From Sabulicella rubraurantiaca (GTDB taxonomy: Bacteria > Pseudomonadota > Alphaproteobacteria > Acetobacterales > Acetobacteraceae), in assembly GCF_017355885.1 (NCBI RefSeq), contig NZ_JAFEUU010000007.1, forward strand, positions 1-64,000: a stretch of 64,000 nucleotides of DNA, written 5' to 3'. Each line of letters opens with the position of its first letter. The first letter of the stretch is position 1. Shown one piece after another: positions 1 through 64,000 of this stretch. The notes beneath the pieces are model-generated. The model did not search any database. It saw only the letters and a list, made by a program, of their open reading frames with translations, and had not been told where the DNA came from. The position numbers and the translations under genes are program-made.

Positions 1-96
1 TTCATCGCCTCTATTGTCTGGGCCGATCATGCTGGATCGGTAGCATGGCCTCACTCCCGCAGCACGGGACCCACCGAGAGCCAAAGGACCCAGACC

Positions 97-405
97 ATGA
101 CCACCATCTCCTCCCCCGCCCCCGCCTCCCTCGCCCTGTCTGACGCGCAGCTGGATGACGTGGCCGGCGGCATCAGCCTGGGCGGCGCCATCGGCCTGGG
201 CGCGGGCATCATCGCGGGCGGCGTCCTGGTGGCGGCCACCGGCGGCCTGGCCGGCGGCATGATCGCGGGCATCATGGCCGGCATGACCGAGGCCACCTTC
301 GCCACCATGGCCGCGGCCCCCACCGTGGGCGCCGTGGTGGGCGGGATCGTCGGCGCGGGTGCGGGCGGCGTGGTGGGCGAGCAGATCGGCTCCTCCCTCG
401 GCTGA
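97..405 (+). CDS. Double-glycine leader microcin-like peptide 1
   Basis: This is a 102-residue peptide. Its N-terminal 25 residues look like a bacteriocin export leader: a polar stretch, then LSDAQLDDVAGG ending in Gly24-Gly25, where a C39 peptidase would cut. The predicted 77-residue core has no cysteine. It is almost all Gly, Ala, Val and Ile, with many GxxxG-type spacings and small-residue zippers, which suggests membrane-inserting helices. An RBS-like AAAGGAC lies just before the ATG. A similar peptide gene follows after 79 nt, and a peptidase-containing exporter lies downstream, so export by that system is inferred. No modification enzyme of a known RiPP class is adjacent. The exact family was not recognised. 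Confidence 0.75.
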   Translation: MTTISSPAPASLALSDAQLDDVAGGISLGGAIGLGAGIIAGGVLVAATGGLAGGMIAGIMAGMTEATFATMAAAPTVGAVVGGIVGAGAGGVVGEQIGSSLG

Positions 406-484
406 AACACGCCTTCGCCCCGCCTCCTCACGAGGCTTCTTCTTCCATTCCTCCCATCACACCCCTTTCGCAGGAACCATCCCC

Positions 485-757
485 ATGACGCAGATCACCT
501 CCCCCGCCGCTGGCCTGGCCCTGACCGACGACCAGCTGGACGCCGCTTCGGGCGGCATCGGCCTGGGCACCTGGATTGGCGCGGGCGTCGGCCTCGTGGC
601 CGGTGTGGCGCTGACCATCGCCACCGCGGGCGCCACCGCGCCGCTGCTGGCCGAGGCGGGCGTCACCATGGCCAGCATCATCGCCACCGGTGCCACCACC
701 ACCGCAGGCCTCACCGCCTCCGGCGCTCTCGTCGGAACCGCCGCTGGAGGGATCTGA
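485..757 (+). CDS. Double-glycine leader microcin-like peptide 2
   Basis: This is a 90-residue peptide whose leader, LTDDQLDAASGG ending at Gly23-Gly24, closely matches that of the preceding gene. The start is the ATG at 485, which follows an AGGA-type ribosome site. An upstream in-frame extension runs through the first peptide gene and is rejected because it would bury the leader. The core of about 66 residues lacks cysteine and is rich in Gly, Ala and Thr, with GxxxG motifs. It differs in sequence from peptide 1, so the two may form a two-component bacteriocin (inference). A strong hairpin follows about 30 nt after the stop and separates the peptides from the exporter genes. Confidence 0.75.
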   Translation: MTQITSPAAGLALTDDQLDAASGGIGLGTWIGAGVGLVAGVALTIATAGATAPLLAEAGVTMASIIATGATTTAGLTASGALVGTAAGGI

Positions 758-785
758 AACCAGCACCAAAGGCCAATCCGAAGTG

Positions 786-815
786 CCGCGCGGGCGATGG
801 GTCCGCGCGGTTTCT
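786..815 (+). terminator. Terminator-like hairpin after the peptide genes
   Basis: A perfect 8-bp stem, CCGCGCGG at 786-793 and 803-810, with a 9-nt loop is followed by TTTCT. It sits between the second peptide gene and the exporter. Partial termination here would give more peptide mRNA than exporter mRNA (inference). Confidence 0.6.
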
Positions 816-949
816 CCTGTGTCCATACGGGAATTCCCGGCCTTGTGGCTCGCCTCATGATGGTTTGAAGACTGCCGGAGAATGGTTTCCCTTCCCGAAT
901 TGCATTGCGGCTCCGGCCATCCCTCGCGACTTTTCTCAGGGTGGTGGCG

Positions 950-2209
950 GTGAGCGCGTCCACTCTGTTCCGCGAGAAGGCGCTCGCGCGCCTCGCCGCG
1001 CCGGAGGAGCTGGAGCAGCGCATCCGCATCGTCCCGCCACTGGGCTGGGCGGCACTGCTGACCTGCGCGGTGCTGCTGGCGGCCGCCCTGGCCTGGGGCA
1101 TCCTCGGTACCTACCGCATGACGGCAGCAGGGCAGGGCGTGCTGGTCCAGGCCAATGGCATGTTCGTTGGGATCAACGCCCCCAAGTCGGGCTGGCTGGA
1201 GCATCTGGCCGCCACGGGGGAGCGCGTCGAGCAGGGTGCGCTGATCGCGCGGCTGCGCGCGCCGGAGGAGGATGCGCGCGTCGCCGGGCTGGAGGAGCGG
1301 CTGCGAGAGCTGCACACCCAGGGCGAGGCGGTGCGCGCGCGCTACGCCGAACGCCTGTCGCAGGAAGAGCAGGCGGCGGCCACGCGCCGGCGCGGCCTGC
1401 AGGAAACGGCGGGCCTGACCGCAAGCCGCATCACCGAGCTGGAGAACCTGCTCCGCACGCGCGAGGGGCTGGCGGGCAGCGGCCTCGTCACCACGGAGCG
1501 CGTGGTGGACGTGCGCGAGCGGCTCTTCGCCGCGCGCGAGGCGCTGTCGCGCACCCGCACCGACCTGGATTCGCTGGAGGCGGGTCTGCTTTCGCTCCGC
1601 GCCCAGCGTGACGCGGAGGTGGAGGGCCTCGCGCGGCAGGAAGTGGAAGTGCAGGGGCAGCTGGACCAGGCGCGGCTGTCGCGCAGCCTCGCCACCGAGA
1701 TCCGCGCCAGCGTCGCCGGGGAGGTGGTGATGACACCGGCCACGCGCTTCTCGCTGGTTTCCGCCGGGCAGCGACTGCTGGTGGTCGAGACCGGTGAGGA
1801 GACGCTGGAGGCGCTGCTCTTCGTTCCGGCCGACGCGGGCAAGCAGGTCCGCCCCGGCATGGAGGTGCGGCTTTCGCCCAGCACGGCGCGGCGTGAGGAA
1901 TACGGCGCCCTGGTCGGCACGGTGCACAGCGTGTCGCCCGTGCCGGTGTCGCAGCAGGAGGTGGCGGACCTCCTCGCCAATCAGGACCTCGCGCGGCAAC
2001 TGGCGGGGGACCGTGCGCCGCTGCTGGTGCGTGTCGCGCTGCGGCCAAGCCCGGCGCCGGGCTCTGCCAATCCCTATGCCTGGACCTCGAGCAAGGGCCG
2101 CGAGGTGACGGTGGAAAACGGCATGCTGGTGGCGGGCGACGTCACCGTGCGCGCCGCACCGCCGATCGAGCTCGTCATCCCCGCGCTGCGCCGGTGGACG
2201 GGGCTGTGA
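950..2209 (+). CDS. HlyD-family periplasmic adaptor of an NHLM-type bacteriocin exporter
   Basis: This membrane-fusion protein is expected to bridge the inner-membrane ABC transporters to an outer-membrane exit. From the GTG at 950 it has 419 residues. It begins with a short cytoplasmic head (LFREKALARL), then one membrane segment at about 32-53, a biotinyl-lipoyl-like half, a long Arg/Glu-rich coiled coil at about 100-230, a second lipoyl half and a C-terminal beta domain. The ending, with a PPIELVIPALRRW stretch, resembles the adaptor subgroup of NHLM bacteriocin systems (TIGR03794 type). A TTG at 905 could extend the N-terminus by 15 residues, but the GTG gives the family-like beginning. 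The next gene overlaps its 3' end by 16 nt. No outer-membrane TolC-like gene is in the window. Confidence 0.85.
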   Translation: MSASTLFREKALARLAAPEELEQRIRIVPPLGWAALLTCAVLLAAALAWGILGTYRMTAAGQGVLVQANGMFVGINAPKSGWLEHLAATGERVEQGALIARLRAPEEDARVAGLEERLRELHTQGEAVRARYAERLSQEEQAAATRRRGLQETAGLTASRITELENLLRTREGLAGSGLVTTERVVDVRERLFAAREALSRTRTDLDSLEAGLLSLRAQRDAEVEGLARQEVEVQGQLDQARLSRSLATEIRASVAGEVVMTPATRFSLVSAGQRLLVVETGEETLEALLFVPADAGKQVRPGMEVRLSPSTARREEYGALVGTVHSVSPVPVSQQEVADLLANQDLARQLAGDRAPLLVRVALRPSPAPGSANPYAWTSSKGREVTVENGMLVAGDVTVRAAPPIELVIPALRRWTGL

Positions 2210-4335
2210 CGCCCACCATTCTGCAGATGGAGGCGACCGAGTGCGGCGCCGCCTCCCTGGCCATGGTGCTGGCCCATCACGGGCGCTGGGTCCCGCTGGA
2301 AGAGATGCGCGTTGCCTGTGGCGTGTCGCGCGACGGCAGCCGCGCCAGCCACCTGCTGCGCGCCGCGCGGCGCTACGGGTTGGAGGCGAAAGGCTGGCGC
2401 GTCGAGCCCGAAGGTATCGCTGCGCACAGGCTGCCCGCCATCGCCTTCTGGGAGTTCAACCATTTCGTCGTGGTGGAGCGGCTGGAGCGGAACGGGGTGC
2501 GGATCATCGACCCCGCCTCCGGCCCGCGCCTCGTGCCGCATAACGAATTCGACTCCGCCTTCACTGGTGTGTTGCTGGTCTTCGAGCCAGGGCCGGATTT
2601 CGCACCGGGCGGGGCGAAGCCGCGTCCGCTCGCGGCCGCCCTGTCCCGCCTCGCCTCGGCGCGCGAAGGGCTTGCCTATCTCGCCATCGCTGCCGCGCTG
2701 GCTCTGCTGCCCGCGGTGGCGGTGCCCGCCGCGTCCAAGATCTTCGTGGATGACGTGCTGGTGCGCGGCTTCGAAGGATGGGTGAGGCCGCTGCTGCTCG
2801 GCCTCGCCTTCGCGGCGCTGCTGCGCGGTGGGCTCACCTGGCTGCAGGAACACGCGATGGCGCGGCAGGAACTGGCACTGGGCGCCGGGTTCGGGCTGCG
2901 CTTCTTCCGGCACATGCTGCGCCTGCCTACTGGGTTCTTTGCGCAGCGCTATGCAGGCGACCTCGCTTCCCGTGCCTCTGCTGCCTCGGAAACCGGGCAT
3001 CGCGTGGGGGCGGAGGCGACGGCGCTGCTCGCCGCCGCCCTGGCCGTGCTGTTCCATCTCGGCCTCATGCTGCTCTACGACCCGGTGCTGACGATAGTCG
3101 GGGTCATGGTGGCGCTGCTGAACGCGCTGGTGGTGCAGGGCGTGGCGACGACGCAGCGCGAAGCGACGCGGCAGGTGGCACGCGAGGGGGCGCGCATGGC
3201 CGCTGTGTCCGTCGGCGGCATCCAGGCAATCGAGACGCTGAAGGCGGGTGGGCTGGAAGCGGATTTCTTCGGCCGCTGGGCTGGCCTGCAGGCGCGGCTG
3301 CTCAATGCGCGGCTGCGCCTGCAGCTTCCCGCCCTGGCGCTGGATCTTCTACCGACACTTCTCGCGGGTCTGGGGATGGCGGCCGTGCTGGGGCTCGGCG
3401 CGCTGCGCGCCATGGACGGCGCGATCACCATCGGGACGCTGGTCGCCTTCCAGGCGCTGCTTTCCGGCTTCTTCGGCCCGGTTCAGGCACTCACCGGCGC
3501 GACAGCGCGGCTGCGCGCCTTGCAGGGCGAGGTGGAGCGTGTGGAGGACGTGGCGGCGGCACAGCCCGATCCGCGTCTCCTGCCCGGAACCACTCCTTCC
3601 GGCCCGGCGGCGCGGCTGTCTGGACAGGTGGAGATGCGCGGACTCGCCTTCGGCTATTCGCCGCTGGAGGCGCCGCTGATCCAGGATTTCAGCCTGCACC
3701 TGGAGCCTGGGGCGCGCATCGCGCTGGTGGGCGCATCGGGAAGCGGGAAATCCACCATCGCGCGGCTCCTTGCCGGGCTTTATGACCACTGGGCGGGTGA
3801 GATCCTGCTGGATGGCCGCCCGGCCGCCTCGACCTCGCGCGATGCGGTGGCGGCATCGCTGGGATTCGTGGATCAGCAGGTCGCGCTGTTCCGCGGCACG
3901 GTGCGGGAGAATTTGACGCTGTGGGACGACACCATCCCCGAGGCGGATATCCTGGCCGCCGCGCGCGATGCCTGCCTGCACGAAGTCATCCTGGCGCGGC
4001 CCGGCGGCTATGACGGGACCGTGGCAGAAGGCGGCACGGATCTGTCGGGCGGGCAGGCGCAGCGCCTCGAGATCGCCCGCGCCCTGGTGCACCGGCCGAG
4101 CCTCCTGATCCTCGACGAGGCGACCTCCGCCCTCGATCCGGTGGTGGAGGCGCGGCTACTGGCAAATCTTCGTCGGCGGGGCTGCACCACGCTGGTGGTC
4201 GCGCATCGGCTTTCCACCATCCGAGATTGCGACGAGATCCTGGTGATGGAGCGCGGGCAGGTCGTGCAGCGCGGCGACCACGCGACGCTGATCGCACAGC
4301 CCGGCCCTTATGCCGAACTGGTGCGCGGGGCATGA
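2194..4335 (+). CDS. Peptidase C39 ABC transporter (NHLM type, peptidase/permease/ATPase)
   Basis: This 713-residue bacteriocin-processing transporter (PCAT) would cut leaders after Gly-Gly and pump out the core. The N-terminal C39 peptidase has Gln11 (oxyanion), Cys17 in ATECGAAS, His90 in EFNHF and Asp106 in IIDPASG, so it appears catalytically complete. A six-helix membrane domain spans about 160-440. The ATPase domain has Walker A GASGSGKST near 512, signature LSGGQAQR near 616, Walker B LLILDEATSAL near 638 and the H-loop near 669. The GTG start overlaps the adaptor gene, and its TGA overlaps the next ATG, so the three genes appear translationally coupled. The gene order and domain plan match TIGR03796-type proteins. 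Confidence 0.92.
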   Translation: MDGAVTPTILQMEATECGAASLAMVLAHHGRWVPLEEMRVACGVSRDGSRASHLLRAARRYGLEAKGWRVEPEGIAAHRLPAIAFWEFNHFVVVERLERNGVRIIDPASGPRLVPHNEFDSAFTGVLLVFEPGPDFAPGGAKPRPLAAALSRLASAREGLAYLAIAAALALLPAVAVPAASKIFVDDVLVRGFEGWVRPLLLGLAFAALLRGGLTWLQEHAMARQELALGAGFGLRFFRHMLRLPTGFFAQRYAGDLASRASAASETGHRVGAEATALLAAALAVLFHLGLMLLYDPVLTIVGVMVALLNALVVQGVATTQREATRQVAREGARMAAVSVGGIQAIETLKAGGLEADFFGRWAGLQARLLNARLRLQLPALALDLLPTLLAGLGMAAVLGLGALRAMDGAITIGTLVAFQALLSGFFGPVQALTGATARLRALQGEVERVEDVAAAQPDPRLLPGTTPSGPAARLSGQVEMRGLAFGYSPLEAPLIQDFSLHLEPGARIALVGASGSGKSTIARLLAGLYDHWAGEILLDGRPAASTSRDAVAASLGFVDQQVALFRGTVRENLTLWDDTIPEADILAAARDACLHEVILARPGGYDGTVAEGGTDLSGGQAQRLEIARALVHRPSLLILDEATSALDPVVEARLLANLRRRGCTTLVVAHRLSTIRDCDEILVMERGQVVQRGDHATLIAQPGPYAELVRGA

Positions 4336-7115
4336 GCGGGATCGCGCCCGAGGCGCCGCTTCACCCGGCAGGCACCGGCCCCTTCACCCCGACCGGGCCG
4401 CTGGTCATGGATGGCGGCGGGCTGTGGTTCGTCGTGGAAGCCGGCGCGCTGGAGCTGCGGCTGAGCCCGTCCGGCCAAGCCGGGCTTTCCGTGCCGCTGC
4501 TGCGCGTCGCGGCAGGCGGTGTCGCGCCGTGCCTGGGCAACGCGGAACATCCGGTGCGCGCCTGGCCGGAGCCGGGAACGCGGCTGCGCCCCGTGGCCCC
4601 GGAAGATGCGGAGGCAGCGCTGCTGCCCGCACTGGAGGCGTGGCTCTTCGCCCTGTTGCGCGTGGCCTCTCCAGCCCCTCCGCCCGAGCCCGCGCTTCCG
4701 GCGGAAGGCGAGGCATTGGCCGAGGCCACGCTGCTGCGCCCGCGCGAGGGCGTGGCTTGGGCGCTTGTTGAAGCCGGTCGGCTGGAAGAGCCGGACGCCG
4801 CCGGCCCCGCCATTGGTCCTGGCGAGGTCGCGCCCTTGCCGGCGGCTGGGCCGGGCATGCTCGGCCTTCCTGGAACGCGGCTGCGGTACCTGGACCGGTC
4901 TTCGCTCCTGGCCGGGGGACAGCTTCCGGCGGCGCTGGAGCGGTTCCACGCTGCCTGCCTCACGCGGCTCGCCGCTGCTTCCCAGCGAGAGGAAGAAAGC
5001 CTCAGCAGCCGCATCGCCGAGCGGGCACGCAGTGGCGATGCCCACGCCGCCGCGGCGGTGGCGATGCTGGCCGGGCAGGGGGGCAAGACGCAGGAGGTCG
5101 GCGAAGGCGAGGGGTTGCGTGACGCGCTGCAGCGCATCGCCCGCGCCCTGGGCGTCCCGGCGGAAGGCGCCGCACGTGCCCCCGAGCGGACGAAAGACCG
5201 GCACCGCGCCGTCCTGGCCGCTGCGGAGGGGTTCCGGCTTCGCGCGCGCCGCGTGCGGCTGGAGCCGGGATGGCGCCGCCGGGCGGAGGAGCCCTTCCTG
5301 GGTTTCCTGGCCGCCGATGGCAGTCCGTTGGCGCTGCTGCCCGGGGAGCGAAAGCCGGCCGAGGCAGAACTCGAACCCTTCGGCTACAGCCTGTCGCCAA
5401 TGCTGCCGGACGTGAAGCTGGGCGCGCGGGCACTGCTGCGCCTGGGGTTGCTCGGTGGGCGGCGGGAGCTGACGACGATCCTTCTCGTTTCGCTGCTCGC
5501 GGGTCTTCTTGGGCTGGCCACGCCCTATGCGACCGGATTGCTCTTCGAGAGCATCATCCCGGCCAGCGCGCGCGGTGAGCTGGCGCAGATCCTGGCCGGG
5601 CTGGCGGCTGCGGCGGTGGGTGCCGGCGTGTTCGGCCTCGTGCGCGGATTTGCCCTGCTGCGCCTCGCCACCACGGTGAATGCGCGGCTGGAGGCCGCGA
5701 TCTGGGACCGACTCCTGCGCCTGCCGGTTTCCTTCTTCCGGGGCCGGCAGGCGGCCGACCTCGCCATGCGCGCCGATGCGGTGAACCAGATGCGCGAGGC
5801 GGCGAGCGGCACGGTGGTCGGCACCGCCCTGGCGGCGCTGTTCGGTGCGCTGAATTTCGCGCTGCTGCTGCACTATAGCTGGCGCCTCGCCTTGGTCGCG
5901 CTCGGCCTCGCGCTGGTGCAGGCGCTGGTGATGGTGGCGGCCGCGCTGGTGCAGCTGCGGCTGCGGCGGCGCCTGCTGGATGCCTCGGGCCGTGTCCGCT
6001 CCCTGGCGCTGGAGCTGGTCGAGGGCATCTCCAAGCTACGCGTCGCGGCGGCTGAGGATCGGGGCTTCGCCCGCTTCGCGCTGGCCTTCGCGGAGGAGGC
6101 GCGGCTCGCGTTGCGCACCCGGCTGGTGTCGGGCGGCGTCTCGACCTTCGGCGCGCTCTGGGGAACTCTCTCCACCGGCGTGCTGATCGCGGCGGTCGGG
6201 CTGGGCTGGGCGCAGGTGGGGATTGGCGACTTCGTCGCCTTCAGCGCCGCCTTCGGCCAGTTCACCTCCGCCCTGCTGTCGCTTGCCGGGGTGCTGCCCT
6301 CTGTCCTGGCCCTCGTGCCGCTCTATGAGCGCGCCCGCCCCATCCTCGAGGCGGTGCCGGAGGATGCGGGGATGCGGGGCGACCCCGGGACGCTGCGCGG
6401 CGTGGTGGAGCTTCAGGGCGTCACCTTCCGCTACGCGCCGTGGCTTCCCCCGGCCCTGGACCAGGTGACCCTGCGCGCCGCTCCGGGCGAGACGGTGGCG
6501 CTGGTCGGGCCCTCCGGCTCCGGCAAGTCGACCGCGCTGCGCCTCCTGCTGGGTTTCGAGGCGCCAGAGGCCGGGGCCGTGTTCCTGGACGGACGCGACC
6601 TTGCCGGGCTCGATCCGCGCGCGGTGCGGCGGCAAATGGGCGTGGTGCTCCAGCGCGGGCGGGTGCTGGCCGGATCGCTGCTGGAGAATATCGCCGGCGG
6701 CGTGCCGATGAGCGCAGAGGAGGCGATGGCAGCGGCCCGCGCCGCCGGGCTGGAGCCGGACATCGCCGCCATGCCGATGGGGCTGCACACCATGCTGCCC
6801 GAGGGCGGCGGCACCTTGTCGGGTGGGCAGCGGCAGCGGCTGATGATCGCCCGCGCCCTGGCCCATCGCCCGCGTATCCTCCTGCTGGACGAGGCGACCA
6901 GCGCCCTCGATAACCCGACGCAGGAGGTGGTGACACGCAATCTGGAGGCGATGGGCGTAACCACCATCGTCGTCGCGCACCGCCTGTCCACCGTGCAGCG
7001 CGCCGCGCGCATCTACGTGATGGACGGGGGAAAGGTGGTGGAGGAAGGGCGGTTCGAGGAGCTGATGGAGGCCGGGGGCCTGTTCACCCGCCTCGCGGCG
7101 CGGCAGCTGGCCTGA
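4332..7115 (+). CDS. Second NHLM-type ABC transporter with long N-terminal domain
   Basis: This 927-residue protein has roughly 390 residues of soluble N-terminal region, then an ABC membrane domain at about 400-680 and an ATPase domain. Walker A GPSGSGKST lies near 725, signature LSGGQRQRL near 828, Walker B RILLLDEATSAL near 850 and the H-loop near 884. There is no C39 cysteine motif. This plan matches the second, non-peptidase transporter of NHLM bacteriocin systems (TIGR03797 type), thought to act with the peptidase-bearing partner. The ATG at 4332 is chosen because it forms an ATGA overlap with the preceding gene; the in-frame upstream extension lies wholly inside that gene. The N-terminal region has no motif I can name. 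Confidence 0.9.
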   Translation: MSGIAPEAPLHPAGTGPFTPTGPLVMDGGGLWFVVEAGALELRLSPSGQAGLSVPLLRVAAGGVAPCLGNAEHPVRAWPEPGTRLRPVAPEDAEAALLPALEAWLFALLRVASPAPPPEPALPAEGEALAEATLLRPREGVAWALVEAGRLEEPDAAGPAIGPGEVAPLPAAGPGMLGLPGTRLRYLDRSSLLAGGQLPAALERFHAACLTRLAAASQREEESLSSRIAERARSGDAHAAAAVAMLAGQGGKTQEVGEGEGLRDALQRIARALGVPAEGAARAPERTKDRHRAVLAAAEGFRLRARRVRLEPGWRRRAEEPFLGFLAADGSPLALLPGERKPAEAELEPFGYSLSPMLPDVKLGARALLRLGLLGGRRELTTILLVSLLAGLLGLATPYATGLLFESIIPASARGELAQILAGLAAAAVGAGVFGLVRGFALLRLATTVNARLEAAIWDRLLRLPVSFFRGRQAADLAMRADAVNQMREAASGTVVGTALAALFGALNFALLLHYSWRLALVALGLALVQALVMVAAALVQLRLRRRLLDASGRVRSLALELVEGISKLRVAAAEDRGFARFALAFAEEARLALRTRLVSGGVSTFGALWGTLSTGVLIAAVGLGWAQVGIGDFVAFSAAFGQFTSALLSLAGVLPSVLALVPLYERARPILEAVPEDAGMRGDPGTLRGVVELQGVTFRYAPWLPPALDQVTLRAAPGETVALVGPSGSGKSTALRLLLGFEAPEAGAVFLDGRDLAGLDPRAVRRQMGVVLQRGRVLAGSLLENIAGGVPMSAEEAMAAARAAGLEPDIAAMPMGLHTMLPEGGGTLSGGQRQRLMIARALAHRPRILLLDEATSALDNPTQEVVTRNLEAMGVTTIVVAHRLSTVQRAARIYVMDGGKVVEEGRFEELMEAGGLFTRLAARQLA

Positions 7116-7159
7116 GAGAATGAGGCGCCCGCCCTCCACGCAGTGCGCTTGGCATTCCG

Positions 7160-7188
7160 TTCGACACCAGGGGCGGACCCGCTATGCT
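7160..7188 (+). promoter_or_regulatory. Possible sigma-70 promoter
   Basis: TTCGAC and TATGCT are separated by 17 nt, about 30 nt before the small hypothetical gene that follows. The match is only moderate. It would allow the last two genes of the locus to be expressed apart from the exporter. Confidence 0.25.
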
Positions 7189-7217
7189 CGAATGGAACCG
7201 CGGATGAGCAGGCGCCC

Positions 7218-7538
7218 ATGGGCCGGATCCGATGCTCGCGCAGCTGGGGTGTCCGTCAGTCGCTCATCGTCGCGACGCTGAGCGGGTCCGCCCTGCTTGG
7301 CCGTGCGCGACTGCGCTTCTCGGGATCGGGGGTCAGCCTCGAGGTACTCAATCGCCGCGCCGAAGAGGTAGATGTCGCGATCGAGATCGCCGGGGATGCC
7401 GCGATCGGCCCGCGCAGCCTCCTGCTCGACGTGGATGGAAGTCTCCACGAGATCCCGGGCCTCTTCACCGTCGCTGCGCCGGTATGGAGTTCCTCCTCCG
7501 GTGCCGGGTCGCACGGCATCGGCAGTCACCTGCTGTGA
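7218..7538 (+). CDS. Hypothetical protein coupled to the DUF6734 gene
   Basis: This is a 106-residue protein of unknown family. Third codon positions are strongly G/C, as in neighbouring genes, and a regular alternating pattern around residues 30-80 (RARLRFSGSGVSLEVLNR, then VDVAIEIAG) suggests a small beta-rich domain. The tail is Ser/Gly-rich. The ATG at 7218 is preferred; an in-frame start at 7143 would add 25 residues of poor composition. Its stop overlaps the GTG of the next gene as GTGA, which implies translational coupling and a shared task. It may belong to the secretion locus because it lies about 100 bp downstream on the same strand. Confidence 0.5.
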   Translation: MGRIRCSRSWGVRQSLIVATLSGSALLGRARLRFSGSGVSLEVLNRRAEEVDVAIEIAGDAAIGPRSLLLDVDGSLHEIPGLFTVAAPVWSSSSGAGSHGIGSHLL

Positions 7539-8425
7539 GACGCGCCGTCTGGTCATTCTGGTCCAGGCCCTACCGTGCCTACTACCACCGCGCCTGGCAT
7601 TCGGACGCGACGCACCTTTTGTCCTGGGCGCTCTCGGTGACCGAGGCGTCGCGCCGCTACCCGCTGACCTGCCTGCATGCCGACAGCGCCGGCGCCGAAC
7701 TGCTTGTCGACCGGCTGGGGCTGCCCTTCCGGCAGGTCGAGCTGACGCTCGATGCTCTCGATGCGGAGGAGGATGTCGGGTGGTGGGTGCTCGGCAAGCT
7801 CAGCACCTACGCCGCGCAGACCGAGCCCTTCATCCATCTCGACGGCGACGTCATCCTGTGGAGGCCCCTCCCGCCACATGTCACGGCGGCCGCCGTCTTC
7901 GCGCAGAACCCGGAGCGCTTCAGCTTCGGCGACCAGTCCCTGTACCGGATCGACGCCTTCATGCAGGGCATCGCCAAGGGTGGCGGCTGGCTGCCTCCGC
8001 AGTGGGCGGAGTATGCGGGGCGACAGGCCAATCGGGCGATCTGCTGCGGGATCCTGGGCGGCAACGACGCGGCCCTGGTCGCCCGCTATGCGGAGCTGGC
8101 GATGGAGGTCATCCGCCACCCCTGCAACCGGCCGATCTTTCCGTCGCTCGGCGTGCGCGACAACATCCTGGTCGAGCAGTATTTCCTGGCTGCCTTCCTC
8201 GACTGGCAGAATCGCCAGGCGCCGGAAGCGGCGCCGCGGGTCGGCTTCCTGTTTCCCTCCTCGAACGATGCGTTCGACCCGCGCGAGGCCCAGAGCGTCG
8301 GCTACACCCACCTGATCGGCGACACCAAGGCCAATCCTGACGTCGCGGCGCGCCTCGCCGCCCGCGTCCGGCGCCAGAATCCGCGGTTGTACGAAGCCTG
8401 CATGATCGCCGCGGAGAGATGGTGA
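7535..8425 (+). CDS. DUF6734 family, glycosyltransferase-like protein
   Basis: This 296-residue protein starts at a GTG that overlaps the stop of the preceding gene by 4 nt. The beginning (AVWSFWSRPYRAYYHRAW) and the segment EPFIHLDGDVILWRPLP resemble the DUF6734 family. The DGD within that stretch is placed like the metal-binding DxD of GT-A glycosyltransferases, so a nucleotide-sugar transferase role is plausible but unproven. No signal peptide or membrane segment is visible, so it should be cytoplasmic. Its place after a peptide export operon leaves open that it modifies the exported peptides or another local substrate (inference only). The long in-frame extension upstream to 7232 is out of register with the coding signal of the overlapping small gene and is rejected. 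Confidence 0.75.
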   Translation: MRRAVWSFWSRPYRAYYHRAWHSDATHLLSWALSVTEASRRYPLTCLHADSAGAELLVDRLGLPFRQVELTLDALDAEEDVGWWVLGKLSTYAAQTEPFIHLDGDVILWRPLPPHVTAAAVFAQNPERFSFGDQSLYRIDAFMQGIAKGGGWLPPQWAEYAGRQANRAICCGILGGNDAALVARYAELAMEVIRHPCNRPIFPSLGVRDNILVEQYFLAAFLDWQNRQAPEAAPRVGFLFPSSNDAFDPREAQSVGYTHLIGDTKANPDVAARLAARVRRQNPRLYEACMIAAERW

Positions 8426-8432
8426 GGCCGGC

Positions 8433-9158
8433 TCAGCCTGCGCGGCCGGCGAACAGCTTCTTCTGGATCTCGACCCGCACCGCGTCCGCCATCTCCGTCG
8501 CCTCCTCCTTCAGTCGGGGGCAGATCACGAGGTCGAAGGACCTGCCTTCCTGCCGTGCCTCGAGGAAACGCCGGAATTCGGAAATGGCGCTGTCCAGCGT
8601 CTCGTTGCACCGGTCGAGCCGGCTGGTGAGTTCCTCCGACATGAAGATGCGCCGGGATTGCAGGAAGGCGCGGAATTCCTCCGCAAGCTGGCGCGCCTTC
8701 CGGTAGCCCGCCCAGTCGAGCATGTTGTGCAGGGCGGCATCGCGCTCCCGATGCTGATCACCTGTGAAGTTTCTGATGATACCCTTCTCCCAGATGAGAA
8801 GGGGGGCGGTTTCCAGGTACTCCTTCAGCTCACCCTCATTCATGCCGATCGCACTGGGGTGGACGCGCTGCGGGTCTGTGGCGGCGATGGTCGTGCTCAG
8901 CGCCGCCGACATCTTGCTCCATACTTCCGGGAGCACGACGAATTCCTGGTCGTGCAGCTTGGAGATCCGGTTCCGGATGATGTCGAGGTCCAGCTTGAGG
9001 CTGGTGATCTGCTGCTCGTGACGGAACTCGAGTTCCTTGAGCTGCCGACTGAAAAGGTGATCCACCCACGACTTGCCGAGGAACTTGACCGCCGCCCAGG
9101 CTACGCCCAGCGCGACCACGGCGTTGATGCCGAGCTGTGCAAGGAATGTCGTCAACAT
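8433..9158 (-). CDS. Membrane-anchored coiled-coil protein, unknown function
   Basis: This is a 241-residue protein. One N-terminal hydrophobic helix (about residues 4-26, LAQLGINAVVALGVAWAAV) is followed by a charged, helix-rich soluble part with a coiled-coil-like stretch (SRQLKELEFRHEQQ). No enzyme motif was seen. The ATG at 9158 follows a GGGGCGAG-like ribosome site; a start 14 codons upstream is less convincing. It is convergent with the DUF6734 gene, only 7 nt away. Its codons are somewhat less GC-rich than the core genes. Similar membrane-anchored helical proteins are common orphans in accessory regions, and I cannot assign a role. Confidence 0.7.
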   Translation of the reverse strand: MLTTFLAQLGINAVVALGVAWAAVKFLGKSWVDHLFSRQLKELEFRHEQQITSLKLDLDIIRNRISKLHDQEFVVLPEVWSKMSAALSTTIAATDPQRVHPSAIGMNEGELKEYLETAPLLIWEKGIIRNFTGDQHRERDAALHNMLDWAGYRKARQLAEEFRAFLQSRRIFMSEELTSRLDRCNETLDSAISEFRRFLEARQEGRSFDLVICPRLKEEATEMADAVRVEIQKKLFAGRAG

Positions 9159-9348
9159 TCTCGCCCCGCCATAAGGAAAAGCGCCGCAGGGTAGCATCAC
9201 CTGCCGCGACCAACCCCGAATTGTCGTTCGGCGAGGAGCGTGGGACTTATCGGTCCTTCGAGGTGGTCTGTTGCGCTGGACAACTCTTGGCGTGTCCCTA
9301 CCCGCTTGCAGGGACCAGAAGCGGCCCGTTGGCCTCTGAAGCGACAGA

Positions 9349-9374
9349 GCCCTCGCCCTGTCCTGGGCGCGGGC
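9349..9374 (-). terminator. Possible hairpin after the PEP-CTERM gene
   Basis: Ten-base arms at 9349-9358 and 9365-9374 pair with one mismatch around a 6-nt loop, just past the stop of the PEP-CTERM gene. There is no T-tract, so termination is uncertain. Confidence 0.25.
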
Positions 9375-9382
9375 ATACTGTC

Positions 9383-9973
9383 TTAGGCAGCGGCCTGCCC
9401 GCGCCTCACGAAGCCCAGGCCGAGCAAACCCAGCGCCAGGAAGGCGAATCCCTCTGGAGCCGGTACGGCAATGGTGGTCTGGCCAGGAGAGGGGGGCACA
9501 GCTTCAAGACCGACCCCATAAGAACCGCCTGCATAAGGTGGGAAGCCGGCATCGCCGAACGGGGAGCTTCCCGGTAGGCCATCTTGCCCGCCCTGGTGCA
9601 AAGATTGGTCGGATTGCGACAAGCCTTCGCTGTCACTGGGGAATAGGAGGCTGAAGCCGAGGAGACGAACCGCCTCATCGATCCGCCAGGACCTGACTTG
9701 GATGTTTCCCTCCGCGTCGAAGTAGGACCCGCCGTAATTGATCCGGAGATCGAAGCTGCCCTTGGGCGCTTCCGTCATCGCCGCGAGCGGCCCTAAGGAC
9801 TGGCTCATGTCGCGCCCTGGATTGGATATGTTGGGGTTTCCACTAACAGGGCTGCCGTGAGGGAATCCAACTGGCAGGCTCCCCCACGGTGCTGCCTGCG
9901 CAACGCCCGCCGCGATGCTGGGTGCTGTCAAAACTGATACCAGTGCAGCGATGCGGGCTGATCTCCAGGACAT
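9383..9973 (-). CDS. PEP-CTERM sorting-domain protein
   Basis: This is a secreted protein of about 196 residues. An N-terminal signal peptide (RSARIAALVSVLTA, cleavage near AQA-AP) is followed by a low-complexity Gly/Ser/Pro-rich middle. The C-terminal tail begins VPAPEG, continues with a hydrophobic helix (FLALGLLGLGF) and ends in RRGQ. This is the layout of a PEP-CTERM signal, recognised and cut by exosortase in organisms that make extracellular polysaccharide. No exosortase lies in this window. A second in-frame ATG at 9985 is possible; the one at 9973 has the better-spaced GGGA. The middle region has no recognisable domain. Function is unknown beyond surface display or release. Confidence 0.75.
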   Translation of the reverse strand: MSWRSARIAALVSVLTAPSIAAGVAQAAPWGSLPVGFPHGSPVSGNPNISNPGRDMSQSLGPLAAMTEAPKGSFDLRINYGGSYFDAEGNIQVRSWRIDEAVRLLGFSLLFPSDSEGLSQSDQSLHQGGQDGLPGSSPFGDAGFPPYAGGSYGVGLEAVPPSPGQTTIAVPAPEGFAFLALGLLGLGFVRRGQAAA

Positions 9974-10548
9974 GAAACATCCCATTCATTTCTTAACGAG
10001 ATTGCAACCCTAGCATTCCTAATGAGGGATTGTGCAAGGTATTAGACAAAAAGAGCCCTTGTGCCCGGGTCGGTCAGGTCTTCTAGTGGAGAGTGTTGAA
10101 TTCACTTTCGAAATCGAAGCCAAGGCTTGCGCAAATTATGATGGAGCATGCTTTTTCCGACTCGCCACGCAGTTCTGGCGTGGGCTTGCGGTGGTGACGA
10201 ATTGGCTCAGCGCGAACGCAGCAATTCTACTTCCACCAGATCGCCTGATGATTGATGCCGGCAGCTTTAGCTTGGTGGGGCGGGGCGGCTACAGCGCTTC
10301 GATCCAGCAGGCAGCAGCCCGTCTTGACGGTCCGAGCCCCAGCTCAAGGGTTTAGACCGCTCCGCTTCTTCGATCCGGTACTTATTCGTTTGTCATGCGG
10401 CCTGAGTATCCGCGCATCGCGTTCATGGGTGCACAACGCAAAACTGCGATGGCCACCAATACTCGCGGCCAAAGCCTGCGCTGGCCGAACCGCCTTGCAG
10501 AAGTTTCCCCGGCGTGGCTGACGACGCCTTCAGCCCACGCGCTGCAGC
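9974..10548. other. Gene-poor stretch of about 570 bp, possibly decayed DNA
   Basis: Short open frames exist on the plus strand (10032-10355 and 10252-10521), but codon use is irregular, third positions are not G/C-rich as elsewhere, and no domain or ribosome site supports them. Composition is visibly less GC-rich than the flanks. No terminal inverted repeats or target duplication were found. It also contains the promoter region of the PEP-CTERM gene at its left edge. A decayed mobile element or gene is possible; I see no intact feature. Confidence 0.5.
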
Positions 10549-11541
10549 TTAATGCTCGCGGTGCATCACGCGGTTCTTGCCGGCGGCCTTGGCGCGGTAG
10601 CCCAACTCGTCCACCGCCTCCAGCGCGGCCGTAACGCTGAACGGCGCGGTGACGAAGGACACGGCCCCGATTGAGGCCGTCACGGCCCAGCCGCGCTCCT
10701 CCATGCGGGCCGCGATCTGGGTGCGCAGCCGCTCGCCGACCGCTTCCACCTCCCGCGCGGAGGGAAGCAGCGCCGCGAACTCATCGCCGCCGATCCGCGC
10801 AGGGGAACCGATTCCGCCCACCACTTCCTGCATCACCTCCGCCACCGCGCGAAGCACCTCATCCCCCGCGAGGTGACCATGCACGTCATTCACCCGCTTG
10901 AATCCGTCGAGGTCGAGGCCGATTAACGCGAAGCCCGCGCTTCCCGCCTGATGCTGCGCAATGGCGTGCTCCAGCTCCATCAGGAAGGCGGAGCGGTTAG
11001 CGAGGCCGGTCAGGCTGTCGGTCAGCGCGTAGGAGCGGATGCGCCGCATGGCACGGTGCAGTTCGAGCGTGGTGCCTACCGTCTCCGCCAGGCGAACCAA
11101 CGCCTCCTTCTGGTCCGCGCTCAGGCTACGTGCCTCCCGGTCGATGACGCAGAGCGCGCCGAGGGCATGCCCCTCGGGGTTCACCAGCGGCACGCCCGCG
11201 TAGAAGCGGATGCCCATCTCCCCAGTGACGAGCGGGTTGTCGGCGAAGCGCTCGTCGCGGGTCGCATCCTCGACGATTAGGGGCTGCCCCGGCTCCAGGA
11301 TGGCATGGGCGCAGAAGGACTGCTCCCGCGGGGTCTCGCTGACTGGGAGACCCACCTGCGCCTTGAACCACTGCCGCTCCTCCGCGACCAGCGACACGGC
11401 GGAGATGGGCGTGCCCGTGAGCCTGGCTGCGAACTTGACGAGGTTGTCCAGCGCCGTGTCGGCGCCGGTGTCGAGGATGTCATAGGAGCGCAGCGCAGCG
11501 AGGCGCTCCTGTTCACGGGCGGGGAGGGGGGCAGGCGGCAT
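10549..11541 (-). CDS. GAF-domain diguanylate cyclase (GGDEF)
   Basis: This 330-residue cytoplasmic protein would make cyclic di-GMP from two GTP. A GAF sensor domain occupies about residues 22-160, with the common LAALRSYDILDTG opening and REQSFCAHAI motif. A GGDEF domain follows from about 170, with DSLTGLANR and an intact GGDEF at 251-255. The usual RxxD inhibitory site just before GGDEF is missing (the positions read Gly and Gly), so product feedback inhibition is probably absent. The ATG at 11541 is chosen because the family starts close to this point; the 12 extra upstream residues are atypical. It appears monocistronic. The GAF ligand is unknown. Confidence 0.9.
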   Translation of the reverse strand: MPPAPLPAREQERLAALRSYDILDTGADTALDNLVKFAARLTGTPISAVSLVAEERQWFKAQVGLPVSETPREQSFCAHAILEPGQPLIVEDATRDERFADNPLVTGEMGIRFYAGVPLVNPEGHALGALCVIDREARSLSADQKEALVRLAETVGTTLELHRAMRRIRSYALTDSLTGLANRSAFLMELEHAIAQHQAGSAGFALIGLDLDGFKRVNDVHGHLAGDEVLRAVAEVMQEVVGGIGSPARIGGDEFAALLPSAREVEAVGERLRTQIAARMEERGWAVTASIGAVSFVTAPFSVTAALEAVDELGYRAKAAGKNRVMHREH

Positions 11542-11644
11542 CTCGTTCCATCCAGCGCGCCCCGCGCAACGGCGCAAGGCGGGGGCGCAAGAAGCGGCAA
11601 GGATGCCCGGATGTCAGCCCAGGAAATCCACTTACCGGCGGGGC

Positions 11645-13084
11645 CTACATCACCTCGCGATGGGCGCGCTTCAAATCCTCGACGAAGCGTCCGTATTCGC
11701 GCTCGCGGCTGTCCGGGTCCGGCAGGCGCAGCAGGTAGGAGGGGTGCACGGTCGGGAACACCGGCAGCCCTTCCGGCGTCCGCATGATTTCGCCCCGTGC
11801 TTTGGTGACGGGGATGGCGCGCCCCATCATGGCGCGCAGCGCCGTGGCGCCCAGCGTGACGACGAGGCGCGGCGCGACGATCTCGATCTCGCGGCGCAGG
11901 AAGGGGCGGTAATGCGCGATGTCGCCCGCATCGGGGCTCTGGTGGATGCGGCGCCGCCCGGAGGGATTGAACTTGAAGTGCTTCACCGCATTGGTGAGGT
12001 AGCACTCGCCGCGCGTGATGCCGGCCTTCTCCAGCGCGCCGTCGAAGAGGCGTCCGGCCGGTCCCACGAAGGGGCGGCCCTTTAGATCCTCCTCGTCGCC
12101 TGGCTGCTCGCCGACAAAGAGAAGGGGCGGGTCGAGCGGACCCTCGCCGAACACGGCCTGGGTGGCCTGGGCGGCAAGCGGCGTTTCCCGGTCGGCCAGC
12201 ACCTCGGCCTTCAGCGCGGCCAGCGCGGCCTCGCGGTCGCCCGCGGCGGCATCGAAGAGTTCCATCGCCTCCGAAACGCCGGAGGGCGCCCAGTGGATGA
12301 GGCGCTGCCGCCGCATGGAGGGCTCGGAGGCGCCGCGCGCGACCATGGCGGCGACGCGGGCAGGGGCTTCCTCCATCAGGCGCGGGATCTCGCGCGTTTC
12401 CGGCAGGTTGCGCCAGTAGCGCAGCGGCATCTCGGCGCGCATGGCGGCAGGCTTCAGCCGGGCCGGATTGAAGGTGCTGCCGTAATAGGCGCGCCAGAGT
12501 ACCTCGCCCTCGCCCTCGGGCGGCACGTCCTCCCGCCTTCCGGGTGGTCCGAATTCGAGCGTCTCCCCGTCCCAATGGGCGGAGCCGTCGGGGGTCAGGA
12601 TGGACCAGCGCATCCCCGCGAAGCGGCGCACGAAGAAGCCTGCCTCCGCCTCCAAGATGCGGTGCTCCGGCTCGAACCAGGCGAGGTGCCAGTCCTCCTC
12701 CGGATGCGGGCGGAAGCGAAGGAAGGCGTGCATTTTGTGCGCGTCGCGCCGTACCGCCTTGGCCATGAGGGAAAGCCGCAAGACCAGCGGGTCGGTCGCA
12801 TGCTCCAGCAACTCGCGCTCCCCGTTCGCGATGCGCCACAAGGCGCGGTAGAGCAGGTCGTGTCGCTCCGCATCGCGATGACGCAGCACGGTTTCGGCCA
12901 GTTCGAGGAAATCGGGCGGGACGCGCGGCGGCGTGGCCCCCGTAGGTGGCAACTCGTCCGTGTCGGCGAAGAGCGAGCCATCCCAGCTCACCGCATCGGG
13001 CGGCACGCCCGCCGACAGCAGGGGCCGTGCGGCGTCGCGCCACGCATCCAGCCGCGTGGGGTGGGCCGGGCTGGCGGCGATCAC
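11645..13084 (-). CDS. TIGR03915-type DNA repair protein fused to UdgX uracil-DNA glycosylase
   Basis: This is a 479-residue two-domain protein. The N-terminal half (about 15-270, containing RDAHKMHAFLRFR and MRWSILTPDG) matches the DUF4130/TIGR03915 group of putative DNA repair proteins. The C-terminal half (about 290-475) is a family 4-like uracil-DNA glycosylase with GEQPGDEEDLKGRPFVGPAG, and it carries the RRRIH segment in which UdgX enzymes use His to form a covalent bond with the abasic sugar. It therefore probably captures uracil-containing DNA irreversibly. The ATG overlaps the stop of the radical SAM gene by 4 nt. This pairing is a known two-gene association of TIGR03915 and TIGR03916 proteins. 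Confidence 0.88.
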   Translation of the reverse strand: MIAASPAHPTRLDAWRDAARPLLSAGVPPDAVSWDGSLFADTDELPPTGATPPRVPPDFLELAETVLRHRDAERHDLLYRALWRIANGERELLEHATDPLVLRLSLMAKAVRRDAHKMHAFLRFRPHPEEDWHLAWFEPEHRILEAEAGFFVRRFAGMRWSILTPDGSAHWDGETLEFGPPGRREDVPPEGEGEVLWRAYYGSTFNPARLKPAAMRAEMPLRYWRNLPETREIPRLMEEAPARVAAMVARGASEPSMRRQRLIHWAPSGVSEAMELFDAAAGDREAALAALKAEVLADRETPLAAQATQAVFGEGPLDPPLLFVGEQPGDEEDLKGRPFVGPAGRLFDGALEKAGITRGECYLTNAVKHFKFNPSGRRRIHQSPDAGDIAHYRPFLRREIEIVAPRLVVTLGATALRAMMGRAIPVTKARGEIMRTPEGLPVFPTVHPSYLLRLPDPDSREREYGRFVEDLKRAHREVM

Positions 13085-14319
13085 AGCAGGGCCATCTGCC
13101 GTGGGGCGGCTTGCGTCTTCGACACGAGCAGTCCCCGCAGACCGGCCTGATCGAGCAGCGAACCCGGCGTGGAATCGGCCGTGACCAGGAAGGGACGCAG
13201 CTTCCGCAAGGGCAGCCGCAGCCGTGCGAGGGCGTCCCAGCGGATCGCGCCATGGCGGCGGGAGGCGATGATCCGGTCGACGCTGCGCACCCCGAGGCCG
13301 GGCACGCGCAGCAGCGCCTCGCGCGAGGCCTTGTTCACGTCCACCGGGAAGAAATGCCGGTTGCGCAGTGCCCAGGCCAGCTTGGGGTCGGCGTCCAGCG
13401 CCAGCATCGCGTCTGGGCCGGCCGGCACGATCTCGTCCAGGGAGAAGCCGTAGAAGCGCAGCAGCCAGTCGGACTGGTAGAGGCGGTGCTCGCGCAACAG
13501 GGGGGGCGGCGCGGGCGGCAGGGCGCGGGAGGCGTCGGGGATAGGCGAATAGGCGCTGTAATAGACGCGCCGTAGCCCATAGCTGCCGTAAAGCGTGCTG
13601 GCCGTGCCGAGAATGGCGCGGTCATCCGCCCCGTCCGCCCCCACCACCATCTGGGTGGACTGCCCGGCCGGGGCGAAGCGTGGGGCGCGCGCCTCCTCCT
13701 TCGCCTCCTCGATCCGGACACGCATCCGCGCCATGGAGCGGCGAATGCCGGCGAAGTCCTTCTCCGGCGCCAGTGCTTTGAGCGAATTTTCCTGCGGCAG
13801 TTCGATGTTGATGGACAGGCGATCGGCGTGGCGACCCGCCTCGGCCAGCAATTCCGGCGCGGCATCGGGAATGGTCTTGAGGTGGATGTAGCCGCGGAAC
13901 CCGTGCTCCTCGCGCAGGCTGCGGGCCACGCGAACGAGCTGCTCCATCGTGTAGTCGGGCGAGCGGATGATGCCTGAGGACAGGAACAGCCCCTCGATCA
14001 TGTTGCGCCGGTAGAAGCCGAGGGTGAGGTCCACGACCTCCTTCACCGTGAAGCGGGCGCGCGGCACGTTGGAGGAGGCACGGTTGATGCAATAGGCGCA
14101 GTCGAAGATGCAGGCATTGGTGAGCAGGATCTTCAGCAGCGACACGCAGCGCCCATCGGGCGTGTAGGCGTGGCAAATCCCCATCCCTTCGGAGGAGCCG
14201 ATGCCCCCCTTCAGGCTGTCGCGCTTGGGCGCGGAGGAGGAGGCGCAGGAGGCATCGTATTTCGCCGCATCGGCCAGGATCTCGAGCTTCCGGCGGAGGT
14301 CCAGGGCGGCGTCGGGCAT
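13081..14319 (-). CDS. Putative DNA modification/repair radical SAM protein (TIGR03916 type)
   Basis: This is a 412-residue radical SAM protein. The cluster-binding motif CIFDCAYC lies near residue 70-77, after a Cys/Ser-rich opening (KYDASCASSSAPKR). A helix-hairpin-helix DNA-binding motif (LLRVPGLGVRSVDRII) sits in the C-terminal part. This combination marks the TIGR03916 family, whose reaction is not established. The start is set at MPDAALDL (14319) because upstream residues are Pro-rich and unlike the family. It is the first gene of a two-gene operon with the UdgX fusion, coupled by a 4-nt overlap. A LexA-like half-site pair lies about 35 nt upstream, so DNA damage control is possible. 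Confidence 0.88.
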   Translation of the reverse strand: MPDAALDLRRKLEILADAAKYDASCASSSAPKRDSLKGGIGSSEGMGICHAYTPDGRCVSLLKILLTNACIFDCAYCINRASSNVPRARFTVKEVVDLTLGFYRRNMIEGLFLSSGIIRSPDYTMEQLVRVARSLREEHGFRGYIHLKTIPDAAPELLAEAGRHADRLSINIELPQENSLKALAPEKDFAGIRRSMARMRVRIEEAKEEARAPRFAPAGQSTQMVVGADGADDRAILGTASTLYGSYGLRRVYYSAYSPIPDASRALPPAPPPLLREHRLYQSDWLLRFYGFSLDEIVPAGPDAMLALDADPKLAWALRNRHFFPVDVNKASREALLRVPGLGVRSVDRIIASRRHGAIRWDALARLRLPLRKLRPFLVTADSTPGSLLDQAGLRGLLVSKTQAAPRQMALL

Positions 14320-14353
14320 AGGGTTGATATGGGGCGGGGGCTTGGGCTGACAA

Positions 14354-14368
14354 GAACGGAAAGGCAAC
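14354..14368 (-). promoter_or_regulatory. Candidate LexA box upstream of the radical SAM-UdgX operon
   Basis: Read on the gene's strand the site is GTTG-N7-GTTC, one base off the alphaproteobacterial SOS consensus GTTC-N7-GTTC. It lies about 35 nt before the radical SAM start. One-mismatch sites arise fairly often by chance, so this is only suggestive. Confidence 0.3.
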
Positions 14369-14483
14369 GCGCCAGGTCGCCCTGACCTAAGCTATTGCCC
14401 CGGCCCGGCTGCGCCGTTCCGGGTGAGTTTCGACTCGCACGGTGACGCATTCCCTGCCAGCCTCCGGCCCCAAGGGGTGAACC

Positions 14484-15482
14484 ATGCAGGAGGCATCGGG
14501 AACCATGTCCGCACGCTCACTCATCCTGGGCTTCGCCGCCCTGCTCCTCGCCGGGCCGGCAGCCGCGGAGCCACCGACGCCCGAGGCGGTCGTGGACGCG
14601 TTCGAAGCCGCCCTCGGGCCCATCACGACCTACCGGCCCAGTCATCCCAAGGGGATCTGCGCCAGCGGCCACTTCGTCGCCACGCCGGACGGCGCACGCT
14701 ACTCCAGCGCACCCGTGTTCGATGGCCAGCGCGTGGAGACGATCATCCGCTTCGGTGTGGCGGGCGGGAACCCGCGCGCATCGGACGTGGCGCGCTCGAC
14801 CCGCAGCCTTGCCATCCGGTTCGAGACTTCGCGGGGCGACCAGTGGGACATGGCGAATATCTCGGCCCCCATCTTCGGCGCCCGCACACCGGAGATGCTG
14901 GTGGCCGGGCTGCTGGCGCGCCGGCCCGGGCCGAACGGGCAGCCCGACGCGGACGCGGTGCGCCGCTACATTGAGGCCAACCCGGAAGCCATGCGCCAGG
15001 GGCGATGGCTCGCCTCGGTCGCACCGCCGGCTTCCTGGGCCACCACGCCGTACTGGGGCGTCAACGCCTTCCGCTTCAAGAGCGCAGACGGGCAGGAGCG
15101 GCTGGTACGCTGGGTGTTCGAGCCGGTGGCCGGCACGCAGCGCCTCTCGGAGGAGGAGATGCGCACGCGCGGCACCGACTTCCTGGGCGAGGAGATCCGC
15201 CGCCGTGTCGCGCAGGGGCCGGTCGAATTCGACATGGTGCTGCAATTCGCCCAGCCCGGCGACGACGCCTCGGACCCGACCGTGGCTTGGCCCGATGACC
15301 GCCCGCGCGCCACGGTCGGCCGCCTGACGGTGACCTCCGTCGAGGCCGGGCCCGGCGGGCCTTGCGACGGGATCAGCTTCATGAACCTGGACATGGAGCC
15401 TGGTGTCGCCTTCAGCGACGACCCGACCCTTCATGCCCGTCCCGCGCCCTACGCGGTGTCGCTGACCCGGCGCACGCGCTGA
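14484..15482 (+). CDS. Catalase-family peroxidase (minicatalase), exported
   Basis: This 332-residue protein has a signal peptide (MSARSLILGFAALLLAGPAAA, cleavage near AAA-EP), so it should act in the periplasm. The body follows the short heme catalase/peroxidase family: THR-type opening replaced by TYRPSHPKGICASGHF with the probable distal His, RFGVAGGNPRASD, and AIRFETSRGDQWDM, plus YWGVNAFRFKS and APYAVSLTRR near the end. It would use peroxide to oxidise organic donors rather than work as a full catalase. Two starts are possible: ATG 14484 follows AAGGGG at 6 nt, and ATG 14505 follows AGGAGG at 11 nt and gives the cleaner signal peptide. It stands alone, divergent from the radical SAM operon. 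Confidence 0.85.
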   Translation: MQEASGTMSARSLILGFAALLLAGPAAAEPPTPEAVVDAFEAALGPITTYRPSHPKGICASGHFVATPDGARYSSAPVFDGQRVETIIRFGVAGGNPRASDVARSTRSLAIRFETSRGDQWDMANISAPIFGARTPEMLVAGLLARRPGPNGQPDADAVRRYIEANPEAMRQGRWLASVAPPASWATTPYWGVNAFRFKSADGQERLVRWVFEPVAGTQRLSEEEMRTRGTDFLGEEIRRRVAQGPVEFDMVLQFAQPGDDASDPTVAWPDDRPRATVGRLTVTSVEAGPGGPCDGISFMNLDMEPGVAFSDDPTLHARPAPYAVSLTRRTR

Positions 15483-15487
15483 CGCCT

Positions 15488-15519
15488 CGGTCCACCATAC
15501 GGATGGACGGACCGCCCTT
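15488..15519 (+). terminator. Weak hairpin between convergent genes
   Basis: GTCCA and TGGAC arms, with further CGG/CCG pairing and bulges, lie between the minicatalase stop and the uvrB stop and are followed by CCCTT. It could end transcription from the minicatalase gene. The pairing is imperfect. Confidence 0.25.
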
Positions 15520-15566
15520 CACGTCGTGACGGCGGCCCGGCTGGCCTCACGCGGCAGCGTCCGCCT

Positions 15567-17780
15567 TCAGTGCTGCGTCGCGCCTCCACGGCGGCCGCGG
15601 GCAGCCTTCTGCTTCGGCTCGTAGCCGCCTCCGCCCGGGCCCAAGGGCTTCGGCTTCCAGTCTTTCTTGGCGCTGGCGCGCGGCGTCTCGGCCTGAAGCG
15701 ACCGCCCAGCGAGGTTGGGCGCCAGGGCGCCGTCGAGCCCAAGCTCCATCGCCTCCAGCCGCTTGATCTCGTCGCGGTAGCGGGCAGCCGCCTCGAACTC
15801 CAGGTCGGCGGCGGCGGCACGCATCTTCTTCTCCATCTCCGCGATGGCAGCGCGGAGGTCCTTGCCGACGAACTGCGCCGTGGCGTCGCCCTCCACCGCC
15901 TCGACGGTGACGTAGTCGCCCTGGGACACGTCCTTCAGCACGTCCGCGATCTCGCGCCGGATGGTCTGCGGCGTGATGCCGTGTTCCGTGTTCCAAGCGA
16001 TCTGCTTGGCGCGGCGGCGCTCCGTTTCCTCCAGCGCACCGCGCAGGCTGTCCGTCATCCGGTCGGCATAGAGCACCACCCGACCCTCGGCGTTGCGCGC
16101 CGCGCGGCCGATGGTCTGGATCAGCGAGGTGCGAGAGCGGAGGAAGCCTTCCTTGTCCGCGTCCAGGATGGCGACCAGCGAGCATTCGGGGATGTCCAGC
16201 CCCTCGCGCAGCAGGTTGATGCCCACCAGCGCGTCGAAGACGCCGCGCCGGAGGTCGCGGATGATCTCGATGCGCTCAAGCGTGTCCACGTCCGAGTGGA
16301 GGTAACGGACCTTCACCCCCATCTCGGTGAGGTATTCGGTCAGCTGCTCGGCCATCTTCTTGGTGAGCGTCGTGATGAGGACGCGCCCGCCCTTGGCCGC
16401 CTGCGCCTTGCACTCGGCCAGCAGGTCGTCCACCTGCCCCTCGACCGGACGGATCTCGCAGACCGGGTCCACGAGGCCGGTGGGGCGGATCACCTGCTCG
16501 GCGAAGACGCCGCCCGTCCGCTCCATCTCCCAAGACCCCGGCGTGGCGGAAACGAAGACCGTCTGTGGCCGGAACGCGTCCCACTCCTCGAACTTGAGGG
16601 GGCGGTTATCAGTGCAGGAGGGAAGGCGGAACCCGTATTCCGACAGGATGGATTTGCGCGCGAAGTCGCCCCGGTACATGCCGCCGATCTGCGGCACGGT
16701 GACGTGACTCTCATCCACCACCAGCAGCGAACCCTCGGGCAGGTATTCGAACAGGGTCGGCGGCGGCTCGCCCGGATTACGGCCGGACAGGTAGCGCGAA
16801 TAGTTCTCGATCCCTTTGCAGGAACCGGTCGTCTCCATCATCTCGATGTCGAAGGTGGTGCGCTGCTCCAAGCGCTGGGCTTCCAGCAGCTTGCCCTCCC
16901 GCTCCAGCTCCTGGAGGCGCTCCTTCAGCTCCAGCTTGATGCGGCCGATGGCCTGGGTCAGCGTCGGGCGCGGCGTGACGTAGTGGCTGTTGGCGTAGAC
17001 CGAGAGACGGTCGAAATCGCCCGTGATCTCACCGGTCAGCGGATCGAACTCGCGCAGATCCTCGATCTCGTCGCCGAACAGGGTGATGCGCCAGGCGCGG
17101 TCCTCCAGATGGGCTGGCCAGATATCCACGCTCTCGCCGCGGATGCGGAAGCAGCCACGCTGGAAGGCGGCGTCGTTGCGGCGGTATTGCTGCTCGACCA
17201 GGCCCTTCACCAGCGCGTCGCGCGCGATGGAGCCGCCGCGCTCCAGCTTCACCACCATGTTGGAGTAGGTCTCGACCGAGCCGATGCCGTAGATGCAGGA
17301 GACGGAAGCGACGATCACCACGTCCCGCCGCTCCAGCAGCGCCTGGGTGGCGCTGTGGCGCATCCGGTCGATCTGCTCGTTGATCATCGAGTCCTTCTCG
17401 ATGTAGGTGTCCGTGCGCGGGACATAGGCCTCCGGCTGGTAGTAGTCGTAGTAGGAGACGAAGTACTCGACCGCATTGTTGGGGAAGAAGGACTTCATCT
17501 CCCCATAGAGCTGCGCCGCCAGCGTCTTGTTGGGCGCCAGCACCAGGGTCGGGCGCTGCACCGCCTCGATCACCTTTGCCATGGTGTAGGTCTTGCCCGA
17601 GCCGGTGACACCGAGCAGCACCTGGTCCCGCTCCCCCTGCCCGATGCCGGAGATGAGGTCGCCGATGGCACGGGGCTGGTCGCCATTGGGCTCGAAGGGG
17701 CTCACCACCTCCAGCCGGGGTCCGTTGGCGGGGGGTGGGCGGCGGACCGGCTGGAACAGGACGGGGGCGAGCATGTTCAT
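15567..17780 (-). CDS. uvrB: UvrABC system protein B
   Basis: This 737-residue protein is the damage-verifying helicase of nucleotide excision repair. It works with UvrA to load on the lesion and with UvrC for incision. Walker A GVTGSGKT is at 57-64. The aromatic beta-hairpin that probes DNA ([13 protein letters not shown]) follows at about 108-121. The helicase motifs [15 protein letters not shown] and QTIGRAARN are all present. A C-terminal UVR domain ([18 protein letters not shown]) is followed by a basic low-complexity tail typical of alphaproteobacteria. Length is normal for the family. The ATG at 17780 is followed two codons later by another ATG, and either could be used. The antisense strand is also open over the whole length, a GC-bias effect. 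Confidence 0.98.
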
Positions 17781-17833
17781 GGAACATAGATAGTCCGCCC
17801 GGTGGAGTTTTCACGCCCGGGCCACTTCGGGAA

Positions 17834-18685
17834 TCAGCGGGCGAAGGTGTCGCAGGCCGCCGCGTTCTCGGCCTGGAGGCCGCGCCGGAACCAGGAGACG
17901 CGCTGCTGGCTTGTCCCGTGCGTGAAGCTTTCCGGCACCACCGCGCCGCGCCCCTGCTGTAGCCGGTCATCGCCCACGGCGGCGGCGGCGTTCATCCCTT
18001 CCTCGATGTCGCCAGCTTCCAGGATGCCGCGCATCTGGTCAGCCCGCCTTGCCCAGAACCCGGCGAGGCAATCGGCCATCAGTTCCACCCGCACGGAGAT
18101 GGCATTAGCCTCGGCCCGGTCCTCGGCGCGGCGCTGCGCCTCCTGGGAGCGGGGAAGCAGGCCGAGGACGTTCTGGACGTGGTGTCCCACCTCATGCGCG
18201 ATGACATAGGCCTGGGCGAAATCGCCCCCGGCACCCATGCGCCGCTCCATGTCGCGGAAGAAGGACAGGTCGATATACACGCGCTTGTCGAGAGGGCAGT
18301 AGAACGGCCCCATCGCCGCCTGGGCGCCGCCGCAGCCCGACTGCACCGCGCCGGAGAACAGGACGAGTCGCGGCGCCTCGTATTCGCGGCCGGAGCGGCG
18401 GAACTCGGCGGTCCAGACATCCTCCGTGCTGGCCAGGACGCGGGACACGAAGCGGGCATGGGCGTCCTCGGCAGGCGGGCGCTCGGCCGGGGCTTGGCGC
18501 GAAGGCGGGGCGCCGCCATCCAGCTGGCTCAGGATCACCCCCGGGTCCACGCCCATGAACATCGCCAGCACCGCGACCACCAGCACCCCGATGCCACCGC
18601 CCGCGATGCCGCCGCGCCCCATGGAGAAGCCGCCGCCGCGACGGTCCTCGATGTGCTGGCTTTCACGTTCGTCATCCATCCGCAT
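17834..18685 (-). CDS. YpfJ-family neutral zinc metallopeptidase
   Basis: This is a 283-residue membrane-anchored protein. A Gly/Arg-rich cytoplasmic head is followed by one hydrophobic segment (about 28-48, GIGVLVVAVLAMFMG) and then a periplasmic domain with HEVGHH, the zinc ligands and catalytic Glu of this metallopeptidase family. Other family marks are GSGCG-like SGCGGAQAAMGPFYCP and FYCPLDKRVYIDLSFF. ELMADCLAGFW supplies the probable third zinc ligand. Substrate and physiological role are unknown. The promoter region is shared with the divergent RMF-like gene. The length fits the family. Confidence 0.9.
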   Translation of the reverse strand: MRMDDERESQHIEDRRGGGFSMGRGGIAGGGIGVLVVAVLAMFMGVDPGVILSQLDGGAPPSRQAPAERPPAEDAHARFVSRVLASTEDVWTAEFRRSGREYEAPRLVLFSGAVQSGCGGAQAAMGPFYCPLDKRVYIDLSFFRDMERRMGAGGDFAQAYVIAHEVGHHVQNVLGLLPRSQEAQRRAEDRAEANAISVRVELMADCLAGFWARRADQMRGILEAGDIEEGMNAAAAVGDDRLQQGRGAVVPESFTHGTSQQRVSWFRRGLQAENAAACDTFAR

Positions 18686-18750
18686 CGGAAGCGCCTCCTT
18701 GACCGTGCGGGAACGCAGGCGAGGCCCGTTGCGTTTGCGGGAGGGAGGGC

Positions 18751-19032
18751 ATGGCCTGTAAGGAAGGGGGCGGCGCGGCGATGGAGGATCAAGTGCCCGA
18801 GGACGTGGACCCCGAGGACCGCTTCGTCACCGACGACGCCTATGCGGCCGGCCGTGCCGCCTTCGCCGAAGGTGCCTCCGTGCTGGACAATCCGATGGCG
18901 CATACCGGGGATTGGGGCAAGGCGTGGTTCGCCGGTTGGCTGGACGCGCTGGCCGACACGGTAACCGGCCATGACCGGGGACGGCACGCCTTCGAGCGCC
19001 TGCTCCGGCATGACAAGGCGGAGCCGTTCTGA
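18751..19032 (+). CDS. Small RMF-like (ribosome modulation factor-like) protein
   Basis: This is a 93-residue acidic protein. The middle segment, AYAAGRAAFAEG, then NP, then WGKAWFAGWLDA, follows the spacing of the RMF/CrpP fold (AYxxGxxA...NPx...WxxGW). RMF binds 70S ribosomes and promotes dimerisation in stationary phase; whether this homologue does so is unknown. The acidic N-terminal extension (EDVDPEDRFVTDDA) is unlike the basic gammaproteobacterial RMF. GGGAGGGAGGG precedes the ATG at 18751, and AAGGAAGGGG precedes a second in-frame ATG at 18781. It lies directly upstream of lexA, on the same strand but before lexA's own promoter. Confidence 0.7.
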   Translation: MACKEGGGAAMEDQVPEDVDPEDRFVTDDAYAAGRAAFAEGASVLDNPMAHTGDWGKAWFAGWLDALADTVTGHDRGRHAFERLLRHDKAEPF

Positions 19033-19072
19033 ACCAAATCTGGGTGTGAATTTGGAACAGAGAGCCAACAAG

Positions 19073-19101
19073 TTGTTGACGCGTTCCGGGGAACCTATCT
19101 A
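19073..19101 (+). promoter_or_regulatory. lexA promoter
   Basis: TTGTTG at 19073-19078 and TATCTA at 19096-19101 are separated by 17 nt. The -10 element lies inside the LexA box, so bound LexA would block polymerase. A TTGACG shifted by 3 nt is an alternative -35. Confidence 0.55.
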
Positions 19102-19105
19102 GAAC
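19091..19105 (+). promoter_or_regulatory. LexA-binding SOS box of lexA
   Basis: GAAC-CTATCTA-GAAC is a perfect match to the alphaproteobacterial direct-repeat SOS box (GTTC-N7-GTTC on the other strand). It ends 30 nt before the lexA ATG and overlaps the -10 element. Autorepression of lexA through such a site is established in this class. Confidence 0.88.
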
Positions 19106-19135
19106 AGAAGGCGATTCGATGGGGAACCCCCGCCC

Positions 19136-19816
19136 ATGCTCACACGCAAGCAGCACGAACTTCTGATCTTTATCCACAAGCATTTTACGGCGACCGGCTT
19201 CTGCCCATCCTTCGAGGAGATGCGCGCCGCGCTGGACCTCAAGAGCAAGTCCGGCATCCACCGCCTGATCACGGCGTTGGAGGAGCGGGGCTTCCTGCGG
19301 CGGCGTGCCCATCGCGCCCGCGCCCTGGAAGTGGTGCGCCTGCCGGAGGAGCTGGCCCGTCCGCCCAAGGCCGAGGTCACGCAGCTGGACGCGGTTCGCG
19401 CCCAGCGCGCTGCTGTCGCCATGCGGCCCCAGCTCGGCCAGCTTCCCCTGATGGGACGCATCGCCGCCGGTACGCCGATCGAGGCGCTGCGCAACCCGGC
19501 GGAGACGGTGGAGGTTCCGGCGGACCTGATCGCGGGCGGCGAGCACTACGCGCTGGAAGTCTCCGGCGACTCCATGATCGAGGCCGGCATCCTGGATGGC
19601 GACATCGTGGTGATCCGCCAGGGCGAGACGGCGGAGAGCGGCGCCATCGTCGTCGCCCTGATCGACGAGCACGAGGTGACGCTGAAGCGCCTGCGCCAGC
19701 GCGGCAATTCCGTCGCGCTGGAGCCGGCGAACCAAGCCTATGAGACGCGCATTTTCGGCCCCGGCCGGGTGCGGGTGCAGGGCCGCCTCGTCGGGCTGAT
19801 CCGCAAGTACCACTGA
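19136..19816 (+). CDS. lexA: LexA repressor
   Basis: This 226-residue protein is the SOS regulator. It represses damage genes until RecA filaments trigger self-cleavage. The N-terminal winged helix-turn-helix spans about 1-70 and opens with [12 protein letters not shown]. The cleavage site is Ala111-Gly112 (RIAAGTP). The catalytic dyad is Ser146 in GDSM and Lys184 in VTLKRL. Length is typical for alphaproteobacteria, which have a longer linker than E. coli LexA. A perfect SOS box lies in its promoter, which supports autoregulation. It is transcribed away from the convergent nnrD gene. Confidence 0.97.
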
Positions 19817-19827
19817 CTGGGCGGGGC

Positions 19828-20712
19828 TCAGCCCCCGTCCAGCTCCGCGAGGATTCCCGGGAACTCGCCCGGGAGTTCCCGCGCGAGGTAGCCGACCGGC
19901 CCGACGCGCTGGGCCAGTTTTTCCCCCGCCACCGCATGGATGAACACGCCCCAGAGCGTGGCCAGCAACGGCGGTGCGCCACGCGCCATCAGCCCCGTGA
20001 TCGCCCCGGCCAGCGTGTCGCCGGAACCCGAGGTGGCCAGCCCGACATTCCCCCGCGCACAGGAAAAAGCGAGGCCCTGTGGCGTCGCCACGTAGGAACA
20101 GCCGCCCTTCATCACCACCACCGCACGGAAGCGCCGCGCCGCCTCGCGTGCCGCATCCAGCGGCTCGGCCTCCAGCTCCTCGCGCGGGCGGCCCAGCATC
20201 TGCGCCATCTCCCCGGCATGCGGCGTCAGGACGAGGCGCCCGGCATGGCGCCCGGCGGAATCCGGCTCCAGCGCGCACACCGCGGCAGCGTCGAGCAGGA
20301 TGCGCGGCTCGCCGGGCAGCTGGTCCAGCAGCGCGCGGGCCAGCGTGCCGGCCTCATCCGCATCCAGCATGCCGGGCCCGAAGGCGATGGCGTCGGCGCG
20401 CGCCGCGGCCTCCGACAGCCGTGGCGCGGCGGCGGGGGCAATCCCGCCTTCCGCGGTTTCCTCCAGCGCGATCACCCGTGCCTCCGGCATGGCAAGGGCA
20501 AGACCGGGCGCGACGGAAGCAACCGTCGCGACCTGCATCTTTCCAGCCCCTGCACGCAGCGCGCCCGTCGCGGCCAGCAGGATGGCCCCCGGCACTTCGA
20601 CACCGCCGCCTGCGACCAGCACCCGGCCGCGCTCATCCTTGCTGGCCGCGTCAGGCAAAGGCGGCAGCTTGTTGGCCCGCAGCCATTCAGGCGTGATCTC
20701 CGTGACGCTCAT
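19828..20712 (-). CDS. nnrD: ADP-dependent NAD(P)H-hydrate dehydratase
   Basis: This is a 294-residue YjeF C-terminal-type enzyme. It uses ADP or ATP to dehydrate damaged S-NAD(P)HX back to NAD(P)H. Family marks are GRVLVAGGG, then GAILLAATGALRAGAG and IAFGPGM, the LTPHAGEMAQMLG block, and ATSGSGDTLAGAI, whose Asp is the catalytic base. It lacks the N-terminal epimerase domain found in bifunctional Nnr, and no epimerase gene is nearby. The ATG overlaps the stop of the histidine phosphatase gene by 4 nt, so the two are probably co-transcribed. Confidence 0.93.
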   Translation of the reverse strand: MSVTEITPEWLRANKLPPLPDAASKDERGRVLVAGGGVEVPGAILLAATGALRAGAGKMQVATVASVAPGLALAMPEARVIALEETAEGGIAPAAAPRLSEAAARADAIAFGPGMLDADEAGTLARALLDQLPGEPRILLDAAAVCALEPDSAGRHAGRLVLTPHAGEMAQMLGRPREELEAEPLDAAREAARRFRAVVVMKGGCSYVATPQGLAFSCARGNVGLATSGSGDTLAGAITGLMARGAPPLLATLWGVFIHAVAGEKLAQRVGPVGYLARELPGEFPGILAELDGG

Positions 20713-21464
20713 CGTGCGCCCGTGACCTGGTCGGGCTCCGCCGTCACCGGCGCACCTTCCTCCTCCAGCGGCGCCACCCAGTTAGCGTGGACGAGGCGCA
20801 GCGATCCGTCGCGGCCACGCGTGGGGTCGAGGCGATACTCCGTCACCCCGCAATTCGGCACGTCGCCTTCCGCATCCACGGCAAGGATGGCGGCCTCGTC
20901 CATGTTCTCCAGCAGGTAGCGCATGCACAGCACCACGACCTGGTGCGCCACGACCAGCACGCGCTGCCCGGCATGGTGCAGCACGATGGTGTCGAGGGCA
21001 GAGCGCAGCCGCAGGATCACGTCGCACCAGCTCTCGCCGCCCGGCGGGCGGTGGTAGAATTTGCCCAGGATACGCCGGAACTCCGCCTGGTCCGGATGCA
21101 GCGCGGTGATGCCGTGCCGCGTCAGCCGGTCGAGGATGCCGAACTCCTTCTCGCGCAGCCTCTCATCCAGGCAGGGGCGCAGGGGCAGGCGGCCCGCCTC
21201 GGCGACGAGCTGCGCCGTCCGCAAGGCGCGGCGATAGGGCGAGCACAGGATCGCCTCCGGCCTTTCCTCCAGGGGCAACTGCCCGAACCAGCGGCCCAGG
21301 GCGCGCGCCTGCCTCTCGCCGAGGGGCGAAAGCGGGACGTCCACGTCGCGCCCGCCCGTCTCGATATGGGTGTGCCCGGCCTCATGGGCGGCGTCGCGGG
21401 CCACGTTGCCCAGGCTTTCGCCATGACGCACCACCCACAGAACTTCCGGCCAGCGCTGCGCCAT
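20709..21464 (-). CDS. Histidine phosphatase (phosphoglycerate mutase-like) family protein
   Basis: This 251-residue protein is of the histidine phosphatase superfamily. The phospho-accepting His lies in VVRHGESLGN near the N-terminus. Further family residues are SPLGERQARALG, then SPYRRALRTAQ, and a second His in VVAHQVVVLC. There is no signal peptide. The substrate is unknown; phosphoglycerate mutase itself is unlikely given the long C-terminal part. The ATG at 21464 is used because it sits directly before the catalytic block and follows a GGGGAAACC stretch. It is the first gene of a pair with nnrD, and divergent from the molybdenum hydroxylase operon. Confidence 0.88.
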   Translation of the reverse strand: MAQRWPEVLWVVRHGESLGNVARDAAHEAGHTHIETGGRDVDVPLSPLGERQARALGRWFGQLPLEERPEAILCSPYRRALRTAQLVAEAGRLPLRPCLDERLREKEFGILDRLTRHGITALHPDQAEFRRILGKFYHRPPGGESWCDVILRLRSALDTIVLHHAGQRVLVVAHQVVVLCMRYLLENMDEAAILAVDAEGDVPNCGVTEYRLDPTRGRDGSLRLVHANWVAPLEEEGAPVTAEPDQVTGAR

Positions 21465-21541
21465 CCTGGTTTCCCCACTTGTCAGCCCGGCAACGCCCGC
21501 GGCATCGGGGACGTTGCGCCCGCGACAGCGGAGCCTCCCCC

Positions 21542-22048
21542 ATGCCCGACGATCTTTCCCCGCGCGGTCCGGAGACGGTCGCACTTTCCCTCACCGTGAA
21601 CGGGACCTCCCACTCTCTGCACATCCCGGTCTGGACGACGCTGCTCGACCTGCTGCGCGAGGGGCTGGGCCTCACCGGCAGCAAGAAGGGCTGCGACCAC
21701 GGCCAATGTGGCGCATGCACCGTCATCCTGGACGGCAAGCGGGTGAATTCCTGTCTTGTCCTCGCCGCTAGCCGCGACGGCAGCGAGGTGCGGACGGTGG
21801 AAGGGTTGGCCAGCCCGGACGGTGCGCTGCACCCGCTGCAGGAGGCCTTCATCAAGCATGACGCCTTCCAGTGCGGCTACTGCACCCCCGGTCAGCTCTG
21901 CTCGGGCGTGGCGCTGCTGGAGGAGGGACATACGCGGACGGAGGAGGAAATCCGCGAGTGGATGAGCGGCAATCTCTGCCGCTGCGGCGCCTATCCCAAC
22001 ATCCTCGCCGCCATCCTTGAGGTCGCGCGCAAGGAGGGCCGGGCATGA
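21542..22048 (+). CDS. Molybdenum hydroxylase, 2Fe-2S subunit
   Basis: This is the 168-residue small subunit of a xanthine oxidase-family enzyme. A plant-type ferredoxin cluster ([16 protein letters not shown] plus NSC) comes first. A second 2Fe-2S domain follows, with QCGYCTPGQ and the CRCGAY pair. It passes electrons from the molybdenum centre to the FAD subunit. There is no twin-arginine leader, unlike periplasmic PaoA, so the complex should be cytoplasmic. Its stop overlaps the next ATG as ATGA. The start at 21542 is the ATG directly before the conserved region, with a GGAG-type site upstream. Confidence 0.93.
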
Positions 22049-23058
22049 GACCCTTCCATTACGAGCGCCCGCGCGGGCTGGAGGAGGCGATCGCCGGCAA
22101 GACGGAAGCGGCGCGCTTCCTGGGCGGCGGCACCAACCTCATCGACCTGATGAAATACGACGTGGAGCGGCCCGCGAGCCTGCTCGACCTGACGCGCCTC
22201 GAGGGGCTGCGCGAGGTGGAGCGGAACGGGGAGGGGGCGCTGCGCATCGGCGCGCTGGTGACAAATGCCGATGCAGCGGCGCATCCCCTGGTGCGGGAGC
22301 ATCACCCGCTGCTGGCCGATGCCATCCTGGCCGGGGCGACGGCGCAGCTTCGCAACATGGCGACCATGGGCGGCAACTTGCTCCAGCGTACGCGTTGCTA
22401 CTATTTCTATGACCGGCAGACGCCCTGCAACAAGCGCGAGCCGGGCACGGGCTGCCCGGCCAAAGACGGCGTCAACCGCATCCACGCCATCCTCGGCACG
22501 TCCGAGCACTGCATCGCCACCCACCCCTCTGACATGTGCGTGGCGCTGGCAGCGCTGGAGGCGGTGGTCGTCGTGCGCGGCCCGTCCGGCGAGCGCCGCA
22601 TCCGCATGGAGGATTTCCACCGCCTTCCCGGCGACACGCCCGAGCGCGACACGACCCTCGATGCACGCGAGGTGGTGACGGCGATCGAAATCCCTGCCGG
22701 GGATTATGGCCGCCACCACACCTACCTGAAGCTGCGCGACCGCCTCTCCTACGCCTTTGCGCTCGTTTCCGTCGCGGTGGCGATGGAACTCCGCGAGGGG
22801 CGCATTTCCCGCTTGCGGGTTGCCCTTGGCGGCGTCGCCCACAAGCCCTGGCGCGTGAAGGAGGCGGAGGCCTTGCTGGAAGGGCAGGCGCCGGAGGAGG
22901 AGTGCTTTGGGGCGGTGGCCGACCGGTTGCTGCAAGGCGCACGGGGCTATGGGCACAACGACTTCAAGATCGGTCTTGCCCGCCTTGCCATCGCGCGGGC
23001 GCTGCACCAGGCCGCCGCCGCCGCCCCCCAGTCCCATGTCGCGAAGCGGATCGCTTGA
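22045..23058 (+). CDS. Molybdenum hydroxylase, FAD-binding subunit with 4Fe-4S motif
   Basis: This is a 337-residue middle subunit of the CoxM/PaoB type. FAD-binding signatures are [14 protein letters not shown] and [13 protein letters not shown]. Four cysteines sit in an insertion ([30 protein letters not shown]), the pattern that holds an extra 4Fe-4S cluster in PaoB and 4-hydroxybenzoyl-CoA reductase beta subunits. That points to aldehyde or aromatic substrates rather than purines. Start and stop overlap the flanking subunit genes tightly, and all three form one operon. Confidence 0.92.
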
Positions 23059-23059
23059 G

Positions 23060-25324
23060 ATGATGCACCATCCCCTGATCGGCACCCCGCAGGACCGCGT
23101 GGATGGCCGCGCCAAGGTGACGGGCGCGGCGCGTTACGTCGCGGATTTCGAGACGGGCGCGGAGGTGCTGCACGCCCATGTGCTGAACAGTGCCATCGCC
23201 ACAGGCCGCATCCGCCGCATCGACACCTCGCGCGCCCTGGCCGTGCCGGGCGTGGTGGAGGTCTTCACGCACGAGAACCGGCCGCGCACCGCCTGGTTCT
23301 CCTCCGCCTACAAGGACGATGTCGGCCCGCCTGGCAAGCCGCTGCGCCCGCTCTACGACGCCAGCATCGCCTATAGCGGGGAGCCGGTGGCGCTGGTGGT
23401 GGCCGAGAGCTACGAGACGGCGCGCTATGCGGCGAACCTGATCGAGGTGGAGTACGAGGCGAAGCCGCACGAGACGGATCTGCTGAAGCAGCTTCCCAAT
23501 TCCTACGTGCCGAAGAAGCGCCGCAGCGGCATCAATCCGCCGCCGCGCCCCAAGGGCAGCGCGGCCTCGGCGCTGGAGAACGCGCCGGTGAAGCACGTGG
23601 CACGCTACCTCATCGCCGCCGAGCACCACAACCCGATGGAAACGCACGCGACCACCGTCATCCGCGAAGCGGACGGCAAGTTGCTCATCCACGACAAGAT
23701 CCAGGGCGCCTACGCCACCAAGCATTACGTGTGCAGCGTCTTCGGGCTTTCCGAGGATGCGGTGCGGGTGGTGTCTCCCTTCATTGGCGGCGCCTTTGGC
23801 TCCGGCCTGCGGCCGCATTACCAACTCTTCCTGGCGGTGATGGCGGCAATGGCCCTGGAGCGCTCGGTAAAGCTGGTGCTCACGCGCGACCAGCAATTCA
23901 CCATCGCCCACCGGCCGGAGACGTGGAACGAGATCGCCCTTGGCGCGAAGCCGGACGGCACCCTCTCCGCCATCCGGCACAAGGCCGTCGGCTCCACCTC
24001 GCGCTACGAGGACTATCAGGAGGCGGTGGTGAACTGGACCAACCTCCTCTACTCCGCGCCGGACGTGGAGTTGGAGTACGAGCTGGTCCAGCTCGACATC
24101 GAGACGCCGAGCGACATGCGTGCCCCCGGTGCGCCGCTCGGCGCCTTCGCGGCCGAGAGCGCGATGGATGAGCTGGCGGAGAAGCTGGGCGTGGATCCGC
24201 TGGCGCTGCGCCTGCACAACGACACCCAGATCGACGAGGTGATGAACAAGTACCACACCTCGAAGGAGCTGCGGGCCGCCTGCCAGCTGGGCGCCGAGCG
24301 CTTCGGCTGGCGCCACCGGCCACTCGCCCCGCGCTCCATGCGCCAGGGGCGGGAGCTGATCGGCTGGGGACTCGCCTTTGGTGCCTGGGAAGCGCAGATG
24401 CAGAAGCACGCGGCGCGCGTAATGCTGGATGCGGAGGGGCATTGCACCGTGGGCGTGGCCACCGCCGATCTCGGCACCGGGACCTACACCATCCTGGCGC
24501 AGATCGCCGCGGAGGCGCTGGGGCTTTCCATGAACAAGGTGACGGTGCTGCTGGGCGATTCCGCCCTGCCGCAGGCGCCCGTTTCCGGCGGCTCCTGGAC
24601 TGCTGCCTCCGCCGGCTCCGCCGTGCACGATGCCTGCGCCCGGCTGAAGGCGGAGCTGCTGCTGGCGGCGCAGACCCGGAACGACTCCCCCCTCGTGGGC
24701 GCGAAGCTGGAAGAGGTGATGTTCGACCGCGAGCGGATCGTGCTGATGCGTGACCCGATGCGCGCCGTCTCGCTCCAGGCCGCCTTCGCCGCCGGAGGGC
24801 GGCCGCGCATCGTCGCCGACGGGCAGGCGGGTCCGGACCAGCTGACGCAGCTTCGCTACTCCTCCCACACCCACTCGGCCGTCTTCGTCGAGGCGCGGGT
24901 GGACGAGGAGCTAGGCCAGGTGCGGGTGACGCGGGTGGTGAGCGCCGTGGCCGCCGGTCGTATCCTGAACCCCAAGACGGCGCGATCCCAGGTGGTGGGC
25001 GGCGTGGTCTGGGGCATCGGCATGGCGTTGCACGAGGAGGCGATGCCCGACCACAATCTTGGCCGCTGGATGAACCACAACATCGCCGAGTATCACATCC
25101 CCGTCCATGCCGACATTCACGAGATCGACGTGATCTTCGCGGAGGAGAAGGACCTCCTCACCAGTCCGCTTGGCGTGAAGGGGCTGGGCGAGATCGGCAT
25201 CGTCGGCACGGCGGCGGCGGTGGCGAACGCGGTGTGGCACGCGACCGGGCGCCGGGTGCGCGAATTGCCCATGACGATCGACAAGGTGCTGGGCCTCACC
25301 CCGGCACGCACGGAGGCCCGATGA
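23060..25324 (+). CDS. Molybdenum hydroxylase, molybdopterin-binding catalytic subunit
   Basis: This 754-residue large subunit holds the molybdenum cofactor and the substrate site. It opens with the family start (GTPQDRVDGRAKVTGAARY). The central cofactor region includes PFIGGAFGSGLRPHY. The C-terminal LGVKGLGEIG contains the catalytic Glu. Together with the 4Fe-4S-bearing FAD subunit it most resembles aldehyde oxidoreductases of the PaoC type; the substrate is not readable from sequence. Two adjacent ATGs (23060 and 23063) follow the stop of the FAD gene at once. The longer frame upstream overlaps that gene and is rejected. Cofactor insertion factors (XdhC-like) are not in the window. Confidence 0.93.
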   Translation: MMHHPLIGTPQDRVDGRAKVTGAARYVADFETGAEVLHAHVLNSAIATGRIRRIDTSRALAVPGVVEVFTHENRPRTAWFSSAYKDDVGPPGKPLRPLYDASIAYSGEPVALVVAESYETARYAANLIEVEYEAKPHETDLLKQLPNSYVPKKRRSGINPPPRPKGSAASALENAPVKHVARYLIAAEHHNPMETHATTVIREADGKLLIHDKIQGAYATKHYVCSVFGLSEDAVRVVSPFIGGAFGSGLRPHYQLFLAVMAAMALERSVKLVLTRDQQFTIAHRPETWNEIALGAKPDGTLSAIRHKAVGSTSRYEDYQEAVVNWTNLLYSAPDVELEYELVQLDIETPSDMRAPGAPLGAFAAESAMDELAEKLGVDPLALRLHNDTQIDEVMNKYHTSKELRAACQLGAERFGWRHRPLAPRSMRQGRELIGWGLAFGAWEAQMQKHAARVMLDAEGHCTVGVATADLGTGTYTILAQIAAEALGLSMNKVTVLLGDSALPQAPVSGGSWTAASAGSAVHDACARLKAELLLAAQTRNDSPLVGAKLEEVMFDRERIVLMRDPMRAVSLQAAFAAGGRPRIVADGQAGPDQLTQLRYSSHTHSAVFVEARVDEELGQVRVTRVVSAVAAGRILNPKTARSQVVGGVVWGIGMALHEEAMPDHNLGRWMNHNIAEYHIPVHADIHEIDVIFAEEKDLLTSPLGVKGLGEIGIVGTAAAVANAVWHATGRRVRELPMTIDKVLGLTPARTEAR

Positions 25325-25632
25325 TGAAACGACATCTCGCAGCCCTTCTTGCCCTCGCGCCGCTGGCAGCGGCGGCGCAGGCACCGCAGGCGCGGTGCTG
25401 GATCGACTATGCCGGTTTCGAGGAGCGTGTGCCGCATCTCGACATCGAGCGCTGCCCGGGCAACGACCCGACGCCGGAGCAGGGCTTCTGCCGCATCGCC
25501 CTCCATGAGAACAGCGTGCTGGTCTACGTGTTCCGGCACAACGAGCAGGCGGGCGGGCCGTGCCTCATCCGCATCGACCGGCAGTACTTCAACGACTTCG
25601 TCGGTAGCCACAGCACGACCTACCAGCCCTGA
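25321..25632 (+). CDS. Small secreted protein with four cysteines, unknown
   Basis: This is a 103-residue protein with a clear signal peptide (MMKRHLAALLALAPLAAAAQA). The mature part of about 82 residues has four Cys (in RCWI, ERCP, GFCR and GPCL), enough for two disulfides in the periplasm. No family was recognised. Its ATG overlaps the stop of the catalytic hydroxylase subunit as ATGA, so it is translated with a cytoplasmic enzyme although it is itself exported. That is an odd combination whose meaning is not clear. Confidence 0.7.
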   Translation: MMKRHLAALLALAPLAAAAQAPQARCWIDYAGFEERVPHLDIERCPGNDPTPEQGFCRIALHENSVLVYVFRHNEQAGGPCLIRIDRQYFNDFVGSHSTTYQP

Positions 25633-25681
25633 CTTGCCGCGGCCCGTCCTACGGGCGAAACTCTCCGCCCGGAGGAACGCC

Positions 25682-26137
25682 ATGCTCGACATCCCGACCA
25701 CGTCCGATCTTGCCGCCCATGTTGGCCAGAAGCTGGGTACCAGCGAATGGTTCACCGTGGACCAGAAGACCATCGACCTCTTCGCCGAGGCGACGGGCGA
25801 CCACCAGTGGATCCATGTGGACGTGGAGCGCGCGAAGAAGGAGATGCCTGGCGGCAAGACCATTGCCCATGGCTTCCTGACGCTGTCGCTGCTGCCTCGC
25901 CTTGCCCCCTCCGTCTATCGCGTGGTGAAGCGGTCGCGCGCCATCAACTACGGCACCAACAAGGTGCGCTTCACTGCCATGGTGCCTGCCGGCTCCCGCG
26001 TGCGACTGCACATCACGCTGAAGGGGGTCGAGCCCATCCAGGGTGGCGTGCGCGTCACGCTGCACAACGAGATGGAGCTTGAGGGGAGTGAGCGCCCCTG
26101 CCTCGTCGCCGAGACGCTGGCGCAGATCTACGACTGA
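25682..26137 (+). CDS. MaoC-like dehydratase (R-specific enoyl hydratase fold)
   Basis: This is a 151-residue hot-dog fold protein. FAEATGDHQWIHVD carries the Asp and His of the (R)-hydratase active site, and GGKTIAHGFLTLSLLP continues the family pattern. It would add water to, or remove it from, an acyl-CoA double bond. It has no signal peptide. GGAGG precedes the ATG at 25682; earlier in-frame codons overlap the preceding gene in the wrong register. It may be part of the same transcript as the hydroxylase genes, but the 49-nt gap leaves that open. Confidence 0.9.
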   Translation: MLDIPTTSDLAAHVGQKLGTSEWFTVDQKTIDLFAEATGDHQWIHVDVERAKKEMPGGKTIAHGFLTLSLLPRLAPSVYRVVKRSRAINYGTNKVRFTAMVPAGSRVRLHITLKGVEPIQGGVRVTLHNEMELEGSERPCLVAETLAQIYD

Positions 26138-26140
26138 GGC

Positions 26141-27484
26141 TCAGCCCGCGCGACGCAGCGCTGCAGGGTGCGGCGGCGCCAGCAAGGGGCCGCCGCCGAA
26201 CAGCTTCTCCCGATAGGTGCCGGGGGCGTAGCGGGTCTTGTAGGCGCCGCGCGCCTGGAGTTCCGGAACCAGCAGCTCCACCACCTCCTCCAGGCATTCG
26301 GGGATGACCGTGCGCGACAGGTTGAAGCCGTCGCAGCCCGTTTCCTCCGCATAGGCGATCAGGCGCTCTGCCAGGGCGGAGGGCGTGCCGACCCAGGGCA
26401 CCTGACGGCTGCCCAGGATGAAGCGGTCCAGCAGCGCGCGCTTGGTCAGCACGCCGCCCCCGGCGCGGGTCATGGCGGCGACGTTGCTCTGGATGGCGTT
26501 GCCCGGGCCTGAGGCGATGGGCTCATCCAACCCGTACCGGTCGAAATCGATGCCGAGCGAGGCCGCGGCATGGGCCAGGGCGCCCTCCGCGCTGGCGTGG
26601 TGGCGATACTCCTCCAGCTTGTCCCGCGCCTGGGCATCCGTCTCGCCCAGCACCAGCGTCGCACCAACGAAGATGCGGATCGGCCGTTCCGTCAGTGCGC
26701 GCAGCGCGGCGACCTGCTTCGCCACCTCGGCCGGCGGACCACCATTCAGGAAGATGCATTCCGCATGGGTAGCGGCGAAGCGTTGCCCGCGCGCGCTGGC
26801 ACCGGCCTGGTAAAGCACCGGCGTGCGCTGCGGCGATGGTGCGCAAAGGTGATGCGCGTCCAGCCGGTATTGCCGCCCCTTATGCCTGATCCGGCGCACC
26901 TTTGCCGGGTCGGCGTAGACGCCCGAGGCGCGATCCTCGCGCACTGCGTCGCCATCCCAGGATGCCTCCCAGAGGCGATACACTACCTCCATATATTCGT
27001 CGGCCATATCGTAGCGGTCGTCATGGGCCATCTGGCGGTCCAGCCCCATGGCGCGGGCGGCGCTGTCCAGATAGCCCGTGACGATGTTCCAGCCGATTCG
27101 CCCATCCGTCAGGTGGTCGAGCGTGCTCATCCGACGGGCGAAGAGATAGGGCGCCTCATAGGAGAGGTTAGCGGTGATGCCGAAGCCCAGGTGGCGCGTC
27201 GCCGTGGCCATGGCCGGCACGATCATCGCGGGGTCGAGCAGCGGCACCTGCACGCCATGGCGGATCGCCGCGTCGGCGCTGCCGCCCAGCACGTCATAGA
27301 TGCCGAGCACGTCGGCCAGGAAAAGACCGTCGAACAGCCCGCGCTCCAGCAGGCGCGCCAGCGACGTCCAGTGCTCCAGCCGATGATAGTCGGTGGAGCG
27401 GTCGCGCGGATGGGTCCAGAGCCCCTGCTGGATATGGCCGACCGTGGCCATGTCGAAGGCATTCAGGCGAATCTCGCGCGGCAT
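26141..27484 (-). CDS. NtaA/SnaA/DszA-family FMN-dependent monooxygenase
   Basis: This 447-residue protein is a flavin-dependent monooxygenase of the bacterial luciferase fold. It opens with IRLNAFDMATVGHIQQGLW and carries ARRMSTLDHLTDGRIGWNIVTGYLDSAAR, a hallmark of the nitrilotriacetate/dibenzothiophene oxygenase group. TKRALLDRFILGSRQVPWVGTP lies further on. These enzymes need reduced FMN from a separate reductase; one flavin reductase gene occurs at 56948 but is far away. The ATG at 27484 is directly before the conserved start, and the open upstream frame is out of family. The substrate is unknown. It is convergent with the MaoC gene. Confidence 0.92.
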   Translation of the reverse strand: MPREIRLNAFDMATVGHIQQGLWTHPRDRSTDYHRLEHWTSLARLLERGLFDGLFLADVLGIYDVLGGSADAAIRHGVQVPLLDPAMIVPAMATATRHLGFGITANLSYEAPYLFARRMSTLDHLTDGRIGWNIVTGYLDSAARAMGLDRQMAHDDRYDMADEYMEVVYRLWEASWDGDAVREDRASGVYADPAKVRRIRHKGRQYRLDAHHLCAPSPQRTPVLYQAGASARGQRFAATHAECIFLNGGPPAEVAKQVAALRALTERPIRIFVGATLVLGETDAQARDKLEEYRHHASAEGALAHAAASLGIDFDRYGLDEPIASGPGNAIQSNVAAMTRAGGGVLTKRALLDRFILGSRQVPWVGTPSALAERLIAYAEETGCDGFNLSRTVIPECLEEVVELLVPELQARGAYKTRYAPGTYREKLFGGGPLLAPPHPAALRRAG

Positions 27485-27507
27485 GGCGCGATCCTGCGCG
27501 GCGGGGG

Positions 27508-28347
27508 TCAGGCCCGCAACCGTTCGGCCTCCGCTGCCACGCCATAGACGCCGCGCTCGCCCGGCAACGGAGTGAGGCGCGCCCCCATGCCCAGCGCGGT
27601 TTCCGCCGCGCCGAGATACAGCGCGCCATCCGGCTGCAGTCGGTCCGCCAGCGCATCCAGCACGCGCGCCTTGGTGGGCACGTCGAAATAGATCAGCACG
27701 TTGCGGCAGAAGATCACGTCGAAGCGGCCCAGGGCGCGCAGGTCGCCCAGCAGGTTCATCCGCTCGAACCGGCATCGCGCGGCGATCTCCGGCCGGATGC
27801 GCCAGCGCGTCTCCTCCTGGGCGAAGCGCTTCACCAGCGTGCGGACCGGCAGGCCGCGCTGCACCTCGAACTGGGTGAAGAGCCCCTTCCGTGCGCGTTC
27901 CAGAACCGCGCCGCAGATATCGGTGCCCAGGATCTCGACCCGGCGGGTGGCGAAGCCGGGGTCGGCCTCGCCCAGCTCGCTCGCGAGGATGGAGATGGAA
28001 TAGGCCTCCTGACCCGTGGAGCAGGCGGCGGACCAGATGCGCAACGCCGTGCCGGGCGGGCGGGCGCGGTGCAGCACGGGCAGCAGGGCACGCAGATGCT
28101 CAAAGGGGCGGCCGTCACGGAAGAAGCTGCTTTCGTTCGTAGTGAGGAGTTCCGTCATCTCCTGCGCCAGCGTCTCGCTGCGCGGCGCCGCGAGGCGCAG
28201 GGCGAGGGCATCCAGGCTCGGCAGCCCCTCGCGCTTGAGGAGCGGCGCGAGGCGAGTTTCCAGCATGTAGCCCTGATCCGGGTTGATCACGCCGCCGGAT
28301 CGCTGCTTCACGATGCTGGTGAGGGTGGTGAAGGTCGCGGGCGTCAA
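27508..28347 (-). CDS. cheR: Chemotaxis protein methyltransferase CheR
   Basis: This is a 279-residue S-adenosylmethionine-dependent methyltransferase that would methylate glutamates on chemoreceptors. A helical N-terminal domain is followed by the methyltransferase core with IWSAACSTGQEAYS (SAM loop), ILGTDI and FDVIFCRNVLIYFD. No TPR extension is present. The best start is TTG at 28347: it overlaps the cheB stop by 4 nt and leaves LTPATFTTLTSIV, which fits the family, while the upstream frame lies inside cheB. It is the last gene of the chemotaxis-type operon. Confidence 0.93.
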   Translation of the reverse strand: MTPATFTTLTSIVKQRSGGVINPDQGYMLETRLAPLLKREGLPSLDALALRLAAPRSETLAQEMTELLTTNESSFFRDGRPFEHLRALLPVLHRARPPGTALRIWSAACSTGQEAYSISILASELGEADPGFATRRVEILGTDICGAVLERARKGLFTQFEVQRGLPVRTLVKRFAQEETRWRIRPEIAARCRFERMNLLGDLRALGRFDVIFCRNVLIYFDVPTKARVLDALADRLQPDGALYLGAAETALGMGARLTPLPGERGVYGVAAEAERLRA

Positions 28348-29399
28348 CGGGCGGCCCCCAGCCGTGCGGCCAGAGCCTCCCCCAGCGCCTCGGGCGTACC
28401 TAGTTCGGCAGCCAAGCCAGCGCGGCACACCGCACCGGGCATGCCCCAGACGACGCTCGACGCCTCGTCCTGCGCCCAAACCGTGCCGCCCGACGCCGCC
28501 ACTGCGCGGCATCCTGCCAGCCCGTCCTGGCCCATGCCGGTCAGGATGACGGCATGCACCCGCCCGCCGCAGCAAGCAGCCAGCGAGCGAAGGGTCGGAT
28601 CCACGGCTGGACGGCAGAAATTCTCGGGCGGGGCGTCGGAGAGTTCCGTCACGAGATCCGTGCCATGCGCGCGGATCAGCAGGTGGCGGTCGCCGGGCGC
28701 GAGCAGCGCCATTCCGGGACGCAGCACCTCGCCGCCCCGCGCCTCCGCGACGTGGGGGCCGCCCAGCGTGTCGAGGTGCTGCGCCAGCATGGCGGTAAAG
28801 CGGGGCGGCATGTGCTGCACCAGCACGAGCGGGATGGGCAGGGCGCGCGGCAAGCGGCGCAGCAGCGCCGCCAGCGCCTGCGGCCCGCCGGTGGAGGAGC
28901 CGATGCACAGCACGCGCGTGGCCGCTCCAGCGGCGCGGGGGAGAGGGCGCATCGTTGGAGCGGGGCGTATGGCGCCATGCCCCACCTGGGCCCAGCCCTT
29001 TACCTTGGCCAGCAGCTCCTCGCGGAATGCCGGGTCGGCCATGCCGCCGCGCGCGGCCATGGGCTTGGGCACGTAGTCCGATGCGCCGGCGCGCAACGCC
29101 GCCATGGTCGCCGCCGCGCCGGTCTGGGTGAGGGCAGAGGCAACAATCACGATGGGACGCGGCTCCCGCCGCAGGATCTTCGGCAGCGCCGTCATGCCGT
29201 CCATCACCGGCATCTCGAGGTCGAGCAGCACGATTTGCGCGCGCTCGGCGGTCGGGGTCGCTTCCAGCGCGCGCAACGCCTCCTGGCCGTTGGCGACGCG
29301 GGCGACGACGCGGATGGCCGGGTCCGACTCCAGCACGCGGGACAAGGCGCCGCGCACGGCTGCGCTATCGTCGCACAGCATCACGCGCAAGGGCGTCAT
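28344..29399 (-). CDS. cheB: Chemotaxis response regulator protein-glutamate methylesterase CheB
   Basis: This 351-residue protein removes methyl groups from receptors when phosphorylated by CheA. The receiver domain at about 1-125 has the phospho-acceptor Asp60 in VLLDLEMPVMDG. The methylesterase domain follows, with the triad represented by SSTGGPQAL (Ser), VQHMPPRF (His) and GMGQDGLAG (Asp). The ATG at 29399 overlaps the stop of the single-domain receiver gene. The 80-residue in-frame upstream extension overlaps that gene and is rejected. Confidence 0.95.
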   Translation of the reverse strand: MTPLRVMLCDDSAAVRGALSRVLESDPAIRVVARVANGQEALRALEATPTAERAQIVLLDLEMPVMDGMTALPKILRREPRPIVIVASALTQTGAAATMAALRAGASDYVPKPMAARGGMADPAFREELLAKVKGWAQVGHGAIRPAPTMRPLPRAAGAATRVLCIGSSTGGPQALAALLRRLPRALPIPLVLVQHMPPRFTAMLAQHLDTLGGPHVAEARGGEVLRPGMALLAPGDRHLLIRAHGTDLVTELSDAPPENFCRPAVDPTLRSLAACCGGRVHAVILTGMGQDGLAGCRAVAASGGTVWAQDEASSVVWGMPGAVCRAGLAAELGTPEALGEALAARLGAAR

Positions 29400-29770
29400 G
29401 CGGGGGCGAATCCGACCCGGGCCAGCTTCTCCAGCAGGATCACCTCGTCGAAGGGCTTCATGACGTATTCGTCGGCGCCGGCTTCCAGCCCTTCCAGGAT
29501 GCGCTGCTGCGCCGCCTCGGTGGTGCACATCACCACGGCCGGCCGGTCCGGCCCGTGCGCGGCACGCAGGGCGCGCAGGAAGCCAAGCCCGTCCAGCACC
29601 GGCATGTTGCGGTCCAGCAGGACGAGGTCGGGCAGAGCCTCCTGGCACGCCTGTAGCGCGGCCCCGCCATGCTCTGCCTCGCGCACCGCGAAGCCGTGGC
29701 GCTCCAGCATGTGCCGGGCCAGCTTGCAGACCACGGCGCTGTCATCCACCACCAGCACGGTGCCGGTCAT
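29396..29770 (-). CDS. CheY-type single-domain response regulator
   Basis: This is a 124-residue receiver domain with nothing attached. It has the acidic pair DD at 9-10, the phospho-acceptor Asp53 in LLDRNMPVLDG and Lys105 in VMKPFDE. It would take phosphate from the CheA of the same operon and relay it to a flagellar motor or another target. Starts and stops overlap those of cheW and cheB by 4 nt each, which ties its expression to theirs. Confidence 0.93.
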   Translation of the reverse strand: MTGTVLVVDDSAVVCKLARHMLERHGFAVREAEHGGAALQACQEALPDLVLLDRNMPVLDGLGFLRALRAAHGPDRPAVVMCTTEAAQQRILEGLEAGADEYVMKPFDEVILLEKLARVGFAPA

Positions 29771-30228
29771 GCCATGATCGCCAGCAGGCGCTCCACGTCC
29801 AGCAGCACCAGCAAATCCTCGCCCAGGCGGTGCACGCCGAGCGAGACCTGACGCCACGCCTCCTCCAGCGTCGGAGGATTAGGCGCGCGCTCCGCCGCGT
29901 CGAGGGACAGCACCTCGCCCACCCCGTCGGCGAGGAGGGAGTAGAGCTCGCCTCCCACCTCGACCACCACGCTCATCGCCGGGGTGTCGGCGCTGCGTGG
30001 CGGCAGGCCGAGGCGCGGGCGCAGATCGATGGCGGTGACGATGCGGCCGCGCAGGTTCAGGCTCCCCGCCACCTCGGAGGGTGCAAGGGGGATGCGGGTG
30101 ATGGATTGCAGGCCCAGCACATCCCGCACGGACAGGACGGGCACGCCGCAGAGCTGGCCGCACACCGTCAAGGTGAGCACCATCTGGGCCGCTTCGTCGG
30201 CCGGGGCTGTGATTTCGGCTTCGCGCAT
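29767..30228 (-). CDS. cheW: CheW-like coupling protein
   Basis: This is a 153-residue CheW domain that would couple receptors to CheA. The family core shows as GQLCGVPVLSVRDVLGLQSITRIPLAPSEVAG and SLNLRGRIVTAIDLRPRLG. It is cytoplasmic. The ATG at 30228 follows a GGGGAGAG ribosome site, 11 nt after the cheA stop. The presence of a coupling protein implies a receptor elsewhere in the genome. Confidence 0.92.
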   Translation of the reverse strand: MREAEITAPADEAAQMVLTLTVCGQLCGVPVLSVRDVLGLQSITRIPLAPSEVAGSLNLRGRIVTAIDLRPRLGLPPRSADTPAMSVVVEVGGELYSLLADGVGEVLSLDAAERAPNPPTLEEAWRQVSLGVHRLGEDLLVLLDVERLLAIMA

Positions 30229-30239
30229 CGCTCTCCCCC

Positions 30240-32735
30240 TCAGCCTGAGACGCCGATCTGGAGGCACTGCCGCAGGCTGCGGATCAGTGCGTCCTTGTCG
30301 AACTTCGCCACGTAATCGCTGAATCCGGCCTCGCGCCCGCGCTCCACATCTTCCGGCGCGGACTGGCCGGACAGGGCGATCATCGGCAGTCCGGCCCAGG
30401 CGCCGCCCTCGCGCACCGCGCGGGCCAGCCCGTGCCCGTCCAGCCCCGGCATGTTGATGTCGGAGACGATGATGTCGAAGCGCTCCCCGGCGTCGCGCAG
30501 CCGCAGCGCCTCGCGCCCATCTGCGACGGCCAGCACCTCGAAGCCGGAAGCGGTGACGGCAGGGATGGCCAGCGAGCGGAAGAAGGCGCTGTCCTCCACC
30601 AGCAGGACACGCGGCGGACGCTCCCGGGTGGGGCGGCCAAACCAGTCGGGCTGGGCCTGACGCAGCCAGAAGCCGGTATCGAGGATGTCCGTCACCTTGC
30701 CCGCCAGCACCGCGCTGCCCAGGAAGCCCGGACGTTCGCCGGCCGGGTCTATGGAGAGGGTCTCCTCTATCACGTCCAGGATCTCGTCCACCATCAGCCC
30801 CATGGCGCGCTCATCATCGCCGAAGACCAAGACGGGTCGGCGCTGACCCGCCCCTCGCGGCTCGACGCCCGGCACGGAGAGCAGCGGCATGAGGCGCCCG
30901 CGATACTGGGTGACGCTTCCGTCACCCGCCCGCTCGATGCGCTCGACTGACAGGTCCTCCAGCCGCGCGACGAGGCCGAGCGGCACGGCGCGCGGCGCGC
31001 CCGGCCCGGCGCGGAACAGCAGCATCGCGGTGCGCGACCCGGTGCGCGCCGCCGCGCCGGGTGCTGCCCCGGAGGAGGCCGCCTCGATCGCCCCCTCGGC
31101 ACCCAAGCCGCTGGCGCGGGCGATGCCGCCGGGGTCGAGAATCATGATGACGGAGCCGTCGCCCAGGATGGTGTTGCCGGAGAACATGGTGATGTGCCGC
31201 AGGATGGGCGCCACGGGCTTCACCACGATCTCCTCCGTGTCGAAGACGCGGTCCACCACGATGCCGAAAAGCTGCGCACCGACCTGCGTCACCACGACGA
31301 AGCCCGTGGCGCCGTCATCCGGCGCGCCCTCCTCCAGCCGCAGCAGGCGCTTCAGCGACACCAGCGGCAGCAGCCGGTCGCGCAGCCGCAGGATTGCGGC
31401 ATCCTTGATGCGCTCCACGCGTGGGCCGGCGCTATCGCCGACGCGCACCAGTTCCAGCACGCCGGCCTGCGGGATGGCGAAGCGCTCGCCGCCCGCTTCC
31501 ACGATGAGTGCGGCGGCGATGGCGAGGGTGAGCGGGATCTTGATGGTGAAGATGGTGCCCTTCCCCTCGCGCGAGCGGAGATCCACCAGACCACCGATGC
31601 GCTCGATATTGGTCTTCACCACATCCATGCCGACGCCACGCCCGGAGACGGAGGTGACCTCGGCAGCCGTGGAGAAGCCGGCGCGGAAGATGAAGCGGTG
31701 GATGTCCCGCTCGCCCATCGCCGCCAGCTCCGCCTCGGTGGCGAGGCCCTGGGCGATCACCTTATGGCGGATGCGTTCGGTGTTGAGGCCGCGCCCGTCA
31801 TCGCCGATCTCCAGCACGATGTGCCCGCCTTCGTGATAGGCATTCAGCAGGATGCTTCCCGTCTCGCCCTTGCCGGCGGCGCGGCGCTGCTCGGGCGATT
31901 CCAGCCCGTGATCGGCGCTATTGCGGACCATGTGGGTCAGCGGGTCCTTGATGAGTTCCAGCACCTGCCGGTCCAGCTCCGTCTCGGCGCCGCGCATCTC
32001 CAGCTCGATCCGCTTGCCCAGTTCGTTGGACAGGTCTCGCACGAGGCGGGGCAGCTTGCTCCAGGCATTGCCGATGGGCTGCATGCGCGTCTTCATCACC
32101 CCGTCCTGCAGGTCGGAGGTGATCTGCGATAGGCGCTGCAAGGGCACGGTGAAGGACGAATTCTCCTCGACGCGGGCCAGCTGGAGTAGCTGGTTGCGCG
32201 TCAGCACCAGCTCGCTCACCAGCACCATCAGGTCTTCCAGCACATCCACCGCGACGCGGATGGATTGCGGCGCGCCGGGCGCGCCCGTCCCTTCGGCCGG
32301 AGCAGCCTCGGCAGCGGGCAGTTCCGGCGCGGGCGCAGCGGCGGCGGCCTGGGGGGCGTCCCCGGCGGCCGTCGCCTCCAGCATGGCCTGCAGGGCCGAG
32401 TCGTCGCCCTCCGGCTCGCCGCCCGTTGCTTCCAGACCCTCCACGATGGTGCGGATGCGGTCCACGGCGGAAAGGATGGCGGTGATCCCGGCGCTCGACA
32501 CCGCCAGCGTGCCGTCGCGCCACAGCCCCAGCACGTTCTCCGCCGCATGGGCCACCTTCTCCAGCCGCGACAGGCCGAGGAAGCCGCAGGTTCCCTTGAC
32601 GGTGTGAACGATGCGGAACACCTCGCTGAGGGTCTGGCGGTCCCCCGGGCTCCGCTCCAGCTGGAGCAGCGCGCCATCCAGGCTTTGCAGCCCCTCGCGG
32701 GTTTCGGTGAGGAAATCCACCAGCAGGTCGTCCAT
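30240..32735 (-). CDS. cheA: Hybrid chemotaxis histidine kinase CheA with C-terminal receiver
   Basis: This 831-residue kinase begins with an HPt domain (His44 in RIVHTVKGTCGF). A Pro/Ala-rich linker comes next, then the dimerisation helices, and the ATPase domain with MVRNSADHG, then IGDDGRGL and GRGVGMDVVKTNI. The CheW-like P5 domain follows. After a second Ala/Gly linker comes another CheW-like segment (about 575-700, with YRGRLMPLLSVPG). A receiver domain ends the protein (VSDINMPGLDG). The layout resembles CheA of non-classical systems that control pili, biofilm or development rather than plain flagellar taxis. No classical CheY-binding P2 domain is evident. Confidence 0.94.
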   Translation of the reverse strand: MDDLLVDFLTETREGLQSLDGALLQLERSPGDRQTLSEVFRIVHTVKGTCGFLGLSRLEKVAHAAENVLGLWRDGTLAVSSAGITAILSAVDRIRTIVEGLEATGGEPEGDDSALQAMLEATAAGDAPQAAAAAPAPELPAAEAAPAEGTGAPGAPQSIRVAVDVLEDLMVLVSELVLTRNQLLQLARVEENSSFTVPLQRLSQITSDLQDGVMKTRMQPIGNAWSKLPRLVRDLSNELGKRIELEMRGAETELDRQVLELIKDPLTHMVRNSADHGLESPEQRRAAGKGETGSILLNAYHEGGHIVLEIGDDGRGLNTERIRHKVIAQGLATEAELAAMGERDIHRFIFRAGFSTAAEVTSVSGRGVGMDVVKTNIERIGGLVDLRSREGKGTIFTIKIPLTLAIAAALIVEAGGERFAIPQAGVLELVRVGDSAGPRVERIKDAAILRLRDRLLPLVSLKRLLRLEEGAPDDGATGFVVVTQVGAQLFGIVVDRVFDTEEIVVKPVAPILRHITMFSGNTILGDGSVIMILDPGGIARASGLGAEGAIEAASSGAAPGAAARTGSRTAMLLFRAGPGAPRAVPLGLVARLEDLSVERIERAGDGSVTQYRGRLMPLLSVPGVEPRGAGQRRPVLVFGDDERAMGLMVDEILDVIEETLSIDPAGERPGFLGSAVLAGKVTDILDTGFWLRQAQPDWFGRPTRERPPRVLLVEDSAFFRSLAIPAVTASGFEVLAVADGREALRLRDAGERFDIIVSDINMPGLDGHGLARAVREGGAWAGLPMIALSGQSAPEDVERGREAGFSDYVAKFDKDALIRSLRQCLQIGVSG

Positions 32736-32811
32736 GGGGGCCTTTCTTTCGCGCGGGCGGCGTGCGCCTCCGCCCCACCATGCCGGCGGCCGCTTGAAGA
32801 AATGGTGAAGC

Positions 32812-33420
32812 TCAGCCTCCCGGCGCGGAGACGACCAGCGCCGGGATCCCGGCGCTGCCGGGCAGCGAGAAGCTCAGCCGGCGCCCGGCGGCGCGGGCCA
32901 GGAGGAACACCCAGGGCGACAGGATGCGCCGCGGCCCTTCCTCCAGCGCCACACCGACATCGCCGCCTGCGGCGAGGCGCAGCGCGGCCTCCGGCCAAGC
33001 CGCGCCGCGTCCGGCGGGCAGCAGCGCGAAGCTGTCCGCATCCGTTGCCGTCACCGAAACTTCGCCGCCGCGGGGCAGGGCCTCGGCGCCGAGCAGCGCC
33101 GCGCCGGCCAGCAGCCGCGCGCTGCGCGCGTTCAGCCCCGCCGGGGCGCCGCCGAAGCCGAAGCGGACGCGATGCGCAGCGGGGGAGCCGCGCAGCAGCG
33201 CCGGCAAATCGTCCCAGCTGGCTTCCTCCATCGCGCCGAACAGGAGGCAGAACAGGTGCAGCCGCCGGCGCATCGCCTCCGCCGCTTCGCAGAGCAGCGC
33301 CTGCGCCGCCACGTCGGCGGATTGCGGCATCAGCGCGGTGAGGGTGGAAAGCGGCGAGACGAGGTCGTGGCAGAGCCGCGCCGCGACGGTCTCGCTCAGG
33401 CGCTTGTCGAGGGAATCCAT
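32812..33420 (-). CDS. ChpT-like histidine phosphotransferase
   Basis: This is a 202-residue protein of the alphaproteobacterial HPTransfase family. RLCHDLVSPLS near the N-terminus holds the phospho-accepting His18. The rest forms a degenerate ATPase-like domain without ATP motifs. In Caulobacter, ChpT relays phosphate from CckA to CtrA and CpdR. This copy sits about 75 bp upstream of cheA on the same strand, so it may serve the chemotaxis-type relay instead (inference). The ATG at 33420 is preferred; a start 21 codons earlier adds a Pro/Gly-rich stretch not seen in the family. Confidence 0.8.
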   Translation of the reverse strand: MDSLDKRLSETVAARLCHDLVSPLSTLTALMPQSADVAAQALLCEAAEAMRRRLHLFCLLFGAMEEASWDDLPALLRGSPAAHRVRFGFGGAPAGLNARSARLLAGAALLGAEALPRGGEVSVTATDADSFALLPAGRGAAWPEAALRLAAGGDVGVALEEGPRRILSPWVFLLARAAGRRLSFSLPGSAGIPALVVSAPGG

Positions 33421-33565
33421 GCAGTCTCTCCCCTGGCCGGGACCGGGTTCCAGGGGAACCGTCGCCGGGCCATATTCGGTCATGCCCGCCGAGCCGGGCC
33501 GCTCCCCCCTGCCTTAACCGGCAAACCTTGCCGCATCCTTTGCCTGAAGGATTTCCGGAGACGTC

Positions 33566-33730
33566 ATGGATTTCGAGCCTGGGCAGCGCGTCCGCCACAA
33601 GGAGCGGCCGGAGTGGGGAATCGGCCAAGTGCAGTCGGCGGTCGGGCCGCGCGTGACGGTAAATTTCGAGAATGCCGGCAAGATCCTCATCAACACCGAC
33701 CACGCCCCGCTGGAGCTGGTGGAGGAATGA
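33566..33730 (+). CDS. DUF3553 family small protein
   Basis: This 54-residue protein opens with MDFEPGQRVRHKERPEWGIGQVQS and ends in LELVEE. The HxxRPEWGxGQV pattern is that of DUF3553, small alphaproteobacterial proteins of unknown function that resemble a single CarD/SH3-like beta-barrel. The ATG follows CCGGAG. The TGA overlaps the ATG of the TauE/SafE gene, so the two are coupled. Confidence 0.85.
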   Translation: MDFEPGQRVRHKERPEWGIGQVQSAVGPRVTVNFENAGKILINTDHAPLELVEE

Positions 33731-34470
33731 GCGCGGCGCTCGCGGAGCTTCTGGACTGGCGCATGGCGGCGGCCGTGCTGGCCACGGCCATTGCCGGGCT
33801 GATGCGCGGCTATTCGGGCTTCGGCACGGCGATTCTGCTTGCGCCGGTCTATTCCTCGCTCTGGGGCACCCGGGCGGGCGTGCCGGTGATGCTGCTGATG
33901 GAACTCTTCGTCTCGCTCCAGCTCCTGCCACGCGCTTGGCACGAGGCCGACCGGCGCGTGATCCTGCCCCTCGGCGGCGCCGCCTTCGTCGCCACGCCGC
34001 TGGGCGCCGTGATCCTGATCACGGCGGATCCGGAGGGGCTGCGCCGCTTCATCGGCGGCTTCGTGCTCGTCTTCGGCCTGCTGCTGATGACGGGCTGGCG
34101 CTACCACGGCTCCCGGCCCCTGCCGCTCAACATCGCGGTGGGAACGGTGGCGGGGCTGCTGAAGGGCGCGACGGGAATGAGCGGGCCGCCCGTGATCCTC
34201 TACCTGTTGGCGGGGACGGAGGCGGCGATCCGGCACCGCGCCAACCTGATCGTCTTCTTCGCCATGATCGCCATCATCTCGGTGGTGGGGCCGCTCTGGG
34301 GCGGGCTGATGGACATGGCGGTGCTTCTGAAGCTGGCGGTGGTGTTGCCGGTGCTGATGATCTGCGTGCCGCTGGGGGCGCGGCTCTTCCACGTCATCCC
34401 GGTGCGCTTCTACAAGCCCTTCGCCATGGGGGCGCTGATGGTCGCGGGTTCCATTGCCCTGTTCTCCTGA
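33727..34470 (+). CDS. TauE/SafE-family sulfite exporter-like membrane protein
   Basis: This is a 247-residue polytopic membrane protein with about seven or eight hydrophobic helices. The two half-repeats each carry the family Gly-rich motif (LMRGYSGFGTA near the start and LLKGATGMSGPPVILY in the middle). The family moves small organic or inorganic sulfur anions such as sulfite or sulfoacetate; the substrate here is not known. The ATG overlaps the DUF3553 stop. The longer frame upstream overlaps the ChpT-like gene in antisense and is not coding. Confidence 0.9.
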   Translation: MSAALAELLDWRMAAAVLATAIAGLMRGYSGFGTAILLAPVYSSLWGTRAGVPVMLLMELFVSLQLLPRAWHEADRRVILPLGGAAFVATPLGAVILITADPEGLRRFIGGFVLVFGLLLMTGWRYHGSRPLPLNIAVGTVAGLLKGATGMSGPPVILYLLAGTEAAIRHRANLIVFFAMIAIISVVGPLWGGLMDMAVLLKLAVVLPVLMICVPLGARLFHVIPVRFYKPFAMGALMVAGSIALFS

Positions 34471-34499
34471 CGCGTCACGCTTCGAGGAGCGCAGAGTGA

Positions 34500-34525
34500 C
34501 CAGGGCGACGGCGAAGCCGCCCTGG
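34500..34525. terminator. Hairpin between convergent genes
   Basis: A perfect 8-bp stem, CCAGGGCG and CGCCCTGG, with a 10-nt loop lies between the stops of the TauE/SafE gene and hpnH. It could serve both directions, but neither side has a T-tract. Confidence 0.35.
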
Positions 34526-34543
34526 CGACGCGGGTAGCCTCGG

Positions 34544-35719
34544 TTACTCGGCGGCCGTCTGCGGGGCGGTGGCGCCGTGCTTGGCGCCGCGCAACGGCTT
34601 CTCATGCGCCATCTCGTTCATCGCCTTCTGCACATGGGCGGAGAAGACGTACTCCGCCGGGCGCTGCTTGGTCAGGTCGATCTCCGGCGCCATCTCGCCC
34701 CTCGTGCGCGGGCCGCGAAGCTGTGCGGCGACCGCCTTCCAGGGGCGGGAGATCGCGTCCAGCGCCGCCGTCGCCTCGAAACCGGAATGGACCATGCAGT
34801 CGGCGCATTTCTCGTAATTGCCGACGCCGTACTTGTCCCAGTCCGTGGATTCCATCAGCTCCGCGTAGGTCTTGGCGTAGCCCTCGCCCAGCAGGTAGCA
34901 GGGGCGCTGCCAGCCGAAAATGTTGCGCGTCGGATTGCCCCAGGGCGTGCAGTTGTAGGACTGGTTGCCGGCCAGGAAGTCCAGGAACAGGGGCGAGTTG
35001 CCCATGCGCCACTTCGGCTTGTTCTTGCCGTCGTCGTGGCGGAACACGTCGCGGAACAGTTCCTTGGTCGCCTTGCGGTTCAGGAAGTGCTGCTGGTCCG
35101 GCGCGCGTTCATAGGCATAGCCGGGGCTGACCATGATGTTGTCCACGCCCATGGCGGTGACGTCGTCGAAGAAGCGCGCCGTGCGCTCCGCGTCGGCATT
35201 GTTGAACAAGGTGCAGTTGATGGCGGTGCGGAAGCCTTTCTCCTTGGCCAGCTTCAGCGCCGCAACGGCGCGGTCATACACGCCTTCCTGGCTCACCGCC
35301 CAGTCATGCTGCTTGCGGTCGCCATCCAGGTGGATGTCCCAGATGAAGCGCGGATGCGGCTTGTACTGCTCGATCCGCTTCTCCAGCAGAAGGGCATTGG
35401 TGCAGAGGATGACGATCCGCCCCTGCTTCAGCAGCCCCTCGACGATCTGCAGCATTTCCTTGTGCAGCAGCGGCTCGCCGCCCGCGATCGCCACCACGGG
35501 GGCGCCGCATTCCTCGGCCGCGCCCAGGCATTCCTCGACGGAGAGGCGCTTGTTCAGGATGGGATCGGGATAGTCGATCTTGCCGCAGCCCGCGCAGGCG
35601 AGGTTGCACCGGAACAAGGGTTCCAGCATCAGCACCAGCGGGAAGCGCTTGCGGCCAGCCATGCGCTGGCGGACGACATAGGCCGCCACCTTGGCTTGCT
35701 GCGCGAGAGGAATGCCCAT
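34544..35719 (-). CDS. hpnH: Adenosyl-hopene transferase HpnH
   Basis: This 391-residue radical SAM enzyme attaches the 5'-deoxyadenosyl group to diploptene, the first step to extended (C35) hopanoids. The cluster motif is CNLACAGC (Cys38, Cys42, Cys45), and the family-specific GKIDYPDPILNKRLSVEEC follows. The C-terminal SPASM-like region has CTPWGNPTRN and CADCMVHSG. The ATG at 35719 matches the family start (MGIPLAQQAKV). The open frame upstream is Arg/Pro-rich and not coding-like. hpnN, another hopanoid gene, is about 3 kb away on the opposite strand. Confidence 0.96.
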   Translation of the reverse strand: MGIPLAQQAKVAAYVVRQRMAGRKRFPLVLMLEPLFRCNLACAGCGKIDYPDPILNKRLSVEECLGAAEECGAPVVAIAGGEPLLHKEMLQIVEGLLKQGRIVILCTNALLLEKRIEQYKPHPRFIWDIHLDGDRKQHDWAVSQEGVYDRAVAALKLAKEKGFRTAINCTLFNNADAERTARFFDDVTAMGVDNIMVSPGYAYERAPDQQHFLNRKATKELFRDVFRHDDGKNKPKWRMGNSPLFLDFLAGNQSYNCTPWGNPTRNIFGWQRPCYLLGEGYAKTYAELMESTDWDKYGVGNYEKCADCMVHSGFEATAALDAISRPWKAVAAQLRGPRTRGEMAPEIDLTKQRPAEYVFSAHVQKAMNEMAHEKPLRGAKHGATAPQTAAE

Positions 35720-35943
35720 TCCGTTGCGTGTCCGTCCTGTTGGCCGCGCCCGTGTCGCGGTTCGGGGGGCATGCCCTAGCACGGCGCGGGTTCCGGCGCA
35801 CCATCGGGGTTCCACCGGGGCCGCATGGCCGGGGTCCCCTGCGGGCATGGGAGGGACCGGCCGGACGCGGCGGCGAGGCCCCGAGGGGAGATTCACGCGC
35901 CAGGCGATTCCGCCCCCTGGCGATCTGCCCTAGTTTCCACGCC

Positions 35944-36318
35944 ATGACCCTCCGCCGCTTCGTCGTCCTCCTGCCGGCCGCCGCGCTGCTGCCGCGCCCG
36001 GCCCGCGCCCATGCCCTCGTCATCGGCTCCGAGCCCGCATCCGGCGCGCGGCTGCCGGAAGGGCCCCGCGAGGCGGTGGTGCGCTTCAATTCCCGCATCG
36101 ACCGTGAGCGGTCGCAGCTTCTCCTGGCGCCCCGGCGGGAAGCGGCGGGCGGCACGGCCGATGAGCAGCGGCTGGACCTCGTTTCTGGCGGGCCGGACAC
36201 GGAGCTTCGCGCGACGCTGCCCCCCCTGGCGCCCGGCGCGTGGCGGCTGCGCTGGCAGGTGTTGGCGCTGGATGGCCACATCACCCGCGGCGACATTCCT
36301 TTCACGGTCGGTGGCTGA
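35944..36318 (+). CDS. copC: CopC-domain periplasmic copper-binding protein
   Basis: This is a 124-residue protein with a signal peptide ending at ARA. The mature protein starts with His, the usual copper(II) ligand of CopC. A second conserved His is in LDGHITRG near the C-terminus. The fold is the small CopC beta-barrel. It probably binds copper in the periplasm and hands it to the CopD-like protein encoded 5 nt downstream. The ATG at 35944 is the one that gives the signal peptide. Confidence 0.9.
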   Translation: MTLRRFVVLLPAAALLPRPARAHALVIGSEPASGARLPEGPREAVVRFNSRIDRERSQLLLAPRREAAGGTADEQRLDLVSGGPDTELRATLPPLAPGAWRLRWQVLALDGHITRGDIPFTVGG

Positions 36319-36323
36319 GGCCG

Positions 36324-38027
36324 ATGGAACTCTTCCTCGACCTCTACGGCTTCCTATCCGTCGTGCTGAAGGCTGGGGCGCTGGCCTCGCGTTCCGCCCT
36401 GGTCGGGGGCGTGCTCACCCTGCTGCTGGTCACCGCGCCGGTGGCGCGGCTCTTGCCGGCCCATCAGGCGGAGGTGGCATCGCGTATCACATTCAGGGCC
36501 GTTCGGGTCTCGGGGTGGGCGACGCTGGGCTTCACCGGCCTGTCGCTGGCGCTGGGACTGCTGGCCCTGTCGGGGGCGATGGACCTGCCGATCTCCTCCG
36601 CCCTTGGCGCGCAGTTCGTGGTTTCGGGCTTCGCCGTGTTGGGAGCCGCCCTGCTGCTGATGCTGCTGGTGCCGCGTGGCGATTTCGGCGGCGGGCGGGG
36701 CTGGGCGCTGCTGGCGCTGTCCTTGCTGCTTTTGGCGGCGGCGGTGGGCGGCTCGCATGCCATGGCGCGGCCGGAAGGGCGGGGCTACCTGGTTCTTTCC
36801 ACCTACCTGCATCAGCTGGGCGCGGCGCTCTGGCTCGGCGGGCTGCCCGTGCTGCTGCTGGCGCTGCGCGCCGACTGGCCGGCGGCGGTGGCGCAGACCA
36901 TCGGGCGGCGCTACTCGCGCCAAGCCGCGGTGGGGGTGGGGCTGATCCTTCTGGGGCTGCTCGGCTACTGGCGTGGCTACATCGTCGCGCCGGACGCGCT
37001 GTATGGGACGGCCTATGGCGCCATGGCGGCGACCAAGGGCTTCCTCACCTTGTTCCTGCTGGGCCTCGGCCTCGCCAACTGGGTGCTACTGCATCGGCTG
37101 AGCCGGGCCGGGGCGCCGGAAGCCTGGCTGCCGCGCCTGCGCCGCTTCGTGGAATGCGAGGTGATTGCCGGCCTCGCCGTCTTCGGCATCGCCGCCTCGC
37201 TCACCTCCGTTCCCCCCTCGGTGGATCTGCCCGATGACCGCGCCACCTGGGCGGAGGTCACTGAGCGCTTCACCCCCACCTGGCCGCGGCTGCAAAGCCC
37301 CGACCGCCAAGACCTCGGCATCCCCGATTTGCAGGCGCGGCTGGACGCGGAGTGGCGCGAGCGGCAGGAATCCGCCCGCCCGCAGGCCTTCATCCCGGGC
37401 GAGGGCTTCCTGCCACCGCGCAATGCCTTCGACATGGCCTGGAGCGAATACAACCACCACATGGCCGGGTTCGTGGTGCTGCTGGTGGGCATCGCGGCGC
37501 TGCTGGACCGCAGCGGACGCTTTCCCTGGGCGCGACATTGGCCGTTGCTCTACCTCCTTCTCGCACTGTTCCTGCTGATCCGCTCCGACCCCGAATCCTG
37601 GCCGATGGGCGACATCCCGCTGCTGGAATCGCTGCGCGACCCGGAGGTGCTGCAGCACAAGCTGCTGTCGCTGCTGGTGGTCGCCTTCGCTGTCTCCGAA
37701 TGGATGGTGCGGCTGCGCGGGCGAAGCGGGGCCGCGTCCTACGTCTTCCCCCTGGCCATGGTGGTCGGCGGCTTCCTCCTGCTCACCCACAGCCACGCCA
37801 TCGGCAACATCAAGGAGGCGCTGCTGGTCGAGCTGTCACACCTGCCCTTGGGCGCGCTTGCGGTGATCGCCGGATGCGCGCGCTGGGTGGAGTTGCGCGG
37901 CGGTGCGGTGGCGGCGCGGGCGGATGGGAGCGTGGTCCCGGCGCGCGAGGCGCTATGGGCGGGCTGGGTCTGGCCCGCCTGCATGATCGGGATTTCGATG
38001 CTGCTGATTTTCTATCGGGAGGCCTGA
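36324..38027 (+). CDS. copD: CopD-family copper transport membrane protein
   Basis: This is a 567-residue membrane protein with roughly a dozen hydrophobic helices in two groups. The N-terminal half has the CopD pattern (STYLHQLGAALWLGGLPVLLL, with conserved His), and the region near 250-300 carries LRRFVECEVIAGLAVFGIAASLTSVPPS. A soluble loop at about 300-380 separates a C-terminal helical part of less certain ancestry. It should move or shuttle copper across the inner membrane together with CopC. The ATG follows GGCTGAGG. The gene is longer than the basic CopD family. Confidence 0.88.
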   Translation: MELFLDLYGFLSVVLKAGALASRSALVGGVLTLLLVTAPVARLLPAHQAEVASRITFRAVRVSGWATLGFTGLSLALGLLALSGAMDLPISSALGAQFVVSGFAVLGAALLLMLLVPRGDFGGGRGWALLALSLLLLAAAVGGSHAMARPEGRGYLVLSTYLHQLGAALWLGGLPVLLLALRADWPAAVAQTIGRRYSRQAAVGVGLILLGLLGYWRGYIVAPDALYGTAYGAMAATKGFLTLFLLGLGLANWVLLHRLSRAGAPEAWLPRLRRFVECEVIAGLAVFGIAASLTSVPPSVDLPDDRATWAEVTERFTPTWPRLQSPDRQDLGIPDLQARLDAEWRERQESARPQAFIPGEGFLPPRNAFDMAWSEYNHHMAGFVVLLVGIAALLDRSGRFPWARHWPLLYLLLALFLLIRSDPESWPMGDIPLLESLRDPEVLQHKLLSLLVVAFAVSEWMVRLRGRSGAASYVFPLAMVVGGFLLLTHSHAIGNIKEALLVELSHLPLGALAVIAGCARWVELRGGAVAARADGSVVPAREALWAGWVWPACMIGISMLLIFYREA

Positions 38028-38092
38028 TGCCTTGGTGGTTCCAGCGGCGAAATATACCGCCTCTGGTCGTTGTCCATTAAGACTTCCCCTTT

Positions 38093-38122
38093 AGGTTGCA
38101 TTCCCGATTGGGGGAGCAACCT
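38093..38122 (+). promoter_or_regulatory. Leader hairpin covering the ribosome site of the next gene
   Basis: AGGTTGC (38093-38099) pairs with GCAACCT (38116-38122), with an inner CCC/GGG pairing. The 3' arm abuts the ATG, and the GGGGGAG Shine-Dalgarno is inside the hairpin. This could restrain translation until it melts. Confidence 0.4.
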
Positions 38123-38560
38123 ATGAACTCAAGCGTGAAGCTGTTCCTCGCCGCATGCGGCATCGCCCTTCCGCCCTTGGCTTTGCCGGCGCCGCATGGC
38201 GGCGTGCAGGAAGCCAGCGCCGCCGGCAGGATGTGCGAGATGCGGGTGAGCCTGCGAGTGTATTCCGCCCCAGTGACCGAGGGCTATGGTCCCAACGTCG
38301 GCAAGGTGGTCCGCCACGAATACTGGGCGACGCTGACCGGGAAGGGGACCGAGGCGCATGGCGGCATGGCCACCATCTCGGTGTCCAACTTCCCGGCCGA
38401 GTACAACGGCGCGCAGAACATCACCACGGATTGGCCGGGCCATGGGAGCACGTCACGCATGATCGGCTCCGGCCCGCAGCCACTCAATAACGTGCAGATC
38501 ACCTACGACTACAACCGCAGCGGCGGCGCGGCGCCAACGGCCCACCTGCACAATTGCTGA
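38123..38560 (+). CDS. Secreted hypothetical protein
   Basis: This is a 145-residue protein with a signal peptide (MNSSVKLFLAACGIALPPLAL). The mature domain has Cys near its start (RMCEM) and as the last residue (HNC), which may pair. A beta-rich pattern with many Gly, Asn and Thr is seen (TISVSNFPAEYNG, VQITYDYNRSGG). No family was recognised. The ATG at 38123 is preferred over an in-frame TTG nine codons earlier. It lies between copD and hpnN but appears to be its own transcript, with hairpins on both sides. Confidence 0.7.
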   Translation: MNSSVKLFLAACGIALPPLALPAPHGGVQEASAAGRMCEMRVSLRVYSAPVTEGYGPNVGKVVRHEYWATLTGKGTEAHGGMATISVSNFPAEYNGAQNITTDWPGHGSTSRMIGSGPQPLNNVQITYDYNRSGGAAPTAHLHNC

Positions 38561-38569
38561 CATCCGCCA

Positions 38570-38587
38570 GCCTCCCATTAGGGAGGC
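38570..38587 (+). terminator. Hairpin after the secreted hypothetical gene
   Basis: GCCTCCC and GGGAGGC form a perfect 7-bp stem with an ATTA tetraloop, 9 nt after the stop codon. Only two T follow, so it may be a terminator or an RNA 3' end. Confidence 0.4.
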
Positions 38588-38815
38588 TTGCCCGCGCTGC
38601 GCACAGCGCGCATCACTCCGCCGCCGCCTCTCGAGGATCGGAACCGGAGACGGCGCGGCCTGAGACGGAAAGGGCAGCCCGGCCTCGTAGGCTGGACCGC
38701 CGGCCGGGGCCGTTTCGTGCCGGCGCTGCCGGCGTCCGGCAACCGAGGCATCGCGCAACACGTGTCCAGACGACAGAATGAACTCGAGCCATTTGGCGGC
38801 AGGGCCGATCCCGCC

Positions 38816-41350
38816 GTGTCGCTGGGTGGCGTGGTGGTGGCGCTGGTCGGGCGGTCGGTGCGCTTTCCCTGGACCACGGTGCTGCTGTCGCTGCTCGTCA
38901 CCGCGGCGGCGCTTTGGCTGCTGGTCACGCGCTTTGCGCTCGATTCCAATGTTACGCGACTCTTCCCGCAGGACCTGCCCTGGCGCCTCGCCGAGCGGCA
39001 GATGGAACAGGCCTTTCCGCAGCGGCAGGACCTGATCCTGGTGGTGCTGGACCGAACCACCCCGTCGGAGGCCGACCGCGATGCGGAAGCCCTGGCCGAG
39101 GCGTTGCGCGCGCGGCCACAGCTTTTCCGCACCGTGCGCCGGCCCGATGCCGGCGCGTTCTGGCGCCAGCATGGCCTCCTCTTCCTCGAGACGGGAGAGG
39201 TGCGCGCCGTCACCGAAAGGCTGGTGGAGGCGCAGCCTTGGTTGGGCACCGTCGCCGCCGATCCCAGCCTGCGCGGCTTCGCCGGGCTCCTGCGCCTGAT
39301 GGGCGAGGGGATGCAGCGCGGCGAGACACCGCCCGAGCGTGTGCGCCCGATTCTGGAGGCGACGGAGGCAGCCGCGCGCGCCGCGCTGGAGGGCCGCGTC
39401 GCGCCGCCCGATTGGCAGGGGCTGATGACCGGCCGCGCCCCAGCGCCGCTGGAACTCCGGCGCCTGATCCTGGTGCAGCCGGCGCTGGATTACGGCCAGC
39501 TTTCCTCGGGCGCTGATGCGACGGCGGTGATCCGTGGGGAGGCGGCGCGGCTCGGCATCGGCCCGATCCGCCTCACCGGACCCGTGCCCATGGCGGATGA
39601 GGAATTCGCCACCGTGGCCGATGGCGCGGTGGAAAGCACGGTCGTCTCCTTCGTGCTGGTCGGCCTCCTGCTCTGGAAGGCGCTGCGCAGCTTCCGGCTG
39701 ATCTGGCCGCTGCTGACGCTGGTGGTGCTGGGCCTCATCTGGACCGGCGGCTTCGGCATCCTGGCGGTGGGGCGGTTCAACCCGCTTTCCATCGCCTTCG
39801 CGGTGTTGTTCATCGGTATTGGCGTGGATTTTGGCATCCAGTACGCGGTGCAGTACCGGGCGGAGCGTGCGAGGGCGGGCGGCACGTCGGACGCGCTGCG
39901 CGCGGCGGCGCGCACGGCCGGGCCCGGCATGACCCTCGCCGCCCTCGCCGTCGCCAGCTCGTTCTTTGCCTTCATGCCCACCGACTACAAGGGCGTGGCG
40001 GAACTCGGGCTGATCGCCGGGGTGGGGATGCTGATCGGCTGGTGGCTAGCCATGACGCTGCTGCCCGCCCTCATCCTGCTCGCCCGGCCGCGCGACGAGG
40101 CGCGCGAGGTGGGCTATCCCATGCTGGGCCCGGTGGACGAGTTTCTGTCGCGCTATGCCCGCGCCGTGGCTGTGCTGGGCGGGATCGTGGCGCTGGGCTG
40201 TATCATCGCCCTGTCCCAGCTCCGGTTCGACACGAATCCGATCAACCTGCGCGATCCCGGCGCGGAATCGGTGGCGACGTGGCGTGACCTGGCGCGCGAC
40301 AAGGACACCAATCCCAACACGCTGGACGTGCTGACGCCGGGGCCGGAAGCGGCGGCCGCGCTTGCCGCGCGGCTTGGCGCCCTGCGGGAGGTGGCACGCA
40401 CCACCACCCTGACGGATTTCGTGCCGGCGGATCAGGAAGCGAAGCTCGCACTGATCGAGGATGCTGCGATGCTGCTCGGCCCGACCCTCGTGCCGGGCAC
40501 CGAGGCGCCGCCGACGGATGCGCAATCCGCCGCGGCGCTGCGCCGTGCCGGTGTGGCGCTGGGCGGCAGCGTGGGAGAGGCGCTGCGGGCCCTCGCCGCC
40601 GGGACCGAGGCGCAACGGGCCACCTTCGCCCAGGCCATCCTGCCCGGCCTCGCCGACATACTGGGGAAGGTGCGCGACATGCTGGCCGCCAAGCCGGTAA
40701 CGCTCGAATCCCTGCCCGAGGATCTGCGCGCTGACTGGCTGACCGCCGATGGCCGCGCCCGCGTCGAGGTCGCGCCGGCCTCGCTGCCGGGCGACGAGAC
40801 GGAGCAGCTGCGCCGCTTCGCCCGCGCCGTGCAGACCGTGGCGCCCGGCGCGGTCGGCCTCGCCACTTCCTCCCTGGAATCCTCCGCGACGATCGAATGG
40901 GCCTTCGTGCAGAGCGGCATCCTGGCGGTCGTGCTGGTGATGGTGCTGCTCTGGCTCGCCCTGCGTTCCGTGCGGCTGTCGCTGCTGGCGGTGGCGCCGC
41001 TGGCGCTGGCCGGGTTGCTGACGCTGGCGCATTGCGCGCTGCTCGGGCCGGACCTCAACCTCGCCAACATCATCGCCCTGCCGCTGCTCTTCGGGCAGGG
41101 CGTCGCCTACGACATCTACTTCGTCGCGGCCTGGAAACAGGGGCGGCGCGACCTTCTCGCCTCGCCGCTCAACCGGGCGGTGATCTACTCGGCCATCACC
41201 AATGCCGCCGCCTTCGGTGCCCTGGCGCTGTCGCCGCATCCGGGCACCGCCTCCATGGGCGTCGTGCTGTCCATGAGCCTCGTCTATTCGCTGCTTTGCG
41301 TCATGCTGGTGCTGCCGCCCCTGCTGAAACTCTTCGCCTCCCGCAGCTGA
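38816..41350 (+). CDS. hpnN: Hopanoid-associated RND transporter HpnN
   Basis: This is an inner-membrane RND protein of about 844 residues that moves hopanoids to the outer membrane in related bacteria. Two MMPL-type halves are each preceded by one helix and a large periplasmic loop. The first half has GIGVDFGIQYAVQYR, characteristic of HpnN, and ends with FFAFMPTDYKG. The second ends with LFGQGVAYDIYFV and NAAAFGALALSPHPG. The start is uncertain: GTG at 38816 gives VVVALVGRSVRFPW like relatives, GTG 38762 would add 18 residues, and no strong ribosome site marks either. The further upstream frame is Arg-rich and non-coding in character. Confidence 0.93.
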   Translation: MSLGGVVVALVGRSVRFPWTTVLLSLLVTAAALWLLVTRFALDSNVTRLFPQDLPWRLAERQMEQAFPQRQDLILVVLDRTTPSEADRDAEALAEALRARPQLFRTVRRPDAGAFWRQHGLLFLETGEVRAVTERLVEAQPWLGTVAADPSLRGFAGLLRLMGEGMQRGETPPERVRPILEATEAAARAALEGRVAPPDWQGLMTGRAPAPLELRRLILVQPALDYGQLSSGADATAVIRGEAARLGIGPIRLTGPVPMADEEFATVADGAVESTVVSFVLVGLLLWKALRSFRLIWPLLTLVVLGLIWTGGFGILAVGRFNPLSIAFAVLFIGIGVDFGIQYAVQYRAERARAGGTSDALRAAARTAGPGMTLAALAVASSFFAFMPTDYKGVAELGLIAGVGMLIGWWLAMTLLPALILLARPRDEAREVGYPMLGPVDEFLSRYARAVAVLGGIVALGCIIALSQLRFDTNPINLRDPGAESVATWRDLARDKDTNPNTLDVLTPGPEAAAALAARLGALREVARTTTLTDFVPADQEAKLALIEDAAMLLGPTLVPGTEAPPTDAQSAAALRRAGVALGGSVGEALRALAAGTEAQRATFAQAILPGLADILGKVRDMLAAKPVTLESLPEDLRADWLTADGRARVEVAPASLPGDETEQLRRFARAVQTVAPGAVGLATSSLESSATIEWAFVQSGILAVVLVMVLLWLALRSVRLSLLAVAPLALAGLLTLAHCALLGPDLNLANIIALPLLFGQGVAYDIYFVAAWKQGRRDLLASPLNRAVIYSAITNAAAFGALALSPHPGTASMGVVLSMSLVYSLLCVMLVLPPLLKLFASRS

Positions 41351-41363
41351 GCGTGCCAACCTG

Positions 41364-41383
41364 CCTCCCAATCACTTGGGAGG
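41364..41383 (+). promoter_or_regulatory. Leader hairpin covering the ribosome site of the first Bug receptor gene
   Basis: CCTCCCA and TGGGAGG form a perfect 7-bp stem with a 6-nt loop. The 3' arm is the Shine-Dalgarno of the gene starting at 41395. It also lies 14 nt after the hpnN stop, so a terminator function is the alternative. Confidence 0.4.
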
Positions 41384-41394
41384 ATAAAACGCCA

Positions 41395-42348
41395 ATGTTC
41401 CGACGCAGCATCCTGGCCACGGCGCCCGCCCTTCTGGCGGCGCCTGCCCTCGCGCAATCCTGGAACCCCGATCGCCCCATCACCATGATCGTGGCCTTCG
41501 CCCCCGGCGGCGGCACCGACGTGGCGGCACGCACCGTGGCGCGCTTCATGGAGAGGGATCTGGGCCAGTCCATCCTGGTGCTGAACCGCGCCGGGGCAGG
41601 GGGCGAGGTGGGATGGTCGGAGCTGGCGCGGGCGCGGCCGGACGGGCACACGATCGGCTTCATCAACACCCCCAACCTCGTCACCATTCCCATTGAGCGG
41701 CAGGCGCGCTACCGGCTGGAGGATTTCGCGCCGGTCGCCAATGTGGTGGACGATCCGGGCGGGTTCTGGGTGTTGCCGGACAGTCCGTGGCGGAATCTGG
41801 CCGACCTCGCCGCCGCCGCGCGCGCCGCATCCGGGACGATCAGCTATGGCACCACGGGCGTCGGCTCGGACGACCACCTGGCGACCCTGGCCTTCGAGCG
41901 TCTGACCGGGGTGAAGCTGCTGCATGTCCCCTTCAACGGGGCATCCCAGGTGCGCAACGCCATCCTCGGCCGCACCATCCAGCTTGCGGCGATGAACATG
42001 GGCGAGGGGGTGGGCGACTTCCGCAACGGCCTGCTGCGCCCGCTCGGCCAGATGGCCGAAGCACGCTGGGCCAACACCTCGGACGTGCCGACCTTCCGCG
42101 AGCAGGGCTTCGACGTGGTGGACGGCTCGCTGCGCGGCCTCGCTGCCCCGGCCGGTACGCCGCCGGCCGTGCTGGAGCGCCTGGCCAATGCGGTGCGCAA
42201 GGCGATGGACGACCCGGATTTCAAGCAGGCGGCGACGCAGCAGCAATTGCCGCTGCGCTTCCTGGACCCCGACCAGCACCGCACCGTGCTGATGGCGATG
42301 CGCGAAAGCTACACGCGCATGTGGCAGCAGCACCCCTGGCGGGACTGA
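41395..42348 (+). CDS. Bug-family TTT solute-binding protein 1
   Basis: This is a 317-residue periplasmic receptor of the tripartite tricarboxylate transporter family. The signal peptide ends at ALA. Mature protein marks are PITMIVAFAPGGGTDVAAR and VLNRAGAGGEVG, followed by ISYGTTGVGSDDHLA. Such proteins bind carboxylates or aromatic acids. No membrane partners (TctA, TctB) are in the window, so it is an orphan receptor, as is usual in this family. It is strongly alike to the receptor at 62673-63623, down to the shared HPWRD ending. The start has GGGAGG 10 nt upstream. Confidence 0.92.
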   Translation: MFRRSILATAPALLAAPALAQSWNPDRPITMIVAFAPGGGTDVAARTVARFMERDLGQSILVLNRAGAGGEVGWSELARARPDGHTIGFINTPNLVTIPIERQARYRLEDFAPVANVVDDPGGFWVLPDSPWRNLADLAAAARAASGTISYGTTGVGSDDHLATLAFERLTGVKLLHVPFNGASQVRNAILGRTIQLAAMNMGEGVGDFRNGLLRPLGQMAEARWANTSDVPTFREQGFDVVDGSLRGLAAPAGTPPAVLERLANAVRKAMDDPDFKQAATQQQLPLRFLDPDQHRTVLMAMRESYTRMWQQHPWRD

Positions 42349-42363
42349 TGCCGCTGCCGCATC

Positions 42364-42407
42364 GCCCGCGCGCCCGTCCGCTGTCGCGCGCGGGCGCGCC
42401 TTGCTTT
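42364..42407 (+). terminator. Terminator between the two Bug receptor genes
   Basis: A perfect 10-bp stem, GCCCGCGCGC and GCGCGCGGGC, with a 12-nt loop is followed after a few bases by TTGCTTT. It starts 15 nt after the first receptor's stop, so the two receptor genes are probably separate units. Confidence 0.5.
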
Positions 42408-42411
42408 AAAG

Positions 42412-42426
42412 CCTCCGAAAAGGAGG
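42412..42426 (+). promoter_or_regulatory. Short leader hairpin covering the ribosome site of Bug receptor 2
   Basis: CCTCC-GAAAA-GGAGG forms a 5-bp stem whose 3' arm is the Shine-Dalgarno, 7 nt before the ATG at 42434. It is the same arrangement as before receptor 1, but shorter. Confidence 0.35.
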
Positions 42427-42433
42427 ATTCGCC

Positions 42434-43399
42434 ATGAAGCGCCGCACCCTGTTCGCCGCCGCCCCCGCCTTGCTCGCCGCCCCGGCGGTCGCGCAGGAGG
42501 CTTGGCCCAGCCGCCCGGTCACGCTGATGGTGCCCTGGGCGCCTGGCGGCTCCAACGACATCGTCGCACGGTTGCTTGCTCCGCAATTCGAGCAGCGCGC
42601 GGGTCAGCCCTTCGTGGTGGAGAACCGGCCCGGCGGAGGCGGCTCCATCGGCATGGGCATCGCCATGCGGGCGCGGCCGGATGGGCATGCGCTCTTCGTC
42701 TCCTCCGCCTCCAACCACGTCTTCCACCCGCTCATCTCGGGCGAGCTGGGCTACGACGTGCGCGAATCCTTCGAGGCGATGGCGATGTGGGTGGACGTGC
42801 CCAACGTGATCGCCGTCCATCCCTCGCTCCCCGTGCGCAACGTGCCGGAATTGCTGGAGCACATCCGCCGCACCCGGGGCGGGGTGTCCTTCGGCTCCTC
42901 CGGCGTCGGGTCGTCCAACCACCTCGCGGGGGAGCTGCTGCGGCTGCGGACGGGGCTCGACATGACGCATGTGCCGTATCGCGGCGGCGGGCCGGTGCTG
43001 TCCGACCTGATCGCGGGCACCATCCCCATGGCCTTCATGAACCTGCCGACCGTCATCCCGCCGGCCGAGAACGGGCGCGTGCGCATCATCGCCGTCTGCA
43101 CAGCGGAGCGGGTGGGACTGCGCCCGGACCTGCCGACGGTGATGGAGGGCGGCGTGCAGGATTATGCGGTGCGGTCCTGGACCGGGCTCTTCGCGCCCAA
43201 GGGCACACCCGCCGCCATCGTGCGCCGCGCAGCCGAGATGTCACGCGAGGCGCTGGAAGCGCCGCAGGTCCAGTCCCGCCTTCGCGACATCGGCAGTGAG
43301 TCGATCTGGATGGACCCCGCCGCGACCGACCGCTTCGTGCGCGAGGAATACGAGCGCTGGACGCCCATCGTCCGCGCCGCCGGCATCAAGATCGAGTAG
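42434..43399 (+). CDS. Bug-family TTT solute-binding protein 2
   Basis: This is a 321-residue periplasmic receptor with a signal peptide ending at AVAQ. Family marks are PVTLMVPWAPGGSNDIVAR and VVENRPGGGGSIG, followed by VSFGSSGVGSSNHLAGE and MTHVPYRGGGP. It is clearly more distant from the other two receptors in the window than they are from each other. The ligand is unknown. GGAGG precedes the ATG. No transporter membrane genes lie nearby. Confidence 0.93.
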   Translation: MKRRTLFAAAPALLAAPAVAQEAWPSRPVTLMVPWAPGGSNDIVARLLAPQFEQRAGQPFVVENRPGGGGSIGMGIAMRARPDGHALFVSSASNHVFHPLISGELGYDVRESFEAMAMWVDVPNVIAVHPSLPVRNVPELLEHIRRTRGGVSFGSSGVGSSNHLAGELLRLRTGLDMTHVPYRGGGPVLSDLIAGTIPMAFMNLPTVIPPAENGRVRIIAVCTAERVGLRPDLPTVMEGGVQDYAVRSWTGLFAPKGTPAAIVRRAAEMSREALEAPQVQSRLRDIGSESIWMDPAATDRFVREEYERWTPIVRAAGIKIE

Positions 43400-43444
43400 C
43401 GCCGGCACCTGTCGTTCGCGCGTTTTCCGGTGCAGGAAGGTGGC

Positions 43445-45100
43445 ATGTCCTCCCGGCGTGCCGCCTTCCTGATCCTGGGTCTCCTCGCGACACTGGTTCT
43501 GCTGCTGCTGGCGGCGCGCGTGGTTCCGGCGGGGGCTGCCGGGACGGCGCTGCTGCTCTGCCTCGCCGGAATCGCGCCCTGGGTAGCGCTCAGCCTCGGC
43601 CAGTCCCTGCTGGGGCTCGCCATCCTGCTCGGCACGTCGGACCCGCCGGCGCATGTTCTGCCTGCTGCCCGCCACGCGTCCAACGCGCCGCGCCGCTCCC
43701 GCACCGCCATCGCCCTGTGCCTGCGCAACGAGGCGACGGAGGAGGTGCTGCCCGCGCTGGGCCGCCTGCTGGACGCGCTTCCGCTTGAAGGCTTCGACGC
43801 CTGGCTGCTCTCCGACACGCGCGACCCCGTGCTGCGCGCGGCGGAGGACCGCGCCATCGCCGCCTTCCGCGCCACGCGTCCCGATGCCGCGCGCATCTCC
43901 CTGCGCCGGAGGACGGAGGCCACGGGGTTCAAGGCCGGCAACGTCATGTCCTTCCTGGACGCCGAGGGCGAAAGCTACGACTTCGCCCTGGTGCTGGACG
44001 CCGATTCGGAAATGAGCGGCGAAGCGGTGCTGCGCCTCGCCGCGATGCTGGAGAGCGACCCGCGTATCGGCCTCGTGCAGCAGCTCATCGTCGGGCGGCC
44101 AGTGGCGCAGCCCTTTCCGCGGATCTTCCAGTTCGGCATGCGCGCGGGGATGCGCGCCTGGGCCACGGGGCAGGGGTGGTGGCAGGGGCCGAAGGGGCCC
44201 TACTGGGGCCACAACGCGATGTTCCGCGTCAGCGCCTTCCGCGAGCACGCGCGGCTGGAAACCCTGCCCGATGGCTCCGTCCTGCTCAGCCACGACCAGG
44301 TGGAAGCGATCCGCCTGCATGAGGCGGGATGGGAGGTCTGGTGCTGGCCGGAGGAGCGCGGCTCCATGGAAGGCAATCCGCCCGCCCTTCCGGAATTCCT
44401 GGCGCGGGATGAGCGCTGGGCGGCGGGCAACATGCAGTACCTCGCGTTGCTGCGCAGGCCGGGGCTGGGCTTCATGGCGCGCTGGCAGCTGGCGCAGGCC
44501 ATCCTGCTGTTCCTTTGCGCCCCGCTCTGGGCGCTGGCCTTCCTGCTGGCGCTGGGCATCGCCGCGACGGGTGGCTTCGACGCGGTGGCGGGGCGCGACC
44601 TCATCCTTGTGATGCTGGCCTGGTGGGTCGCGGCCTATTCTCCCAAGCTCGCCGGCTACGCGCAGGTGCTGCTGCGGCGGCGGGAGGCAGAACGCTATGG
44701 CGGGCGGGGGCGGTGCCTCCTCGGCGCGCTGGCCGAGATCCTCTTCACCTTCGTCCTCGCCCCCGTCTCGGTGGTGAGCAAGACGCGGTTCCTGCTGGCA
44801 CTGGCTTTTGGGCGCCGCTCCTCCTGGCTGCCGCAGAACCGGACCGCGCGCGGCGTGGCGTGGAGAGATGCGGCGCGGCTGCTCTGGCCGCAGGAAGTGG
44901 CAGGGCTGGTGCTGTTTGCCATCCTGGCCGCGACTGCGCCGCGCCTGCTGCCCTTCGCGGTGGTCTGGGCAGGGGGGCTGCTGCTGGCCATCCCGTTCTG
45001 CGTGCTGTCCTCCTCACCCGGTTTCGGGCGGTGGCTCGCGCGGCGCGGAATCGCCGCGACGCCGGAGGAGGTGGCGGGGCGAGCGGCGATCAGCCCGTGA
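43445..45100 (+). CDS. opgH: OpgH/MdoH-like glucans glucosyltransferase
   Basis: This is a 551-residue inner-membrane family 2 glycosyltransferase. Two N-terminal helices precede the cytoplasmic domain, which has CLRNEATEEV, then VLDADSEMSGEAV, WGHNAMFRVSAF and LLSHDQVEAIRL. ARDERWAAGNMQY stands where the Q/RxxRW motif lies. Several C-terminal helices follow. It should polymerise UDP-glucose into osmoregulated periplasmic glucans and extrude the chain. It is shorter than E. coli OpgH, which has long extra termini. OpgG is not encoded here. ATG 43445 follows AGGAAGG; a GTG five codons earlier is possible. Confidence 0.85.
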   Translation: MSSRRAAFLILGLLATLVLLLLAARVVPAGAAGTALLLCLAGIAPWVALSLGQSLLGLAILLGTSDPPAHVLPAARHASNAPRRSRTAIALCLRNEATEEVLPALGRLLDALPLEGFDAWLLSDTRDPVLRAAEDRAIAAFRATRPDAARISLRRRTEATGFKAGNVMSFLDAEGESYDFALVLDADSEMSGEAVLRLAAMLESDPRIGLVQQLIVGRPVAQPFPRIFQFGMRAGMRAWATGQGWWQGPKGPYWGHNAMFRVSAFREHARLETLPDGSVLLSHDQVEAIRLHEAGWEVWCWPEERGSMEGNPPALPEFLARDERWAAGNMQYLALLRRPGLGFMARWQLAQAILLFLCAPLWALAFLLALGIAATGGFDAVAGRDLILVMLAWWVAAYSPKLAGYAQVLLRRREAERYGGRGRCLLGALAEILFTFVLAPVSVVSKTRFLLALAFGRRSSWLPQNRTARGVAWRDAARLLWPQEVAGLVLFAILAATAPRLLPFAVVWAGGLLLAIPFCVLSSSPGFGRWLARRGIAATPEEVAGRAAISP

Positions 45101-45569
45101 GCGGCGCCACCACGGCGCCCAAGGCGCGGGCGCAATCCTCCGGGGCCGCGGCGATCTGCAGGCCGCGCCGCCCGCCATTGAGCAGGATCTCCGTGTGGTG
45201 CGTGGCGCTTCCGTCCAGGAAGGCACGCAGCTTTCGGCGTTGGCCAAAGGGGCTGATGCCGCCCACCACGTAGCCCGTCGCACGCTCGGCCTTCGCCGGG
45301 TCGGCCATCTCGGCGCGCTTTGCCCCGGCGGCGGTGGCCAGAGCCTTGAGGTTCAGCCGCGCATCGGAAGGAATGGCGGCGCAGACCATCTCGCCCGTGT
45401 CCAGCACGGCGACCAGCGTCTTGAAGACCTGGGCGGGCGGCAAGCCTAGCGCGGAAGCGGCCTGGAGGCCGACCGATTCAGTCGACGGGTCATATTCGTA
45501 CTCAAGCAGGCGGAAGCGCAGCCCCGCCGCCTCGGCCGCGCGCACCGCGGGCGTCACCTTTCCGGCCAT
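45090..45569 (-). CDS. ybaK: YbaK-type Cys-tRNA(Pro)/aminoacyl-tRNA deacylase
   Basis: This is a 159-residue YbaK/EbsC domain protein that hydrolyses mischarged tRNA, typically Cys-tRNA(Pro). Family marks are QVFKTLVAVLDTGEMV, with the key Lys, and GYVVGGISPFGQRRKL and GGRRGLQIAAAPEDC. It is cytoplasmic. The 3' end overlaps the 3' end of the glucosyltransferase gene by 11 nt in convergent orientation. The 5' end overlaps the FkbM gene by 16 nt, so the two are coupled. Confidence 0.93.
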   Translation of the reverse strand: MAGKVTPAVRAAEAAGLRFRLLEYEYDPSTESVGLQAASALGLPPAQVFKTLVAVLDTGEMVCAAIPSDARLNLKALATAAGAKRAEMADPAKAERATGYVVGGISPFGQRRKLRAFLDGSATHHTEILLNGGRRGLQIAAAPEDCARALGAVVAPLTG

Positions 45570-46327
45570 GCACCCTCCTCCGCCCGCAGCCGCGCCGGCT
45601 CCAGGCTGGCATAGATGTCGCCGCTATTGGCCGTGGCCGGCAACGCATCCAGCCAGCGACGCAGCGCCGCCACGTCCACGGCTTCGCCGAACTCCCAGCG
45701 CAGGCTCTCCCCCAGCGAGGCGTTGAAGCGGCGAAAGCCCAGCGCGGTGAGGCGGGTGAGCGAGGCATGGGCGACGTCGCGCTGGATGGTGGTGAACTCG
45801 AAGGACAGAGCGTGCGGGGCCTGCGACAGCCCGGCCAGCGCCTCGGCCTCGTAGCCCTCCACGTCCAGCTTCATGAAATGCGGCATTCCGTGGCGCGCGA
45901 TCAGGGCGTCCAGCGTCACGCGCGGGACGGCGAGGGCGGCATCCCATTCCTGGCCCTCCCAGCCCGGTGCGCCGGCGGCGGCGGCGATGAAGGCATCGCT
46001 GGCCGTGGCGACGGTGGGGTTGGCGCGGTTCAGCCGCAGCACGCCTTCGCCCTCCTCCGCTGCCAGCAGCGCGGCAACGCGCGTGATGCCGTCATCGCCA
46101 CGGAAGAGGAGGCGCAGCGCGCGTTGCAGCGCGGGCTGCGGCTCCACCGCCACCACGCGCGCGCCCAGACGGCGGAAGCACGAGGCGCGGTCGCCCACAT
46201 GCGCGCCCAGGTCGAAGGCAAGGTCCCCAGGGCCGAGGAAGCGCGCATAGAAGGCATCGAGAAGGGGCCGCCGCGCCTTGTCGTGATACAGGCGCAGCGA
46301 GCGCCCGATCGCGGCGGCCCCAGGCAT
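45554..46327 (-). CDS. FkbM-family methyltransferase
   Basis: This is a 257-residue SAM-dependent methyltransferase. DLAFDLGAHVGDRASCF is the SAM-binding loop, VVAVEPQPALQRALR continues the fold, and FMKLDVEGYEAEALAGL is the FkbM family signature. The acceptor is unknown; family members methylate sugars, polyketides or glycan tips. The ATG at 46327 overlaps the VOC gene stop (TGATG), and a GTG one codon earlier is possible. It forms a four-gene minus-strand unit with GST, VOC and YbaK genes. Confidence 0.9.
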   Translation of the reverse strand: MPGAAAIGRSLRLYHDKARRPLLDAFYARFLGPGDLAFDLGAHVGDRASCFRRLGARVVAVEPQPALQRALRLLFRGDDGITRVAALLAAEEGEGVLRLNRANPTVATASDAFIAAAAGAPGWEGQEWDAALAVPRVTLDALIARHGMPHFMKLDVEGYEAEALAGLSQAPHALSFEFTTIQRDVAHASLTRLTALGFRRFNASLGESLRWEFGEAVDVAALRRWLDALPATANSGDIYASLEPARLRAEEGAWPER

Positions 46328-47166
46328 CACGGGCGGAAGATCAGCGCCGTGCCGCCGGCTGCCTCAGGCGGCACCATCAGCGCGCCGTCGGGCAGCTCGC
46401 GCAGCCCCATCCCGCCCAGGAGGCGCCGCACCGAGGCGTTGCCATCCCCCGTCCGCACCGCGAAGCCCGCCAGGAAGGGCAGGTCCGGCGGCACCACGCC
46501 CGGCAGCACCGCCACGCCTTCCTCGGGCGAGAGGATGGAGACGCGGCCCTGCCGGAGGCGCATCTGCACCCCGCCGCCCTGGCGCGGCTCCAGCGGCAGG
46601 CCGGCGAGGCGCGACAGCCGTGCCGCGCTCTCCATCGGCGCGGCGGAGACGAGGAAGCATTCCTCCAGCGCCACGGCGCCATTGGCGTGGTTCATCCAGC
46701 GCTCCTGCCACAGCAATTCGGGCGTCAGGTGGCGGATCAGCTGGACGCGGCCCTCCGGCGCGTCGGGGAAGGGCAGGCGCTCGAACTTCGCCAACCGCCC
46801 CTCTGGGTCGTCGCAGGGGCGCTGGAGATGCGCGATGCCGGGGATGTCCAGCCCGGCCGCGCGCAGGCGCTGGAGGTTGCCCTCGGAATCCTCGATGCCC
46901 AGCGCCAGGATGTGCATCCCCTCGTAGCGGTCGAGCATGCGGCCCAGCCCGTTATCGGGCAGGCCCGGCTCGAAGATCGCCAGGAACTCCAGGTAGCCCT
47001 CGCGAAGGAAGGCGCAGCGATTGCCGGTGGCGAGGGGCACGGGCGGGTTGCCGCCCGATTGCCGTGCCACGGGTGTCAGGGTGAAGCCCAGCCGCTCATA
47101 GGCGGCGTGGAGTGGACCAGGGTCGCGCGCGCAGACGCCGACATGGTCGAGGGAAATGGCGCTCAT
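46327..47166 (-). CDS. VOC-family protein (Glyoxalase_3-like)
   Basis: This is a 279-residue protein of the vicinal oxygen chelate superfamily. The first beta-alpha-beta unit opens with SLDHVGVCARDPGPLHAAYERLGF, containing the usual metal-ligand His, and YLEFLAIF near residue 70 supplies the Glu. A second, diverged half follows. The arrangement resembles the Glyoxalase_3-type domain; reaction and substrate are unknown. The ATG at 47166 overlaps the GST stop by 4 nt. The 10 extra upstream residues in frame belong to the GST gene's region. Confidence 0.87.
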   Translation of the reverse strand: MSAISLDHVGVCARDPGPLHAAYERLGFTLTPVARQSGGNPPVPLATGNRCAFLREGYLEFLAIFEPGLPDNGLGRMLDRYEGMHILALGIEDSEGNLQRLRAAGLDIPGIAHLQRPCDDPEGRLAKFERLPFPDAPEGRVQLIRHLTPELLWQERWMNHANGAVALEECFLVSAAPMESAARLSRLAGLPLEPRQGGGVQMRLRQGRVSILSPEEGVAVLPGVVPPDLPFLAGFAVRTGDGNASVRRLLGGMGLRELPDGALMVPPEAAGGTALIFRP

Positions 47167-47816
47167 GCGGGATCCTCGAATTTCGGCAGGCGCCATTCCA
47201 TCGGCTCCGCCATGGCATCACGGTACCATTGGTCCACCAGGGGATGCGCCCGCACCGCGGCGACATAGGCGCGGCTCGTCGCCGAAAGCTCCGGCTCCCA
47301 GGTGATGAAGCGGGCGCAGACCGGGGCATAGAAGGCATCGGCCAGGGTGAGATCAGTCCCGAACAGGAAGGGCCCGCCATGCGCGGCGAGGCATTCCGCC
47401 CAGAGCGCCTCGATCCGCGCGATGTCGGCGAGGCTCCCCTCGGTGCGGCCGCGCCCGGGGAAATGCCCGCCCAAATTCATCGGCATGGCCATTCGCAGCT
47501 CACGGAAGCCCGAATGCATCTCCGCTGCCACGGCGCGTGCCCAGGCGCGGCGCCCGGCATCGGCAGGCCACAGTCCCGGCGCGATCTCGGCGCAATATTC
47601 GCCGATGGCGAGCGAATCCCAGATGCGCAGGCCGCGATGCTCCAGGTAAGGCACCATCCCGTTGGGCGAGGCGCCCTTGACCGCGGGGGTGGAGCCGCCG
47701 GCGAGGGGGATCACCACCTCCTCCACCTCCAGCCCTGCCATCCGCACGGCGAGCCAGCCGCGCAACGACCAGGAGGAATAGCGGCGCGTCCCCAGGAAAA
47801 GGCGGTTTGCGGCCAT
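47163..47816 (-). CDS. Glutathione S-transferase family protein
   Basis: This is a 217-residue cytosolic GST. The N-terminal thioredoxin-like half has RRYSSWSLRGWLAVRM, with Ser likely activating glutathione, GMVPYLEHRGLRIWDSLAIGEY (the cis-Pro and glutathione-binding Ser) and a helical C-terminal half with LTLADAFYAPVCARF. The SSWSLR opening is typical of a bacterial subgroup related to maleylacetoacetate-type enzymes. It is the first gene of the GST-VOC-FkbM-YbaK unit and divergent from envC. Confidence 0.92.
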   Translation of the reverse strand: MAANRLFLGTRRYSSWSLRGWLAVRMAGLEVEEVVIPLAGGSTPAVKGASPNGMVPYLEHRGLRIWDSLAIGEYCAEIAPGLWPADAGRRAWARAVAAEMHSGFRELRMAMPMNLGGHFPGRGRTEGSLADIARIEALWAECLAAHGGPFLFGTDLTLADAFYAPVCARFITWEPELSATSRAYVAAVRAHPLVDQWYRDAMAEPMEWRLPKFEDPA

Positions 47817-47895
47817 GGCGTCTCCCTTCCGTCCGAACTCCGCACCTTATGGCAGGGCTCGGCAAGTCTGGCAGCCTGGCTCCATCCGTGATTCG

Positions 47896-49083
47896 GTGTG
47901 CCGCGTGACGCCGTGGGTTCTTCTTCTCGTGCCGCTCTTCCTCGCCGCGCCGGCCCGCGCGCAGGGCGATGCGGAAGCTGCGCGCCGCGCCGCCGAGGCC
48001 GCGCGGGAGGCGGCGGCGCGCGAGGCCGACTTGGCCCGCGCGGCCGAGATCCTGGCCGAGCGGCTCGCCGCCGAGCGCACGGCCTCTGCCGCCCGGCTGC
48101 AAGCGCTAGAGGCCGAGGTGATAGCGGCGACCGAGCGTGTCGGCGTGTCCGAGGCGGCGGAGGCCGAGGCACGTCAGGATGGTGCCAAGCTGGCGCGGGA
48201 GATGGAGCCGCTCCTGCCGCCGCTGCTGCGCCTCGCGGCCGAGCCCGCGCCGCTGCTTCTCGCGGCGCCGCTGCCACCGGGCGATGTCGCTCTCTCCCTC
48301 GTAGCGCTGCGCGGCATGCTGGCGGAGGCAGCCTCGCTTTCCGCCCGGCTGCGCGAGGCGGAATCCCGCGCGGCGCGCGAGGCGGCCTCCGGTGCGCGGG
48401 AGCGGAGGCGGCTGGAGGAGGCGCGGGGGGCAGCGCGCGACGCCTCCGCCGCGCTGGACCGGCAGATCGAGGCGGCGCGGGCGCAGATCCGGGCGAGCAC
48501 CGCGGCGGAGCGCGTGGCCCTGGCCCGCGCCGAGAGGGAGATCGCCCGCGCCCGCTCCATCGAAGAGGCGCTGGCCCGCATCGAGCGGCAGCGTGAGGCC
48601 GAGGAGCAGCGGCGCGAGCAGGCAGAGGCCCGCGCCCGGCGGGCCGCCCCGCCCCAAGCTGCCCCGCCTCAGGCCACCCCTGCGCCCCCGGCGGCACGCG
48701 AGCCGGAACCTGCCCCGGCCAGCGGCGGCGCCCCGGTGGCCGGGACGCTGGTGCGCGGCTTCGCGGCGCCGGGCGATGGCGGGCCCGCGCGCGGCCTGAC
48801 CTATGCCACGCCCCCCGGCGCCCGGGTGACCTCGCCCTGCGGCGGCCCGGTCGCCTTCGCCGGGCCGTTCCGCTCCTTCGGGCGGCTGGTGATCGTGGAT
48901 TGCGGGGGCGGGGTGCATCTCGTCCTGGCCGGGATGGACCGGCTGGACGTGGCCATGGGCCGCCGCATCCGCTCCGGCGAGCCGGTGGGGGTGATGGCGC
49001 GGGAAGGCCGCCCGACCCTCTATGTTGAGCTGCGCCGGCGGGGCGAGGCGGTGGACCCGCGCCCCTTCCTGCGTGGCGGCTGA
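47896..49083 (+). CDS. envC: EnvC-like murein hydrolase activator (LytM domain)
   Basis: This is a periplasmic protein of about 395 residues. The signal peptide (VTPWVLLLVPLFLAAPARA) is followed by an Ala/Arg/Glu-rich coiled coil to about residue 265. A Pro/Ala linker comes next, then a C-terminal LytM-like domain (GLTYATPPGARVTSPCGGPVAFAG). The zinc ligands of active LytM enzymes are not conserved (ASP-CGG in place of usual HxH motifs), which fits an activator of amidases rather than a hydrolase. GTG codons at 47896 and 47905 are both possible starts. It heads the envC-ctpA-yibQ-rppH series found in many alphaproteobacteria. Confidence 0.87.
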   Translation: MCRVTPWVLLLVPLFLAAPARAQGDAEAARRAAEAAREAAAREADLARAAEILAERLAAERTASAARLQALEAEVIAATERVGVSEAAEAEARQDGAKLAREMEPLLPPLLRLAAEPAPLLLAAPLPPGDVALSLVALRGMLAEAASLSARLREAESRAAREAASGARERRRLEEARGAARDASAALDRQIEAARAQIRASTAAERVALARAEREIARARSIEEALARIERQREAEEQRREQAEARARRAAPPQAAPPQATPAPPAAREPEPAPASGGAPVAGTLVRGFAAPGDGGPARGLTYATPPGARVTSPCGGPVAFAGPFRSFGRLVIVDCGGGVHLVLAGMDRLDVAMGRRIRSGEPVGVMAREGRPTLYVELRRRGEAVDPRPFLRGG

Positions 49084-49238
49084 AGGGAAATCTCCGAGCT
49101 TCACGCTTTGGAAAGAGTGGCCGGCGCGAGGATTCCCCCTACATACGGGATTTCCGCCGTTCCCCCGCCGGTGCGGAGAGGGCTATGATGCGGCATATTT
49201 GCCCGGCTTGGCCGGGCTCCGGGGTGAAGGCAGTGCGC

Positions 49239-50621
49239 ATGAAGTCCAAGCTGGGAGTCACCTTCGCGGTCGCCGGGGCATTCGCCGCCGGCATCGTCGT
49301 CGGACCCATGGTCGGCGCGGTGGCGCAGGAAGGGAGCCGCGCGGAGACGTATCGCCTCCTCTCCTTGTTCGGCGATGTGTTCGGCCGCGTCCGCGCCGAA
49401 TATGTCGAGACGGTGCGGGACCGCGAGCTGGTCGAGAACGCGCTGAACGGGATGCTGTCGGGCCTCGACCCGCACTCCTCCTACCTGTCGCCCCGCAACT
49501 TCGAGGACATGCGCGTGCAGACGCGCGGCGAGTTCGGCGGGCTCGGCATCGAGGTGACGCAGGAAGGCGGCTATATCCGCGTGATCTCGCCGATCGACGA
49601 GACGCCGGCCGCGCGCGCGGGCATCCGCCCCGGCGACATGATCACCCACCTGAACGGCAACACCACACAGGGCCTGACCCTGCAGGAGGCGGTGGAGCAG
49701 ATGCGCGGCGAGCGCGGCACCTCCATCCGCCTCACCGTGCGCCGCGAGGGCGAGGCGCGGCCGCTGGAACTCGCCATCACCCGCGACGTCATTCGGCCGC
49801 AGATCGTGCGCTTCCGCATGGAGGGCAACGACGTCGGCTATATCCGCGTCACCTCCTTCAACGAGCAGACCGAGACGAACCTCCGCCGCGCCGTGCAGGC
49901 GCTGCGGAACCAGGCCGGCACCAACCTCCGCTCCATCATCCTCGACCTGCGCAACAATCCGGGCGGGCTGCTGGACCAGGCGGTGCAGGTGACGGACGAC
50001 CTGCTCGACCAGGGCGAGATCGTTTCCACCCGCGCCCGCCGCAACGAGGATGCGCAACGCTGGAATGCCCGCTCGGGCGACATCACCGGCGGCATCCCGC
50101 TGGTGGTGCTGATCAATGGCGGCTCCGCCTCCGCCTCCGAGATCGTCGCGGGCGCGCTGCAGGACCACCGCCGCGCGATCGTGATGGGCACGCGGTCCTT
50201 CGGCAAGGGCTCGGTTCAGACTGTGATCCCTCTGGGTGCGGGCAACGGGGCCATCCGCCTGACCACGGCGCGCTACTACACGCCCTCCGGCCGCTCCATC
50301 CAGGCGACGGGGATCGAGCCGGACATCGAGGTGAAGTCCTCGCGCCAGGACAACGCGCAGGCCAATGCGCAGCGCGACCGCGACCGCGAGCAGGATCTGC
50401 GCCGCGCCCTGCGCAACGAGGGCAACAACGCCGCCCAGGCCGCGCCGCCCCCGCCGCCGCTGAACCTGCCGCAGGCGCTGCTGGATCGCATCCAGCGCCA
50501 GCCGCCCGAAGGCTTCCCCGCCCTCGACCCGACCAAGCCGGAGACGGATTTCCAGCTTCAGCAGGCGCTGATCCTGGCCCGCTCCCTGGGGCCTGCCCCG
50601 CAGCGTCGCGCCCAGCGCTAA
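49239..50621 (+). CDS. ctpA: Carboxy-terminal processing peptidase (S41 family)
   Basis: This is a 460-residue periplasmic serine protease. The signal sequence or anchor (SKLGVTFAVAGAFAAGIVVG) is followed by an N-terminal helical region and a PDZ domain at about 80-170 (FGGLGIEV). The S41 core follows, with Ser in NGGSASASEIVAGAL and the Lys of the dyad in SFGKGSVQT. The C-terminal tail is Gln/Arg/Pro-rich. It trims C-termini of envelope proteins. ATG 49239 is preferred; starts at 49185 and GTG 49233 are in frame. The next gene begins 9 nt after its stop. Confidence 0.95.
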   Translation: MKSKLGVTFAVAGAFAAGIVVGPMVGAVAQEGSRAETYRLLSLFGDVFGRVRAEYVETVRDRELVENALNGMLSGLDPHSSYLSPRNFEDMRVQTRGEFGGLGIEVTQEGGYIRVISPIDETPAARAGIRPGDMITHLNGNTTQGLTLQEAVEQMRGERGTSIRLTVRREGEARPLELAITRDVIRPQIVRFRMEGNDVGYIRVTSFNEQTETNLRRAVQALRNQAGTNLRSIILDLRNNPGGLLDQAVQVTDDLLDQGEIVSTRARRNEDAQRWNARSGDITGGIPLVVLINGGSASASEIVAGALQDHRRAIVMGTRSFGKGSVQTVIPLGAGNGAIRLTTARYYTPSGRSIQATGIEPDIEVKSSRQDNAQANAQRDRDREQDLRRALRNEGNNAAQAAPPPPPLNLPQALLDRIQRQPPEGFPALDPTKPETDFQLQQALILARSLGPAPQRRAQR

Positions 50622-50630
50622 TCGCGCCGC

Positions 50631-51659
50631 ATGGGGGGAGGGGGTTCGCCCGGCTGGCGTGCGCTGGCCGGGTTCTGGGGGGTTGTGCTGCTGGCGCTCG
50701 CGCTCACGGCCGCGACGCTTGCCTGGCTTGGTCCGCCCCCACCATCGCCAACCCCCGTGGCGGAGGCTGCTTCCGAGGCTGAGGCGGCGCCCCCGCCGGC
50801 CCAGCCCGCCCCGCAGCCGGTCCCAACGGCAAGCATCCCGTTAGGTTCGCTGCCGCCGCATGTGGACCCGGCGCTGGTGGAGCCCTCGCCCCATGGTCCG
50901 CTGCCGCGCATCGCCCCCGATGGGCGTGCCCCCATGCAGGCCTATGCGCGATCCTTCGACGGAGGGGATCGCCGGCCCCGCGTCGCGCTGATCATCGGCG
51001 GGCTGGGCATGAATGCCAGCCTGACCGAGCAGGCCATCGTCGCACTGCCGCAGGACGTGGCCCTGGCCTTCAGCCCTTATTCCCGCTTCGTGGAGCCGCT
51101 GATCGACCGCGCCCGCGAGCGCGGCTTCGAGACCTTGCTGGCCCTCCCCATGGAATCCGCCGGCTTCCCGATGCTGAGCGACCCGGGCGACCGCGGCCTG
51201 CTGACCGGCCTACCGCTCGGCGAGAACCTGTCGCGCCTCGAATGGCTGCTGGCCCGCTATCCGGGCCACGCCGGGGTGGTGGGGGCGCTCGGGCCGATGC
51301 GCGGCGAGCGCTTCGCTGCCATGGCCGAACCCTTCGGCGCGGTGCAGGCGGCGCTGGCCGGCCGTGGCCTCCTGTTCTTCGACGCCCGCCCCGGCGCCGC
51401 CGCGCCCACACGCGTCCCGGGGCGCAGCGTCGACATCGTGGTGGACGAACCGGCGACGCGGCCGCAGATCGAGGCGAATCTCGCGGCGCTGGAGCGCCTG
51501 GCGCGCGAGCGCGGCGCCGCGCTGGGCTATGTAGGCGATGCCTCGCCTGTCGCGGTTCAGGTGATTGCCAGCTGGGCGGGCGGGCTCGAAAGCCGTGGCC
51601 TCGTCCTCGCCCCGCCTTCGGTCCTGATCCGCATCCCTTCGCCTGGAGCCTCGCGATGA
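50631..51659 (+). CDS. Divergent polysaccharide deacetylase (YibQ-like)
   Basis: This is a 342-residue protein with one N-terminal helix (about 13-33) as signal anchor. A Pro/Ala-rich linker to about residue 100 precedes the divergent polysaccharide deacetylase domain (PRVALIIGGLGMNASLTEQAI, ETLLALPMESAGFP, VVGALGPMRGERF). In typical members the second Gly of the motif is Asp; here IIGGLG lacks that metal-binding Asp, so catalysis is doubtful. The family is almost always next to ctpA and envC in proteobacteria. Its TGA overlaps the rppH start. Confidence 0.88.
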   Translation: MGGGGSPGWRALAGFWGVVLLALALTAATLAWLGPPPPSPTPVAEAASEAEAAPPPAQPAPQPVPTASIPLGSLPPHVDPALVEPSPHGPLPRIAPDGRAPMQAYARSFDGGDRRPRVALIIGGLGMNASLTEQAIVALPQDVALAFSPYSRFVEPLIDRARERGFETLLALPMESAGFPMLSDPGDRGLLTGLPLGENLSRLEWLLARYPGHAGVVGALGPMRGERFAAMAEPFGAVQAALAGRGLLFFDARPGAAAPTRVPGRSVDIVVDEPATRPQIEANLAALERLARERGAALGYVGDASPVAVQVIASWAGGLESRGLVLAPPSVLIRIPSPGASR

Positions 51660-52138
51660 GTGCGCTGCCCTACCGCCCCAATGTGGGCGCCCTGCTGTTC
51701 AACCGCGCCGGGCAGGTTCTGGTCGCCCGCCGGGCCGACATGCCCAATGCCGAGGGCGCAGCCGGCGGCTGGCAGTTGCCCCAGGGCGGCATGGATGAGG
51801 GTGAGGACCCCGCCGTGGCCGTGATGCGCGAGATGGAGGAGGAGATCGGCACCCGCAACGCCGAGATCCTGGCCGAGCACCCGGAATGGCTGCTCTACGA
51901 CCTGCCGGCGGAGCTGATCGGCGTGGCGCTGGGCGGGCGGTATCGCGGCCAGAAGCAGAAATGGTTCGCGCTGCGCTTCCTCGGCACGGATGACGAGATC
52001 CGCCTGGACCTCGACCCGCATCCTGAATTCGACGCCTGGCGCTGGGCCGCCCTGTCGGATCTGCCCGCCCTGGCCGTGCCCTTCAAGCGCGCGATCTACG
52101 AGCGGCTGGCCCAGGATTTCGCGCGCTTCGCGGAATAA
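51656..52138 (+). CDS. rppH: RNA pyrophosphohydrolase
   Basis: This is a 160-residue Nudix hydrolase that removes pyrophosphate from the 5' end of mRNA and so starts decay. The Nudix box reads GGMDEGEDPAVAVMREMEEEIGT. The opening (YRPNVGALLFNRAGQVLVARR) and the WQLPQGG and QKQKWFALRF blocks are RppH-specific. The ATG at 51656 overlaps the preceding stop. The rnd stop codon is 1 nt away on the other strand. Confidence 0.95.
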   Translation: MSALPYRPNVGALLFNRAGQVLVARRADMPNAEGAAGGWQLPQGGMDEGEDPAVAVMREMEEEIGTRNAEILAEHPEWLLYDLPAELIGVALGGRYRGQKQKWFALRFLGTDDEIRLDLDPHPEFDAWRWAALSDLPALAVPFKRAIYERLAQDFARFAE

Positions 52139-52139
52139 G

Positions 52140-53294
52140 TCAGGCGGTGCGGATCAGCCGCACCCGACGCCCCGCCACGCCCAGGGCCAGCTTGCCGGAT
52201 TTCAGCGCCAGCGCATCCTCACCGAACACCTCGCGGCGCCAGCCGGACAAGCAGCGCAGATCGGGTTCGGATTCCGAGGCCAGGCGCTCCAGATCCTCGG
52301 AATCGGCCAGGAGGCGCGGGGCGACGTTGTGCGCCTCGCTTGCCGCTGCCAGCAGCACCTTCAGCAGGGAGACGAGCGCGGGCGAGGCCCCGGCGCCGCG
52401 ACGGCCTTCCAGCGGGGCAGGCAGCTCCCCCTCGGGCAGGCGCTTGGCGGCGGCGATGGCGGCCAGCAGCCCGGCCCCGGACTTGCCGCGCGCGAAGCCC
52501 TCGCTGACGCCGCGGATGCGGGCCAGCTGGTCTGGTGTCTCCGGGGCGCTGGCCGCCACTTCCGCCAGGGATTCGTCCTTCACCAGCCGCCCGCGCGGGA
52601 TGTCGATTCGCTGCGCCTCCGCCTCGCGCCAGGAGGCGGCGGCGCGCAGCACAGCCAGGAAGCGGCGGTTGTTGGATTTCGGGCGCAGGCGCTCCCAGGC
52701 CTCCTCCGGCTCGGTTACGTAACCCTTAGGGTCGAGCAGCGCATCCATCTCCTGCGCGACCCAGTCGAGCCGCCCTTCGGCCAGCAGCTTCTCCCGCAGC
52801 TTGCGGTAGACGACGCGCAGATGGATCACGTCGGCCGCGGCATAGGCAATCTGCGCCTCGGAAAGCGGCCGCGCCGACCAGTCGGAGAAGCGGTGCGCCT
52901 TGTCGATGGACTGCCCGGCCAGGGAGCGGACGAGGCTGTCATAGCTCGCCTGGTCGCCGAACCCGGCCACCATGGCGGCGATCTGCGTGTCGAAGATGGG
53001 GGCGGGGACGGCGCCGAAGCGCAGGAGGAAGATCTCCACATCCTGCCGCGCGGCGTGGAAGACCTTGATCACCGCCGGGTCGGCCAGGAGGTCACCCAGG
53101 GGGGCAAGGTCCATGCCCTCGGCCAGGGCGTCCACGACGGCGACTTCCTTCTCCCCGGCCACCTGCACGACGCAGAGCTCGGGGTAGTAGGTCCGTTCGC
53201 GCATGAACTCCGTGTCCACAGTCACGAAGGGTTCGGCGCGCAGGCGTTCGCACAGGGCGGCCAGTTCGGCCGCGTCGGTGATGAGGCGGGTCAT
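52140..53294 (-). CDS. rnd: Ribonuclease D
   Basis: This is a 384-residue 3'-5' exoribonuclease that trims tRNA and other stable RNA. The DEDD residues appear in [19 protein letters not shown] and [10 protein letters not shown], with the Tyr of the DEDDy subgroup. An HRDC domain follows at about 205-285, and a second HRDC-like part lies towards the C-terminus. The ATG at 53294 gives the family start ([14 protein letters not shown]). It is divergent from aspS with about 100 bp between them. Confidence 0.95.
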
Positions 53295-53392
53295 GTCGGC
53301 CTCTTTTGGCAGCAATCCCCGGCCATGCAAGGCCGCACCTTGACAGGCGCGGCCCTGGCCTCCCTATGCGGGCCGGTTTCCGAGGACGCCCG

Positions 53393-55186
53393 ATGCACGC
53401 CTATCGCACCCACCATTGCGCCCAGCTCCGTGCCGCCGATGCCGGCACGACCGCCCGCCTGTCCGGCTGGGTGCATCGCAAGCGCGACCATGGCGGGCTG
53501 CTCTTCATCGACCTGCGCGACCACCATGGCGTCACGCAATGCGTCGTCCCGGCCGGCTCGCCGGTCTTCGCCGCCGCCGACCGGCTACGGCCGGAAAGCG
53601 TCGTCACGGTCACGGGCGAGGTGGTGGCGCGCGAGGGCTCGACGGTGAATGACCGCCTGCCCACCGGCGCGATCGAGCTGCGGGTGAAGGAACTCTCGGT
53701 CCAGTCCGAGGCGCAGGTCCTGCCCATCCAGGTGGCGGGCGAGGCCGAGTTCCCCGAGGATCTCCGCCTTCGCTACCGCTTCCTCGACCTGCGGCGGGAG
53801 AAGCCGCACCGCAACCTGATGCTGCGCTCCTCCGTCATCGCCTCCATCCGGCGACGCATGATCGAGCAGGGCTTCATCGAGTTCCAGACGCCTATCCTGA
53901 CGGCCAGCAGCCCCGAGGGCGCGCGGGACTTCCTGGTGCCGGCGCGGCTGCATCCGGGCAAGTTCTACGCGCTCCCGCAGGCGCCCCAGCAATTCAAGCA
54001 GCTCTGCATGGTCGCGGGCTTCGACCGCTACTTCCAGATCGCCCCCTGCTTCCGCGACGAGGCGAGCCGCGCCGACCGCTCGCCGGGCGAGTTCTACCAG
54101 CTCGACTTCGAGATGAGCTTCGTGACGCAGGAGGACGTGTTCGCCGCCATCGAGCCGGTGCTGCACGGCGTCTTCGAGGAATTCGCCGACTGGACCGGCA
54201 CGAAGCGCGCCGTCACCCCCGCGCCCTTCCCGCGCATCCCCTTCGACCAGGCGATGCTGGAATTCGGCTCGGACAAGCCGGATTTGCGAAACCCGCTGCG
54301 CATCGCCGACGTGACTTCGCATTTCGCCGGGTCGTCCTTCGGACTCTTCGCGAAGATCGCGGCCTCGGGCGGCGTCATCCGCGCCATCCCGGCGCCGGGG
54401 GCCGGGTCGCAGCCACGCCGCTTCTTCGACCAGCTCAATGAATGGGCCCGGAGCGAGGGTGCGGGTGGCCTCGGCTACATCACCTTCGAGAATGGCGCCG
54501 CGGCCGGCCCCATCGCCAAGAACCTGGAGGCCGAGCGCGCCCTGGCGCTGCGGGACCAGATGGGGCTGAAGGACGGCGACGCGGTGTTCTTCGCCGCGGG
54601 CAAGGAGGCGGATGCCGCCAAGCTGGCCGGCAAGGCCCGCACCCGCATCGGCAACGAGCTGGGGCTGGTGGAGAAGGATGCCTACCGCTTCTGCTGGGTG
54701 ACCGACTTCCCGATGTACGAGCTGAACGAGGAGACGGGGCAGATCGACTTCAGCCACAACCCCTTCTCCATGCCGCAGGGGGAGCTGGAGGCGCTGAACA
54801 CGCAGGACCCGCTCTCCATCAAGGCCTATCAGTACGACATCGTCTGCAACGGCATCGAGCTGTCCTCCGGCGCCATCCGCAACCACCGGCCGGACATCAT
54901 GCTCCGCGCCTTCGAGATCGCCGGCTATGGCGCCGAGGTGGTGGAGGCGCGATTCGGCGGCATGCTCAACGCCTTCCGCTACGGCGCCCCGCCGCACGGT
55001 GGCTCCGCGCCGGGCATCGACCGCATCGTCATGCTGCTGGCCGACGAGCCGAATATCCGCGAGGTCATCCTCTTCCCGATGAACCAGCAGGCCGAGGATC
55101 TGATGATGGGCGCCCCGGCCGAGGTGGAGGAGGCGCGGCTGAAGGAACTTTCCCTGAAGGTCGTCCTGCCGCCTGCGAAAAAGTAA
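53393..55186 (+). CDS. aspS: Aspartate--tRNA ligase
   Basis: This is a 597-residue class II aminoacyl-tRNA synthetase. The N-terminal OB fold ([25 protein letters not shown]) binds the anticodon. Motif 2 is [24 protein letters not shown], a bacterial GAD insertion follows, and motif 3 is [17 protein letters not shown]. The ATG at 53393 matches the family start (MHAYRTHHC). Whether the enzyme also charges tRNA(Asn), as is common in Acetobacteraceae, cannot be told from this window. Confidence 0.98.
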
Positions 55187-55233
55187 GGAAAGGCATGGGT
55201 GCGGCCGGGCGGGGAAGTCCCTAGATTGCCCCC

Positions 55234-56061
55234 ATGATGCGCCGCACCCTCCTCGCCGCCGCCGCGGCCCTTTCCTTTGCCCTTCCGGCCGCCCCCCAGG
55301 CTTGGGCCGCGCCCGAGCCGGGCCATGAGGCCATGCTGGCCCACCGGGCCGCCTATCGCCTGTCCCTGGACACGGCGCGTGACACCTCCTCCGTCACCCA
55401 GGCCCGGGGTGTGATGCTGTTCGAGGTGGTGGACGCCTGTGATGCCTGGGCGGCGCGGCAGCGCTTCTCCCTGGTGCTGACCGACCGCGACGGCAATACG
55501 GTCGAGACCTCCTCCGACTACTCGACGCTGGAAGCCAAGGATGGTTCGACGCTTCGCTTCTCGCTCACGCAGATGACGGAAGGGGCCGTGACCTCCCGCG
55601 TGTCGGGCGAGGCGCGGGCGACGCCGGAGGGCGGCCGCATCCGCTATTCCGACCCGACGCCGCGCGAGGATGCGCTGCCCCAGGGCACGCTGTTTCCCAT
55701 GATCCACACTATCCGTGCCCTGGCCGCGGCGCGGGCCGGACAGCGCATCCTGGCCGTGCCGCTCTTCGACGGGACCAGCGCGGACGGTGCGCAGGACACC
55801 ACCACGGTGATGACCGGCCCCTGGCAGGACGGGCAGGCGAACGCCGCCTTCCCGGCTCTGTCGAACCAGGGCAGCGTCCGGATGCGGATCGCCTTCTTCG
55901 ACCGCGCCCCTGGTTCCCAGACGGGCGCCGGCACGCCGGATTACGAGGTCAGCCTGCGCTACTTCGCCAATGGCGTCGCCGATGACCTGAAGATGGATTT
56001 CGGCGACTTCGTCGTGAACGGCACGCTGGGCGAGCTGGAAGCCGTCCCCTCGCCCTGCTGA
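55234..56061 (+). CDS. eipB: EipB-family (DUF1849) periplasmic protein
   Basis: This is a 275-residue secreted protein. The signal peptide cleaves near AWA-AP. The mature beta-spiral domain begins LAHRAAYRLSLDTARD, as in EipB, a Brucella envelope-integrity factor. Two cysteines remain: one in VVDACDAW and one as the last residue, matching the disulfide that links the two ends in EipB. The role is in envelope stability; the biochemical function is unknown. It follows aspS by about 47 nt on the same strand. Confidence 0.88.
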   Translation: MMRRTLLAAAAALSFALPAAPQAWAAPEPGHEAMLAHRAAYRLSLDTARDTSSVTQARGVMLFEVVDACDAWAARQRFSLVLTDRDGNTVETSSDYSTLEAKDGSTLRFSLTQMTEGAVTSRVSGEARATPEGGRIRYSDPTPREDALPQGTLFPMIHTIRALAAARAGQRILAVPLFDGTSADGAQDTTTVMTGPWQDGQANAAFPALSNQGSVRMRIAFFDRAPGSQTGAGTPDYEVSLRYFANGVADDLKMDFGDFVVNGTLGELEAVPSPC

Positions 56062-56073
56062 GGGGCAGCCCCC

Positions 56074-56775
56074 TCAGACCAGATATTCCACCAGGAACTC
56101 GGCGGTGCGGCCATTGGCGATGGTGGCCGCCCGCGCATCCCAGGCATGGCCGCCCATCCGGGCGAAGGCGTGGTCCACGCCCGGATAGACATGCGCCGTG
56201 ACCTTGGAGTTGCCGGACAGGCCGGACAGGATCTTGGCCTGCGCCTCAGGCGGGACGAACTTGTCCTTCTCGGCGATGTGCATCAGCAGGGGGCCGCGGA
56301 TCTGCTTTGCCTCGTCCAGCAAATTCTCGAGCCCGACGCCGTAATAGCTGACGTTGCAATCCGCGTCGGTGTGGCAGGCGGCCTTGAAGGCCATGCGCCC
56401 GCCCAGGCAGAATCCCATGGTGCCGACTTTGCCATTGGCGCCCTGCATTCCGCGCACGGCGTTGATGGCGGTCTGGATGTCGGCCAAGCCCTTTTCCTGG
56501 TCGAAGCCGTTCATCAGCGCAAAGGCGCGCTCCCACTGCGCCTGGCCCTTGTCGGGGTCCAGCTGCACGCCCGGCTCCTGCCGCCAGAACAGGTCGGGCG
56601 CCACGGCGATGAAGCCCATATCGGCCACCCAGTCGCACAGGGCGCGCATGTTGGCGTTCACCCCGAAGATCTCCTGGATCAGTACCACCGCGCCGGCGGG
56701 CGTCGCCTTTGGCATGACGACATGGCTGGCAAAGCGCCCGGAGCCATCGGCGGCGTCCAGCGTGATCTCGGGCAT
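56074..56775 (-). CDS. Dienelactone hydrolase family protein
   Basis: This is a 233-residue alpha/beta hydrolase. The triad is Cys in GFCLGG, Asp in EKDKFVPP and His in GVDHAFA, as in dienelactone hydrolases, and the QEIFGVN loop with its Glu is present. There is no signal peptide, so it acts in the cytoplasm on lactone or ester substrates of aromatic breakdown. It stands alone, convergent with eipB and divergent from the flavin reductase gene. Confidence 0.93.
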
Positions 56776-56947
56776 GCGGTTTCTCCCTGGCGGTTGGTTC
56801 GCTCCCTTCCATCTAAAGGCGGATGGGGCGGCGCGCCAATGCTTGCCGCCCTCGCCCAGCGCGCGAAATGGCGCGGGGGCCGATGGACCTCGAGGCGCGG
56901 AGGCGCGACAGTCTGCGGAGCGCCCCGCCCTCGCAAGGAGCCCAGTG

Positions 56948-57442
56948 ATGCCCGTCCCCCGTCAGGAATTCCGCAATGCCATGGCCCGGCTGGGGGCGGC
57001 GGTGAATGTCGTCACCACGGATGGCGAGGGCGGGCGGGCCGGATTTACGGCCTCCGCCGTGTGCTCCGTCACCGACCAGCCGCCGACGCTGCTGGTCTGC
57101 CTGAACCGCGCTGCCTCCTCCAACGCCGTGTTCCTGCGCAACATGGTGCTGTGCGTGAACACGCTCTCCGCCACGCAGCGCGACCTGTCGGAGATCTTTG
57201 CCGGGCTGACCGGCGCGGAAGGCACGGCACGATTCGAGGCAGGCCAGTGGGGCCACCTCGTCACCGGCGCGCCGGTCCTGGAAGGGGCGATGGTGAATTT
57301 CGACTGCCGCATCCGCGAGGTGCTGGTGAAGGGCACGCACAGCGTCCTCTTCGCAGAGATCGAGGCAATCCGGCAGGGCGATCCGGGTCCCGCCCTGGTG
57401 TATTTCGACCGCGCCTACCACGCCATCGGCGCGCAGGGCTGA
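56948..57442 (+). CDS. Flavin reductase family protein
   Basis: This is a 164-residue flavin-binding split-barrel protein of the HpaC/RutF type. [19 protein letters not shown], then [24 protein letters not shown] and the C-terminal [15 protein letters not shown] are family marks. It would reduce FMN or FAD with NAD(P)H for a partner monooxygenase. A luciferase-fold monooxygenase lies at 26141-27484, but there is no evidence that they work together. The ATG at 56948 is the only start fitting the family; the long frame upstream is antisense to the hydrolase gene. Confidence 0.92.
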
Positions 57443-57449
57443 GCCCCCG

Positions 57450-59003
57450 CTACCACTCGCCGTAGAACACCCCGGCCGCCTTGTGGCGGTCGGTGCGGAA
57501 CTCCGCCTCCGCCCAGGTCAGTGTGGTGCGGCACTTCAGCCGGCTGGCCCAGTCCCACAGCGCCTCGCGCATCCGCGCCCGCACCGCCTCGTGCTCGGGC
57601 GCGCGGCCAAGGTCGTGGAACTCCTCAGTGTCGGCGCGCAGGTCGAACAATTGCGCCGGCATGCCGGACGTCCAGTGGACGTATTTCCAGTCGCGGTCAC
57701 GGATCATGAAGGCGCGGTGCTGGCCGGTGGGCAGACCCAGCCGCCGCCGCGCGCCCCGAAAGGTCCAGTCCAGCTCGCTGATCGCGTAGCCGCGCCATTC
57801 CGGAGGCGCCTCGCCACGCAGCAGCGGCAGCAGGGAGCGGCCTTCCAGCACGTGCTCCGCGGGCGGCAGGCCTAGCGCGTTCAGGATGGTGGGAGCGATG
57901 TCGACCGCCTCCACGAAGCGCTCCTCCACGCGCCCTGACACGCCGCCGGGCAGGGCGAGGATCATCGGGATGCGCTGGATGCAGTCGTGGAACAGTTCCT
58001 TCTCGCCGAGCCAATGGTCGCCCAGGTAGTCGCCATGGTCGGAGGTGAAGACGACCAGCGTGTCCTCCCAGCGTCCCATCCGCTCCAGCAAGGCCCAGAC
58101 GCGGCCGAGATGCGCATCCAGCTGCGCGATCAGCCCCTGATAGGTGGGGCGCACGGCGGCGATGCAGTCGTCGCGCTGGAAGCTCTTCGCCACCTCTTCC
58201 GCCTGGAATTCGCGCAGCACGGGGTGGGCGTCCGGGCCGCGCTCCGCCTTGTGGCGCTGGACGGGCAGGGTTTCCTCCGGCCCGTACATCGCGTGATAGG
58301 GGGCGGGGGCGATGTAGGGCCAGTGCGGCTTCACGTAGGAAAGATGGAGCACCCAGGGCTCCTCGCCCTGCTCCTCAATGAAGCGCAGCGCCATGTCGGT
58401 GGTGTAGGCGGTCTCGCTGTGCTCCTCCGCCACGCGGGCGGGCAGGCGGGCGTTGCGCATCTTCCACCCGTTCCGGACGCTGCCATCCGGCGCCGTCACG
58501 GCGATGACGTGGTCAGTCCAAGGGTCGGCGCTGTCGTAGCCCTGGCGTCGCAGCCAATGGGCATAGGCGCTGTCCGTCTCAGCGTGGTGGCCGTCATGGC
58601 GGTCCACCAGCGTGAACCAGCCTTCGCGCAGCAGCACCGCCAGCTCGTCCTGCCCATCGAGCAGCAGGCGCTTCATGCCATGCGCGTCGGGCAGCATGTG
58701 CGTCTTTCCGGCCAGCGCCAGGGCGCGCCCCGATTCTCGCAGGTGCCAGCCCAGCGTGACCTCGCCCACCGAGAGCGGCACGCGGTTATGCGTCGCCCCG
58801 TGCGAGGCGACGTAGCGGCCGGTGTAGAAGCTCATCCGGCTCGGGCCACAAATGCCCGACTGCACATAGGCCTGGTTGAAGCGCACGCCGCGCGCCGCCA
58901 GCGCATCGATGTTGGGCGTCCGAAGGAAGGGGTGCCCTGCGCAGCCCAGATGGTCCCAGCGCAGCTGGTCGCACATGATGAAGAGCACGTTCCGCACGGC
59001 CAT
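57450..59003 (-). CDS. Sulfatase-family hydrolase
   Basis: This is a 517-residue enzyme of the alkaline phosphatase/sulfatase superfamily. The N-terminal block NVLFIMCDQLRWDHLGCAGHPFLRTPNID holds the first metal ligands. ICGPSRMSFYTGRY provides the CxPSR signature whose Cys is converted to formylglycine. VVFTSDHGDYLGDHWLGEKELFHD supplies further metal and substrate residues. There is no signal peptide, so it is probably cytoplasmic. The substrate may be a sulfate, phosphonate or phosphodiester. No formylglycine-generating enzyme is in the window. Confidence 0.92.
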   Translation of the reverse strand: MAVRNVLFIMCDQLRWDHLGCAGHPFLRTPNIDALAARGVRFNQAYVQSGICGPSRMSFYTGRYVASHGATHNRVPLSVGEVTLGWHLRESGRALALAGKTHMLPDAHGMKRLLLDGQDELAVLLREGWFTLVDRHDGHHAETDSAYAHWLRRQGYDSADPWTDHVIAVTAPDGSVRNGWKMRNARLPARVAEEHSETAYTTDMALRFIEEQGEEPWVLHLSYVKPHWPYIAPAPYHAMYGPEETLPVQRHKAERGPDAHPVLREFQAEEVAKSFQRDDCIAAVRPTYQGLIAQLDAHLGRVWALLERMGRWEDTLVVFTSDHGDYLGDHWLGEKELFHDCIQRIPMILALPGGVSGRVEERFVEAVDIAPTILNALGLPPAEHVLEGRSLLPLLRGEAPPEWRGYAISELDWTFRGARRRLGLPTGQHRAFMIRDRDWKYVHWTSGMPAQLFDLRADTEEFHDLGRAPEHEAVRARMREALWDWASRLKCRTTLTWAEAEFRTDRHKAAGVFYGEW

Positions 59004-59059
59004 TGGCGCTTCCCTCGGATGGGGCAATCCTAGCGCCAATCATCCAGGAGGACGACGCC

Positions 59060-59608
59060 ATGCCCCGCTTCACCGAACTCACCCCCGAGACCATGACCGA
59101 CCACCAGAAGCAGGTGGCGGATCGCATCGCCGGCGGCGCCCGCGCCGGGGTGAAGGGGCCGTTCCCGGCCTGGCTGCACGCGCCGGAGCTGGCGGACCGG
59201 ATGCAGGCGGTGGGGCGCTACATACGCTGGGAAACCAGCTTCCCTGCGCGGCTCTCCGAACTCGCCATCCTGGTCACCGCCGCGCGGTGGAAGGCGCGCT
59301 ACGAGTGGTATGCGCATCACAAATTCGCGATGGAGGGCGGGCTGCGCCCCGAGATCGCCGAGGCGATCCGCGTGGGCCAGACGCCCAGCGGCCTGGCGGA
59401 GGACGAAGCGGCGGTCTACGCCTTCGCCCGGGAATTGAACGACACGGGCAACGTGTCCGACGCGACCTTCAACCGCGCCAAATCCCTGTTCGGCGAGCGT
59501 GGCTGCGCCGAACTCCTGGCCACCTGCGGCTACTACACCGCCGTCGGCTTCACGCTGAACGTCGCGGCCGTGCCGCTGCCCGCGGGCGAGCCCGACCCCT
59601 TCGGCTGA
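59060..59608 (+). CDS. Carboxymuconolactone decarboxylase-like protein
   Basis: This is a 182-residue AhpD-like all-helical protein. The core ETSFPARLSELAILVTAARWKARYEWYAHHKFAMEGG follows the carboxymuconolactone decarboxylase pattern, including the His-rich helix. It lacks the CxxC of AhpD peroxidases, so a lyase-like or unknown role is more likely. AGGAGG precedes the ATG at 59060 by 8 nt. It is divergent from the sulfatase gene and convergent with mmsB. Confidence 0.9.
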   Translation: MPRFTELTPETMTDHQKQVADRIAGGARAGVKGPFPAWLHAPELADRMQAVGRYIRWETSFPARLSELAILVTAARWKARYEWYAHHKFAMEGGLRPEIAEAIRVGQTPSGLAEDEAAVYAFARELNDTGNVSDATFNRAKSLFGERGCAELLATCGYYTAVGFTLNVAAVPLPAGEPDPFG

Positions 59609-60481
59609 TCAGGGTCGTCCGCGCAGCATCTCGATGATGCCGGAAAAGTCGCGCCCCGCCCCGCCTTCGCTGGCGAAGCGCTCAAAGAGGGCGAGGGCGG
59701 CGGCGCCGAGCGGCGTCTCCGCCCCCGATTCGCGCGCCGCCTCCTGCGACAGGCCGAGGTCCTTCAACATCAGCGCGGTGGCGAAGCCGGGAGTGTAGCC
59801 GCGATTGGCCGGGCTGCCCGGCACCGGCCCGGGCACGGGGCAGTAGGTGGTCAGCGACCAACACTGGCCGGAGGACTTGCTCGACACCTCGAACAGCGCC
59901 TCGTGCGACAGGCCGAGCTTCTCGGCCAGGGCGAAGGCCTCACAGGTGCCGATCATGCTGATGGCGAGCAGCATGTTGTTGCACAGCTTCGCCGCCTGCC
60001 CGGCGCCCGGCCCGCCGCAATGCACGATCGTCTTGCCCATGGCCTCGAGAATAGGGCGGGCGGCGGCGAAATCCGCCTCGGCGCCGCCAACCATGAAAGT
60101 GAGTGTCGCATTCTCCGCGCCCATCGTGCCGCCGCTCACCGGCGCATCCAGCATCCGCGCGCCCGAGGCGACCTCGCGTGCCGTGGCGACGTCGATGGTG
60201 GAGCAGTCGATCCGGATGGCGTTCCCCGACGCCTCGGCCAAGCCGCCGTCGCCCAGCCAAGCATCACGCACGTGACGTCCAGCGGGCAGCATGGTGATGA
60301 CGAAATCCGCGCCCCGCGCTGCTTCCGCCCCCGAGGCGGCGCGACGGACGCCGCCGGATTCGACCGCTGCCATGGCCGCCTCGCTCAGGTCGAAGCCATG
60401 CACCTCGTGCCCGGCCTTCGCAAGGTTGCGCGCCATCGGCGCGCCCATGTTGCCCAGCCCAATGAATCCGATGCGTGCCAT
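59609..60481 (-). CDS. mmsB: 3-hydroxyisobutyrate dehydrogenase
   Basis: This is a 290-residue NAD-dependent beta-hydroxyacid dehydrogenase of valine breakdown. The Rossmann start is IGFIGLGNMGAPMA. DAPVSGGTMGAENATL is the substrate loop, and the catalytic Lys is in GPGAGQAAKLCNNM. CPVPGPVPGSPANRGYTPGF near residue 215 is characteristic of true MmsB rather than other family members. Other valine-pathway genes are not adjacent. It is cytoplasmic. Confidence 0.93.
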   Translation of the reverse strand: MARIGFIGLGNMGAPMARNLAKAGHEVHGFDLSEAAMAAVESGGVRRAASGAEAARGADFVITMLPAGRHVRDAWLGDGGLAEASGNAIRIDCSTIDVATAREVASGARMLDAPVSGGTMGAENATLTFMVGGAEADFAAARPILEAMGKTIVHCGGPGAGQAAKLCNNMLLAISMIGTCEAFALAEKLGLSHEALFEVSSKSSGQCWSLTTYCPVPGPVPGSPANRGYTPGFATALMLKDLGLSQEAARESGAETPLGAAALALFERFASEGGAGRDFSGIIEMLRGRP

Positions 60482-60516
60482 CTCTTCCTCCCTGTCCCGC
60501 GAGGCTATCGGCGCCG

Positions 60517-62022
60517 TCAGCCCCGCACCACCCCGGGGCGACCGGGCAGGGTGACGAAGCGTCCTGCCTCCAGCAGCGGCGCGCCGGGGCGGGACACGAA
60601 AGGCACCGCCATGAACCGTGCCTCAAGCGCGTCGCCCCGCGCCTCGTGCCGCGTGTAGCCGCGATGGTTCGAATGGAAGCGCAGCCACGGAGTGCGCGAC
60701 AGGATCTCGGCCGCGCCGCGCTGCATGTCGCTGCCGTCGCCCTCGCTGCTGATGGAGGTGGCGACGAACTCCGCCGCGACCGGGGCCTCGCCTGGTTCCA
60801 GCGTGACGTCACCAGCCCACGCGCGATGCACGTCGCCTGTCAGCACTGCGCAATCCCGCCCGCGCAGCATGGAAAGCAGGCGTTCGCGCGCGGCCGGGTA
60901 GCCATCCCAGGAATCCATGGAGCGGCGGTCGCCGGGAAAGATGCGGTGCGACAGGAAGACCTGCTGCGCCAGCACCTGCCAGCGCGCATCGGAACGGGCC
61001 AGACCGTCGTTCAGCCAAGCCTCCTGCTCCGCTCCGAGGATCTGCGCCTGCGGGTTGAAGGCGGCAGGGCAGGGGGTTTGCAGCCCATCGCCGCAGGGCT
61101 GGTCGTCGCGGAAGCGGCGCGTGTCCAGCACGTGCAGCGCCAGGGCGCGACCGAAGCGGAAGCGGCGGTAGGCGCGTGCCTGCGCAGCGCGGGTGACAGG
61201 CATGTGCTCCCACCAGGCCTGCAGCCCGGCCTCGCGCCTGGGCGCGAACTCCTCTTGCGTCACCAGCCTGGGGAAGCGGGACCCATCCTGCTGCGAGTGG
61301 TCGCCGGCCCAGTTATTCTCCACCTCGTGATCGTCATAGCTGGCGATGACCGGATGGGCGGCGTGCAGCGCCTGGAGGTCCGGATCGGTGCGGTACTGGG
61401 CGTGGCGCGTGCGGTAATCAGCCAGGGTCAGGCATTCGCCACCATGATGGCTCCGCACCACCGGCACTCCGCGCGCGCCGGGCGGGCGGCCCGCACGTTC
61501 GTAGATGGAATCGCCGTAGTGGAAGACGAAGGCGATATCCTCCTCCCGCGCCGCATGGCCCCAGGCGGCGAAGAGACCGTGCTCCCAGTTCTGGCAGCCG
61601 CCGGCGAGGAACCGCACCGGCGCGTCATGATCGGGTGCGGGGGCGGTGCGGGTGCGTCCCACCGGGCTCACCTCGCCATTCGCATGGAAGCGGAAGAAGA
61701 AGGAGCGGCCGGGCGGGAGTGCGTCCAACTCCAGATGAACGGAATGGGCATCCTGAACCGTCGCGGTGACGCGACCGCTGCGGTGGATGCGGCGGAACCC
61801 TTCATCTTCTGCCAACTCCCAACCCAGTTCGACCGGGGCCGCGCCCATGCCGCCATCGGGCTCCAGCGGCAAGGGCGCGAGGCGCGTCCACAGGACCAGG
61901 GAATCCGGTCGCGGTTCCCCTGAGGCGACGCCCAGCGTGAAGAGGGGTCCCGAAGCCCGGGCGGAACGGGGCGCGCCCAGCATCAATGCGGGAAGGGCAA
62001 GAAGGAATCGGCGCGGCAACAT
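60517..62022 (-). CDS. phoD: PhoD-family alkaline phosphatase
   Basis: This is a 501-residue secreted phosphatase. The N-terminus (MLPRRFLLALPALMLG) has twin Arg and looks like a Tat signal. An N-terminal fibronectin-like domain (FTLGVASGEPRPDSLVLWTRL) precedes the metallophosphatase core with AGGCQNWEHGLF, FVFHYGDSIYE, ASYDDHEVENNW and LTGDVHRAW, whose Asp, His and Asn bind calcium and iron. It would release phosphate from diesters and monoesters in the periplasm or outside. No Pho box was identified. Confidence 0.93.
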   Translation of the reverse strand: MLPRRFLLALPALMLGAPRSARASGPLFTLGVASGEPRPDSLVLWTRLAPLPLEPDGGMGAAPVELGWELAEDEGFRRIHRSGRVTATVQDAHSVHLELDALPPGRSFFFRFHANGEVSPVGRTRTAPAPDHDAPVRFLAGGCQNWEHGLFAAWGHAAREEDIAFVFHYGDSIYERAGRPPGARGVPVVRSHHGGECLTLADYRTRHAQYRTDPDLQALHAAHPVIASYDDHEVENNWAGDHSQQDGSRFPRLVTQEEFAPRREAGLQAWWEHMPVTRAAQARAYRRFRFGRALALHVLDTRRFRDDQPCGDGLQTPCPAAFNPQAQILGAEQEAWLNDGLARSDARWQVLAQQVFLSHRIFPGDRRSMDSWDGYPAARERLLSMLRGRDCAVLTGDVHRAWAGDVTLEPGEAPVAAEFVATSISSEGDGSDMQRGAAEILSRTPWLRFHSNHRGYTRHEARGDALEARFMAVPFVSRPGAPLLEAGRFVTLPGRPGVVRG

Positions 62023-62042
62023 GGCCGCAGCCTAGCCGTGCT

Positions 62043-62360
62043 TCACGCCGGGACGCAGCGTGTCACGCCGGGATTGGCGATTGCCGTGTCGGCGCGCGTG
62101 CCTTCGGGGCAGGGGCGCTGGGCGCGGGTGGCGGGGGCGATGCCACGGTCCCAGCCGCGCACCTCGGGATCCACGTCGGAGGACAGACCGCCGCGGCCGC
62201 CAGCGCTGGGCGCGCAGCGGCCGCGCCCTTGCGGCGTGCCGCCATTGGGGCAGAGGAAGCGGCGCGCCGCCTCCAGCGCCTCGGCCGAACGCCCGCGGCG
62301 CTGCGCGGCGGCAGGGCCGGGCAGGGCGAGAAAGGCCAGCAGGAGGACGCGGCGGCGCAT
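62043..62360 (-). CDS. Small secreted protein with four cysteines
   Basis: This is a 105-residue protein. The signal peptide (MRRRVLLLAFLALPGPAAA) is followed by an Arg/Gly-rich mature part with four Cys (FLCPNGG, GRCAPS, RPCPEG and TRCVPA), which could form two disulfides. No family was recognised. It lies 20 nt after the phoD start, on the same strand upstream of it, so it may be the leading gene of a pair with phoD. Confidence 0.65.
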   Translation of the reverse strand: MRRRVLLLAFLALPGPAAAQRRGRSAEALEAARRFLCPNGGTPQGRGRCAPSAGGRGGLSSDVDPEVRGWDRGIAPATRAQRPCPEGTRADTAIANPGVTRCVPA

Positions 62361-62403
62361 GCCGCCACAGTCCCTCGCATGCCCGCGGGTTGCGTGGGAA
62401 GGG

Positions 62404-62634
62404 CTACTTCTCGCCCTTGCCCGTCTTCTCGCGCAGCTCGTCGATCTTGATGCTGGCCTGGGCCTTGGTCAGATCCTTCTCGAAGGCCTCGCCGGATTCC
62501 TCCGACAAGGTCTTGAGGTAGGAGGCCTGGGCGCCGGTCATCGGCTCGTCGCCCGTGGTCCAGTCCTCGGGATCCTTGATCGCGTTGCTGCCGGGCTGCG
62601 GCTGGGTCTTGGGGTTGGGATCTTCCTTGCTCAT
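62404..62634 (-). CDS. DUF3072 family protein
   Basis: This is a 76-residue hydrophilic protein. MTGAQASYLKTLSEE and the helical stretch DLTKAQASIKIDEL are the DUF3072 pattern, small proteins of unknown function. It is preceded by a Pro/Asn/Gln-rich N-terminal tail. The ATG at 62634 gives the short form; an in-frame start 22 codons upstream would run through the LexA-like site and is rejected. A perfect GTTC-N7-GTTC direct repeat lies 4 nt before the start codon, so SOS repression is possible. Confidence 0.85.
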   Translation of the reverse strand: MSKEDPNPKTQPQPGSNAIKDPEDWTTGDEPMTGAQASYLKTLSEESGEAFEKDLTKAQASIKIDELREKTGKGEK

Positions 62635-62638
62635 GTGC

Positions 62639-62653
62639 GAACAATGCGTGAAC
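62639..62653 (-). promoter_or_regulatory. Candidate LexA box at the DUF3072 gene
   Basis: On the gene's strand it reads GTTC-ACGCATT-GTTC, an exact match to the alphaproteobacterial SOS box. It lies 4 nt before the ATG. About one such match per window is expected by chance at this base composition, but few would fall at a gene start. Confidence 0.45.
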
Positions 62654-62672
62654 ATGGGTCCCGGTTGCCCGA

Positions 62673-63623
62673 TCAGTCGCGCCAGGGATGCTCGTTCCAC
62701 AGCGCCTGGTAGCTGGCGCGCAGGGCCTGAAGCTCGGCGGCATATTCCGTGGGGCCCAGGTAGCGCAGCGGCAGGTTCTGCTGCGTGGCGCTGGCCTGGA
62801 ATTCCGGGTCCTCCACCGTGCGGCGGACGGACAGGGCTAGGCGTTCCAGCACCTCGGGCGGCAAGCCGGCGGGCGCGGCCATGCCGCGCATCGAGCCCTC
62901 GACCACGTCGAAGCCCAGCTCGCGCAGCGTCGGCACCTCGGCAAGGGGCGCCCAGCGCGACGCGCCCATCTGCGCCAGGGGTCGCAGCACGCCTTGCCGC
63001 ATCTCCGGCACGCCCTCGGCCACGTTCATCACCGCGACCGGGATCGAGCGGGAGATGAGGTTCTGCTTGACCTGAGCAGAGCCGGCGAAGGGCACGTGGA
63101 GGAAGGAAGCACCCGAACGCCGCTCCAGCGCCAGCATGGCGAGGTGGTCGTCCGAGCCGACCCCGGTAGTGCCGTAGCCGATCGTCCCCGGCCGCGCCCG
63201 CGCCGCGTCGAGCAGCCCGGCGAAGTCGCGGATGTCGCTATCCGCGCGCACCCACAGCCCGCCCGGATCGTCCACGATGTTGCCGAGGAGGGAGAAATCC
63301 TCGAGCCGGAAGCGGGTGCGCCGCTCGATGGAGAGGGTGACGATGTGCGGCGTGTTGATGAAGCCGATGGTCAGCCCGTCGGGCCGGGCGCGCGCCAGCT
63401 CGGTGAAGCCGATCTCGCCGCCTGCGCCAGGGCGGTTCAGCACCACGACGGGCTGGCCCAGATCCTTCTCCATGAAGCGCGCGATGGTGCGCGCCGCGAG
63501 GTCGGTTCCGCCACCGGCCGCGAAGGCGACCACCATGGTGAGGGAACGGTCAGGCCGCCAGCCACCCTGGGCGAGGGCGGGCGTGGCCAGCGGGAGGGAC
63601 AGGAGGGCGCGGCGTGTGGGCAT
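62673..63623 (-). CDS. Bug-family TTT solute-binding protein 3
   Basis: This is a 316-residue periplasmic receptor with a signal peptide ending at ALAQ. TMVVAFAAGGGTDLAAR, VVLNRPGAGGEIG and IGYGTTGVGSDDHLAML match the receptor at 41395-42348 almost block by block, and both end HPWRD, so the two are recent paralogues or bind similar ligands. The shared ligand is not known. No transporter membrane genes are adjacent. It lies downstream of a terminator that ends the hydrolase gene. Confidence 0.93.
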   Translation of the reverse strand: MPTRRALLSLPLATPALAQGGWRPDRSLTMVVAFAAGGGTDLAARTIARFMEKDLGQPVVVLNRPGAGGEIGFTELARARPDGLTIGFINTPHIVTLSIERRTRFRLEDFSLLGNIVDDPGGLWVRADSDIRDFAGLLDAARARPGTIGYGTTGVGSDDHLAMLALERRSGASFLHVPFAGSAQVKQNLISRSIPVAVMNVAEGVPEMRQGVLRPLAQMGASRWAPLAEVPTLRELGFDVVEGSMRGMAAPAGLPPEVLERLALSVRRTVEDPEFQASATQQNLPLRYLGPTEYAAELQALRASYQALWNEHPWRD

Positions 63624-63675
63624 CGGACGTTTCGGCCTCGTTCAGGCGGCTTCCATACCGCGTCCCGTGCCCATG

Positions 63676-63711
63676 AAAAAGGCCGGCGCCGCTTTCGCGG
63701 GCCGGCCCTTT
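63676..63711 (-). terminator. Intrinsic terminator of the hydrolase gene
   Basis: On the minus strand GGCCGGC and GCCGGCC arms form a 7-bp stem with a GAAA-containing loop region, followed by TTTTT. It lies 20 nt past the hydrolase stop and before the Bug receptor gene. It is the best-formed terminator in the window. Confidence 0.75.
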
Positions 63712-63731
63712 GCCGCGTGGTGCGGGGCGCC

Positions 63732-64000
63732 TCAGTCGGCGGCCAGCGCCATGCGGGAGCGGTTGAGGACGGAGAGCACGTGGTCCTCCGTCATGTCCGC
63801 CAACACGTTCACCTGGTCGGGGGTGAAGACGTGTCCCGCCTCCGGGATGGTGCGGTAGTCGATGGTAACACCCTTCTGGGTGTTCAGCTTGTCCACCAGC
63901 TTGCCGACGCTGGACACCGGCACCAGTTCGTCCGTCTCGCCATGCACGATCATGCCGGAGCACGGGCAGGGCGCGAGGAAGCCGAAATCGTAGTGCGAGG
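63732..64000 (-). CDS. Alpha/beta hydrolase, partial (N-terminus beyond the window)
   Basis: Only the C-terminal 88 residues are present; the gene continues past the window end. The visible part shows HYDFGFLAPCPCSGMIVHGETDELVP, with the Asp of a catalytic triad in GETDELVP and the His in PEAGHVFTP. This matches alpha/beta hydrolases of the dienelactone hydrolase-like COG2945 group. The reading frame is open across the window edge, with no start codon required at the internal Met. Substrate unknown. A good terminator follows. Confidence 0.85.
   Translation of the reverse strand, partial: SHYDFGFLAPCPCSGMIVHGETDELVPVSSVGKLVDKLNTQKGVTIDYRTIPEAGHVFTPDQVNVLADMTEDHVLSVLNRSRMALAAD

Follow-up and report, generated by a model that had tools for sequence, protein, structure and literature searches.

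What two adjacent small genes with double-glycine leaders do beside an NHLM-type export set is the question raised by the start of a 64,000-nt stretch of the Sabulicella rubraurantiaca genome (contig NZ_JAFEUU010000007.1, positions 1 to 64,000, forward strand; here the window). An earlier note had proposed a paired, Cys-free, unmodified microcin resembling the Gram-positive class IIb bacteriocins, a two-peptide reading that the present analysis partly supports. The likeliest role of the two peptides, called A and B below, is that of a membrane-active, probably contact-dependent bacteriocin. All features described lie on the plus strand.

The precursor peptides

Precursor A (97..405, 102 aa) comprises a 25-aa leader ending in GG (97-171) and a 77-aa core (172-402). 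Precursor B (485..757, 90 aa) has a 24-aa leader that also ends in GG (485-556) and a 66-aa core (557-754). The two leaders quoted in the earlier note agree with these letter for letter. The A leader carries Leu at -12, Leu at -7 and Val at -4, the positions that LahT reads according to the part of its description consulted (PMC6363468); the B leader has Leu at -12 and -7 but Ala instead of Val, Ile or Leu at -4. The three positions are kept in most A/B peptides, and in all 15 A/B sequences examined this motif closes with GG, a count in which the leader cut was set at GG by script.

Neither window core contains Cys, so lanthionine and thiazole formation can be set aside, and neither contains Lys or Arg. 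Gly, Ala, Val and Ile together account for 71% and 64% of the two cores; Ser and Thr residues occur in both. The repeated GxxxG motifs described in the earlier note exceed what composition gives, less strongly in B than in A: judged by 10,000 shuffles for each test, A contains 13 GxxxG where 6.3 would be expected (p 0.0005) and 9 GxxxGxxxG where the expectation is 1.7 (p 0.0002), while the corresponding figures for B are 5 GxxxG and 2.6 (p 0.08), and 3 GxxxGxxxG and 0.46 (p 0.018). The cores had also been called different. They do belong to two distinct peptides, but they are probably related in sequence rather than independent, as the observed similarity score is reached by 0/2000, 4/2000 and 193/2000 shuffles in the three pairs compared, the third not being significant.

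Comparison with Roseococcus sp. MDT2-1-1 gives dN/dS of 0.05-0.16 for A and 0.19-0.35 for B (two methods each), low values by which both genes look maintained under purifying selection; other pairs give 0.15-0.54. AlphaFold models of the peptides are helical, but their confidence is very low, the mean pLDDT being 52.0 (A) and 49.5 (B), and so they lend no support to a fold. A profile of A matches no solved structure, and neither peptide matches a Pfam family up to E 1. Searches of NCBIfam return sub-cut-off matches only (lowest E 0.097 with A, 0.5 with B) and no NHLP or Nif11 model, which bears out the statement that the leaders are neither nitrile hydratase-like nor Nif11-like. One sub-cut-off match, to TIGR03898 (E 0.16), falls on the A leader. 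A and B are double-glycine precursors that probably remain unmodified.

The exporter and the conserved unit

Three adjacent genes, all over curated cut-offs, make up a complete NHLM set. The first encodes an HlyD-type membrane fusion protein (905..2209; TIGR03794, 233.5 bits, cut-off 156.2), whose start codon is either TTG at 905 or a GTG near 941, the latter suggested by the Roseococcus sp. MDT2-1-1 counterpart. It is followed by an ABC transporter with an N-terminal C39 leader protease (2194..4335; TIGR03796, 966.6 bits, cut-off 853.3) and by a second ABC transporter without a protease domain, which closes the conserved unit (4332..7115; TIGR03797, 788.8 bits, cut-off 709.4). The C39 domain (about 2212-2595; PF03412, 2.4e-34) has the LahT structure 6mpz as its best solved match (1.2e-44), and its catalytic Cys, His and Asp align with those of 6mpz, the triad residues being named in the part of the LahT report consulted (PMC6363468). 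The full export set with an intact protease, as first described, is thus upheld. Within the genome, one of 83 TIGR03796 matches exceeds the cut-off and one TIGR03794 match reaches E 1e-30 or better; the genome has a single NHLM exporter of this kind. A TolC channel is present in the genome, unlinked to the exporter.

Between B and the HlyD gene lies a GC-rich hairpin followed by TTT (785..813; MFE -23.9 kcal/mol, z -3.7), as good as which is 1 of 200 shuffles. The stem is kept in the Roseococcus sp. MDT2-1-1 counterpart (-24.6, z -2.6, 4/200 shuffles). The hairpin is possibly an attenuating terminator, by which the exporter would be expressed less than the peptides.

Positions 37-7111 of the window are collinear with Roseococcus sp. 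MDT2-1-1 at 87% identity, in the order promoter, A, B, HlyD, C39-ABC, ABC; collinearity stops at 7111, at the ABC stop. Read from sequence, a leader motif, zipper cores, purifying selection and an intact exporter come together in this one unit. The stretch 37-7111 encodes no tailoring enzyme, nor can an immunity gene be recognised in it. Two tiny ORFs of 23-24 codons (797-868 and 882-953 in the window) occur in the gap after B in both species and are too short to be likely genes for an immunity protein of the usual kind. Outside the unit, the two exporter loci have no further protein pairs in common. At the 14 A/B loci and contig ends compared, non-A/B proteins within 5 kb are each common to three or fewer, and no CdzI-type small membrane protein is recognised either in 37-7111 or as one common to A/B loci.

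Dispersed genes and a common upstream element

A/B genes number about 14 in this genome and fall into about 9 loci. Some form A-B pairs, three such copies being nearly identical, and all of the loci except one are without an exporter. Where both genes lie on one contig, A precedes B in five of five loci (C62, C63 and C5 here; C4 and C18 in Roseococcus sp. MDT2-1-1). The A gene at C5 is degenerate. Four lone A genes (C63:198k, C58, C31 and C14) have no nearby B-type match and, with the degenerate A at C5, indicate that pairing is not obligatory. Site-specific recombinases adjoin some of the copies. The A-B-exporter order is the same in the second species. The prediction that homologues always occur as a pair beside the exporter fails for the four lone A genes, and in the genome itself exporter linkage is the exception. 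Homologues occurring singly and without an exporter had been named as counting against the two-peptide reading, and the lone A genes and exporter-free loci are in part of that kind.

A conserved element precedes the A start codon (13..54, defined by alignment and dyad count). It contains the dyad ATYG-N7-CGAT (13-27), diverged in the window's copy, and TGGCCTCAC (46-54). All 11 of the upstream regions of A genes that were examined contain the dyad (shuffle mean 0.03), these being eight fetched loci and three contig-end copies identical to each other there. A stricter form, common to six diverged A genes, has exactly six occurrences in the 5.0-Mb genome, all about 80 bp ahead of an A gene. At the level of sequence, the genome has one exporter for some 14 dispersed A/B genes, and the A genes among them have a common upstream element. 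The idea of a sigma-54 promoter at TGGCCTCACTCCCGCA was dropped, the GG-N10-GC spacing being lost in diverged copies (alignment, by eye). The window opens where the contig breaks off within a repeat of several copies, so the sequence upstream of A is not placed in this assembly.

Distribution among other genomes

Among the genome samples searched, A/B homologues are confirmed in two species only. The A model has matches in 2 of 60 relatives (this genome itself and Roseococcus sp. MDT2-1-1), 4 of 397 family genomes and, in the phylum sample, 1 of 398, the own genome. Two of the family matches (G266 and G398) are marginal (E 8e-4 and 6e-4), and tblastn with A or B finds no match in either genome. 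In the class sample, 2 of 385 genomes match the B model: this genome itself and G633, the latter with a 364-residue frame (6e-7). Among genome contigs, the matches listed include one relative, a Roseococcus sp. MDT2-1-1 contig; neither A nor B matches in plasmids, and no relative is confirmed among viral contigs. A congener (G009) has a distant HlyD only (30%), with two TAG codons within the match, and no A match.

A filter that picks up the peptides in six of six control loci finds no glycine-zipper candidate in any of the 35 other Acetobacteraceae NHLM loci fetched; the cargo here therefore looks like a special adaptation. Other double-glycine peptides with a strict leader motif occur at 6 of 35 NHLM loci, none zipper-like. 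In the literature on glycine zippers, NHLM, Cdz and two-peptide microcins, seen mostly as titles and abstract openings, no report on this system is evident.

Function and alternatives

The earlier note regarded an unmodified pore-former made of paired peptides as out of the ordinary for an alphaproteobacterium. This overlooks CdzC/CdzD of Caulobacter crescentus, a two-protein glycine-zipper bacteriocin, probably unmodified, whose export runs through a type I system (PMC5380434). In the part of that report consulted, BLAST with CdzC and CdzD gave no hits, Cdz-like systems have one to three toxins each, and their immunity genes are harder to identify (PMC5380434). The likeness, judged by listed features, lies in two small zipper proteins of an alphaproteobacterium with type I export. 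Of four published Cdz-like features found in that part, A fits four and B three, partly by eye: sizes of 102 and 90 aa fall within 60-151 residues; GG agrees with the leader end G[G/A/S]; one or two zippers with Pro or charged residues beside but not within them fit, Pro/Glu of A lying between its two zippers (by eye); and a polar C-terminal tail is present in A (GEQIGSSLG) but not in B (GTAAGGI). The system differs from Cdz in that the type I system adjoining A/B is a three-gene exporter of the NHLM type, that the unit has no gene recognised as CdzI-like, and that one exporter goes with about 14 genes, spread over about 9 loci, rather than with the one to three toxins described there. Cdz-like loci are further marked by CdzAB homologues for type I secretion lying at most 10 kb away. 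A Caulobacter vibrioides control genome, which may or may not carry cdz, has no TIGR03794 match and no TIGR03796 match over cut-off.

Cdz-like zipper peptides exported by the NHLM machine, acting by contact on neighbour membranes and dispersed as a repertoire, form the leading explanation, with roughly even prospects of being right. The C39 domain would cut the precursors after Gly-Gly, and the exporter, with the unlinked TolC channel, would bring the cores, of 77 and 66 residues, to the surface, where the core helices may pack through their GxxxG faces, aggregate and, like CdzC/CdzD, disrupt the membranes of unprotected neighbours by contact rather than diffusion. Self-protection would be encoded elsewhere, and the scattered pairs and single A genes may widen or vary the repertoire of the single exporter. 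Counting against this account are the unit's lack of a recognisable immunity gene, the non-cationic window cores, Ala at -4 and no polar tail in B, the unpaired A genes and the AlphaFold models without fold support.

A more specific proposal is tentative, and we think it rather unlikely: promoter-bearing A-B cassettes without exporter or immunity would form a dispersed, co-regulated weapon repertoire around one NHLM machine, a hub-and-spoke form of kin recognition. Some of these cassettes, which would have become dispersed over the chromosome, lie next to site-specific recombinases; with this spread and one exporter for all, strains would differ in the surface zippers they show and tolerate.

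The conserved unit without a recognisable immunity gene, the many copies with single A genes, and near-neutral cores rich in small residues (the proportions given above) would also suit non-toxic structural or adhesive peptides, secreted as surface aggregates or fibres for matrix, adhesion or kin aggregation. CdzC itself forms surface aggregates, according to the part of its report consulted (PMC5380434). This reading is nevertheless unlikely: restriction to two confirmed species and recombinases beside some copies suggest weaponry more than a housekeeping matrix, and the kept A-B order would be better explained by a two-part agent.

A freely diffusing two-peptide bacteriocin, of true class IIb mode or a microcin as the earlier note had it, is distinctly unlikely. 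Two GxxxG peptides with double-glycine leaders and a linked C39 exporter speak for it, and Gram-positive class IIb bacteriocins are indeed pairs of different peptides, both required, with GxxxG motifs and double-glycine leaders. Mature class IIb peptides are typically cationic, however, and their immunity gene adjoins the structural genes. Here the window cores, having neither Lys nor Arg, break the likeness in charge, no immunity gene is recognised, A genes occur unpaired and the exporter is Gram-negative; cores this hydrophobic would hardly stay dissolved.

Modification of Ser/Thr by an enzyme encoded elsewhere would fit the known cargo of such exporters, as it was NHLP precursors, presumed to be modified, that led to the NHLM export cluster, with one to 12 NHLP copies per genome in the part of the report consulted (PMC2887384). 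As in that cluster, three exporter proteins exceed curated cut-offs, and the leader end LSDAQLDDVAGG is similar to ELSDEQLDAVAGG, the NHLP motif given there (PMC2887384). Such a RiPP is nonetheless very unlikely, since the cores are Cys-free Gly/Ala zippers whose precursors match no NHLP or Nif11 model and the unit, to which this point is confined, holds no modification enzyme. The LahT (AMS/PCAT) protease-exporter likewise serves many precursors, nine with Nif11-type leaders in one lanthipeptide cluster in the part of its report consulted (PMC6363468), whereas the precursors here are dispersed and their leaders short.

Self-directed lysis or programmed death is most unlikely: it accords with the lack of a recognisable linked immunity gene and with the Neisseria Naps, double-glycine, C39-linked, bacteriocin-like Gram-negative peptides without detectable antimicrobial activity, with a self-lysis role and a FapF-related export channel, but Naps are short and cationic, their island includes an immunity-like gene, napI (all in the part of the report consulted, PMC11798529), and this analysis gives no sign of self-toxicity.

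Implications

The system joins glycine-zipper contact-dependent bacteriocins and NHLM export, which have so far been described separately. If A and B are active, NHLM exporters would also serve unmodified surface toxins, and a single exporter could serve a promoter-tagged family scattered over the genome. With the common upstream element as a tag, the set can be located and put to the test; loss of the exporter should silence all members.

Peptides and exporter

The window opens with a unit, conserved in the order promoter, A, B, HlyD, C39-ABC and ABC, that is collinear between contig C62 of Sabulicella rubraurantiaca and contig C4 of Roseococcus sp. MDT2-1-1 across window 37-7111 (87% over 7,114 columns). 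Its 5' edge is set by the Roseococcus side, as the window has just 36 bases before the unit, and no protein pair downstream is common to both exporter loci (own contig to 16,000; Roseococcus inside its 20-kb locus). Peptide A (97-405; leader end SDAQLDDVAGG; core of 77 residues) and peptide B (485-757; leader end TDDQLDAASGG; core of 66 residues) are the adjacent, Cys-free double-glycine peptides with GxxxG cores that the earlier note had read in the window. The glycine-zipper pattern of A exceeds that of 10,000 composition-preserving shuffles (GxxxG, p = 0.0005; GxxxGxxxG, p = 0.0002); the excess in B is weaker by shuffles of its own composition (p = 0.08 and p = 0.018, respectively). By two methods, dN/dS for A is 0.05-0.16 and for B 0.19-0.35 between the two species; the remaining paralogue pairs gave 0.15-0.54. 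At the sequence level both A and B look like maintained proteins. The two probably have paralogous cores: in three pairs, 0, 4 and 193 of 2000 shuffles match the observed score, the third not being significant.

HlyD (905-2209), the C39-ABC transporter (2194-4335) and the second ABC transporter (4332-7115) each score over the curated NHLM cut-off, and the C39 domain aligns with the solved LahT protease (6mpz; 1.2e-44) at the Cys, His and Asp of the triad, which bears out the earlier description of a full NHLM export set with an intact C39 protease. Across 15 A and B leaders, Leu occupies position -7 in all and position -12 in 13 (Met in the C58 copy, Phe in the B copy on C5), while position -4 is Val, Ile or Leu in 13 and Ala in two B copies (C62, C61). 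For LahT, positions -12, -7 and -4 were shown to be important (PMC6363468), and the residues found there suggest that the C39 domain would recognise the leader and cut it. Export might then proceed through an unlinked TolC-type channel, for which one of four matches elsewhere in the genome is over the cut-off. By analogy with CdzC/CdzD, the peptides would be displayed on the surface, pack through their zippers and disrupt membranes (PMC5380434).

The conserved unit carries no tailoring enzyme, regulator or recognisable immunity gene. Two ORFs of 23-24 codons follow B in both species, and we consider them unlikely to be immunity genes; between B and HlyD both species also keep a GC-rich hairpin with trailing T residues, which may reduce expression of the exporter compared with that of the peptides. 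For a Cdz-like mechanism, the lack of a recognisable immunity gene is the main problem; the Cdz authors also describe immunity genes as harder to identify (PMC5380434). Downstream of the unit lies a DUF6734 protein (7232-8425) that is absent from the Roseococcus exporter locus. The product of 9383-9985, with no Pfam match and no counterpart at that locus, has a C-terminus that we take to be like PEP-CTERM sorting signals.

A scattered family of precursor genes

The 5.0-Mb draft genome (99% complete) has one TIGR03796 match over the cut-off out of 83, against about nine A and five B genes at about nine loci, a count that is approximate because two of the three repeat copies are represented just by the beginning of A and by some or all of B. 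The window starts at base 1 of C62. Contigs C24, C36 and C9 each end in an exact copy of its bases 1-127, and further copies of B open C61 (97% of 285 bases) and C34 (96% of 122 bases). By sequence, the pair opening C62 is probably one of three near-identical copies. Contigs overlap by 127 bases (window-C61, C61-C34, and C9 with both C24 and C36) or 136 bases (C24-C36), so the assembly graph is broken at the repeat and the 5' neighbour of A is not fixed by the assembly. At the C24 end, one of the contexts upstream of the triplicated pair ends in a set of genes (L140:4976-9753), the first of which looks like a phage baseplate protein.

Elsewhere in the genome are an A-B pair (C63:184-185k), on C5 a B whose neighbouring A is degenerate, and four A genes that stand alone: C63:198k, C58, C31 (end altered) and C14 (truncated). 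Roseococcus has two A-B pairs, of which just one is linked to the exporter. A lies upstream of B in all five loci with both genes on one contig. The check set in the earlier note, homologues always paired beside exporter genes, fails on the single A genes, and most A/B loci are without an exporter.

Upstream element and gene neighbourhoods

Aligned A upstream regions share three islands: CTATCG, the dyad ATYG-N7-CGAT, and TGGCYTCAC. The dyad, 78-85 bases ahead of the start, occurs in 11/11 regions, of which three are identical copies, against a shuffle mean of 0.03; C63:198k and C58 lack CTATCG, and C58 also lacks TGGCYTCAC. A stricter form, AATCGNNTYCAGCGATG, occurs six times in the genome, each time some 80 bp upstream of an A gene and on its strand, and the reversed-pattern control has no match in this genome. 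The pattern was built from these A genes, whose matching is by construction; the informative result is that nothing else matches. It misses the triplicated copies, the window's included, in which the dyad has diverged. The shared element could be explained as well by duplicated promoters with a common origin as by selection for co-regulation.

No non-A/B protein is common to more than three of 14 A/B loci within 5 kb. TPR regulators occur at three loci, as does a common binding-protein-like family (32-37%). A serine recombinase (L020:7247-7945; L054:9654-10346) is shared by C63:185k and Roseococcus C18 (67% identity; 0.2 and 2.6 kb away from the A-B pair), and an integrase (L053:10937-11587; L021:8039-9148) by Roseococcus C4 and C63:198k (64%; 0.1 and 1.3 kb), hints from gene content that some copies may be mobile. 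TPR proteins lie directly beside an orphan pair (L054:7448-9052) and an orphan B (L018:259-2316), one of the two with a Trans_reg_C domain, and the C5 pair has a third relative 4.7 kb away. These are possibly regulators, possibly coincidence.

Distribution and relation to known systems

Of 397 family genomes, 33 carry NHLM HlyD (37 matches in all) and two have confirmed A homologues, with two further marginal matches unconfirmed. Leaving out the two A/B-bearing species, none of 35 NHLM loci from 31 family genomes yielded zipper peptides, with or without a coding-bias condition, by a filter that recovers the peptides in 6/6 control loci; several loci end at contig ends, so misses are possible. 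In another genus, a 5.7-kb contig from a genome that is 78% complete carries an exporter of this lineage (HlyD 74%, C39-ABC 76%) and gave no convincing match to A or B. Directly upstream of that exporter, at the expected A/B place, is a transposase-like gene (L119:2988-3782), which we take to be IS5-like. A congener without an A match has an NHLM HlyD match with two internal TAG codons (C3:340782-341969, L122). Another Acetobacteraceae NHLM locus (L125:2836-5410) has four short double-glycine peptides that are poor in Cys and lack zippers, a different and perhaps unmodified cargo.

As the earlier note had it, A and B belong to neither the NHLP nor the Nif11 precursor type; nor are they class IIb members by charge or recognised immunity. 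By analogy, the system would work in a Cdz-like mode but with the exporter of NHLM systems. Several precursors per exporter are already known: genomes with one to 12 NHLP copies have been described (PMC2887384), as has a single cluster with nine Lah precursors (PMC6363468). What is unusual is the combination of exporter and cargo, together with a hub-and-spoke layout in which a single exporter is accompanied by many precursor genes that are dispersed and share an upstream element.
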